Shown in pieces: positions 1-41,527 of a DNA stretch of 41,527 nucleotides (positions are counted from its first letter, which is position 1; each line of letters opens with the position of its first letter). The notes beneath the pieces are model-generated. The model saw nothing but the letters and a program-made list of their open reading frames with translations, did no database searches and was not told the origin of the DNA. This stretch comes from Acidimicrobiia bacterium (GTDB lineage: Bacteria; Actinomycetota; Acidimicrobiia; Acidimicrobiales; Aldehydirespiratoraceae): the NCBI GenBank assembly GCA_024421085.1, contig JAHQYN010000018.1, positions 1-41,527 on the forward strand. The letters are read 5' to 3'. The position numbers and the translations under genes were made by a program.

Positions 1-857
1 CCCTCGATGGGGATCAGGCGGCGGCCGCGAGGGGTGTCCAGGCGGGGGATCGCGGCTAGCAGGCCGGCGGTGTAGGGGTGGGCGGGGTGTTCGAAGACGT
101 CGTCGATCGGTCCGGTCTCGGCGGTGCGGCCTGCGTACATCACCAAAAGGCGGTGGGCGGTGCGGGCCACGACACCGAGATCGTGGGTTATCAGGATCAG
201 AGCCGAATCGACAGCCTGGCGGGCCCGCTCCAAGACGTCGAGAATCTGAGCCTGGATGGTCACGTCGAGCGCGGTTGTCGGCTCATCGGCGATCAACACG
301 TCAGGGTCGTTGGCGATGGCCATGGCGATCATCGCCCTCTGGCGCATGCCGCCGGAGAGTTCATGGGGATAGGAGTCCACCCGCCGGGCCGAGTCGGCGA
401 TACCCACAAGGTCCAACAGCCCCGCGGCGCGCCGGATCGACTCTTGACGCTTGAGTTTCTGGTGGACGCTGACTCCCTCGGCGATCTGCTCGCCGACCGA
501 CATGACCGGGTTGAGCGAGGTCATCGGGTCCTGGAAGACCATCGACATCGCCGATCCCCGCAACCGCTCGAGTCGCTTCTCAGGCATTCCCAAAAGTTCC
601 TGCCCGCGGTGGCGGATCGACCCGCTCACCCTCGCGTTGGGTGGGAGCAGTCCCATCGCTGCCAGGACACTGACCGACTTTCCCGAACCGGACTCTCCGG
701 CGATTGCCAGCACCTCGCCCTCATGCACATCCCAAGACACCCCTCGGACTGCCTGCACAACGCCATCGTCGGTAGGGAACTCGACGGCCAGATCGCGCAC
801 CGACAAGATCGCAGTCGGATCCGCCTCGCCGCTGCTCAACGGGTCGCCGCTGTTCAT
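1..857 (-). CDS. Oligopeptide/dipeptide ABC transporter ATP-binding protein, OppD/DppD type (3' end off window)
   Basis: Reading the minus strand from an ATG at 857 gives MNSGDPLSS..., then Walker [11 protein letters not shown], the Q-loop segment [12 protein letters not shown] characteristic of OppD/DppD ATPases, the signature [14 protein letters not shown], Walker [14 protein letters not shown] and the switch histidine in LILITHDLG. The frame stays open to base 1, so the C-terminal peptide-transporter domain is cut off and the ORF track does not list it. Its ATG overlaps the stop of the oppC-like gene (ATGA), implying translational coupling. It should power the importer by ATP hydrolysis at the inner face of the membrane. 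Substrate cannot be read from the sequence. Confidence 0.93.
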
Positions 858-1879
858 TGTGGTCGCCTCTGGCGGGTGGCGCGCCTTTGGCGGGTGGCGA
901 GCCTTTGGCGAGGATCGAGCCTTTGGCGGGGATCGAGCCTTTGACGGGTGGCGCGCCTCTGGCGGGTGGCGCGCCTCTGGCGGGTGGCGCGTCTTTGACG
1001 GGGATCGAAGGCGTCGCGCAGGCCGTCACCCACGAAGTTCACGCAGAGCACCAGCGCGATCAGCACCGCGCCCGGCAGGTAGAAGAGCCACCAGCGCGTG
1101 CGTGCGGCATCACGGCCCTCGTCCACCAGCGCCCCCAGCGATACCTCAGGCGGTTGGATGCCGAACCCGAGGAAGGCCAGCGCCGTCTCAACAAGGATCG
1201 CCGTGGCCACCGTGAGCGTGGCATAGACGACCACCGAGCTCATGACGTTGGGGATTAGGTGGCGGAAGATGATTCGTGTGTTGGAGGCCCCCAATGCGGC
1301 GGCGGCCTCGATGTACTCCTTCTCGCGGATCGAGAACACTTCACCCCGCACCACCCGAGCCAGCGGCGCCCACAGGAACAACCCGATCACCACGGCCACG
1401 AACATGAGCGAACTCCCGCCGACGGCGCGGGTGCGGGTTGCCAACACCATCAGCACCGGCAGCAGCGGCAGAATCAACAGGAAGTCGACCAACAGTCCCA
1501 CACCGGCGTCCACACGGCCCCTGAACCAACCCTGTACCGCACCCAGAACCGTCCCCAGAACCGTGGCGATCGCCGCCACCACCATGCTGACGTGGATCGA
1601 GACCCGCAGCCCCCGCATCGACTGGGCGAACATGTCGTGACCGATCGTGTCGGTGCCGAACCAGTGATCCGCCGAGGGTCCCTGCGACAGGTCTCTGGAG
1701 AGCTCCTTGTAGTTCCAACCCGTGAGCGGCTCGGCCATGAAGGTCAGCACGTAGCCGGCCAGGGCCACGACCAGTGCGCCGACCGCGAAACGGTGCGAGA
1801 AGAAGCGTCCCGCCACCGTGCGCCACTGCGAGCGGGGCACCACCTCAGAGACGAACGCCGGACGGCTCGGATCATCCAT
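854..1879 (-). CDS. Peptide ABC transporter permease, OppC/DppC type, with repetitive Arg-rich tail
   Basis: A binding-protein-dependent permease with an N-terminal membrane helix, a periplasmic stretch (HWFGTDTIGHDMFAQ) typical of OppC, several further helices and the EAA loop EYIEAAAALGASNTRIIFRHLIPN that docks on the ATPase. I choose the ATG at 1879 (MDDPSRP) over the ORF-track start at 1897 because a GAGGG lies just upstream and the 8-base overlap with the oppB stop suggests coupling. After the last helix (ending near NFVGDGLRDAF) the protein runs into eight hexapeptides of the form (AT/DP)RQR(R/L), an unusual basic cytoplasmic tail encoded by an 18-bp repeat. Known homologues end shortly after the last helix, so the tail looks acquired. 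Confidence 0.93.
   Translation of the reverse strand: MDDPSRPAFVSEVVPRSQWRTVAGRFFSHRFAVGALVVALAGYVLTFMAEPLTGWNYKELSRDLSQGPSADHWFGTDTIGHDMFAQSMRGLRVSIHVSMVVAAIATVLGTVLGAVQGWFRGRVDAGVGLLVDFLLILPLLPVLMVLATRTRAVGGSSLMFVAVVIGLFLWAPLARVVRGEVFSIREKEYIEAAAALGASNTRIIFRHLIPNVMSSVVVYATLTVATAILVETALAFLGFGIQPPEVSLGALVDEGRDAARTRWWLFYLPGAVLIALVLCVNFVGDGLRDAFDPRQRRATRQRRATRQRRATRQRLDPRQRLDPRQRLATRQRRATRQRRPQ
863..1006 (-). repeat. 18-bp in-frame tandem repeat encoding the oppC C-terminal tail
   Basis: Eight units of about 18 bp (consensus on the minus strand CGCCACCCGCCAGAGGCG). They encode DPRQRR, ATRQRR, ATRQRR, ATRQRL, DPRQRL, DPRQRL, ATRQRR and ATRQRR before the final Pro-Gln-stop. Two sub-variants (GATCCC and GCCACC openings) are interleaved. 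The period is six codons, so copy-number change would not break the frame or the ATGA junction with the next gene. Confidence 0.95.
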
Positions 1880-2855
1880 GGCGAACCCTCGGATCAAGCA
1901 GGCCGTACACCAGGTCGGTGAGCAGGTTCACGGCGATCACCGAGACTCCCACCGCCAACAACCAGCCCTGAGAGACGGCCACGTCCCCGTCGAGCAGCGA
2001 GTCCAGGAACAGGCGGCCCATGCCCTGCCAGTTGAACACCACCTCGGTCACCACTGTGCCGCCTATGAGCGTGCCGAAAGTCAACCCCGTGTAGCTCACC
2101 ACAGGCAGCAGGGCGTTGCGGAGTGCATGGCGGGTGATCACCCTGCTTCGAGGCACGCCCTTGGCGCGGGCAGTACGGATGTAGTCGCTCTCCAGCACGT
2201 CCAACATCGCCGAACGCTGAAAGCGGCTGGTGGCTGCAAGCTGGATCAGGATCAGCGTCAGCGCGGGCAGGATGATGTGCCCGGCCCGGTCCGCCCAGGT
2301 GCCCCAGAAATCAGCGTCGAGACGAGGAGACTGCTCACCGATGGTGAAGAAGACCCGCCGTCCCCACCAGTCGTTGAAGCGGATTCCCAAGTCTTTGAGC
2401 ACCGCCCCGAGCCAGAACACGGGCATGGCGAAGAACAGGAACGCGAAGAAGGTCGACACGTTGTCGAAGACGCTGTATTTCCGCACCGCGCTGACCACTC
2501 CGACCGCCACCCCGAAGATCACCGAGATCACCGTGGCTGCAATCACCAGCCGCATGGTCACTGGAATGGCCTCGCCCAAAAGGGTTGTGACCGCGCGGCC
2601 GTTCTCGGTGGAGGAACCCATGTCGCCGCGCACCAGGTCGCCCAGCCAGTTTCCGTAACGCTCGATCAACGGCTTGTCCAGACCGAGGGAGGCTTCGAGG
2701 CGGGCGACCTGCTCTGCGCCGCCGGGTTGGGACAACAGGAAGACCCGCTGCTCGGCGATCGGGTCCACCGTCGCAACCAGCAGGAACGCCACCAGGGTCG
2801 CGAAGAACAGGACCGGTATGGAGATCAGCAGCTTGCGTGTTGCGTACCCGAGCAC
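1872..2855 (-). CDS. Peptide ABC transporter permease, OppB/DppB type
   Basis: The 327-residue product starts with GTG (LGYATRKLLISIPVLFFATLVAFLL), the usual N-terminal helix of OppB/DppB permeases. It has a large periplasmic loop, further membrane helices and the EAA motif DYIRTARAKGVPRSRVITRHALRNALLP. The C-terminus ...YGLLDPRVRHG is the standard OppB ending and overlaps the start of the oppC-like gene. It would form the translocation channel with that partner. A GGCGG about 4 bases before the GTG is a weak ribosome site. Upstream lies the 18-bp array separating it from the binding-protein gene. Confidence 0.93.
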   Translation of the reverse strand: MLGYATRKLLISIPVLFFATLVAFLLVATVDPIAEQRVFLLSQPGGAEQVARLEASLGLDKPLIERYGNWLGDLVRGDMGSSTENGRAVTTLLGEAIPVTMRLVIAATVISVIFGVAVGVVSAVRKYSVFDNVSTFFAFLFFAMPVFWLGAVLKDLGIRFNDWWGRRVFFTIGEQSPRLDADFWGTWADRAGHIILPALTLILIQLAATSRFQRSAMLDVLESDYIRTARAKGVPRSRVITRHALRNALLPVVSYTGLTFGTLIGGTVVTEVVFNWQGMGRLFLDSLLDGDVAVSQGWLLAVGVSVIAVNLLTDLVYGLLDPRVRHG

Positions 2856-2912
2856 TGAGCCGCCACGTTATATCCCCGACGAGTAGGGGCGCGTCCAGAC
2901 CGTCGGTCACCG

Positions 2913-3036
2913 GAGCACCGTCGGCCCAAAGAGCACCGTCGGTCACCAGAGCACCGTCGGCCCAAAGAGCACCGTCGGCCCAAAGAGCACCGTCGGTCAC
3001 CAGAGCACCGTCGGCCCAAAGAGCACCGTCGGTCAG
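2913..3036. repeat. 18-bp tandem array between binding-protein gene and oppB
   Basis: Seven copies, spaced exactly 18 bp, of gagcaccgtcggcccaaa or its variant ending in gtcacca, plus a degenerate eighth at the left. Read in the direction of transcription, the units alternate TGACCGACGGTGCTC and GGGCCGACGGTGCTC. The first TGA is the stop codon of the binding-protein gene, and in-frame TGA recurs through the array. GTGCTC also matches the first two codons of oppB (GTG CTC GGG). The unit therefore appears assembled from the borders of the two genes. Confidence 0.95.
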
Positions 3037-4808
3037 GAGAAGGACCACTGCTCAAGGTTCCAGGTGAAGCTCTCCAGGGTGGGATTGTCCTCGAGATTGT
3101 TGAGGGTGTCGTTGTAGGCCAGGAAGAACGGAAGCTGGTAGACCGGGACGTTGGGCAGTGTCTGCCACATCAGAGCGTCAGCCTCGTTGAGCAGTTCTGC
3201 CTGCCGATCGAGGTCCAAGGTGAACGTCGATTCGGTCAGCAGGTCGTTGACCCGGTCGTCGACGTAAGCGCCGGGGTTGCTCGCGCTGCCGCTCCCGAAC
3301 ACCTGCATGGTCGAACTGGCAGGCAGCGGCCCGCCGACCCAGGCGAAGATCACCAGGTCGAAATCACCCGGGGGGTCTGGCGGATCGTTCTCGGAACCGA
3401 ACACCGGGCCGAATATCTCCCCGCCGGGCAGGTTGTCGATGGTCACCTCGATCCCCGCTTCGCCCAGTTGGCTCTGCACGAGTTCCTGAAACTGTTCCCG
3501 CCGGGAATTCCCTCCGGTGGTGCGGATGCGCAGGCTCAGCCGCCGCCCGTCGCGGGCGTAGACCCCGTCGTCGCCTTCGGTCCAACCGCCCTGCTCCAGC
3601 GCGGCCCGCGCTGCTTCGACGTCGCGGGTGCGGAACTCGGCGGGCGTGTTGTCCTGGTACTGCGGCTGACCGTTCACGAAGACCCGATTGCCCAGCGGCT
3701 CAGCGCTGTCGGAGAACGGACGCATGAGTGCGGTCACGATCAGTTCGCGGTCGAGCGCCAGGGCGATTGCACGCCGAGCCTCCAAAGGCACCGTCGCAGT
3801 GTTGAAGGTGATGTGCTCCCAGGTGGGGCCGAAGGTGATCGTGGAGGCCACGCCGTCGAGGGCTCCGATCTGATCCACCAGGTCGACCTGCGGCTGGGGA
3901 TAGATCACGTCGACCTCACCGTTCTCGAGGGCGAGCGGAAGGTTGCCGACATCGCTGATGAATCGGAACGTCACTTCGTCGATGTGGGGGCCGTCGCCGA
4001 ACCAGGTCGGGTTGGGCACCAGGGTAAGGTCGCTGCCCGGGTTGTATTCGTCGACCTGGTAGGGGCCGGCGGCCAACATCGGGTCCCCTTTGAAACCCTC
4101 GGTCCAGTCTAGGCCGAGGTGCGCGGGTGGGAACGGGCCCGAGAACAGCGCGATGTACTCGACGAAGGGCTGACCCTCGGGCCAGCTCAGCCGCACGGTC
4201 TTGTCGTCCACGACCTCGAGTTCGGCGCTGTCGAAACCGGCGGTCGCGGCGCAGTCGTCTTCGGGGTCGTTGCAGTTCTCGAAGTAGAACTCCAGGTCGT
4301 CGGAGCTGACGGGGGTCCCGTCGCTCCAGTTGGCGTCGGCGCGCAGTCGGTACTCCACGACCAGCGGGTCTTCGTTGACGATGGTCGGGAGCGTCTCGCA
4401 GAAGTACGGCTCGAATGTGGAGTTGGGAAGGGTGCGTGTGCAGGTCGGCCAGACGGCGCGGATGACCTGTCGTCCGGCCAGGAGGTTGTCGCCGGCGGTC
4501 AGGTTGTTGAAGTTGGTGAGTTCCTGCTCCAGACCGATGACCACCGAGGTGGGTTCGCTCGACGGTTCAGCGGCGGTGGTCGTAGTGGTCGTGGCCCCGT
4601 CAGGCGATTCGGCACCGGGTTGGTCGGGTTGGTCGTTGTCGCCGCAGGCGACGGCCAGCAAGGTCAGCGCGGTCACGATCCCAACCCAGCGAAACGACCT
4701 GTGCCGTTTGAACCCGGCGTGCTGTTTGATCCCGGCGTGCCGGGCGGACCCGGCGTGATGTGTGATCCCGGCGTGCCGGGCGGACCCATTGTGATTGTGT
4801 CGCTTCAT
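3033..4808 (-). CDS. Peptide/nickel-type ABC transporter substrate-binding lipoprotein (SBP_bac_5 family)
   Basis: The start chosen is the ATG at 4808 (MKRHNHN), preceded by a GAAGGA about 10 bases upstream. The longer ORF-track start is unsupported. A hydrophobic stretch WVGIVTALTLLAVAC ends in a lipobox with Cys at about residue 55, so the mature protein is a lipid-anchored extracellular receptor. After an acidic Thr-rich linker comes the family 5 solute-binding fold, with segments such as EYRLRADANWSDGTPVSSDD and a C-terminal LPNVPVYQLPFF. It should deliver peptides to the OppB/OppC-like channel encoded downstream. The n-region before the signal helix is unusually long, with five Gly/His-rich hexapeptides. 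Confidence 0.92.
   Translation of the reverse strand: MKRHNHNGSARHAGITHHAGSARHAGIKQHAGFKRHRSFRWVGIVTALTLLAVACGDNDQPDQPGAESPDGATTTTTTAAEPSSEPTSVVIGLEQELTNFNNLTAGDNLLAGRQVIRAVWPTCTRTLPNSTFEPYFCETLPTIVNEDPLVVEYRLRADANWSDGTPVSSDDLEFYFENCNDPEDDCAATAGFDSAELEVVDDKTVRLSWPEGQPFVEYIALFSGPFPPAHLGLDWTEGFKGDPMLAAGPYQVDEYNPGSDLTLVPNPTWFGDGPHIDEVTFRFISDVGNLPLALENGEVDVIYPQPQVDLVDQIGALDGVASTITFGPTWEHITFNTATVPLEARRAIALALDRELIVTALMRPFSDSAEPLGNRVFVNGQPQYQDNTPAEFRTRDVEAARAALEQGGWTEGDDGVYARDGRRLSLRIRTTGGNSRREQFQELVQSQLGEAGIEVTIDNLPGGEIFGPVFGSENDPPDPPGDFDLVIFAWVGGPLPASSTMQVFGSGSASNPGAYVDDRVNDLLTESTFTLDLDRQAELLNEADALMWQTLPNVPVYQLPFFLAYNDTLNNLEDNPTLESFTWNLEQWSFS
4698..4787 (-). repeat. 18-bp in-frame repeat in the lipoprotein signal-peptide n-region
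   Basis: Five six-codon units encode GSARHA, GITHHA, GSARHA, GIKQHA and GFKRHR immediately before the hydrophobic signal helix. The units alternate two sub-types, as in the oppC tail. No Met codon lies between the repeat and the hydrophobic core, so the repeat must be translated if the lipoprotein is made. Confidence 0.9.
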
Positions 4809-4862
4809 CGAAGTCGCATCCTTCGTCGGTGGCGTGCGGGCAGCCCACGTTAGCCTGCAAGT

Positions 4863-4877
4863 CACCCTCAGAGGGTG
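4863..4877. promoter_or_regulatory. Perfect palindrome, candidate operator upstream of the peptide-transporter operon
   Basis: CACCCTCAGAGGGTG is a perfect 7-1-7 inverted repeat in the gap between the kinase-like gene and the binding-protein gene, about 55 bases before the latter's ATG. The position fits a repressor site for the opp-like operon. No regulator gene is adjacent and no strong -10 box is evident, so the role is inferred. Confidence 0.4.
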
Positions 4878-4914
4878 CAACGACGACCGGAGCGCGCTGC
4901 GCAGATCCTGTGAA

Positions 4915-5763
4915 TCACTTCCGGCGGACCAGGGCCGTCAACTCGGATTGTTTGTTGCGGAGTCGCAGCGCCCAGTCTTGCAGGGTCTGTCGGATCGAGT
5001 CTTCCCAGCCCAAAGCGGCCACGGGCTGGTTCAACACCTCGGTTGTGCTCGGCAGGGGGTCGAGGCCGGCGATGACTGTCGGTTCGAAGTCGATGGTGGG
5101 TGTCGGGTCGTTGTCGGTGCGGACCTCCGCAGCGCTGGGCAGCCGGTCCTCGGGGTGCCCGAACAGTGCGGCCACGCGGCGAGGATCGGTCGGATCGGCG
5201 AGGACCGCGGCAAGGTCGCCGGCCAGGTCGGCGCTGCAACCGAGCAGCGCGAGAGCCGGTGCCGACCATTCGACGGTCGGGTCGATCACGATCCCCGTTG
5301 CACACTCGGCAACCACCAGTGCCACACCGACGATGTCGTCGCTGCGGTCGAGGGTGGAGCGGTCCCGCAGGCGCTGCGGTGTGCCCCTTGTGCGAGGGCT
5401 CGACGCCGGCCCGGCTGCGTCGAAGTCGGCGATCCAGAGACCTCCGTCGGGGGCCATCACAATGTTCGCGGGCTTGACGTCGCCGTGGACCACGCCGTGC
5501 TCGTGGATCTCGGCGAGCGCCGCGGCGATCCGGGCGCCGACCCCGCGGCACTCCGGCTCGCTGAGCCGACCCCGCTCCGCCAACACGTCAGCGAGGCTCC
5601 CGTCGCCGGCGACGGTCTCAACGACCGCCGGGTCGTAGGGGTCGCCGCCGCGATCCAGCGGGCCTGGAGTGGGGACCACGCCGGGGCCCTGCACCAAGCC
5701 CAGGACAGCGCGCTCAAGGGCGGCCCGGTTGACGGGAGACACTTTGCGATGGTTGGATGACAT
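4915..5763 (-). CDS. Protein-kinase-like protein with atypical active site
   Basis: The centre of this 282-aa protein carries a bacterial Ser/Thr kinase catalytic loop, HEHGVVHGDVKPANIVM (near residue 90), followed by LWIADFD (near 112). The HRD arginine is replaced by Gly, as in several PknB-like enzymes, and the DFG glycine is replaced by Asp. The N-lobe is very short: no glycine-rich loop and no clear VAIK lysine are visible in the first 85 residues. No membrane helix or sensor domain follows. The C-terminal third is acidic and Pro/Thr-rich, then basic. The start ATG lies close to a possible -10 box, so the message may be nearly leaderless. It is either a degenerate kinase or a pseudokinase; substrate unknown. 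Confidence 0.75.
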   Translation of the reverse strand: MSSNHRKVSPVNRAALERAVLGLVQGPGVVPTPGPLDRGGDPYDPAVVETVAGDGSLADVLAERGRLSEPECRGVGARIAAALAEIHEHGVVHGDVKPANIVMAPDGGLWIADFDAAGPASSPRTRGTPQRLRDRSTLDRSDDIVGVALVVAECATGIVIDPTVEWSAPALALLGCSADLAGDLAAVLADPTDPRRVAALFGHPEDRLPSAAEVRTDNDPTPTIDFEPTVIAGLDPLPSTTEVLNQPVAALGWEDSIRQTLQDWALRLRNKQSELTALVRRK

Positions 5764-5847
5764 TGCAAAGCACAGAATAACAACAGATATGCTTAATCAC
5801 ATGACTGAGTTGGCGGCGCTGCGCTCGACCCGCAGGCAAATCACCGC

Positions 5848-5874
5848 TTGAGGCCTCCGGGCGCAAGCTACGAT
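5848..5874 (+). promoter_or_regulatory. Candidate promoter of hom-thrC-thrB, leaderless
   Basis: TACGAT at 5869-5874 is a good -10 element, with a weaker TTGAGG 15 bases upstream. Only eight bases separate the -10 from the GTG start of hom and no Shine-Dalgarno sequence is present, so transcription probably begins at or next to the start codon. Confidence 0.5.
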
Positions 5875-5882
5875 CGTCGCCC

Positions 5883-7184
5883 GTGAAGCAGGTATCGATC
5901 GGTCTACTCGGATGCGGCAATGTCGGCAGTGCGTTCGTGTCGTTGTTGGAGCAGCGACGGACCACCATCTCGGCGCGCACGGGCGTTGAGCTTCGGGTGA
6001 CACGCGCAGCGGTCCGCTCGCTCAACAAGGACCGCGGACTCAAACTGCCCGCAGGCGTGTTCACCGACGACGCTGCGTCTGTGGTCGAAGATCCGGACGT
6101 CGACATCATCGTCGAGTTGATCGGTGGGGTCGATGAGCCGCTGGAACTGCTTCGCCGCGCGGTCGAACTTCGCAAACCGGTGGTGACCGGCAACAAGGCT
6201 CTGCTCGCGTCCCACGGCGCTGAACTGTTCGCGGCGGCCGACGCCGCCGGCGTCGATTTCCTCTTCGAGGCCGCAGTAGCCGGCGGGATACCCCTGATGC
6301 GACCGCTGAAGGCTTCGCTCGCAGGTGAACCCGTCCGTCGGGTGATGGGGATCATCAACGGCACCACCAACTACATCCTGACCAGGATGACCGACGCTGG
6401 CATCGACTATCGGACCGCGCTCGGCGAGGCGCAGGAGCTCGGCTATGCAGAGGCCGATCCGACCGCTGATGTGGAGGGGTACGACGCCGGCGCAAAAGCC
6501 GCGATCATCGCCTCGATCGTCTTCGGCTCGGTGGTGCAGTCAACCGACGTGTACCACGAGGGGATTTCGAACATCACCGCCGAGGACATCTCGGTGGCGG
6601 ACCGAATGGGATTCGCCGTCAAGGCCATTGCCGTCATCGAGGCGTTCGGGGACAACATCAGGAACCACCCGGAGATAGCGATCCGGGTCCACCCCGCGCT
6701 CGTCGTCAAGTCACACCCCCTCGCGGCCGTGCGCGACAGCTTCAATGCCGTGTTCATCGAGGGCGAAGCGGTCGGTGATCTGATGTTCTACGGGCGAGGT
6801 GCCGGTGGCCGACCGACAGCCAGTGCGGTCCTCGGTGATGTGGTCGACGCCGCCACCAACATGGTTCACGGCACACCGGGCCGGATCGGCGCCCTCGCAC
6901 CCGCCCGGATCCGACCACTGGACGCCCTGAAATCGGCGTTCTACATGAGCCTCGCCGTCACCGACCGGCCGGGTGTGCTGGCCCAGGTCGCTGATGTGTT
7001 CGGCCGCCACGGCGTGTCGATCCAGTCGATGGAACAGCAGGGCCTCGGAGATCGTGCCCGTCTGATCTTCATTACCCACGACTCGGTGGAGGCAGCCGTG
7101 AAAGCCACGATGGCCGAGTTGCGGCACCTCGATGCAGTCGTCGACGTCCACTCCGCCATCCGGGTGATCGGTGGCGAGGGCTGA
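5883..7184 (+). CDS. hom: Homoserine dehydrogenase
   Basis: This enzyme reduces aspartate semialdehyde to homoserine with NAD(P)H in the cytoplasm, at the branch toward threonine and methionine. The Rossmann fingerprint GLLGCGNVGSA lies at residues 7-17. The family segment NGTTNYILTRM and the catalytic-domain signature EAQELGYAEADPTADVEGYDAGAK follow. From about residue 353 there is an ACT domain (DRPGVLAQVADVFGRHGVSIQSMEQ), the usual site of threonine feedback control in Gram-positive enzymes. The length of 433 aa is normal for the ACT-containing form. Start is a GTG just downstream of a -10 box. The stop is two bases before thrC, giving a tight operon. Confidence 0.97.
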   Translation: MKQVSIGLLGCGNVGSAFVSLLEQRRTTISARTGVELRVTRAAVRSLNKDRGLKLPAGVFTDDAASVVEDPDVDIIVELIGGVDEPLELLRRAVELRKPVVTGNKALLASHGAELFAAADAAGVDFLFEAAVAGGIPLMRPLKASLAGEPVRRVMGIINGTTNYILTRMTDAGIDYRTALGEAQELGYAEADPTADVEGYDAGAKAAIIASIVFGSVVQSTDVYHEGISNITAEDISVADRMGFAVKAIAVIEAFGDNIRNHPEIAIRVHPALVVKSHPLAAVRDSFNAVFIEGEAVGDLMFYGRGAGGRPTASAVLGDVVDAATNMVHGTPGRIGALAPARIRPLDALKSAFYMSLAVTDRPGVLAQVADVFGRHGVSIQSMEQQGLGDRARLIFITHDSVEAAVKATMAELRHLDAVVDVHSAIRVIGGEG

Positions 7185-7186
7185 CC

Positions 7187-8587
7187 ATGGCCGTGCGCTA
7201 CGGCAGTTCCCGCGGCAGAGCGCCGGAACTGGGATTCGCCGACGTCCTCCTCACCGGCTTGGCACCCGACGGTGGACTGTTCCTGCCGACCGATTGGCCG
7301 ACCCTGCCTGCGCACACGGTTTCGACGTCGTCATCGTATGTGGATTTGGCCGCTGAGGTGATTCAGCCGTTCGTTGGCGGCGCGCTCAGCCGTGTTGACC
7401 TCCAGTCGATTCTGGAGGACGCATACGCCTCGTTCGACCATCCCGACGTGTGCCCCCTAGTGCAGCTCGACGACGGGCATCACCTCATGGAGTTGTTCCA
7501 CGGACCGACCCTGGCGTTCAAGGACATCGCCCTGCAGGTGGTGGGCAGGCTGTTCGACCACGAACTCAAGTGCCGCCGGCAACGGGTGATGATCGTCGGC
7601 GCGACCTCCGGCGACACCGGCTCAGCCGCGATGGAGGCAGTGCGCGGCAGCGAGCAAGTCGACATCGTGGTGCTGTTCCCCCACGGCCGGACCACAGAGG
7701 TCCAACGCCGCCAGATGACCACCCTGAAAGACCCCAACGTCCATGCGGTGGCGGTCCAGGGAACATTCGACGACTGCCAGGACCTGGTCAAAGCGATGTT
7801 CGGCGACGAACCCTTCCGCGAGCGCCACAGTCTGGCTGCGGTCAATTCGATCAACTGGGCTCGGGTGATGGTTCAGATCGTCTACTACGTGTGGGCGGTC
7901 CAGCGACTCGGCCGTGGTGTGCAGGCAACTACTTTCTGTGTTCCCACAGGCAACTTCGGAAACGTCTTCTCGGGTCATGTGGCGGCGCGGATGGGCTTGA
8001 ACGTTGACCGATTCCTGATCGCATCGAACCGCAACGACATACTCTCGCGCCTCATCGAGACGGGAGAGATGCGCGCGGAGGAAGTGGTGCCGACCCTGTC
8101 GCCGAGCATGGACATTCAGATCTCCTCGAACCTCGAGCGCCTGCTGTATGAACTGCTCGACGGCAACGGTGCAGCCACCGCCGAGCTGATCGCCGGGTTC
8201 CGCGACCACGGCCGTGCCGCGCTCACCCCGGCGCAGCATCAGCGCCTGACAGCCGCCTTCTCCGGTGACCGTATCGACGACTCGGAGACCCTGGCGATCA
8301 TCAGCGAGGTCTACGACAGCCATGGCATGCTGGTCGACCCACACACCGCGGTGGGTATCGGGGTGGCCCAGCGCCATCGCCGAGCCGGCGAGCATGTCGT
8401 GTCGCTGGCCACGGCGCACCCGGCCAAGTTCGGTGACGCGGTGGAGCAGGCGACAGGAGTGCGCCCCGAATTGCCTCCCCACCTAGCCGACATCTTCGAT
8501 AGCCGCGAAGATTATGCGGTGCTTCCCAACGACCTTGCGACCGTCGAGGCCTTTATTGACGGGCTCAGCGTGCGCGGTCTCGGCTGA
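7187..8587 (+). CDS. thrC: Threonine synthase
   Basis: A PLP enzyme converting O-phosphohomoserine to threonine. The N-terminus (RYGSSRGRAPELGFADVLLTGLAPDGGLFLP) and the PLP-lysine segment HGPTLAFKDIALQ (Lys about 112) mark the longer, E. coli-like class of ThrC, as does the phosphate-binding GATSGDTGSAA. At 466 aa it is full length. The last codons, GGG CTC AGC GTG CGC GGT CTC GGC TGA, belong to the repeat unit that fills the gap before thrB, so the end of the gene is itself the first repeat copy. Confidence 0.97.
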   Translation: MAVRYGSSRGRAPELGFADVLLTGLAPDGGLFLPTDWPTLPAHTVSTSSSYVDLAAEVIQPFVGGALSRVDLQSILEDAYASFDHPDVCPLVQLDDGHHLMELFHGPTLAFKDIALQVVGRLFDHELKCRRQRVMIVGATSGDTGSAAMEAVRGSEQVDIVVLFPHGRTTEVQRRQMTTLKDPNVHAVAVQGTFDDCQDLVKAMFGDEPFRERHSLAAVNSINWARVMVQIVYYVWAVQRLGRGVQATTFCVPTGNFGNVFSGHVAARMGLNVDRFLIASNRNDILSRLIETGEMRAEEVVPTLSPSMDIQISSNLERLLYELLDGNGAATAELIAGFRDHGRAALTPAQHQRLTAAFSGDRIDDSETLAIISEVYDSHGMLVDPHTAVGIGVAQRHRRAGEHVVSLATAHPAKFGDAVEQATGVRPELPPHLADIFDSREDYAVLPNDLATVEAFIDGLSVRGLG

Positions 8588-8649
8588 TGCGCGGGCTCAG
8601 CGTTGACGGGCTCAGTATTGACGGGCTCAGCGTGCGCGGTCTCGGCTGA
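8587..8649 (+). CDS. Micro-ORF 1 of the thrC-thrB relay (20 aa)
   Basis: The ATG overlaps the thrC stop as TGATG. It encodes MRGLSVDGLSIDGLSVRGLG and ends with TGA that overlaps the next ATG. Whether it is translated is inferred from the overlap geometry. Confidence 0.4.
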   Translation: MRGLSVDGLSIDGLSVRGLG

Positions 8650-8726
8650 TGCGCGGGCTCAGCGTTGACGGGCCCAGTGTTGACGGGCCCAGTGTTGACG
8701 GGCTCAGCGTGCGCGGTCTCGGCTGA
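8649..8726 (+). CDS. Micro-ORF 2 of the thrC-thrB relay (25 aa)
   Basis: It starts on the TGATG that ends micro-ORF 1. Three internal pentapeptide copies have the form VDG(P/L)S. It closes with the same VRGLG-stop as thrC itself. Confidence 0.4.
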   Translation: MRGLSVDGPSVDGPSVDGLSVRGLG

Positions 8727-8803
8727 TGCGCGGGCTCAGCGTTGACGGGCTCAGTATTGACGGGCTCAGTATTGACGGGCTCAGCGTGCGCGGTCTCGGC
8801 TGA
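8726..8803 (+). CDS. Micro-ORF 3 of the thrC-thrB relay (25 aa)
   Basis: Same architecture as micro-ORF 2 but with DGLSI pentapeptides in place of the DGPSV form. It shows that the 15-bp units vary independently while the frame and both TGATG junctions are kept. Confidence 0.4.
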   Translation: MRGLSVDGLSIDGLSIDGLSVRGLG

Positions 8804-8850
8804 TGCGCGGGCTCAGCGTTGACGGGCCCAGTATTGACGGGCTCGGCTGA
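8803..8850 (+). CDS. Micro-ORF 4 of the thrC-thrB relay (15 aa)
   Basis: Encodes MRGLSVDGPSIDGLG. It lacks the VR codons present in the other blocks and ends in TGA whose last base is the A of the thrB ATG. Confidence 0.4.
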   Translation: MRGLSVDGPSIDGLG

Positions 8851-9668
8851 TGCGCGTTCGGGTGCCGGGTTCCTCGGCCAATCTGGGTCCGGGGTTCGAT
8901 GCGCTGGCGCTTGCCGTCGACCGCTACTACGAACTCACCGACGAGCCCCTAGAGGGGTTCGAGCCGGTCGGCACCGATGATCTCGTCTGGACCGCGCTGA
9001 AACGCACCGGTGCCTCCTTCGGGCGGTTGTGGTCGCGCAGCGAGCTGCCGATAGCGCGGGGGATGGGCTCGAGCGCGGCCGCCTGTGTCGGGGCCGCGTA
9101 CCTCGGCTTCCGCAACGACGGACTGGACCACACCGCCGCGCGCCATGCCGCGTTCACGGTCGCCGATGAGATCGAGGGCCATCCCGACAACGCCGCGGCT
9201 TCGGCATACGGCGGGTTGAACCTTGCGGTCGGCGGCCGGATCCATACTGATGTTCCGTGCTTGGCGCCCGGTCAGTTCTACATGTGGATTCCGGCGAGCG
9301 TGTCGTTCACAGCCTCAGCCCGCGCGGTTCTTCCCGAGGCGCTTGACATTGTTGATGTGGTAACCCAGGCCGCTTCTTGCGCGGCGGTCTATGCCGGGCT
9401 GTTGAACGGGTCGTGGGATCTCATCGCGGGCGCCAACGGAGACCAGATACATGAGACGGCCCGGTTGAGCCTGCTGCCCGACTCAGCGGAAGTGGTGAGC
9501 AGGCTTCGGGCCGCCGGGCATGCGGCGTGGCTGAGCGGGTCCGGCCCCAGCGTCGGCGCGCTCATCGAGTCGGGCGGCGAGCAGATGCGCCCCGAACCCA
9601 CCGGCGACTGGGTGGCCCTCGGAGTCGACACCACCGGCTGCGTTGAGGTGAAGGCCTTGGGCGGATGA
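8850..9668 (+). CDS. thrB: Homoserine kinase
   Basis: A GHMP-family kinase that phosphorylates homoserine to O-phosphohomoserine, the substrate of ThrC. The N-terminus MRVRVPGSSANLGPGFDALALAV is the conserved GHMP motif 1 of ThrB. The ATP loop is RGMGSSAAACVGAAYLG (about residues 68-84), and the C-terminal motif 3 is AAWLSGSGPSVGALI. At 272 aa it is slightly short but complete. There is no Shine-Dalgarno site of its own. The start codon is entered through the TGATG overlap from micro-ORF 4, so expression probably depends on re-initiating ribosomes. The stop overlaps the drmD start. Confidence 0.96.
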   Translation: MRVRVPGSSANLGPGFDALALAVDRYYELTDEPLEGFEPVGTDDLVWTALKRTGASFGRLWSRSELPIARGMGSSAAACVGAAYLGFRNDGLDHTAARHAAFTVADEIEGHPDNAAASAYGGLNLAVGGRIHTDVPCLAPGQFYMWIPASVSFTASARAVLPEALDIVDVVTQAASCAAVYAGLLNGSWDLIAGANGDQIHETARLSLLPDSAEVVSRLRAAGHAAWLSGSGPSVGALIESGGEQMRPEPTGDWVALGVDTTGCVEVKALGG

Positions 9669-12600
9669 CAACTGCCACCTCCGCGCTGCTGCCTGAGCGC
9701 CTACCTGGGGTCGGGGAGTTGGTGCAAGTGCGGTCGCGGCGCTGGATCGCGGAGGGGGTGACTGAGTCGGGCGTGCCCGGCGAGTCGGCAAGCGTCCTGC
9801 TGGCTTGTGTGGACGACGACAACCAAGGCCAAGCACTGGAGGTGCTATGGGATTGCGAGCCGGATCGTTGGATTCTCAGTGACGAAGGATGGGCCGACTT
9901 GGCATCCAAGGGGCTCGATTCGCCGCGTTTGTTCGCGGCCTACCTCCACACACTTCGATGGAACTGCACCACGGCCACCGACTCACGGCTGTTCCAGGCA
10001 CCGTTTCGAGCGGGCATCACCATCGACGCATACCAGATGGAGCCTCTGCGCAAAGCGCTGACGCTGCCTCGAGTGAATCTGCTCATCGCCGACGACACCG
10101 GTCTAGGCAAGACCATCGAGGCCGGCCTGATCGCCCGCGAACTGCTGTTACGCCGCAAGGCCAGGTCCATAGTGGTGGCTGCGCCGCCGTCGATGCTGGA
10201 GCAGTGGCGGAGCGAGATGGAGGAGCGCTTCGGCCTCGTGTTCGAGATCCTCGACCGCGCCTACGTGTCGCGGATGCGCCGTGAGCGGGGCTTCGGTGTC
10301 AATCCTTGGCGCACCCACAGCCGGTTCCTGGTGTCTCACAACCTGCTGATCGACCCGGCGTACACCGACCCGATGCGGGAGTGGCTCGGTGAGGCGCGGG
10401 CCGGGAGCCTGCTGATCCTCGACGAGGCGCACCATGCGGCGCCGTCATCGGGGGGCCGCTATGGAATCGAGACCAAGATCACGAGGGCCGTGCGCGATTT
10501 GGCCCACCGCTTTGGGCATCGGCTGTTCCTGTCAGCCACCCCCCACAACGGCCACTCCAACAGCTTCTCCACGCTGCTGGAGTTGCTCGACCCGTACCGG
10601 TTCACCCGCGGCGTGAAGGTGCGGCCCAAGACCGACCTCGAGCCGGTGATGGTGCGGCGCATCAAGGAGGATCTTCGCGAGATCCAGGGCGGCTTCCCCA
10701 AACGCAACGTGGTGCCGGTCGAGATCGCCGGTCTGCCCGACGACGCCCCGGAACTGGTCCTGTCGAGGTTGCTCGACGAATACCGCACAGCGCGCGAGCA
10801 GCGCTACGCGTCGGAGCCGACCCGGGTGCGCTTCGCCTCCGGGCTGATGGTCGTCGGTCTGCAACAGCGTCTGCTGTCCTCGGTCGAGGCCTTCGCTCGC
10901 AGCCTCAAGGTCCACCGCGAGACCGTTCAGCGCCACTGGGACAAAGCCCGTGGATCCACCCGTGATCAGCCTTCCGGTTCGCACATCCCGGACGTGAGAG
11001 ACACCGCCGACGATCGGACACCCGGCTTCCTTCGACCTCCGGATGCCGACGACGAGCGAAGCGACTGGACGGCGGACGAGGTCGAGGCCGAAGAGGAGGC
11101 CCAGATCTCGTTGATCGACGCCGCGTCCGACCCGGTCGCCGCCCCCGAGGCGGTGGCCTGGGCCAACGAGCAGCGGCTCCTCGACCAGATGCAGAAGATC
11201 GCGGAGGACACGCGGCACATTCCCGACGCCAAGACGCTCTGGCTCATCGACTGGATCCGCGAGAACCAGGGCCCGGCCCTGCCCGCCCTCGGCCCCCCGC
11301 CCGAGTGGACGGATCGGCGAGTCCTGATCTTCACCGAGAACCGTGAGGGCACTAAGCGCTACCTCAAGTCGATCCTCGAGCAGGCCATCGAGAGCAGCCA
11401 TCGGGCTGACGAGCGCATCGAGATCATCGACGGGCTCACCGGCCGGGCCCGCCGCCGCGAAGTGCAGCGCCGCTTCAACGCCGATCCCGCCAGTGAGCCA
11501 CTGCGCATCCTGATCGCCACCGACGCCGCCCGGGAGGGCCTGAACCTGCAGGCCCACTGCTCGGACCTGTTCCATTTCGATCTGCCTTGGAATCCGGGCC
11601 GCATCGAGCAGCGCAACGGTCGGATTGACCGCAAGCTCCAGCCTGCAGCCGTCGTCAACTGCCACTACTTCGTGCTGCCCCAGCGGGTCGAGGACCGGGT
11701 GCTGGAGGTGCTGGTCACCAAGACCGAGACGATCAAACGCGAGCTGGGCAGCCTCTCGCAGGTCATCGACGATTCAGTGGAGCGGAGGATGCTGTCAGGA
11801 GGAATCCGCCACCGTGACGCCGAAGCGCTCCGTGGCGAGATCGAGGCAGAGTCGCTGGAGGACAGTCGGAGACGAACCACCGAGGAGGAGCTTGAACAGG
11901 CACGTGACCGTTCCCAGGAGTTGAGAGGCCAAATCGAGAAGTGCCAGGACCTTCTGGATAGATCCCAGCGCTGGGCGGGGTTCTCGCCTGGACCATTCCG
12001 CGACGCCATCGACTGCTCGCTGAGCCTTCTGGGCGCTCCGCCGCTGGTGGAAGAAACCGACGATGAGGGCCGCAGGGTATGGACGTTCCCGCCGCTGGAG
12101 CAGCGCGCCGCCACCGATCCGAGTTGGACATCGACGCTCGACTCGCTCAGGGCGCCGCGCAAGCTTGACCAGAAGGTGCCCGAGTGGCGCCGCGATGCGC
12201 CGATTCGCCCCGTCGTGTTCGAGGACGCGGGACGCCTCGACGAAGAGACGGTTCACCTGCATTTGGAGCAGCGGGTGGCGCAACGTCTGCTTTCCCGCTT
12301 CAGGGCGCAGGGCTTCATCCATCACGACCTGTCGCGGGCCTGTCTCGCCCAGTCGAGGGACGCGATCCCCCGGGTGATCCTGCTGGGGCGCCTGTCTCTC
12401 TACGGCCGGGGTGCCGAGCGGCTCCACGAGGAGATCGTGCCGGTGGCGGCCCGCTGGCGCGACCCAGCGAGCCGCGACGGGCCGTTGCGGGCCTACGCCC
12501 GGGACGCGGAGACACGGACGATGGATTTGCTGGAGGTTTCGCTCAACGGCCGCGGGCGTGCCCCCAGCGAGGTCATCCAGCGCCGCCTGATGGATGCAGC

Positions 12601-12994
12601 TGTGAGAGACATCAAGGACCTGCGTCCCCAGCTCGAGCCGAGAGCCGCCGAACACGCCGAAACCGCGAAGCGCAGCCTCGCCCAGCGCGGCGAGCGAGAG
12701 GAACGTGCGCTGCGCGACACTCTTGAGAGGCACCGCGGCCAGGTGGAGGCCGAACTCGCAAGCCATCAGCGCGACTACACGCAGCTCCTGTTGGACTTCC
12801 AGGGCCAGGATGCCCATCAGCTTCAAGAGGACACGCGCCAACTTGATGCCAACATGCGGCACTGGCGCACGCGGCTTGAGCAGTTCGAGCAGGACTTGGA
12901 GCGTGAGCCAGCCCGTGTGCGCGAGTTCTACGAGGTGAGGGTGCAGCGAGTCGAGCCCGTTGGTCTGGTTTACCTGTGGCCGGAGACGAACTGA
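9665..12994 (+). CDS. drmD: DISARM class 1 SNF2-like helicase DrmD
   Basis: A 1109-aa superfamily 2 ATPase of the SNF2/RapA type. Walker A is ADDTGLGKTIEAGLIARELL (near residue 140), the DEAH box LILDEAHHAAP (near 252), and motif III LFLSATPHNGHSNSF. A charged insert separates this from the second RecA lobe, with LIFTENREGTKRYL, ATDAAREGLNLQAHC and motif VI RIEQRNGRIDR (near 645). A long coiled, Glu/Arg-rich C-terminal region follows. In DISARM the helicase DrmD defines class 1 together with drmMI. The ATG overlaps the thrB stop (ATGA), so the gene is coupled to the threonine operon. Its own stop overlaps the drmMI start. Confidence 0.9.
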   Translation: MTTATSALLPERLPGVGELVQVRSRRWIAEGVTESGVPGESASVLLACVDDDNQGQALEVLWDCEPDRWILSDEGWADLASKGLDSPRLFAAYLHTLRWNCTTATDSRLFQAPFRAGITIDAYQMEPLRKALTLPRVNLLIADDTGLGKTIEAGLIARELLLRRKARSIVVAAPPSMLEQWRSEMEERFGLVFEILDRAYVSRMRRERGFGVNPWRTHSRFLVSHNLLIDPAYTDPMREWLGEARAGSLLILDEAHHAAPSSGGRYGIETKITRAVRDLAHRFGHRLFLSATPHNGHSNSFSTLLELLDPYRFTRGVKVRPKTDLEPVMVRRIKEDLREIQGGFPKRNVVPVEIAGLPDDAPELVLSRLLDEYRTAREQRYASEPTRVRFASGLMVVGLQQRLLSSVEAFARSLKVHRETVQRHWDKARGSTRDQPSGSHIPDVRDTADDRTPGFLRPPDADDERSDWTADEVEAEEEAQISLIDAASDPVAAPEAVAWANEQRLLDQMQKIAEDTRHIPDAKTLWLIDWIRENQGPALPALGPPPEWTDRRVLIFTENREGTKRYLKSILEQAIESSHRADERIEIIDGLTGRARRREVQRRFNADPASEPLRILIATDAAREGLNLQAHCSDLFHFDLPWNPGRIEQRNGRIDRKLQPAAVVNCHYFVLPQRVEDRVLEVLVTKTETIKRELGSLSQVIDDSVERRMLSGGIRHRDAEALRGEIEAESLEDSRRRTTEEELEQARDRSQELRGQIEKCQDLLDRSQRWAGFSPGPFRDAIDCSLSLLGAPPLVEETDDEGRRVWTFPPLEQRAATDPSWTSTLDSLRAPRKLDQKVPEWRRDAPIRPVVFEDAGRLDEETVHLHLEQRVAQRLLSRFRAQGFIHHDLSRACLAQSRDAIPRVILLGRLSLYGRGAERLHEEIVPVAARWRDPASRDGPLRAYARDAETRTMDLLEVSLNGRGRAPSEVIQRRLMDAAVRDIKDLRPQLEPRAAEHAETAKRSLAQRGEREERALRDTLERHRGQVEAELASHQRDYTQLLLDFQGQDAHQLQEDTRQLDANMRHWRTRLEQFEQDLEREPARVREFYEVRVQRVEPVGLVYLWPETN

Positions 12995-15900
12995 TGGCGA
13001 GACTCGACCCGCATGTCGCGGCCCACCTGGAGTGGATCGGGTTCGTCCGACCCACTGGCCTCGTTGTGTCGGCACCCGCACTGGTGCGTGCTGGTGTGAT
13101 CCTGAACCGCCACGACACCGAGGGCCAGCGACTGCTGCGCGCTTGGGACGAGGACACCGATGCTAGAACTCCGACAGATCGGGCATCGGGACTGGCAGAA
13201 TTCCGAGGGTTCGCGGAGACGGTGCTGCGCTGGAGCTTCTCGCCAAAGGGATATGGGGGCACTCCGGATTCTCCCGTCCCGCCCGATCTGGAAATCGGAC
13301 TGCCCGAGTCCGGTGGCGTTTTCCGCCCCGACTTCGCAGTCCGGACTGAACCGCTGCGAGTCCCGCCGAACGAACGCGGAGAACGAACGTCGACTTGGCA
13401 GCTGCTGGTCAGCGTCATTGATCCCGCTGAGGGCTTCGACCACAGCACTGCAGGCGGCTTGGAACTATCGGCTCACGGGCGCATGGAGAGGCTGCTGCGC
13501 CACACCGGTGTCCCGGCCGGGCTGATCTTCAACGGCACCGCGCTTCGACTCGTTTCGGCACCAACCGGCGAGAACTCGGGTTGGTTGGACTTCCATTTGG
13601 CCGACATGCTCCAGGCCGCCGGCCGTCCGATCTGCTCGGCTATGCGGGAACTGCTCGGACAGACCCGCCTGTTGTCCGTACCGGCTGATAAACGGCTCGC
13701 GGCGCTGCTGCACGACAGCCGCAAGTTCCAAAACGAGGTCAGCGAGCGCCTAGCCCAACAGGTGCTCCACGCCCTCTATGAGTTGCTGCGCGGCTTCCAG
13801 GCCGCGCACGACACGTCCGGAGGCGAGCTGCTCGGCCGCCAGCTCATCGACGATTCCGACAAGATCTACCAGGGTCTGCTCACCGTGGTTCTACGCCTCG
13901 TGTTCCTGCTGTATGCAGAGGAGCGTGACATGTTGCCCCAGGACGAGATCTTCTTGGGATCGTATGCGGTATCGGGCCTCTACGAGCGCTTGCGAGAGGA
14001 CGCGGCCATCTACCCCGACACGATGGACCAGCGCTACGGTGCCTATGCACAGTTGCTCGCGCTGTGGCGCATGGTCCACGACGGTGCCCGCGGTCCACAG
14101 ATGAGCCTGTCACCCCGGCACGGTGACCTGTTCCACCCCGACCGCTACCCGTTCTTGGAGGGCCGCGGCGGGGAACACGTTCGCCAGGTCGGCGAGCGCG
14201 TCGATCCGCCCCTCGTGTCCGACGGCGCGATTCACCGTGTGCTGGAGAAGCTGATCGTGCTCGACGCCGAGCGGATCTCCTACCGGGCGCTGGACGTGGA
14301 GCACATCGGCTCCGTCTACGAGACGATGATGGGCTTCCGCCTGGAAACCGCGACCGGGCGCAGCATCGCCGTCAAGGCCGCCAAGAAGCACGGCGCCCCT
14401 GCCACCGTCAACATCGAGGAACTACTGGCCGAACGCCCGCCCAAGAGGGCCAAGTGGCTCCGAGACCGCACCGACCGCAAGCTCACCGCAAAGGTCAGCA
14501 GAGCCGTGCAGCAGGTCGACCCTCAGGTCGGGGGAACTATCGACGATCTGCACGCCGCCCTCGACTCTGTGATCGACAAGAACGCCACGCCCGATCTCGT
14601 GCCGACGGGAGCGATGGTGCTGCAACCCAGTGAGGAGCGGCGACGCTCAGGCTCCCACTACACGCCCCGCGAACTCACCGAGCCGATCGTGCGCATCGCG
14701 TTGGAGCCCATCTTCAACCGCCTTCGCGAGAAAGCCCAAGGGCCGCCCCAGCCCGAGCAGATCCTCGACCTGAAGGTGTGCGACCCAGCTATGGGTTCCG
14801 GCGCGTTCCTAGTCGAATCCTGCCGCCAACTCGCCGACGCCCTCATTGAATCCTGGCGAGTCAACAACATCGTGCCGGTGATCCCACCCGACGAGAACGA
14901 GGTGATCTTCGCTCGCCGACTTGTTGCCCAGCGTTGCCTCTACGGCGTCGACCGCAATCCCAAGGCTGTCGACCTAGCCAAGCTGTCGCTCTGGCTAACA
15001 ACGCTCGCCAAGGAGCACCCTCTTACGTTCCTCGACCACGCCCTGCGCCACGGCGACTCACTGGTGGGACTGTCGATTCCCCAGATCCAAGCCTTTCACT
15101 GGAAGGGCGACGCCCCTATCTTCGAGGAAGGCTTTGAGGCGCTTCAGGCCCGCGAACACTTGGCTAGAGCTGCCGAACTGCGCCAGCTCATCCGCGAGGC
15201 CGACGACACCGTGGCCGACTGGGAGCTAAGAGATCTCTGGGACGAGGCCCAGACAGAGACTAGGGAGGTACGGCGATTGGGCGACCTCGTGCTGCTCGCC
15301 TTCTTCAAGGGAACTAGGCCGAAGGAGCGTGAACTTCGCCGCAGACAGCTCGCAGAATCTGTCCTCCTCGGTGACACGGAACTGCCGCAGGCCCGGCTAG
15401 CAGAGCTCCGCAACGCCGAACAGCCACTCGTCCCTTTCCACTGGGAGATCGAGTTCCCCGAGGTCTTCGACAGAGACAACCCAGGCTTCGACTCCATAGT
15501 CGGCAACCCGCCATTCCTGGGAGGAAGGAATCTCTCCGCGGCCCAAGGAGAGGTCTACTCAAAGTGGCTACTTGCGACGCATGAGCAGTCGAACGGCGGA
15601 GCAGACCTTGTAGCTCACTTCTTTAGGAGGGCATTCGATCTAATTCGAAGTAGCGGCACCTTCGGACTGATAGCTACGAACACGATCGCTCAAGGGGACA
15701 CACGAACTAGCGGCCTGCGTTGGATATGTCAGAACGATGGGGAAGTGTATTGTGCCCAACGAAGAGTCAAATGGCCAGGCGTCGCAGCAGTAATCATCAG
15801 TATTGTCCATGTCAGCAAGGGATCAGTGATTGCCGCCAAGTGTCTAGACAACACATTCGTTGAGAAGATCACTGCCTTTCTCTTCTATCGAGGTGGACAT

Positions 15901-17031
15901 CAAGACCCCAAGCGACTTGCCAATAACTCCGCGAAGAGTTTCCAAGGAAGCATCGTGCTCGGTATGGGCTTCACATTCGACGACCGTGATAGACGTGGAG
16001 TTGCCTCTTCTCTTGAGGAAATGAACCATTTGATTGATGAGAATCCTAACAATCGTGAAGTCTTGTATCCATATATCGGTGGGGAAGAACTTAATGGTAG
16101 TCCTACTCATGATCATCACAGGCACATAATAAACTTTGGAGAGAACGATCAAGCACATTGTATGAACCGATGGCCTCAGCCCTTTCATATCGCAGAAAGG
16201 CGTGTCAAGCCTGAGAGGATGCTCAAAGACGCAGACAAATACCCTAGAATGGTCAACGAATGGTGGAAGTACTGGAATGCACGGCCGGAACTGTACGCCG
16301 CGACGTCTGACTTAAGGCGCGTTCTAGCGAATTCTCGAGTTAGTCATCGCTTGCAGTACGCATTCTTACCCTCAAACATGGTGTATGCGGATTCACTAAT
16401 CGTATATCCGTTTGAGACTTACGCGGCATTCTGTATGCTACAGTCTCGGCTACATGAGGCCTGGGCACTTTTTTTTGGATCATCAATGAAGGATGACCTT
16501 CGTTATACGCCTTCAGACTGCTTCGAGACCTTCCCGTTCCCCCGAGATTGGAAGACACAAAGCGATTTGGAAATGTCTGGCAAGGAGTACTACAACTTCC
16601 GAGCTGATCTGATGGTACGGAACGATGAAGGCATGACCAAAACCTACAATCGCTTTCATGATCCGTACGAGAACAATGTCGATATCGAGAGGCTTCGCAC
16701 CCTGCACACTGCCATGGATCGTGCCGTCCTTGCGGCATACGGATGGTCCGATGTCCCGGTTGACTGCGAGTTCCTTCTCGACTATGAGATCGAGGAGGAG
16801 ACATGGGGCAACAAGAAGAAGCCCTACCGTTACCGTTGGCCCAACGAGGTCCGCGACGCAGTGCTCGCCCGCCTCTTGGAACTCAACGGCGAGCTAGCCG
16901 TCGAGGAAGCTCAAGCAGGCATCACCAAACGCACGAGGACTATAGGCGGCCGACGGTCAGATGCTCGGTCTGTTCAACTCTCGGCCGAGGAAGGTTATGT
17001 CTCTGCTACGTTGTGGGATACAGCCTTCTAG
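12994..17031 (+). CDS. drmMI: DISARM class 1 N6-adenine DNA methyltransferase DrmMI
   Basis: About 1345 aa. The SAM-binding motif is LKVCDPAMGSGAFLVESCRQ (near residue 595) and the catalytic N6-adenine motif is IVGNPPFLGG (near 837), in the order of gamma-type methylases such as PglX and type IIG enzymes. I use the ATG at 12994, which overlaps the drmD stop as TGATG, rather than the GTG at 12976. It would mark host DNA so that the DISARM machinery spares it. From about 15600 to 16750 (residues 870-1250, the expected target-recognition part) the DNA is clearly poorer in G+C than either side, suggesting exchange of the specificity domain. Confidence 0.9.
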   Translation: MARLDPHVAAHLEWIGFVRPTGLVVSAPALVRAGVILNRHDTEGQRLLRAWDEDTDARTPTDRASGLAEFRGFAETVLRWSFSPKGYGGTPDSPVPPDLEIGLPESGGVFRPDFAVRTEPLRVPPNERGERTSTWQLLVSVIDPAEGFDHSTAGGLELSAHGRMERLLRHTGVPAGLIFNGTALRLVSAPTGENSGWLDFHLADMLQAAGRPICSAMRELLGQTRLLSVPADKRLAALLHDSRKFQNEVSERLAQQVLHALYELLRGFQAAHDTSGGELLGRQLIDDSDKIYQGLLTVVLRLVFLLYAEERDMLPQDEIFLGSYAVSGLYERLREDAAIYPDTMDQRYGAYAQLLALWRMVHDGARGPQMSLSPRHGDLFHPDRYPFLEGRGGEHVRQVGERVDPPLVSDGAIHRVLEKLIVLDAERISYRALDVEHIGSVYETMMGFRLETATGRSIAVKAAKKHGAPATVNIEELLAERPPKRAKWLRDRTDRKLTAKVSRAVQQVDPQVGGTIDDLHAALDSVIDKNATPDLVPTGAMVLQPSEERRRSGSHYTPRELTEPIVRIALEPIFNRLREKAQGPPQPEQILDLKVCDPAMGSGAFLVESCRQLADALIESWRVNNIVPVIPPDENEVIFARRLVAQRCLYGVDRNPKAVDLAKLSLWLTTLAKEHPLTFLDHALRHGDSLVGLSIPQIQAFHWKGDAPIFEEGFEALQAREHLARAAELRQLIREADDTVADWELRDLWDEAQTETREVRRLGDLVLLAFFKGTRPKERELRRRQLAESVLLGDTELPQARLAELRNAEQPLVPFHWEIEFPEVFDRDNPGFDSIVGNPPFLGGRNLSAAQGEVYSKWLLATHEQSNGGADLVAHFFRRAFDLIRSSGTFGLIATNTIAQGDTRTSGLRWICQNDGEVYCAQRRVKWPGVAAVIISIVHVSKGSVIAAKCLDNTFVEKITAFLFYRGGHQDPKRLANNSAKSFQGSIVLGMGFTFDDRDRRGVASSLEEMNHLIDENPNNREVLYPYIGGEELNGSPTHDHHRHIINFGENDQAHCMNRWPQPFHIAERRVKPERMLKDADKYPRMVNEWWKYWNARPELYAATSDLRRVLANSRVSHRLQYAFLPSNMVYADSLIVYPFETYAAFCMLQSRLHEAWALFFGSSMKDDLRYTPSDCFETFPFPRDWKTQSDLEMSGKEYYNFRADLMVRNDEGMTKTYNRFHDPYENNVDIERLRTLHTAMDRAVLAAYGWSDVPVDCEFLLDYEIEEETWGNKKKPYRYRWPNEVRDAVLARLLELNGELAVEEAQAGITKRTRTIGGRRSDARSVQLSAEEGYVSATLWDTAF

Positions 17032-17087
17032 TGGCAAACAGCATCCTCATTGTCAGTCTCATGCCATCACAACGTGACCTAGATCAA

Positions 17088-18179
17088 CTAGTAGATGCCA
17101 AACTGCCGGCCTCCCGACATGGTGAAGTGCCCTCCCACACGTTTGCTGCGTCGTCTCAAGTGTGCTCTATTCGCGGTTGGCACGACGATAAGTTCATAGA
17201 CCACGGCACCATCATGTGATGCTTTACTAAACACGAGAACCTGGTTGTCATAGGAAGGCGGGCCCGTTGATGATCCTGGGACAGGCACCGTAAGCACGTC
17301 CATCGAGTTGTTTGAGTATCTCAATGTTCTGTCCCAGGAGATGTGGCCCTTGTGTCTAATAGCCAATTCTCGCAAGTGGGTATCAGGAGGAACATTCTTG
17401 GCCTCAACGCCAAAGAAGACCCGGGTCATCGCGCGCATCATTATCTGGTTCCCCGGAAGTCCCTTCCCGCGGTTCCTGGTCACATTCCCAGCTTCAATCC
17501 AGAGATGTTGCGCTGATCGAAGTCTTAACAGATCTTCCGCCCGGAATCGAGTCCGAAGCTCAACCGCATTGGTTGCGTCGTCCGAGGTCGGTGTAGGTTG
17601 CCCAATAGAATCAGAGTGGGCTGACTGGTAGCGGTCCTCGATTTGTGAGTACCTAGTGGCATCTTGCCATAGGTGACGGAACCACTTGTTCGTGTCTCCG
17701 AGTGCTTTCCAGGCATGCCGTTCGGCGGACGTCTTGGCATCCCGAACTTCGATGACCGTGTCGAGTTCATGGCCTATGGATAGGCCGTTCCTTGAGAGAT
17801 TTGCTGAGCCAGAGACAAGGAGTCGGGCAGTCGGCCCCAGAAAAAGAAATCCCTTCGGATGAAACGGTATCTGTGGAGCACATCTGGGTGAATTCACGAT
17901 CTGGGCTCCGAATGGTATCCGAACCGATGATCGGGGCATCGAGTCGAGCGCGCCGAGTGCAGCTGGCTCTGACCGGCACCAGTCAAGAGCGACCAGCCAC
18001 TGTGCCTTGAGATGGGAGCCCCGACACGCTTCGGAGCGCTCAAGTAACTGAATCCCGCTCTGCGTCGCATACGCCACGGCGGCCCTCAGGTGTCTATAGT
18101 CCCGTTGTCGAGTCGCGTCGGCAAGCAATTCGATGACCGAGCCCTGGCCGGGTTGACCGATCGTCTCAGTCCTGAGCAT
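17088..18179 (-). CDS. Phospholipase-D-fold nuclease-like protein, inverted inside the DISARM island
   Basis: About 363 aa from the ATG at 18179, which has an AGGTGA Shine-Dalgarno sequence; the longer ORF-track start is unsupported. One HKD-type motif is visible, FHPKGFLFLG...LLVSGSANLSRNGLSIGHELD (around residues 105-130), as in PLD-family restriction nucleases such as the NgoFVII/BfiI group. The N-terminal part (RHLRAAVAYATQSGIQLLE) resembles the start of such domains. No second canonical HKD is seen, so a dimeric active site is likely if it is catalytic. The DNA is less GC-rich than the core drm genes. Orientation is opposite to the island and it converges on drmMI. Confidence 0.7.
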   Translation of the reverse strand: MLRTETIGQPGQGSVIELLADATRQRDYRHLRAAVAYATQSGIQLLERSEACRGSHLKAQWLVALDWCRSEPAALGALDSMPRSSVRIPFGAQIVNSPRCAPQIPFHPKGFLFLGPTARLLVSGSANLSRNGLSIGHELDTVIEVRDAKTSAERHAWKALGDTNKWFRHLWQDATRYSQIEDRYQSAHSDSIGQPTPTSDDATNAVELRTRFRAEDLLRLRSAQHLWIEAGNVTRNRGKGLPGNQIMMRAMTRVFFGVEAKNVPPDTHLRELAIRHKGHISWDRTLRYSNNSMDVLTVPVPGSSTGPPSYDNQVLVFSKASHDGAVVYELIVVPTANRAHLRRRSKRVGGHFTMSGGRQFGIY

Positions 18180-18181
18180 TG

Positions 18182-18451
18182 CTATTTCACCTTGTCTGCG
18201 AAGCAGCGATCTTGATGGCTCGCACCTAGATCCTCGGGAGCGCCCAGCAAGCATCCACGAATCCGCAAGCGAGGATGATGTCCCGACAATCCTGGCCTCG
18301 CTCCGCCTGCTGCCTCTCCACGAGAGCGGATCTCCGACTCAATAGCCCGGCCGCGCGGAGTATTGTGAGCGACCACGGCCCGCTCCATCGGCGCGCCACG
18401 TTCCTCGGCGAGTGGCGCGGTCACCTGCATGTCCGTTTCGCTCCTGCTCAT
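18182..18451 (-). CDS. Possible small hypothetical protein in the divergent gap (89 aa)
   Basis: An open frame MSRSETDMQVTAPLAEERG... ends with a TAG three bases before the PLD-like gene. A TAGGGT six bases before its ATG could act as a leaderless -10. The first half (to about GRAIESEIRSR) has ordinary GC3. The second half reads more naturally in another frame (VERQQAERGQDCRDIILACGF), so a frameshifted remnant is possible. I recognise no family. The rest of the 18180-18640 gap shows no other gene. Confidence 0.3.
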   Translation of the reverse strand: MSRSETDMQVTAPLAEERGAPMERAVVAHNTPRGRAIESEIRSRGEAAGGARPGLSGHHPRLRIRGCLLGAPEDLGASHQDRCFADKVK

Positions 18452-18626
18452 CGGCTGACCCTATCCATGCGAGCATCCCTCGCGCACATGCCCGGGCTGC
18501 GTCGCTGCCAGCAGAGCCGATCTGGAGGTCGCCTGCCGTCGAAAGACGGTGGCGGCTGAAGCGACACAGCCTGCTAGCGACAAGCGGTTGGACCGTCGAT
18601 CCATGGGGTGGAAACGAAGCCCGGCC

Positions 18627-18632
18627 TATCCT
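18627..18632 (+). promoter_or_regulatory. Candidate -10 element of the drmA transcription unit
   Basis: TATCCT lies seven bases before the ATG at 18640, with no ribosome site between, suggesting a leaderless transcript. No -35 box is found at the normal distance. If real, this promoter makes the 156-aa gene and drmA-drmB-drmC a unit separate from the thr-drmD-drmMI read-through. Confidence 0.4.
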
Positions 18633-18639
18633 GTCGGCC

Positions 18640-19110
18640 ATGACACACGAAGTAGGATACCTGCCGCGGCTGGCGAGCTGGCGAGAGTTCGTCGACTACA
18701 TGGAGGGCCATCCTGTGCCTAGCGCAGCCGATGTCGAGTATCCAGACACCGGACGCAAGCTGGTCAAGACCTACGTGCTGGAGACCGCCGGCAGCGACCG
18801 GCAGATGCCGGACCTAGCGAGCAGGTTCGCTGGCCGTGTGCGTCTGCAACGTCTCGACGACACGCTGAATCGCGTTGAGGATGCCGACCACAACGGAGAG
18901 GTAGCGGCAGCGACAGATGTTGTGTCCAATGCTCTGCAGAGTCTCGGCGGATTCCAAAGGCGGAGCAGAGATACGATCTCGTTGTCGCTCTCAAGCTACG
19001 AGGAGCAAGCGGAAGTTGTGAAGTTCCTGGAACAGGCTAATCCAGCCGACAAGATGACGAATCTGGAAGCAGCAGTCAACGAAGCACCAAGGCTCTTCGA
19101 TGCCTATTGA
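18640..19110 (+). CDS. Unrecognised 156-aa protein preceding drmA
   Basis: The start MTHEVGYLPRLASWREFVDYMEGHP is chosen at 18640 because the -10-like TATCCT sits just upstream and the longer ORF-track frame covers low-quality coding sequence. The product is soluble and acidic, with no signal peptide or membrane helix. It contains a probable helical C-terminal half (SLSSYEEQAEVVKFLEQANPADKMTNLEAAV). I do not recognise the family. Its place directly before drmA, in the same direction and with codon use like drmA, suggests an accessory DISARM component or regulator; that is inference only. Confidence 0.7.
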   Translation: MTHEVGYLPRLASWREFVDYMEGHPVPSAADVEYPDTGRKLVKTYVLETAGSDRQMPDLASRFAGRVRLQRLDDTLNRVEDADHNGEVAAATDVVSNALQSLGGFQRRSRDTISLSLSSYEEQAEVVKFLEQANPADKMTNLEAAVNEAPRLFDAY

Positions 19111-19220
19111 GTCAGCCCACATCACTCTCGGTGATCCCGAGAAAGTCGCCGCGATCGGTGTCGCCAGATGAGGCCATTATCCCAACGACTCTGCAGATGG
19201 CTGCGTAGCCTGACTTGCGA

Positions 19221-22200
19221 ATGAACGCTGAATCCCCGTCGCCGTCGACCGCCTTCACCGACTCCCCAGCGGTGCGCGTGTACCTCGTGGACGCGCTGAG
19301 GTTCGACCTGGTCGGGCCGAGGCACGGGCATGAGTTGGCCGAAGAGATGCTGCCGGGCTGGGTACGGCCGTCCAACTGGTATCTGACCGGGTTCTTGGTT
19401 CCTTCTGACACGCCCTTCGAGTTGCGGTCCGACACAGACGCGGACGACCCGCTCGATGAGACACCCGACAACGCGGGACTTGCAGAGGAGTCCTCGGAAG
19501 AGCGCTCAGCCGCCAAGCGTGGGTTCTTCCCGTCCTCGATCGGCCTGAGCTTCCTCGTGTCGAGCGAGTCGGATGATCTTGTGGTGACAGTCCGCTGGGG
19601 CGACTACGAGAGAGACGAGTACCAGGGTCCCGACGGCAAATCTGTCGAGGTGTGGCAGCGACACCCGCAGGAGCGCACTGTGGCCGTAGCGCTGTCGAAG
19701 CCGGTTGCTGACCATCCAGTGCCTGATTCGGGCGGGTTGCGGCTGCACGTCGTCTTGCGGGCCGTCGAGACGGAGCGGTTAGCGGGGCTGGCGGCGGGCA
19801 CCCGGTCGGTGTCGGTGTTCTTGATCAACGGCCGGAGATCTCAAGCCGGCAGTCCCGACGACCCGGACAGCGCCGATGACGCTGTGCGGGCCTATACCTT
19901 CCAGGCCGAAATCGAGGTGTCCGGTGACGTAGCCTTCGTGCCACGGCCTGATCCGCGCGGAGCGGTGGCCACCGACTGGGACGACCAGGTTGCCGACCTG
20001 CACTACTCCGACGTGCCCGCGTACGCCACGGGCCACGGAACCTCCGCGGACTGGGAAACGATTAACGGCGAGTGCCATGTGCTTCGCACGACATGGATCC
20101 CGAGCGCGACAGTGGCCAAGACCGAGACGGTGGCCGTGTCGGAGGTGGTACTCTCGATGGAGACGCTTGGTGTCCTCGCTGACGGGCAGGCAGCCCGATC
20201 CGCCCTTGAGCCGCTGGTGGAACATTACCGCGACTGGATCGAAACTCAGAGCACCGGGCTCGGCATCCTCGGCGACGATGCGCGCGAGACGGCTGAGGAG
20301 TTGTTGCGGCGAGCCGCACTCGCGGCGGACCGTATCGAGCGAGGGATTGGCATGCTGGCCTCTGATCCGGATGCCCTGGATGCCTTCAGAGTCGCCAACC
20401 GCGCCGTTGCTCGCGCTCTGCGCCGACGCGCTCTCCTGCCTGACAACGACCATGCTGACGGTGAGGGCCCGAACTGGCGCGCCTTTCAGCTCGCGTTCAT
20501 CCTGCTGAACGTCGGCGGGTTGATCGATTCTCGCGACCCTGAACGAGAGACTGTCGATCTGTTGTTCTTCCCGACAGGCGGCGGCAAGACGGAGGCCTAC
20601 CTGGGCCTGGCCGCGTTCACGATCGTTCTGCGCCGGTTACGGCATCCGGGCAACAGCGGACTAGAGGGCGCGGGAGTCGCGGTGATCATGCGCTACACCC
20701 TGCGCCTGTTAACGCTCGATCAGCTAGCTCGGGCCGCTGGGCTAGTGTGCGCTCTGGAGCTCGAGCGGGCAAACGACCCTGGCCGTTACGGCACCTGGCC
20801 GGTGGAGATCGGATTGTGGGTGGGCAAAGCGGCGACGCCCAATGTGATGGGCCGCAAGGGAGACAGTCGATCAGACACCGCCCGATCGAAGACCAGCCAG
20901 TTCAAGTCCAACCCTCACAGCAAGCCTTCCCCGATCCCGCTGGAGAGTTGCCCCTGGTGCGCGACGCGCTTTGAACGGTCGTCGTTCACGCTGCTGCCCG
21001 ACGACGATCAGCCCACGGAGTTGCGGATCGTGTGCGCGAACTTCGAATGCGACTTCAGCGGGGACCGGCCTCTGCCGATCCTGGCTGTGGATGAGCCCAT
21101 CTACCGCCGCTTGCCGTGCTTCCTGATCGCCACCGTGGACAAGTTCGCGTCGCTGCCTTTCACAGGGCAGACCGGCGCACTGCTAGGCGGCGCGGTGCGA
21201 CACGACACCACCGGTTTCTACGGCGCCGCCGAGCCGAGGAAGGGCAGGCCGCTGCAACGGCCACTGGCGGGCCCCGATCTTGTGATCCAGGACGAACTGC
21301 ATCTTATCTCAGGCCCGCTCGGAACGATGGTCGGACTGTACGAGACGATGATCGAGGCGCTCTGCACCCGAACCGCCGCTATCGCAAAGGAGGTTGCGAA
21401 CGACTCAAGCGAGGTTGCTACCCGCCCGGTGCGCCCCAAGATCGTGGCCTCGACCGCTACGGTGCACCAGGCCCAAGACCAGATCCAGGCCCTGTTCGCG
21501 CGGTCGAGCACACAAGTCTTCCCGCCGCCTGGGCCTGACCGTCGAGACTCGTTCTTCGCGCAAGTCATCCCAGCAGAGCAGATACCCGGCCGGCTTTATC
21601 TCGGTATCTCGTCGCCCGGCCGGAGCCCAAAGGTGCTGATGCGCCGGGTGTGGCTGGCGCTCATGGGCGCCGCCGAGCGCGCCTATCGCGACGCGGGCGG
21701 GCACCGCAACCACGGCAACCCGGCCGATCCGTACATGACTGTGCTGGGCTACTTCAACAGCCTGCGGGAACTGGGCGGCGCGCGCCGGATCCTCGAGGAA
21801 GAGGTGCAGCACACGGTAAGGACCTACGGCCTGCGGCGGCGCATCGGCCAGCCGAGAGGATCCTTCCAGGACCGGCGAACGATGTCCGATGTCGTCGAGT
21901 TGACTTCCCGCGTGTCCACCGACAAGGTGGCGCAGGCCCGGCACCGGCTGAGTCTCGGTGCCCACCAGAGCGGGCGCGTTGATAGCGCAATCGCCACCAA
22001 CATGATCTCGGTGGGCCTCGACATCACCAGGCTAGGGCTGATGGTGGTGGTCGGCCAGCCGAGAACCCACGCCGAGTACATACAGGCCACCAGCCGGGTC
22101 GGACGCGATGATCAGAGGCCAGGACTCGTGGTGACGTTGCTGAACGTCCACAAACCCCGCGACCGCTCCCACTACGAGCGGTTCCGGCATTATCACGAGA

Positions 22201-22706
22201 CCTTTTACCGGTCAGTGGAGGTGTCAAGCGTGACCCCGTTCTCGTCCCGGGCGCTTGACCGGGGCCTTGCGGGCGCGATGGTGGGTCTGGCCCGACATTC
22301 CGAGCCTTCGCTCACTCCCCCGGCTGGCGTGGCTTCACTGGAGACCGTACGGGCCATCATCGAACAGGTTCTGCTCGACGACTTCTTGGAGCGGGTCGAC
22401 AATCAGCCGATCGCGGATGCTGGGGAACGGGCCGAGCGGATTCACAGCGTGCGGTTGAGAATCGTCGATCTGCTCGACTCGTGGATCACCGTGGTCGACG
22501 ACTACCGGTCGACCAACACGGCCGTCAAGTACCAGCAGTACGAGCGGCTCCCGGGTCGACCCCTGCTTCGCGAGATGCTCGACACGGACTTCGAGTCTCC
22601 ACACCATCGCAAGTTCCGGGCAAATCGATCCCTGAGGGATGTGGAGCCCGAGGTGAACGTCTACATCGATCCCCTGATTGCATCCCGCCAGACCGGCGAG
22701 GGGTGA
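19221..22706 (+). CDS. drmA: DISARM helicase-domain protein DrmA
   Basis: The large SF2 helicase-like protein common to all DISARM systems, about 1161 aa from the ATG at 19221; the TTG at 19215 is less likely. Walker A is LLFFPTGGGKTEAYLGLAAF (near residue 447). A Cys-rich zinc-type insert follows (CPWCATRF...CANFECDF), then the DEAH-like box IQDELHLISGPLGTMVGLYE (near 690) and the motif III-like VASTATVHQAQDQI. C-terminal motifs are MISVGLDITRLGLMVVVGQPRTHAEYIQATSRVGRD (near 925-957). It is thought to work with DrmB as the DNA-engaging core. drmB starts 2 bases after its stop. Confidence 0.93.
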   Translation: MNAESPSPSTAFTDSPAVRVYLVDALRFDLVGPRHGHELAEEMLPGWVRPSNWYLTGFLVPSDTPFELRSDTDADDPLDETPDNAGLAEESSEERSAAKRGFFPSSIGLSFLVSSESDDLVVTVRWGDYERDEYQGPDGKSVEVWQRHPQERTVAVALSKPVADHPVPDSGGLRLHVVLRAVETERLAGLAAGTRSVSVFLINGRRSQAGSPDDPDSADDAVRAYTFQAEIEVSGDVAFVPRPDPRGAVATDWDDQVADLHYSDVPAYATGHGTSADWETINGECHVLRTTWIPSATVAKTETVAVSEVVLSMETLGVLADGQAARSALEPLVEHYRDWIETQSTGLGILGDDARETAEELLRRAALAADRIERGIGMLASDPDALDAFRVANRAVARALRRRALLPDNDHADGEGPNWRAFQLAFILLNVGGLIDSRDPERETVDLLFFPTGGGKTEAYLGLAAFTIVLRRLRHPGNSGLEGAGVAVIMRYTLRLLTLDQLARAAGLVCALELERANDPGRYGTWPVEIGLWVGKAATPNVMGRKGDSRSDTARSKTSQFKSNPHSKPSPIPLESCPWCATRFERSSFTLLPDDDQPTELRIVCANFECDFSGDRPLPILAVDEPIYRRLPCFLIATVDKFASLPFTGQTGALLGGAVRHDTTGFYGAAEPRKGRPLQRPLAGPDLVIQDELHLISGPLGTMVGLYETMIEALCTRTAAIAKEVANDSSEVATRPVRPKIVASTATVHQAQDQIQALFARSSTQVFPPPGPDRRDSFFAQVIPAEQIPGRLYLGISSPGRSPKVLMRRVWLALMGAAERAYRDAGGHRNHGNPADPYMTVLGYFNSLRELGGARRILEEEVQHTVRTYGLRRRIGQPRGSFQDRRTMSDVVELTSRVSTDKVAQARHRLSLGAHQSGRVDSAIATNMISVGLDITRLGLMVVVGQPRTHAEYIQATSRVGRDDQRPGLVVTLLNVHKPRDRSHYERFRHYHETFYRSVEVSSVTPFSSRALDRGLAGAMVGLARHSEPSLTPPAGVASLETVRAIIEQVLLDDFLERVDNQPIADAGERAERIHSVRLRIVDLLDSWITVVDDYRSTNTAVKYQQYERLPGRPLLREMLDTDFESPHHRKFRANRSLRDVEPEVNVYIDPLIASRQTGEG

Positions 22707-22708
22707 GC

Positions 22709-24487
22709 ATGGCCGCGGACGGGAAGTTACGCCAGAGCCAAGTGATCACCACCTACGGGCCGGGCGCGCTCATAGATCTGCCCCACGATGCCGCCATAGT
22801 CGGCGGGCTTGAGACCTGGCCGAACCCGAGCCAGCTCGACGAGATCGTCGATCCGCGCCTCTCCAGCCTCCTGCAGAACATCACGGAGGTTCCGGAACCT
22901 CGCTTGTACGCGCCGCCGCCGCAACCTGAGCAGCCGTGGCTGCCGAGGCGAGGCATCGGTGCATGGCGCTTCCCGGAGTGGTTCGTAGTGCAAGAGGCCG
23001 ACGACGGGGACGAACAGCAGCGCTCGCGCCGACTGGTTCATCGCAGATCACTGGAGAAGGGACGATTCGAGCGAAGGCCGGTGGTGCCCACACGGTTCGT
23101 GCGGGCCTGCCCGCGGGGCCATGTTGACGACCTGGACTGGAGAGGCTTCGTGCACGGCAGCGAGGCCTGCGTGCGCCAACTCTGGCTCGACGAACGAGGC
23201 ACGACCGGAGATTTGGCCGACCTAGTCGTGCGATGTGAATGCGGGAAGTCTCGACGTCTCTATGAGGCCACCGAGTTCAGCCAGCGGCCCCTGGGCACCT
23301 GCCGAGGCAAGCGCCCCTGGCTCGGTCTCGACACCGAAGAACAGTGCGACCAGCCCAGCCGACTGCTGATCCGCACAGCCACCAACGCCTACTTCTCCCA
23401 GGTTGTGAGTGTCCTGTCGTTGCCCGACCGAGGCTCGGCCGTCGAGCAGGCCGTAAGGGGGCTCTGGGACGATCTACAGATCGTGGACAGTCCCGCCGAC
23501 CTCGCCTTCATCAAGAAGAAGCCGCTCGTGACCGACACTCTCAGCCTGTTCTCCGACGACGAGGTAATGCGGACAGTCGAGCAGATCAAGCGAGGCGACC
23601 CACATCAGCGCTCAGTCAAGGAGGCAGAGCTCGAAGCCCTGCTCGCCGCGCCCGAAGGCTACGGCGAAGATGTGCCCGTTGACCCGGACTTCCACGCCCG
23701 GCGGCTGCCAGCGAGCGCTTGGCAGCGCGCCGGATCTCAGCTGAGTAGTGCCGTCGAGGGGGTCGTGCAGATCCACCGGCTACGCGAGGTTCAGGCCCTC
23801 ATCGGCTTCACCCGCTTCGAGGCCGCGGTGCGAGACATCCACGGCGAGTACGACACCGATGTGGAACGCGCCGACATCGCCGTCGAACCGCAGTGGTTCC
23901 CCGCAGTCGAGAACCGCGGCGAGGGCCTGTTCGTGCAACTGCGCTCGGCGGCAGTGTCCGCATGGCTGGATCGCCCGGTTGTGGCTGAGCGACTCGCCGT
24001 CCTGAATGGCCAGCACGACGCTTGGCAGAAGGACCGTCCCCGCCCCCGCGCCTTCGTCGGCGGGCCGTATGTGCTTCTGCACACGTTGGCGCACCTGTTG
24101 ATCCAGTCGATGGCCATGCGCTGCGGCTATCCGGCCAGCTCGATCCGCGAGCGCATCTACGTTGAGGACAGACAGTACGGGCTGATGCTGTACACCGGAA
24201 CTCCCGACGCCGAAGGCACGCTAGGAGGCCTGGTGGCGCAGGCCCGGCACTTCGAGGATCACCTCGCCCACGCGCTCGAGATGGGGCTGCTGTGCTCGAA
24301 CGACCCGATCTGCGCGCAGCACGTCGCTAGCGAAGACCACGACCAGCGTGGTCTGCAAGGCGCGGCGTGCCACGGCTGCGCCCTGATCGCCGAGCCCTCC
24401 TGCGAGATGCGCAACGACTACCTGGACCGAGCGCTGGTGGTGCCCGTTCTCGGTCTCCCCGACGCCGCGTTCTTCCCCCGGCCGTGA
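22709..24487 (+). CDS. drmB: DISARM DUF1998 protein DrmB
   Basis: About 592 aa, starting MAADGKLRQSQVITTYGPGALIDLP, a typical DrmB opening. The ATG has an AGGGG five bases upstream; the ORF-track start lies inside drmA and is wrong. The middle carries paired Cys motifs (RACPRGHVDDLDW, RCECGKSRRLYE). The DUF1998 core is LLHTLAHLLIQSMAMRCGYPASSIRERIYV (near residue 455), closing with Cys-rich GAACHGCALIAEPSCEMRNDYLDRALVVPVL. These probable zinc sites and the HTLAHLL helix are hallmarks of the family. The stop overlaps the drmC GTG. Confidence 0.93.
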   Translation: MAADGKLRQSQVITTYGPGALIDLPHDAAIVGGLETWPNPSQLDEIVDPRLSSLLQNITEVPEPRLYAPPPQPEQPWLPRRGIGAWRFPEWFVVQEADDGDEQQRSRRLVHRRSLEKGRFERRPVVPTRFVRACPRGHVDDLDWRGFVHGSEACVRQLWLDERGTTGDLADLVVRCECGKSRRLYEATEFSQRPLGTCRGKRPWLGLDTEEQCDQPSRLLIRTATNAYFSQVVSVLSLPDRGSAVEQAVRGLWDDLQIVDSPADLAFIKKKPLVTDTLSLFSDDEVMRTVEQIKRGDPHQRSVKEAELEALLAAPEGYGEDVPVDPDFHARRLPASAWQRAGSQLSSAVEGVVQIHRLREVQALIGFTRFEAAVRDIHGEYDTDVERADIAVEPQWFPAVENRGEGLFVQLRSAAVSAWLDRPVVAERLAVLNGQHDAWQKDRPRPRAFVGGPYVLLHTLAHLLIQSMAMRCGYPASSIRERIYVEDRQYGLMLYTGTPDAEGTLGGLVAQARHFEDHLAHALEMGLLCSNDPICAQHVASEDHDQRGLQGAACHGCALIAEPSCEMRNDYLDRALVVPVLGLPDAAFFPRP

Positions 24488-25275
24488 CCTTCCCGGGCGC
24501 GCATCTAGCAGCGCTGCCGCTTCATCGGCGGCGACGGCTCGTGGATGCCATCGAGACCGGGATGCTCCCGGACGCTCCCTCGGCGGCGGCCCTGTGGTCG
24601 GTGCTCGGACAGCGAGGCGAGGTAGACCATGTCCGCGACGACCTGATCGCTCTCAAGGGCGTCGGCGTCGTCGGTCCGGCGGTAGCGGTATGGCTGAGGG
24701 CTCTGGAACTCGCCCAGGCACGGGCGCCTGTGCCGGACCTGGTTTGGTCCGGTCCCGAGGTACCGGGGCTGCACGCACGTGACACTCGCCGGGTCTACGA
24801 AGAGCTGGTGCGAAGCGCGCGGGATTCGGTGTGGATGAGCACCTATGGCTACTTCGACGGCCCGCGCGCCTTCGCGGACCTGGCTGAGCGTATGGACGCC
24901 GTAGCCGGGCTGCGTGTCGTGTTGATGCTCAATATCCAGCGCGCCCGAGGCGACACCACAGCATCCGACCATCTCGTACGGCGCTTCGCCGACCGATTCT
25001 GGGGCACCGACTGGCCCGGCCAGTCCAAGCCGGTCGTCTACTACGATCCGCGCTCCCTCGATACCGACAGACCTACCGGTGTCTTACACGCCAAGGCACT
25101 CGTAGCGGACGACGCGGCCGTGTTCATAACATCAGGCAACCTCACCGAGGCAGCCCTTGACCGCAATATCGAACTGGGTCTCCTGATCCGAGACCCGACC
25201 CTGGCCAAGACGACAACCACCCACTTCCAAGCCTTGATCGACCGCGACCTGCTGCGCCCACTCCCAGAGGAATGA
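24484..25275 (+). CDS. drmC: DISARM phospholipase-D-domain protein DrmC
   Basis: About 263 aa. The start is the GTG at 24484 overlapping the drmB stop (GTGA); the longer ORF-track frame runs inside drmB. The HKD motif is VLHAKALVADDAAVFITSGNLTEAALDRNIELGLLI (near residue 200), the single motif usual for DrmC. The N-terminal half (LPLHRRRRLVDAIETGMLPD, DHVRDDLIALKGVGVVGP) is the helical family region. DrmC is a predicted nuclease-fold protein that is dispensable in some tested DISARM systems. It ends the island. Confidence 0.92.
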   Translation: MTFPGAHLAALPLHRRRRLVDAIETGMLPDAPSAAALWSVLGQRGEVDHVRDDLIALKGVGVVGPAVAVWLRALELAQARAPVPDLVWSGPEVPGLHARDTRRVYEELVRSARDSVWMSTYGYFDGPRAFADLAERMDAVAGLRVVLMLNIQRARGDTTASDHLVRRFADRFWGTDWPGQSKPVVYYDPRSLDTDRPTGVLHAKALVADDAAVFITSGNLTEAALDRNIELGLLIRDPTLAKTTTTHFQALIDRDLLRPLPEE

Positions 25276-25709
25276 ACCGGTGTCCGCTGGTGGCACGCCC
25301 ACCTGCGCTGAAGCAACGCCAAGGTCCCAGACACCCGACCCGCTCGCCGAGCAACGCCGCGAAAGCGCCCGAGTACGATCCCGGCGACGCCGCCGCGGGG
25401 GCGTCCTGGCCGCACAACCAGCACGAAATCCGACCACATTCACCACGCGCGGGAACATCTGTTGAGAGAGCACTAGCTGGCTTCGATTGATCGCTCGCGG
25501 GTCGCTAGCGGCGCTTCGTGTTCACGCGGGGAGTCTGGGGCGGTTTCGAGCTGCCTCCGAGTGATCGCTCGGGGCTCGGTTGCGGCTGCGGTTCTGCGCC
25601 CCTAGCCTGGATGTCGCTGTTTGGTTGTCGACGACGAGTCGTATCTCGTGCGACCTTGGTTGTTACTTGCCGGATGCAGCACCACTCACGATCATGAGGA
25701 GACGAATCC
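25276..25709. other. Intergenic region between the DISARM island and rho
   Basis: No convincing gene is present; the ORF-track frames here are short and do not look like proteins. The 10-mer tgatcgctcg occurs twice, 74 bases apart (25488-25497 and 25562-25571), each in a similar context (cgattgatcgctcgcgg and cgagtgatcgctcgggg). This is a possible scar of the insertion. A weak TTGGTT/TATCTC pair near 25621-25647 could drive rho. Confidence 0.4.
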
Positions 25710-27212
25710 GTGGAAACCGCGGAGATGCGCCGGTCGACCCTTCAACGCAAGGACCGCGAAGAACTCACCGAAATCGCCGTCACGCTCGGAACGAAACCCC
25801 CGCCGAGGGCACGCAAGGGCGAGATCATCGACCTCATACTCGACCTGGTGAACGGCGGAGACGGCGCCCCCCTCGGTGACCCGCCCGCGACCGAGGACCA
25901 GTCGAACGCCGAGGGCGCCGGTTCCGCGCCCGATGAGACCGTCGACCAGCAGGAGGCGGCAAGTCCCACCAGCAAGCCTGACCTGAGATCGGCGGGCAAC
26001 GGCGAGCCCGCTTCGCAAGCAACGGAGACCGAAGCGGGTAACAGGCGTCGGCGCCGTCGGGGTCGCGAGCGGGAGAACAACAGGGACACCGGCGAAGTCT
26101 GGAACGGCGATGTGGTGCCGGTTGCGGGCTATCTTGAACTGCGACCCGAGGGATACGGGTTCCTGCGGGTCAACGGAGCGCTCCCGTCCAAGGACGACGC
26201 CTACGTGCCGGTGAAGATGGTCCGGCAGTACAAACTCGACAAGGGCGTGCATCTGAGCGGCACCTCGCGCCCCGCGGGACGCAACGAGAAGAACCCCGCA
26301 ATGGTGGATCTGTTCACGGTCAACGGCGGCGCACCCGAAACCGCTGTCGAGCGCGTGGCCTTCGATGAACTGGTACCGGTGTTCCCCGACGAGCGCCTCG
26401 TGCTGGCGGGCACCCAGGAGCCTGGAGACCCCACGGCACCGATAGTCGATCTTTTGACCCCGCTGGGGAAGGGTCAGAGGGCGTTGGTCGCGTCACCGCC
26501 GAGGGCGGGCAAGACCACGGTGCTCAAGCACCTGGTCCGGTCGCTCGAAGTCAACCACAGTGACCTCGAGTTGCTTGTCCTGCTGGTCGACGAGCGTCCC
26601 GAGGACATCACCGACATGAGCCGCTGGGTGCGCAGCGGTGAGGTGGTCGGTGCCCCATTCGATCAGCCGACCGATGAGCAGATCACGATCGCGGAGATGA
26701 CGGTCGAGAGGGCCAAGCGAATGGTTGAGGACGGCAAAGACGTCTGTCTCGTCGTCGATGGCATCACCCGTCTGGCCCGCGCCCACATTCTCGAGGCTTC
26801 CCACAGCGGCCGTTCGGGGTCGGGCGGAATCGACAGGTCGGTGGTCCACGCATGCAAGCGTTTCCTGGGCGCGGCCCGCAACATCGAGGGCGGTGGTTCG
26901 TTGACGATCATCGGCACGATCGTCGTCGACAGCGGGAGCTCGGTCGACGAGTTGGTCTATGAGGAGTTGGCCAACACCGCGAACCTGGAGTTGCGGCTGT
27001 CGCGGGCGCTGGCGGTCCGCCGGGTCTATCCGGCTGTCGACATTGCCGCCTCCGGGACTCACAACGAGGAGATCCTGATGGTGCCCGCGGAGCTTGAGGA
27101 GGCCCGTGAGTTGAGGCGGCGTCTGATGACTGTCGCTGCGGCCGAGGAGTCAGCCCCCGGCGATGATGTGCTGGCGCTGCTGAACGAGCTTTCGGCCACC
27201 GATGCCAACTGA
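25710..27212 (+). CDS. rho: Transcription termination factor Rho
   Basis: A hexameric RNA-dependent ATPase that ends transcription. It starts with GTG, eight bases after a strong GAGGAG. Residues 10-45 form the Rho N-terminal SAP-like domain (LQRKDREELTEIAVTLG). A Glu/Gln-rich then Arg-rich low-complexity insert follows, typical of high-GC actinobacterial Rho. The RNA-binding cold-shock domain is GYLELRPEGYGFLRVNG. Walker A is ASPPRAGKTTVLKHLV (near 263), followed by LLVDERPEDITDM and the R-loop/Q-loop region SGGIDRSVVHACKRFLGAARNIEGGGSLTIIGT. The last codons GAT GCC AAC TGA seed the repeat that follows. Confidence 0.97.
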   Translation: METAEMRRSTLQRKDREELTEIAVTLGTKPPPRARKGEIIDLILDLVNGGDGAPLGDPPATEDQSNAEGAGSAPDETVDQQEAASPTSKPDLRSAGNGEPASQATETEAGNRRRRRRGRERENNRDTGEVWNGDVVPVAGYLELRPEGYGFLRVNGALPSKDDAYVPVKMVRQYKLDKGVHLSGTSRPAGRNEKNPAMVDLFTVNGGAPETAVERVAFDELVPVFPDERLVLAGTQEPGDPTAPIVDLLTPLGKGQRALVASPPRAGKTTVLKHLVRSLEVNHSDLELLVLLVDERPEDITDMSRWVRSGEVVGAPFDQPTDEQITIAEMTVERAKRMVEDGKDVCLVVDGITRLARAHILEASHSGRSGSGGIDRSVVHACKRFLGAARNIEGGGSLTIIGTIVVDSGSSVDELVYEELANTANLELRLSRALAVRRVYPAVDIAASGTHNEEILMVPAELEEARELRRRLMTVAAAEESAPGDDVLALLNELSATDAN

Positions 27213-27325
27213 TGCCAACGCCGACCGATGCCAACGCCGACCGATGCCAACGCCGACCGATGCCAACGCCGACCGATGCCAACGCCGACCGATGCCAACG
27301 CCGACCGATGCCAACGCCAACTGAT
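27201..27325. repeat. 16-bp tandem array between rho and rpmE
   Basis: Seven copies of gatgccaacgccgacc start every 16 bp from 27211 to 27307. They are bracketed on each side by gatgccaac or gccaac followed by tgatg. The left bracket contains the last codons and stop of rho. The period is not a multiple of three, so this array cannot be a simple in-frame extension. It is C-rich with few T residues on the coding strand. Confidence 0.95.
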
Positions 27326-27338
27326 GCTGGCGCGCAGG

Positions 27339-27366
27339 TTGTGGCTCGGAACTGGGGTCCTAGAAT
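27339..27366 (+). promoter_or_regulatory. Promoter of rpmE
   Basis: TTGTGG and TAGAAT are separated by 16 bases. The -10 ends nine bases before the rpmE ATG, leaving essentially no leader. The array thus separates rho from an independently promoted rpmE. Confidence 0.55.
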
Positions 27367-27375
27367 CATGGGGCT

Positions 27376-27636
27376 ATGAAGCCTGACACCCATCCCGAGT
27401 ACCGCACGGTCGTGTTCCAGGACACTTCGGCGGGCACTTCGTTCCTGACGCGGTCCACGATTGAGACGAGAGAGTCGATCGTCTGGGAGGACGGCAACGA
27501 ATATCCGCTCGCCAAGGTGGAGATCTCCAGCGAGAGCCATCCGTTCTACACGGGCCAGATGAAGATCGTCGACACCGCGGGCCGGGTCGAGCGTTTCGAG
27601 AAGCGTTACGGCAGACGCAAGAAGCTCGAGTCCTGA
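27376..27636 (+). CDS. rpmE2: 50S ribosomal protein L31 type B
   Basis: 86 aa with the type B L31 sequence: [76 protein letters not shown]. It binds the large subunit at the central protuberance. The CxxC zinc pairs of type A L31 are absent, so this is the zinc-independent form. At this rho-linked locus actinobacteria more often carry the zinc-containing type A copy. The downstream gap to atpZ holds the ATP synthase promoter. Confidence 0.95.
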
Positions 27637-27638
27637 GG

Positions 27639-27667
27639 TTGGCAGCGCAGGCGCTTGGCAATAGATT
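27639..27667 (+). promoter_or_regulatory. Promoter of the ATP synthase operon
   Basis: TTGGCA and TAGATT are spaced by 17 bases, close to the sigma-70/SigA consensus. Transcription would start near 27674, giving a leader of about 66 bases before atpZ. The leader contains gcaccgtcggcccaaa, a 16-mer shared with the opp-locus array, followed by a diverged second copy (cgccgtcggccgaactcaaa). Confidence 0.6.
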
Positions 27668-27739
27668 GTGCATCAATTCACGAGCGGGCACCGTCGGCCC
27701 AAACTCACGCCGTCGGCCGAACTCAAAGGGGGTCTTACC

Positions 27740-28006
27740 GTGGACGAACGGGAGCAACGCGAGATGCACAAGGGCGCGGGCGATGCCTTCGCGGCAGCCT
27801 TTGAGATGATCGTCACGCCCGCTCTGTTCGGCCTGTTCGGCTGGTGGCTCATCGACCGCCCCCTCGGCTTGTTTCCAGTCTTCACGCTGGTTCTCGCCGG
27901 GATCGCGCTCGCCTATGAGACTCAGAAGCTGTGTGCGTCCTACCGCCGCTCGCTCGACGAGGCACTGCAGCAGCGTCGTGCTGGCTACGGGCAGGGTCCG
28001 CAATGA
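27740..28006 (+). CDS. atpZ: AtpZ/AtpI-family protein, first gene of the atp operon
   Basis: 88 aa from the GTG at 27740, which has an AAAGGGGG ribosome site seven bases upstream. The ORF-track start at 27668 would lie before any ribosome site. Two membrane helices (FEMIVTPALFGLFGWWLI and LFPVFTLVLAGIALAYETQKL) separated by a short DRPLG turn match the AtpZ two-helix family encoded ahead of many atp operons. This family is implicated in assembly or Mg/Ca transport for the synthase. The stop overlaps the next ATG (ATGA). Confidence 0.8.
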   Translation: MDEREQREMHKGAGDAFAAAFEMIVTPALFGLFGWWLIDRPLGLFPVFTLVLAGIALAYETQKLCASYRRSLDEALQQRRAGYGQGPQ

Positions 28007-28526
28007 ATGCCCGGGCCAAGGATCGCATGTCCCCCTTCCCTGCGGAGGTCTCGGCCAGTGCGCCTGAGCGCGAGATAGCCCGCGACCTCGCCGTCCGCAC
28101 CTTGCTGGTCGCTCCGGTAATGCTGGCGGTCGGTGCCGTGTTCTGGGGTTGGTCCGGGCTCTGGTCGTCCGGTTACGGCCTGGTCATCGTGGCCGTGAAC
28201 TTCCTGGTGGGTGCCGCGATCATCACCTGGTCCGCCAAGATCAGCCCGGCAGTGATGTTCGGAGCAGTGATGTTCGGCTTCATTGCCCGGCTCGGGATCA
28301 TCACCGCGGCGGTGCTGCCGATCCGCCAAAGCGAGTGGTTCGAGATCGCACCCTTTGCCATCAGCCTGTTGTTCACCCACATTGGTCTGTTGGCCTGGGA
28401 GACCCGCCAAGTTGCCGCCTCGCCTGCGTTTCCCGGTTTAAGACCCGGCGCAGCAGTCCTGTCGCCCAAGGGCGATCCAGTCAACCCAAGCAAGCCGACC
28501 GACGATTCGACCGCGGAGCACTCAGC

Positions 28527-28530
<4 letters not shown>
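28003..28530 (+). CDS. atpI: ATP synthase I-like membrane protein
   Basis: 175 aa, starting at the ATG overlapping the atpZ stop; the ORF-track start is too early. Four membrane helices are visible: LLVAPVMLAVGAVFWGW, GYGLVIVAVNFLVGAAII, VMFGFIARLGIITAAVL and IAPFAISLLFTHIGLLAWE. Their order and the position before atpB match AtpI, a chaperone for c-ring assembly. Sequence conservation in this family is low, so the name rests mainly on topology and context. A Pro-rich tail of about 35 residues follows. The stop overlaps the atpB start. Confidence 0.75.
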
Positions 28531-29712
<1,182 letters not shown>

Positions 29713-29759
29713 ACAACGGCCCGCAATTCAAGGCAGCACCCAAAGCAAAGGTTCAACTC

Positions 29760-30485
29760 ATGACAGCAACTATCCGGCGACTGGCCGGAGCATTCGGGCT
29801 CATCGGTGCCTTGACCGTGCTTAGCGCCGTTCCGGCATCGGCCGTTGGTGAAACGCCCGGCACCTGCATATTTGAGAAGGTTCTTGAAGCCGAGAATGAT
29901 TACGGCTCGGTTCATGCCCTTGAAGACCCGGCCAACAAGGATGCCCTCGCAGCGTTCGAGCAGGAGCTTGACACCTGTGAGGAAGCACCGAGCCTGATCA
30001 TCCCAGAGATCGATGAGATCATCTGGGGCGGCGGTGCCTTCCTGATCCTCTTCGGTTTCATGTGGTGGAAGGGCTTCCCCGCGGTTCAGGGGGCCATGCA
30101 GGCCCGTTCCGAGAAGATCGCCGCTGACCTCGACGCCGCTGAGTCGGCCAAGACCCAGGCGACCACGGTTCTCGCCGACCATGAGGCGCAACTCGCCGGC
30201 GCCAAGGCGGAAGCCGCGCAGATCGTCGAGGATGCCCGTGCCCAGGCCGACTTGGTGGCCGCGGAGATCGCGGCGCGCGCCAACGAAGAGATGGCGCAGA
30301 TGCGTGCTCGGGCCGCGGCTGACATTGAGTCTGCCCGCTCCCAGGCCGTGTCGGACTTGCGCGGAGTCGTAGCCGACATCGCTGTCGGCGCGGCCGAACG
30401 GGTCATCAAGTCCAATCTCGACATCGATACACAACGAGCCCTCGTGGATGCCTACATCGACGAGGTGGCCGCCAGCAATGCCTGA
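29760..30485 (+). CDS. atpF: F1Fo ATP synthase subunit b with secreted N-terminal domain
   Basis: The 241-aa peripheral stalk subunit has an AAAGG ribosome site. The normal part begins near residue 80 (IIWGGGAFLILFGFMWWKGFPAVQGAMQARSEKI) and continues as a long Ala/Glu/Arg coiled coil. Ahead of it are a signal peptide (IRRLAGAFGLIGALTVLSAVPASAVGE) and about 50 residues with two cysteines (GTCIFEKVL...ELDTCEEAP) that would face outside and could form a disulfide. Most b subunits are about 160-180 aa without this part. It overlaps atpH by 8 bases. Confidence 0.93.
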   Translation: MTATIRRLAGAFGLIGALTVLSAVPASAVGETPGTCIFEKVLEAENDYGSVHALEDPANKDALAAFEQELDTCEEAPSLIIPEIDEIIWGGGAFLILFGFMWWKGFPAVQGAMQARSEKIAADLDAAESAKTQATTVLADHEAQLAGAKAEAAQIVEDARAQADLVAAEIAARANEEMAQMRARAAADIESARSQAVSDLRGVVADIAVGAAERVIKSNLDIDTQRALVDAYIDEVAASNA

Positions 30486-31008
30486 CGAACGGCTCGACGG
30501 CTACGCCGAAGCGCTCCTAGCGGTCGCTGCCGCTGAGGGCCGATCGACGCTGCTCGAGGACGAACTGTTTCGCATCGGTGAGGCCCTGCGGCACAACGAG
30601 GAACTGTTGGCCGCACTGTCCGACAGCCGGTTCCCGATCGAAAGGCGCCAGAGCGTGGTCGAGGACCTGCTCGGCGACAAGGCGTCTGCGGTCACCACGG
30701 CGCTCGTGTCGATGGTGGTCGGCACGGGGCACGGCGGTCACCTTCCCGAGATCGTCGATGCCATGGTTGCTCGGGGCGCCGTCAAGAGGGATCGGGTCCT
30801 GGCCAAGGTGCGATCCGCCATCGAACTTACAGACGACCAGAAAGCGAGGTTGGCCCAGGCCATCAAGTCGTCCACCGGCACTGATGTCGAGATCCGGGTG
30901 ATCATCGACGAGAGCGTGCTCGGTGGTCTCGTTACCGAGATCGGCGACGACGTGATCGACGGCAGCGTGCGGCACCGGCAGTCGCAGCTCCGCGAGAACT
31001 TCGGCTGA
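30478..31008 (+). CDS. atpH: F1Fo ATP synthase subunit delta
   Basis: The 176-aa stator protein linking the b stalk to the top of F1. The start is the ATG at 30478 inside the end of atpF ([21 protein letters not shown]). The C-terminal family signature is [34 protein letters not shown]. The ORF-track start lies too far upstream in atpF. The stop is followed by a 13-bp repeat built on acttcgcccgcc. Confidence 0.95.
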
Positions 31009-31012
31009 TCAA

Positions 31013-31047
31013 CACTTCGCCCACTTCGCCCGCCCACTTCGCCCGCC
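31013..31047 (+). repeat. Short tandem repeat between atpH and atpA
   Basis: Three copies of cacttcgccc(gcc), the first shortened, begin a few bases after the atpH stop. The seed may be the aacttcggctga end of atpH. Confidence 0.7.
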
Positions 31048-31076
31048 AGACAGGGACAGAGCAGAAAAGACGAGAA

Positions 31077-32717
31077 ATGTCAGATCTCACGATCAACACC
31101 GCCCTAACCATAAACACCGACGACATCGCCGCGGCGATCCGCGGCAACCTCGATGACTTCACGCCGAGCCTGGAGCAGACCACCGTTGGTCGAGTGCTTG
31201 AGGTCGGCGATGGTATTGCACGGGTGTCGGGCCTGCCCGGCGCGGCCGTCAACGAGATGCTCCGCTTCGAGAACGGTCTGGTGGGTCTGGCCCTCAACCT
31301 CGACGAGGAGTCCATCGGCGCGGTCGTGCTCGGCGACGTGGAGGGCATCGTCGAGGGCCAGGCAGTTGTGGCCACCGGCGACATCCTCTCGGTTCCGGTC
31401 GGCGACGGCCTGCTCTCACGGGTGGTCAACCCGCTCGGCGAACCCATCGACGGCAAGGGCCCGCTCACCAACGTCGAGCCCCGCCGGATGGAGATCCAGG
31501 CCCCCGGCATCACCGGCCGCAAGCCCGTGCATGAGCCCATGCAGACCGGCATCAAGTCGATCGACTCGCTGATCCCTATCGGCCGCGGCCAGCGGGAGCT
31601 GATCATCGGCGACCGCAAGACCGGCAAGACCACCGTCGCCCTAGACACGATCCTCAACCAGAGGGGTCAGGGCGTGAAGTGCATCTATGTGGCGATCGGT
31701 CAGAAGGCATCCACGGTCGCCCAGTCAGTCGCCACCCTTGAAGAACTCGGGGCCATGGAGTACACGGTGGTGGTCAACGCCCCGGCCTCTGATCCGGCGC
31801 CGTTCAAGTTCCTCGCACCCTACGGCGGGTGCGCCATCGGCCAGCACTGGATGGAGAACGGCGAGCATGCGCTGATCGTCTACGACGACCTTTCCAAGCA
31901 GGCCGAGGCCTACCGCCAGGTGTCGCTGCTGCTACGCCGTCCGCCGGGGCGTGAAGCGTTCCCCGGCGACGTGTTCTACCTGCACAGCCGGCTCCTCGAA
32001 CGTGCGGCCAAGCTCTCCGACGAGCGGGGCGCCGGCTCGTTGACGGCGCTGCCGATCATCGAGACCAAGGCGGGCGACGTGTCGGCGTTCATCCCGACCA
32101 ATGTGATCTCCATCACCGACGGCCAGATCTTCTTGCAGGACGACCTGTTCAAGTCGGGTATCCGTCCTGCGGTCGATGTCGGCATCTCGGTGTCCCGGGT
32201 CGGCTCCGCAGCCCAGGTTTCAGCCATGAAGGCAGCTACGGGCACGCTGAAGGGCGACCTGCAGCAGTTCCGCGAGTTGGAGGCCTTCGCGGCTTTCGGT
32301 TCGGACCTCGATGCGGTCTCGTCTGCCCAGCTCGAGCGCGGCTATCGCCTCACTGAGCTTCTCAAGCAGGGTGTCAACTCGCCGTACCCCGTTGATGAGC
32401 AGGCTGTCTCGATCTACGCGGGCACCCGCGGCTACCTCGACAAGCTCGAAGTCGACGATGTCATGCGTTTCGAGTCGGAATTGCTCGACTGGTTCCGGAC
32501 CCGCCACCGCGAGGTGATGGCGAAGATCCGCAGCGAAGGTGTCATCGAGGATGAGGCGGCCTTCGCGGCCGCAATCGCGGCCTTCGCCGATCAGTTCGTC
32601 GGTTCGCGGGTCGATAGCGCCGAGCCCGAAGCCGAGGCTCAGGGAGAGGCGCGTTCAGACATGGTCGATTCCGAGACCACCCTTCCTGAAGAAGAGATCA
32701 CCCGAGACGAGATCTGA
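31077..32717 (+). CDS. atpA: F1Fo ATP synthase subunit alpha
   Basis: 546 aa. The N-terminal beta-barrel contains [19 protein letters not shown]. The nucleotide-binding P-loop is [14 protein letters not shown] (near residue 178), and the alpha-specific [24 protein letters not shown] follows. The visiting-Arg region is [14 protein letters not shown]. It forms the non-catalytic sites of the F1 hexamer. An acidic tail of about 30 residues beyond the usual end is rich in Glu and Ala. The ribosome site is weak (GACGAG). Confidence 0.98.
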
Positions 32718-32720
32718 GCG

Positions 32721-35200
<2,480 letters not shown>

Positions 35201-35217
35201 GGTTTAGGATCGCTGCG

Positions 35218-35610
35218 ATGTTCAACGTCGAAGTCGTCAGTCCGGAGGCTGTCTCCTATACCGGTGAGGCCGACATGGTCATCGCCCGCACGGTCGACGG
35301 TGGCGACATCGCCTTCCAGGCCGGTCATGTGCCCTTCATCGGCACTCTGGCGGTGTGGTCGGTGGATGTCGTCAAACCCGATGGCGGGCGCGACGTCTTC
35401 GCGGTGCATCGCGGCTTTGTGCAGGTTCACGGCAATCAGGTCACGATCCTGTCAGACGTGTCCGAGTCGGCAGCAGAAATCGACGTGACCCGCGCCCAGA
35501 CTGCACTCGACAACGCCAACGCAGCTTTGGCCGCACATGCCGACGATCCCGAAGCCGCAGCCGCCAAAGTCCGCGCCGAACTCCGCCTCAGGGTCTCCGC
35601 GCTCTGCTAG
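35218..35610 (+). CDS. atpC: F1Fo ATP synthase subunit epsilon
   Basis: 130 aa. The beta-sandwich domain starts FNVEVVSPEAVSYTGEADMVIARTVDGGDIAFQAGHVPFIG. A C-terminal helical part (ARAQTALDNANAALAAH-like) follows. It couples the rotor and can inhibit hydrolysis. The final codons tctccgcgctctgcTAG recur in the repeats that follow, so the gene's end has been copied. Confidence 0.96.
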   Translation: MFNVEVVSPEAVSYTGEADMVIARTVDGGDIAFQAGHVPFIGTLAVWSVDVVKPDGGRDVFAVHRGFVQVHGNQVTILSDVSESAAEIDVTRAQTALDNANAALAAHADDPEAAAAKVRAELRLRVSALC

Positions 35611-35710
35611 TTCCGGGCGTAGCCGGAGCCCCGGGTGTCGGTGCGCTGGGCTAGTTCTGGGCGTAGCCGGAGCCCCGGGCATCTCCGCGCTCTGCTAGTT
35701 CTGGGCGTAG
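35597..35710 (+). repeat. About 44-bp tandem repeat derived from the atpC 3' end
   Basis: Three ctagtt(c/t)(c/t)gggcgtag blocks begin at 35607, 35651 and 35694 (spacing 44 and 43). They are separated by ccggagccccggg plus copies of the atpC end (gcgctctgctag). A related block is found again at about 37943-37997 in the duplicated segment. Confidence 0.85.
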
Positions 35711-35750
35711 CCCGGCGCCGCCGGGATAGCTTAGATTGGGGGCAAGCCCC
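35711..35750 (+). terminator. Candidate terminator hairpins after the ATP synthase operon
   Basis: cccggc-gcc-gccggg (35711-35725) can form a 6-bp GC stem, followed by an A/T-richer stretch (atagcttagatt) and a second small hairpin ggggcaagcccc (35739-35750). There is no long U-run, as is common for actinobacterial terminators. The duplicate at about 38008 keeps the hairpin. Confidence 0.5.
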
Positions 35751-35842
35751 GACTACTCGACTCCAAGGCACCCCGCAACCTGTGCAAGACCCGGGGTGAA
35801 TCAGTGGGGCGCGACAAGGTTCTCTCGGCTGCGGATCGTCGA

Positions 35843-35924
35843 TGCAACATTGCAATCAGACGATGTGCAACCTTATAATCAGCCGAGACACAACCTTGCA
35901 ATTGGCCGACACGAGGCATATAGT
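35843..35924 (+). promoter_or_regulatory. Three iterated operator-like repeats forming two promoters for the AAA ATPase gene
   Basis: Three roughly 23-bp direct repeats (gcaacattgcaatcagacgat, gcaaccttataatcagccgagac, acaaccttgcaattggccgacac) are stacked in register. They place TTGCAA (35850) 18 bases from TATAAT (35874-35879), and a second TTGCAA (35896) exactly 17 bases from TATAGT (35919-35924). The downstream promoter ends six bases before the ATG at 35931, implying a leaderless message. A protein binding these repeats would cover both promoters. Confidence 0.6.
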
Positions 35925-35930
35925 CTGTCG

Positions 35931-37292
35931 ATGAGCGGCACCGTGTTCTATCCGCGTCATGTTCGCGGCCTGTTCCTCGAGTCGCTTCAAGACTCGCCCG
36001 CGGTGGTGATCCATGGGCCTCGCCAGTGCGGCAAGACCACGCTCGCTCAGGCGGTGTGCGCGCCGGAACACCTCGACGGGAACTGGCGGCCCGCAGCCAG
36101 GACGGTGACCGGGCCCACGTACGACTACATCACCTTCGACGACGACGCGGCCCGCAACGCGTCCCGGGCCGATCCGGCCGGGTTCGTTGCCGACCTGCCC
36201 GACAGGGTCGTGCTCGACGAGGTGCAGCGAGTCCCGGAGTTGTTCGCGGCGATCAAACTGTCTATCGACCGCGACCGCAGGCCCGGGCGCTTCGTGCTGA
36301 CCGGCTCGGCCAACGTGCTGATGGTGCCGGGGTTGGCGGACTCGCTGGCCGGTCGTATGCAGGTGCTGCGGCTGCACCCCTTGTCGCAGGCCGAACTGGT
36401 GGAGCCGGGCTGGCCCGGGGATCGGGCCCAGCCGGGCTCGGGATTCCTTGACTTCTTGTTCGGCGACGGGTTCGCAGTCGCGTCGAGCGGGCGGCTCGGC
36501 GCGCAGCTGAGGGAGCGGATCGCCGCGGGCGGGTATCCGGCCGCCCTGACCCGGCCGCCCGGACGGCGCCGGACCCGGTGGTACACCGACTACCTGGAGG
36601 CCGTGCCCCAGCGCGACGTGCGCGACCTGGCCCGCATCGCCCGCCTGGAGGCGATGCCGCGTCTGCTGGAGGCGGCCGCAACCTACACCGGGTGCCTGTA
36701 CAACGTGAGCCGCCTCGCCGCGCCGTTCCAGCTCAGCCTCCCGACGATCCGCGCCTACCTGACTCTGCTGGAGAGGCTGTTCCTGCTGGAACGCTTAGAC
36801 CCTTGGCACAGCAACCGGCTCAAGCGTCTGGTCAAGACGCCCAAACTCCACATCGGCGACACAGGATTGGCCTGTGCATTGCTCGGAGCCGACTCCGACA
36901 CGCTGCGCGCCGACCGGGGGCTGCTGGGACAGCTCACCGAGACGTTCGTATACCAGGAGCTCAAACGGCAGTCGGGCTGGTATCACAGCCCCCTCAGGTT
37001 CTTCCACTACCGCGACAAGGACGGTGCCGAGGTCGACATCGTGATCGAGCGCGGCGCTGGGTCCGTCGCCGGAATCGAGGCCAAGGCCGGAGCCACCGTC
37101 ACCAGCGCCGACTTTCGTGGCCTGCGCAAGCTCGCATCGGCCACCGGCGATCGATTCGCCGCAGGTGTCGTTCTCTACGACGGCGAGATCAGCGCCAGCT
37201 TCGGCGACCGCCTCCGAGCTGTGCCGATCCGTCGCCTCTGGGAATCTCCCCCCGGCAGCGACCAGCCGGATGCCGCGCGCATGCAGACTTGA
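35931..37292 (+). CDS. AAA-family ATPase with DUF4143 C-terminal domain
   Basis: 453 aa from the ATG at 35931 (MSGTVFYPRHV), chosen for the leaderless promoter; the ORF-track start lies in non-coding sequence. Walker A is GPRQCGKTTLAQAV (near residue 28), Walker B RVVLDEVQRVPELFAAIK (near 93) and sensor RFVLTGSANVLM. The C-terminal DUF4143 region has FFHYRDKDGAEVDIVIERG...GIEAKAGATV (near 360-385), the D-EVD-ExK arrangement of the PD-(D/E)XK nuclease fold. Such proteins are widespread in archaea and bacteria, and their function is poorly defined. Its first 100 codons recur in decayed form at 38217. Confidence 0.9.
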   Translation: MSGTVFYPRHVRGLFLESLQDSPAVVIHGPRQCGKTTLAQAVCAPEHLDGNWRPAARTVTGPTYDYITFDDDAARNASRADPAGFVADLPDRVVLDEVQRVPELFAAIKLSIDRDRRPGRFVLTGSANVLMVPGLADSLAGRMQVLRLHPLSQAELVEPGWPGDRAQPGSGFLDFLFGDGFAVASSGRLGAQLRERIAAGGYPAALTRPPGRRRTRWYTDYLEAVPQRDVRDLARIARLEAMPRLLEAAATYTGCLYNVSRLAAPFQLSLPTIRAYLTLLERLFLLERLDPWHSNRLKRLVKTPKLHIGDTGLACALLGADSDTLRADRGLLGQLTETFVYQELKRQSGWYHSPLRFFHYRDKDGAEVDIVIERGAGSVAGIEAKAGATVTSADFRGLRKLASATGDRFAAGVVLYDGEISASFGDRLRAVPIRRLWESPPGSDQPDAARMQT

Positions 37293-37402
37293 TGCGGACG
37301 TGCCGCTACTGGTAATTGACGCTGGAGAACTCGGCGAGCTTGTGGAGCGTGTGGTGCGCCTCAATCTTGTGCATCGTGCCCGATCTGGAGCATTGTGACG
37401 AT

Positions 37403-37729
37403 ATGACCCGGCGCCAGCGTAGCAAACGACCCCACCGGCACCGACAACGAGCGCTGTCGGTCAGCGATCAGGCCGTATGGATCGCGGCCCGTGACGGCGG
37501 CTACTACTGCGCCTATTGCGGTGTCAACATCAAGCGCCGCTACACCATTGACCACGTACACCCCAAGAGCAAGGCGGCCAGTTATCCTGGCGGCCACGTC
37601 GCAGAACTAGCCAATCTCGTGCTTGCTTGTAAGCGTTGCAACCGAGCCAAGGGGGACAAACTGCTAGGACGTGGATGGACGCCGCCCAAGGAACGACAGA
37701 CACGTGACCGAGAACATGGACGAGGGTAA
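37403..37729 (+). CDS. HNH endonuclease family protein
   Basis: 108 aa from the ATG at 37403. Zinc pairs CAYC and CKRC bracket the HNH core TIDHVHPKSK...ELANLVLACKRCNRAKGDKLL, the compact stand-alone HNH fold. The N-terminus is strongly basic (TRRQRSKRPHRHRQRAL), suited to DNA contact. It lies 110 bases after the AAA ATPase and overlaps the next small gene. It could be a defence or homing-type nuclease; target unknown. Confidence 0.85.
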   Translation: MTRRQRSKRPHRHRQRALSVSDQAVWIAARDGGYYCAYCGVNIKRRYTIDHVHPKSKAASYPGGHVAELANLVLACKRCNRAKGDKLLGRGWTPPKERQTRDREHGRG

Positions 37730-37922
37730 GTCTTGGACAACGTTCCTTATGAGGTGGTCGCTTGCTGTCGGGGCGTCTGTCGGAACTGGAGCGGTGTCGG
37801 CTTGGGAGGCGCGTGGCGAGAGTTGGACTTACACGGTCGCGATAACGGCGTTGACCATGGTCTTTGCGGGACTTGTTTGCGTGCTGACAGTCGAAGCCCT
37901 GCGTGCCCTCTCAGTTCGCTGA
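37704..37922 (+). CDS. Small two-helix membrane protein (72 aa)
   Basis: The start is taken as the GTG at 37704 inside the end of the HNH gene; an ATG at 37716 is an alternative. Two hydrophobic stretches (FLMRWSLAVGASVGTGAVSAW and YTVAITALTMVFAGLVCVLTVEAL) predict a membrane hairpin. I recognise no family. The overlap with the HNH gene suggests a shared transcript. Confidence 0.5.
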   Translation: MTENMDEGKSWTTFLMRWSLAVGASVGTGAVSAWEARGESWTYTVAITALTMVFAGLVCVLTVEALRALSVR

Positions 37923-37941
37923 CCAGTAGCGTGGTGTTGTC

Positions 37942-38517
37942 GCGGGGCGCAGCCGGAGCCCCGGGCGTCGGTGCGCTCTGCTAGTTCTGGGCGCAGCCCG
38001 GTGCCGCCGGGATAGCTTAGATTGGGGGCAAGCCCCGACTGCTCGACACCAAGGCACCCCGCAACCTGTGCGAGACCCGGGGTGAATCAGTGGGGCGCGA
38101 CAAGGTTCTCTCGGCTGCGGGTTGTCGATGCAACATTGCAATCAGACGATGCGTAACCTTATATTCAGCCGCGACATAACCTTGGAATTGGCCGACACGA
38201 GGCACATAGTCTGTCGATTAGCGGCACCGTGTTCTATCCACGTCATGTTCGCGGCCTGTTCCTCGAGTCGCTTCAAGACTCGCCCGCGGTTGTGATCCCT
38301 GGGCCTCGCCAGTGCGGCAAGACCACGCTCGCTCAGGCGGTGTGCGCGCCGGAACACCTCGACGGGAACTGGCGGCCCGCAACCGGGGCGGTGACCGTGC
38401 CCACATACGACTACATCACCTTCGACGACGCGGCCCGCAACGCGTCCCGGGCCGACCCGGCCGGGTTCGTTGCCGACCTGCCCGACAGGGTCGTGCTCGA
38501 CGAGGTGCAGCGAGTCC
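37942..38517. repeat. Right copy of the segmental duplication
   Basis: Matches 35615-36234 through terminator hairpin, promoter repeats and the 5' part of the ATPase gene, then stops abruptly at gtcc and continues into a transposase-like fragment. With the left copy it flanks the ATPase, HNH and membrane-protein genes as direct repeats. Confidence 0.95.
38217..38517 (+). pseudogene. Decayed 5' fragment of the AAA/DUF4143 ATPase gene
   Basis: Codons 1-100 of the ATPase are recognisable, including GPRQCGKTTLAQAVC and RVVLDEVQRV, but the start is ATT instead of ATG. The leaderless -10 TATAGT has become CATAGT, and the -35 TTGCAA has become TTGGAA. The gene is cut off just after Walker B. The ORF-track frame 38229-38720 continues only by chance into unrelated sequence. 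Confidence 0.9.
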
Positions 38518-38612
38518 ATCCCCTCCTCATTGAACCGATGAATCACCTCGCGCGCACGATCCGGCGAAGTCACCGCCAACCTAGCGATCACAGGCACCGT
38601 GTTGCCACCTGG
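38516..38612 (-). mobile_element. Remnant of an IS630-type transposase N-terminal domain
   Basis: On the minus strand the frame reads GGNTVPVIARLAVTSPDRAREVIHRFNEEGMDSL, resembling the helix-turn-helix segment near the N-terminus of IS630-family transposases. An in-frame stop lies at 38641-38643 upstream, and the frame runs into the duplicated ATPase sequence downstream. Only about 33 residues survive. No terminal inverted repeats or DDE catalytic residues are present. Confidence 0.55.
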
Positions 38613-38863
38613 GTTGGCCCGAGGCCCGGTATCGTTGCGGTCAACGCACCCAAACCCAGACGCTGGGATGCGGCGGCCGCAATCGCGACCCGCTCTATGG
38701 GATCCCTAAACTGTAGCTGACCGGAGCCGATCCTCTCGACACCAAGGGTTGGGGCAAGAATCAGAACTCGACATCCCTCTTCGACGCGTAGAGCCGCTAA
38801 TCTAGCGAGCTTGCCGCCGGTTCGCCTAGTCAGAGACTGGACGATCCAAATTCGGAGGAACGT
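38613..38863. other. Intergenic sequence before the DUF262 gene
   Basis: No supported gene. The 185-codon minus frame crossing it enters the DUF262 gene antisense and is taken as a shadow. The only clear signal is a GGAGG at 38854-38858, five bases before the next ATG. Confidence 0.5.
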
Positions 38864-41203
38864 ATGGAGCAAGAGAAGAAGTTCGAGAGCAACGAGAAAC
38901 CTCTCTCGGATCTGATCAAGATGGCTGCGTCCGGGCGCCTTCAACTTCCAGATTTTCAACGCGGGTGGGTCTGGGATGACAACCACATCGTGAGCTTGTT
39001 GGCTTCCATATCCCTCTCCTACCCCATCGGTGCGGTGATGACCCTCCGTACCGGGAACCCCGACGTGAAGTTCCGGCCGCGGTTGCTTGAAGGCGTCGAG
39101 CTTGCCAGTGGCACAGAACCCGAGTTCATGCTCCTTGACGGGCAACAGCGAATGACCTCACTCTTTCTTGCTCTTCATTCTCAACGGCCCGTGCCGACCC
39201 GGGACGCTCGAGGTCAAGCAACGCGCCGTCACTACTACGCGAACATCGACGCTTGCGTTGATACGGATAAGGACCGCGAGGACGATGGGATCATTAGTGT
39301 GCCGGAGAATCGGATGATCACCACCAATTTCGGCAGGCAAGTGCAACTCGACTTGTCGTCCCGCGAAGCTGAGGTTACAGCTGGCTACTTTCCACTGGAC
39401 ATCGTTCTGGATGGGAACGCAACCATGGACTGGCAGATGGCATATCTCAGCAATGGGTCGGGTGAGTCGTCGGAACGGTTCGCGAAGTGGAAGGATTTTG
39501 TCCGGGAAGTCATCAAACCCTTCATCTCATACCAAGTTCCAACTATCGAACTCGCCAAGTGCACACCGAAGGAAGCTGTCTGCCAAGTCTTCGAAAAGGT
39601 GAATACCGGAGGTGTCACCCTCACTTTCTTCGAATTGTTGACAGCAACGTTCGCCGCTAGCGATTTCAACTTGCGGGACGACTGGAACACACGTAAGGAA
39701 AGGTTCGGTAAGCACCGTGTGCTGCGACAGTTCTCGGCTACTGATTTCTTGCAGGTCGTCACGCTGCTCTCGACTTTCGGAGCGCGGACCGCACGCATCG
39801 CAGATGGACAAGAGGGCGATCGTGCTCCGGCCGTCTCCTGCAAACGGAAAGAAATTCTTCGTCTTGAACTGGCCGATTACGAAAAATGGGCTGGTGTCGC
39901 AACGGAGGCCGTGCTTCAGGCAGTACCATTTTTGCACACCGAGCACATTTTCTCGGCCCGTGACCTCCCCTACACGACGCAGTTGGTACCGCTCTCCGCG
40001 ATCCTCGGTGAACTCGGGACCACCGCCGAGGGTCATCGAGTGAACGAACTCTTGCGAATGTGGTACTGGTGCGGTGTCTTTGGTGAGATGTATGGAGGCG
40101 CGACCGAAACACGATTCGCCAACGATCTCCAAGATGTGGTTGCATGGGTTCGAGAAGATGCGGCCGAACCTCGCACCATTCAAGAAGCGCAGTTCCAAGC
40201 TGCCCGTCTGCTCACCCTACGGACAAGGAACAGTGCGGCGTACAAGGGTTTGTATGCGCTTCAAATGTCTCGCGGTGGCCGTGATCTCCGCACTGGGAAG
40301 CCGATCGATGTACACGCATATTTTGACAAGAACATCGATGTACACCATATCTTTCCAAAGAAGTGGTGCAGCGAACATGGAATAGCAACCAAGATCGCCG
40401 ACAGTGTTGTAAATAAGACCGCTATAGGCGCACGGACGAACAAGATCATCGGTGGAGATGCTCCTAGCCGTTACTTGGCAAAACTGGAAGACGGTGACCA
40501 GATCGGTACCTTGGAACTGGATGCGATCCTACGGTCGCACGACATTGACCCGCGTTCGCTTCGCAACGACAATTTTGAGTCATTTTTCAACGACCGATTT
40601 GAGCGACTGATTCTTCAGATCGAAGCGGCCATGGGAAAGCCAGCAAACCGGTTCGAGAATCGTGATGAGAGCCCCTTCTCTTCCAACAGTAGCGATCCCG
40701 AGCAGGGCACTGCCGCAATCAGGGCTCTCATCACCGCCGGCGAAAGCAAAGTTGTTGAGTTCAAATCGACCGCTATCAAGAACCTCCATACCCATGACAA
40801 GGACACCTCGATTACCTGGAGCTCACTCAAGACAATCGCCGGATTCATGAACGCCGAAGGCGGAACACTGCTGGTAGGCGTCGACGACAACGGGGCATCC
40901 ATCGGGATTGAGGAGGACTACCCGTTCGTGAAGGATCATGACCGCGACGGATGGGAACTCTGGCTGACATCAGTCACCAGTACCTCGCTGTCTACGACTG
41001 CGGCGGCAGATCTGAGAGTCACGTTTGCCGTTCTTGAAGAGAAGACCGTCGCGCGAATCCAAGTTGGACCCGCTGCCAGACCAGTGTTCGCGAAACCGCC
41101 GAAGGGTGAGAGGAAGGAAGTCTTCTTGGTCCGCCTGAACAACTCCACTCAGGAGTTGCAAGGCCAGGACATGCTTGACTACCAAGCGAAGCGGTGGTCC
41201 TGA
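38864..41203 (+). CDS. DUF262-HNH(DUF1524)-AlbA_2 fusion protein, putative defence nuclease
   Basis: 779 aa with three parts. Residues 10-300: DUF262 (ParB/GmrS-like), with LQLPDFQRGWVWDD and the nucleotide-site motif LLDGQQRMTSL (near 92). Residues about 440-560: DUF1524 HNH, with NIDVHHIFPKKW (His-His near 492) and NKTAIGARTNKIIGG. Residues about 615-779: AlbA_2/Schlafen-type domain, with ESKVVEFKSTAI, IAGFMNAEGGTLLVGVDDNG and the C-terminal KEVFLVRLNNSTQEL. DUF262 plus HNH is the architecture of GmrSD- and SspE-like enzymes that attack modified or foreign DNA. The added AlbA_2 module is usually nucleic-acid binding or nuclease. Codon use is less GC-rich than the atp genes, suggesting transfer. 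Confidence 0.88.
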   Translation: MEQEKKFESNEKPLSDLIKMAASGRLQLPDFQRGWVWDDNHIVSLLASISLSYPIGAVMTLRTGNPDVKFRPRLLEGVELASGTEPEFMLLDGQQRMTSLFLALHSQRPVPTRDARGQATRRHYYANIDACVDTDKDREDDGIISVPENRMITTNFGRQVQLDLSSREAEVTAGYFPLDIVLDGNATMDWQMAYLSNGSGESSERFAKWKDFVREVIKPFISYQVPTIELAKCTPKEAVCQVFEKVNTGGVTLTFFELLTATFAASDFNLRDDWNTRKERFGKHRVLRQFSATDFLQVVTLLSTFGARTARIADGQEGDRAPAVSCKRKEILRLELADYEKWAGVATEAVLQAVPFLHTEHIFSARDLPYTTQLVPLSAILGELGTTAEGHRVNELLRMWYWCGVFGEMYGGATETRFANDLQDVVAWVREDAAEPRTIQEAQFQAARLLTLRTRNSAAYKGLYALQMSRGGRDLRTGKPIDVHAYFDKNIDVHHIFPKKWCSEHGIATKIADSVVNKTAIGARTNKIIGGDAPSRYLAKLEDGDQIGTLELDAILRSHDIDPRSLRNDNFESFFNDRFERLILQIEAAMGKPANRFENRDESPFSSNSSDPEQGTAAIRALITAGESKVVEFKSTAIKNLHTHDKDTSITWSSLKTIAGFMNAEGGTLLVGVDDNGASIGIEEDYPFVKDHDRDGWELWLTSVTSTSLSTTAAADLRVTFAVLEEKTVARIQVGPAARPVFAKPPKGERKEVFLVRLNNSTQELQGQDMLDYQAKRWS

Positions 41204-41299
41204 GGCCGACTGTCTCGCGTACTTCCCCTCGCGCAGAGCCAGACGGACGGAGATCGGATGAGCGGACCTACCCTGTCTGCCCTGGTTGTGGTGTGTGGT

Positions 41300-41527
41300 T
41301 AGGGGCCGTTGGGTGGGTTGTTGGGGTTGATGATTTGGTAGCCGGTGTTGGTTTTGGTGACGGTGTAGCCGCGGTCGTGGATGTTGTGGTGGCATAGCGG
41401 GCAGGCGAGACACATTTCGTCGATGTTGGTGCGTCCGCCTTGTTCCCAGGGTTTGATGTGATGGATTTCGCAGCGTTCGGGTCCGGCGGTGCAGCCTTTG
41501 CCTCGGCAGTGCCGGTCTCTGGCGATG
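41300..41527 (-). CDS. DUF222/13E12-type HNH protein, C-terminal part (5' end off window)
   Basis: The minus-strand frame ends at the TAA at 41300-41302. It reads RDRHCRGKGCTAGPERCEIHHIKPWEQGGRTNIDEMCLACPLCHHNIHDRGYTV, the Cys/His-rich HNH domain ending DUF222 (13E12 repeat family) proteins, which are multicopy in many actinobacteria. The N-terminal DUF222 part lies outside the window. The final residues NPNNPPNGP are Pro/Asn-rich. It converges on the DUF262 fusion gene with about 96 bases between, where I see no gene. Confidence 0.85.

Follow-up and report, generated by a model that had tools for sequence, protein, structure and literature searches.

The closest described counterparts of the gene at the centre of this analysis are the PLD-superfamily restriction enzymes BfiI, NgoAVII and CglI, the last of which is a PLD plus B3-type nuclease that acts with a helicase-like ATPase (PMC5737866). 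DISARM encodes a PLD protein of its own, DrmC; according to a structural study of the system it is dispensable and frequently absent, and a different, unnamed PLD nuclease may take its place (PMC9142583). Accessory defence genes within such operons have been seen before: homologues of ShdA (Shield) sit within DISARM-like operons of Pseudomonas; unlike the gene described below, however, ShdA has an RmuC domain and comes from another host group, and the sections of the report that we draw on describe no variable slot (PMC10270631). BREX loci hold auxiliary and backup effectors, and share the principle of carrying diverse nucleases and toxins within a core defence operon, although the portion of the source used here describes no single swap site beside the methylase gene (PMC12839542). 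In the literature searched, which did not extend to the original DISARM paper, we found no published account of a slot between drmMI and drmA or of the PLD gene that we report from it.

The window, a 41,527-nucleotide stretch of contig JAHQYN010000018.1 from an Acidimicrobiia bacterium (GCA_024421085.1), carries a class 1 DISARM locus in the order drmD, drmMI, interior, drmA, drmB, drmC, flanked by threonine-biosynthesis genes (thrC and a thrB-like kinase) on one side and by rho on the other. All five genes gave strong profile matches in PADLOC or NCBIfam, so that drmD, drmMI, drmA and drmB, which define class 1 when found in one operon, are present together with the usual drmC. The first gene, drmD (9665–12994, plus strand), encodes an SNF2-like helicase of 1109 aa (PADLOC DrmD, 999 bits; NCBIfam DISARM_DrmD, 1015.6 bits against a cut-off of 610), and drmMI (12976–17031, plus strand) an MmeI/Eco57I-type N6 DNA methyltransferase of 1351 aa (PADLOC DrmMI, 1271 bits; Pfam Eco57I and MmeI_TRD). 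Beyond the interior lie drmA (19215–22706, plus strand), a YprA-type helicase gene (PADLOC DrmA, 885 bits) 92% identical to that of locus L005 and for which the ATG at 19221 is favoured as the start; drmB (22481–24487, plus strand; DUF1998/MZB; NCBIfam DrmB_fam, 536.7 bits); and drmC (24367–25275, plus strand), the usual DISARM PLD gene (NCBIfam DISARM_DrmC_I, 158.7 bits against a cut-off of 133). The thrB-like homoserine kinase gene (8850–9668) falls short of its family cut-off and shares 4 bp with the start of drmD. The genes drmMI and drmA are not adjacent, being separated by 2.2 kb. We consider it probable that the interval so formed is an accessory-cargo slot of this DISARM lineage and that in this genome it holds a methylation-partnered restriction nuclease, here called PLDx, and the scar of a deletion through two further genes, A and B.

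As the original prediction held, a minus-strand PLD gene with an HKD-like motif lies between drmMI and drmA and is distinct from drmC. Its open reading frame of 388 codons (17088–18254, minus strand) is convergent with drmMI, from which it is separated by 56 bp, and no frame of at least 363 aa arose in 1000 shuffles of the region. Relatives align from about residue 27 of this frame, and the start is probably the ATG at 18179 (residue 26, giving 363 aa), because similarity begins there and an AAGGTG lies 8 nt upstream. A Pfam scan returned only a sub-threshold PLDc_2 match, and no PADLOC or NCBIfam model, those for DrmC included, was matched, although some members of the family do match RE_NgoFVII. 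PLDx and DrmC share the PLD superfamily and are both encoded by DISARM, and we considered whether PLDx might be the DrmC of this locus; this was rejected, since the DrmC models do not match it, its gene sits beside drmMI on the opposite strand rather than after drmB, and a separate drmC is present.

A profile built from six family members (A5) was used to search the PDB. The closest match to the N-terminal PLD region was 7clg (E 4e-12), an entry labelled as a putative helicase, which we take to be a SauUSI-type PLD-helicase; unlike such proteins, PLDx lacks a helicase part and is linked to a methylase. Matches to BfiI (2c1l, E 0.006) and NgoAVII (4rct, E 0.16) were weak. In the alignment to 2c1l the catalytic stretch is gapless and places an active-site motif, HxK...GSxN...E, at H132, K134, S150, N152 and E163 (codons at 17766–17861, minus strand). 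The spacing of H132, K134, N152 and E163 is that of H105, K107, N125 and E136 of BfiI, whose residue numbers were counted off the printed alignment, and the H, K, S, N and E of the motif are invariant in all eight family members. The C-terminal half gave no family or PDB match, and a single-sequence AlphaFold model of PLDx was unusable (pLDDT 35). PLDx is thus like BfiI, NgoAVII and CglI in its motif, in its profile matches to 2c1l and 4rct and in having a methyltransferase neighbour; it is unlike them in the weakness of the match, in that a B3-like domain was not detected in its C-terminal half, and in adjoining the large MmeI/Eco57I-type DrmMI of DISARM without a dedicated H-type helicase gene. 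On these comparisons we predict a BfiI/NgoAVII-like restriction-type nuclease.

Between the window and the related locus G006, the dN/dS of PLDx is 0.117, compared with 0.123 for drmMI and 0.118 for drmD, dS being near-saturated in these comparisons. As read from codon changes, PLDx is under purifying selection, like drmMI. One could argue from the opposite strand, from a GC3 of 0.58 against 0.70–0.83 in the drm genes, and from the deletion of neighbouring accessory genes that PLDx is an unrelated, decaying passenger whose position is accidental. Yet its constraint is as strong as that of the drm genes, its frame is full-length, its active-site residues are invariant and a methylase gene is its neighbour in every locus examined, and we regard a passenger as very improbable. 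No relatives of PLDx, gene A or gene B were found among viral contigs.

The neighbourhoods of the family bear most directly on the role of PLDx. In all eight full-length members examined, a small sample, a DNA methyltransferase gene adjoins it. Four of these belong to class 1 DISARM loci and lie next to drmMI, in three arrangements: antisense after the methylase gene, at the same place and in the same orientation, in the window and G006; colinear with drmMI and 37 bp downstream of it in Methylocystis sp. MJC1; and antisense between drmD and drmMI in G524. The remaining four (in Methylosinus, Methylobacterium, M. iwaonis and G597) adjoin methylase genes outside DISARM, with no drmA or drmB nearby; PLDx overlaps the methylase gene in Methylosinus, is convergent with it in M. 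iwaonis and is divergent from an Eco57I methylase gene in G597. A distant PLD gene upstream of drmD in G689 was left out of these counts. In G524 (L136:5923-14164) tandem drmMI-like genes, one with masked bases, stand next to the PLDx gene.

Since a methylase is the partner common to all members, we prefer a restriction-modification role for PLDx to one within DISARM only. The alternative is that PLDx is a DISARM effector proper, recruited by activated DrmAB and backing up or replacing DrmC, with no methylation sensing of its own. Half of the family does lie inside class 1 loci, and the dispensability of DrmC, the alternative PLD nuclease and the 'mix-and-match' proposed in PMC9142583 would accommodate such an effector; but the other half adjoins methylases in loci where neither drmA nor drmB is near, and the window already has a drmC that scores above its family cut-off. 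We judge this alternative unlikely. In the preferred restriction-modification role, PLDx would cut DNA that does not bear the mark made by the adjacent DrmMI. Because its N-terminal half has a single HxK...N...E half-site, pairing of two subunits would create a single metal-independent active site, whilst the conserved C-terminal half may serve in DNA recognition or bind a partner. PLDx might thereby act as the restriction partner of the methylase or, if it cooperates with DISARM, as another nuclease available to the DrmAB complex.

Upstream of PLDx, positions 18180–18614 form a spacer which, in alignments to relatives, has no similarity to any collected locus. The corresponding interval of G006 holds a gene for a 614-aa DUF7380 protein with an RxxxxH motif (RNILVH) near its C-terminus, which can be read from its sequence as HEPN-like; no remains of this gene were found in the window spacer. 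An 89-aa frame here (18182–18451, minus strand), which had been put forward as a possible gene, appears to be spurious, as frames of at least 89 aa arise in dinucleotide shuffles of 18180–18640 with P=0.47 and no homologue occurs in any collected locus.

The frame of 156 codons directly before drmA (18640–19110, plus strand) is present and open, as had been noted, but it does not encode the intact protein of unknown family that had been supposed. An open frame alone is weak evidence, at least 156 aa being reached in 19% of shuffles. The protein had no match in Pfam, NCBIfam or PADLOC, and no homologue with its architecture was found, every match being split between two distinct genes. In the split tblastn hits, residues 1–88 align with the N-terminal end of gene A (407 aa) and the remainder with the C-terminal end of gene B (355 aa). 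The remnant of A (18640–18903, plus strand; the first 88 codons) shares 84% identity with the start of L005:269-1492, and that of B (18904–19110, plus strand; the last 68 codons and stop) matches the C-termini of L005:1489-2556 and L007:5886-6950. In L005, from an Acidimicrobiia MAG, and in G006, intact A and B lie directly upstream of drmA with their ends overlapping. The blastn blocks stop at 18903 and resume at 18904, with ∼1.8 kb absent from the window. As judged from these alignments, the 156-codon frame is an in-frame deletion chimera of A and B rather than an intact gene; a deletion would have removed most of the A and B (PD-(D/E)XK-like) module and left the fusion.

The junction is seen in one draft assembly of 241 contigs, and an assembly error is one alternative explanation for it. 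However, there is no obvious repeat shared by the two breakpoints, the reading frame is open across them and no second copy of gene B was found in the genome; an error thus seems to us very unlikely. The other possibility is that gene fusion gave birth to a functional small protein, a regulator or an antitoxin. The frame is indeed in register and open, the change in its two halves relative to L005 is mostly synonymous (dN/dS 0.14 and 0.28), and other DISARM loci also have small genes in front of drmA. Those genes belong to other families, though, and a recent deletion accounts for the low dN/dS; the fusion has lost the conserved C-terminal part of A as well as B's PD-(D/E)XK-like core, and its junction is absent in both relatives checked across it. 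A functional fusion protein is accordingly hard to credit. The original prediction of an accessory module comprising a second effector nuclease and a regulator therefore survives in outline for the PLD gene, through its methylase neighbour in all eight loci and its drm-like constraint, whereas the supposed regulator gives way to the scar of a gene pair.

Gene B has a PD...(D/E)xK...Q motif, in which K93 and Q106 are invariant in nine aligned proteins and the acidic positions are mostly kept. Profile searches of the PDB gave no match for B and nothing convincing for A, the single-sequence AlphaFold model of B was unusable (pLDDT 36), and the A+B members scanned had no match in Pfam, NCBIfam or PADLOC. 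Overlapping A+B-like pairs are found in Metabacillus, Lysinibacillus, Halobacterium and Methanocaldococcus plasmids; the plasmid search for gene B or the 614-aa protein returned no relatives. The pairs located (L005:269-2556, L112:5983-8195, L113:4974-7488, L114:5593-7588 and L115:5329-7444) are spread over Actinomycetota, Bacilli and Euryarchaeota. Outside DISARM the pair occurs in several genomes from the same class as the window, and it is possibly an unnamed two-gene defence module.

Elsewhere in the window's own genome, contig 204 (G000, L008:5608-6837) holds an intact, solitary gene A paralogue, ∼59% identical, which adjoins an AAA-type ATPase gene and has no gene B beside it. In three distant class 1 DISARM loci from the same genus as the window (L058:6240-8530, L060:15490-17289 and L061:3539-4863), A and B stand upstream of drmD rather than drmA, and gene B is fragmentary in two of the three. 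Decay of gene B as a typical feature of DISARM was considered from the fragments in G048 and G047 and set aside; these say little, because the matches to drmD, drmMI and drmA are also fragmentary in G048 and the G047 contig ends within drmD. A shared mobile element behind the cassettes was considered too; similarity to the gene A region of the aligned relatives reaches only ∼25 bp upstream of its ATG, and no repeat or integrase was noticed. The co-occurrence of these genes with DISARM is mixed, the PLDx relatives being divided equally between DISARM and stand-alone methylase loci, and about half of the A+B pairs being linked to DISARM. PLDx and the A+B pair are associated with methylases and defence loci rather than with DISARM alone.

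We also surveyed the interval itself in 26 class 1 loci in which drmMI and drmA are both present, a sample gathered opportunistically, so that the counts are not rates. The two genes are contiguous in 12 loci, the most frequent arrangement though not one that class 1 requires, and more than 500 bp apart in 14; at least one extra frame of at least 80 aa occupies the interval in 13, and one locus has 1.1 kb with no such frame. The contents differ widely: Trypsin_2, a PIWI-like protein and DUF4365 in G193, DUF6119/TIGR04141 in G457, AspBHI/Mrr in G490, Schlafen AlbA_2 in G689, HTH-ImmA genes in Methylocystis and G595, annotated XRE-family regulators in Acidibrevibacterium and Sinorhizobium, and MqsA and SecB-like genes in Thiodictyon. 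Three contigs of G412 and one of G440 end before drmA, and in these only the genes after drmMI are visible. The three drmD-drmMI loci of G412 (L064, L075 and L084) carry, in two cases, a small gene and a ThsB-type TIR gene and, in the third, a PIWI-like gene, and G440 (L134:8179-11952) has an antisense gene of 1257 aa with no Pfam match. The G412 assembly has about 8% contamination. Extra genes follow drmMI in all eight loci closest to the window (drmMI 60–75% identical, window included).

The drmMI–drmA interval is a variable slot for accessory cargo. Since related operons hold different defence genes there, DISARM seems to swap extra weapons in it. The suggestion that a later insertion had split the operon agrees with the contiguous junction in 12 of the 26 loci, with the other genes found there elsewhere and with the lower GC3 of PLDx. 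More tentatively, and as an idea we think could well prove wrong, the junction may be a dedicated swap site, at which alternative effectors are coupled to a common sensor made up of the methylation and helicase components.

The structural study of DISARM did not settle on a nuclease (PMC9142583), and PLDx is a concrete candidate for it, apparently intact and recurrent beside drmMI. What had looked like a small regulator is a scar, the parents of which form a two-gene module conserved in bacteria and archaea. The slot shows where accessory effectors of DISARM are placed; the candidates for a swap site would include a PLD restriction nuclease, a PIWI-like protein with DUF4365, a TIR pair, DUF6119, Mrr/AspBHI and Schlafen-AlbA proteins. 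If such a site is real, it would make DISARM a modular platform with interchangeable weapons.
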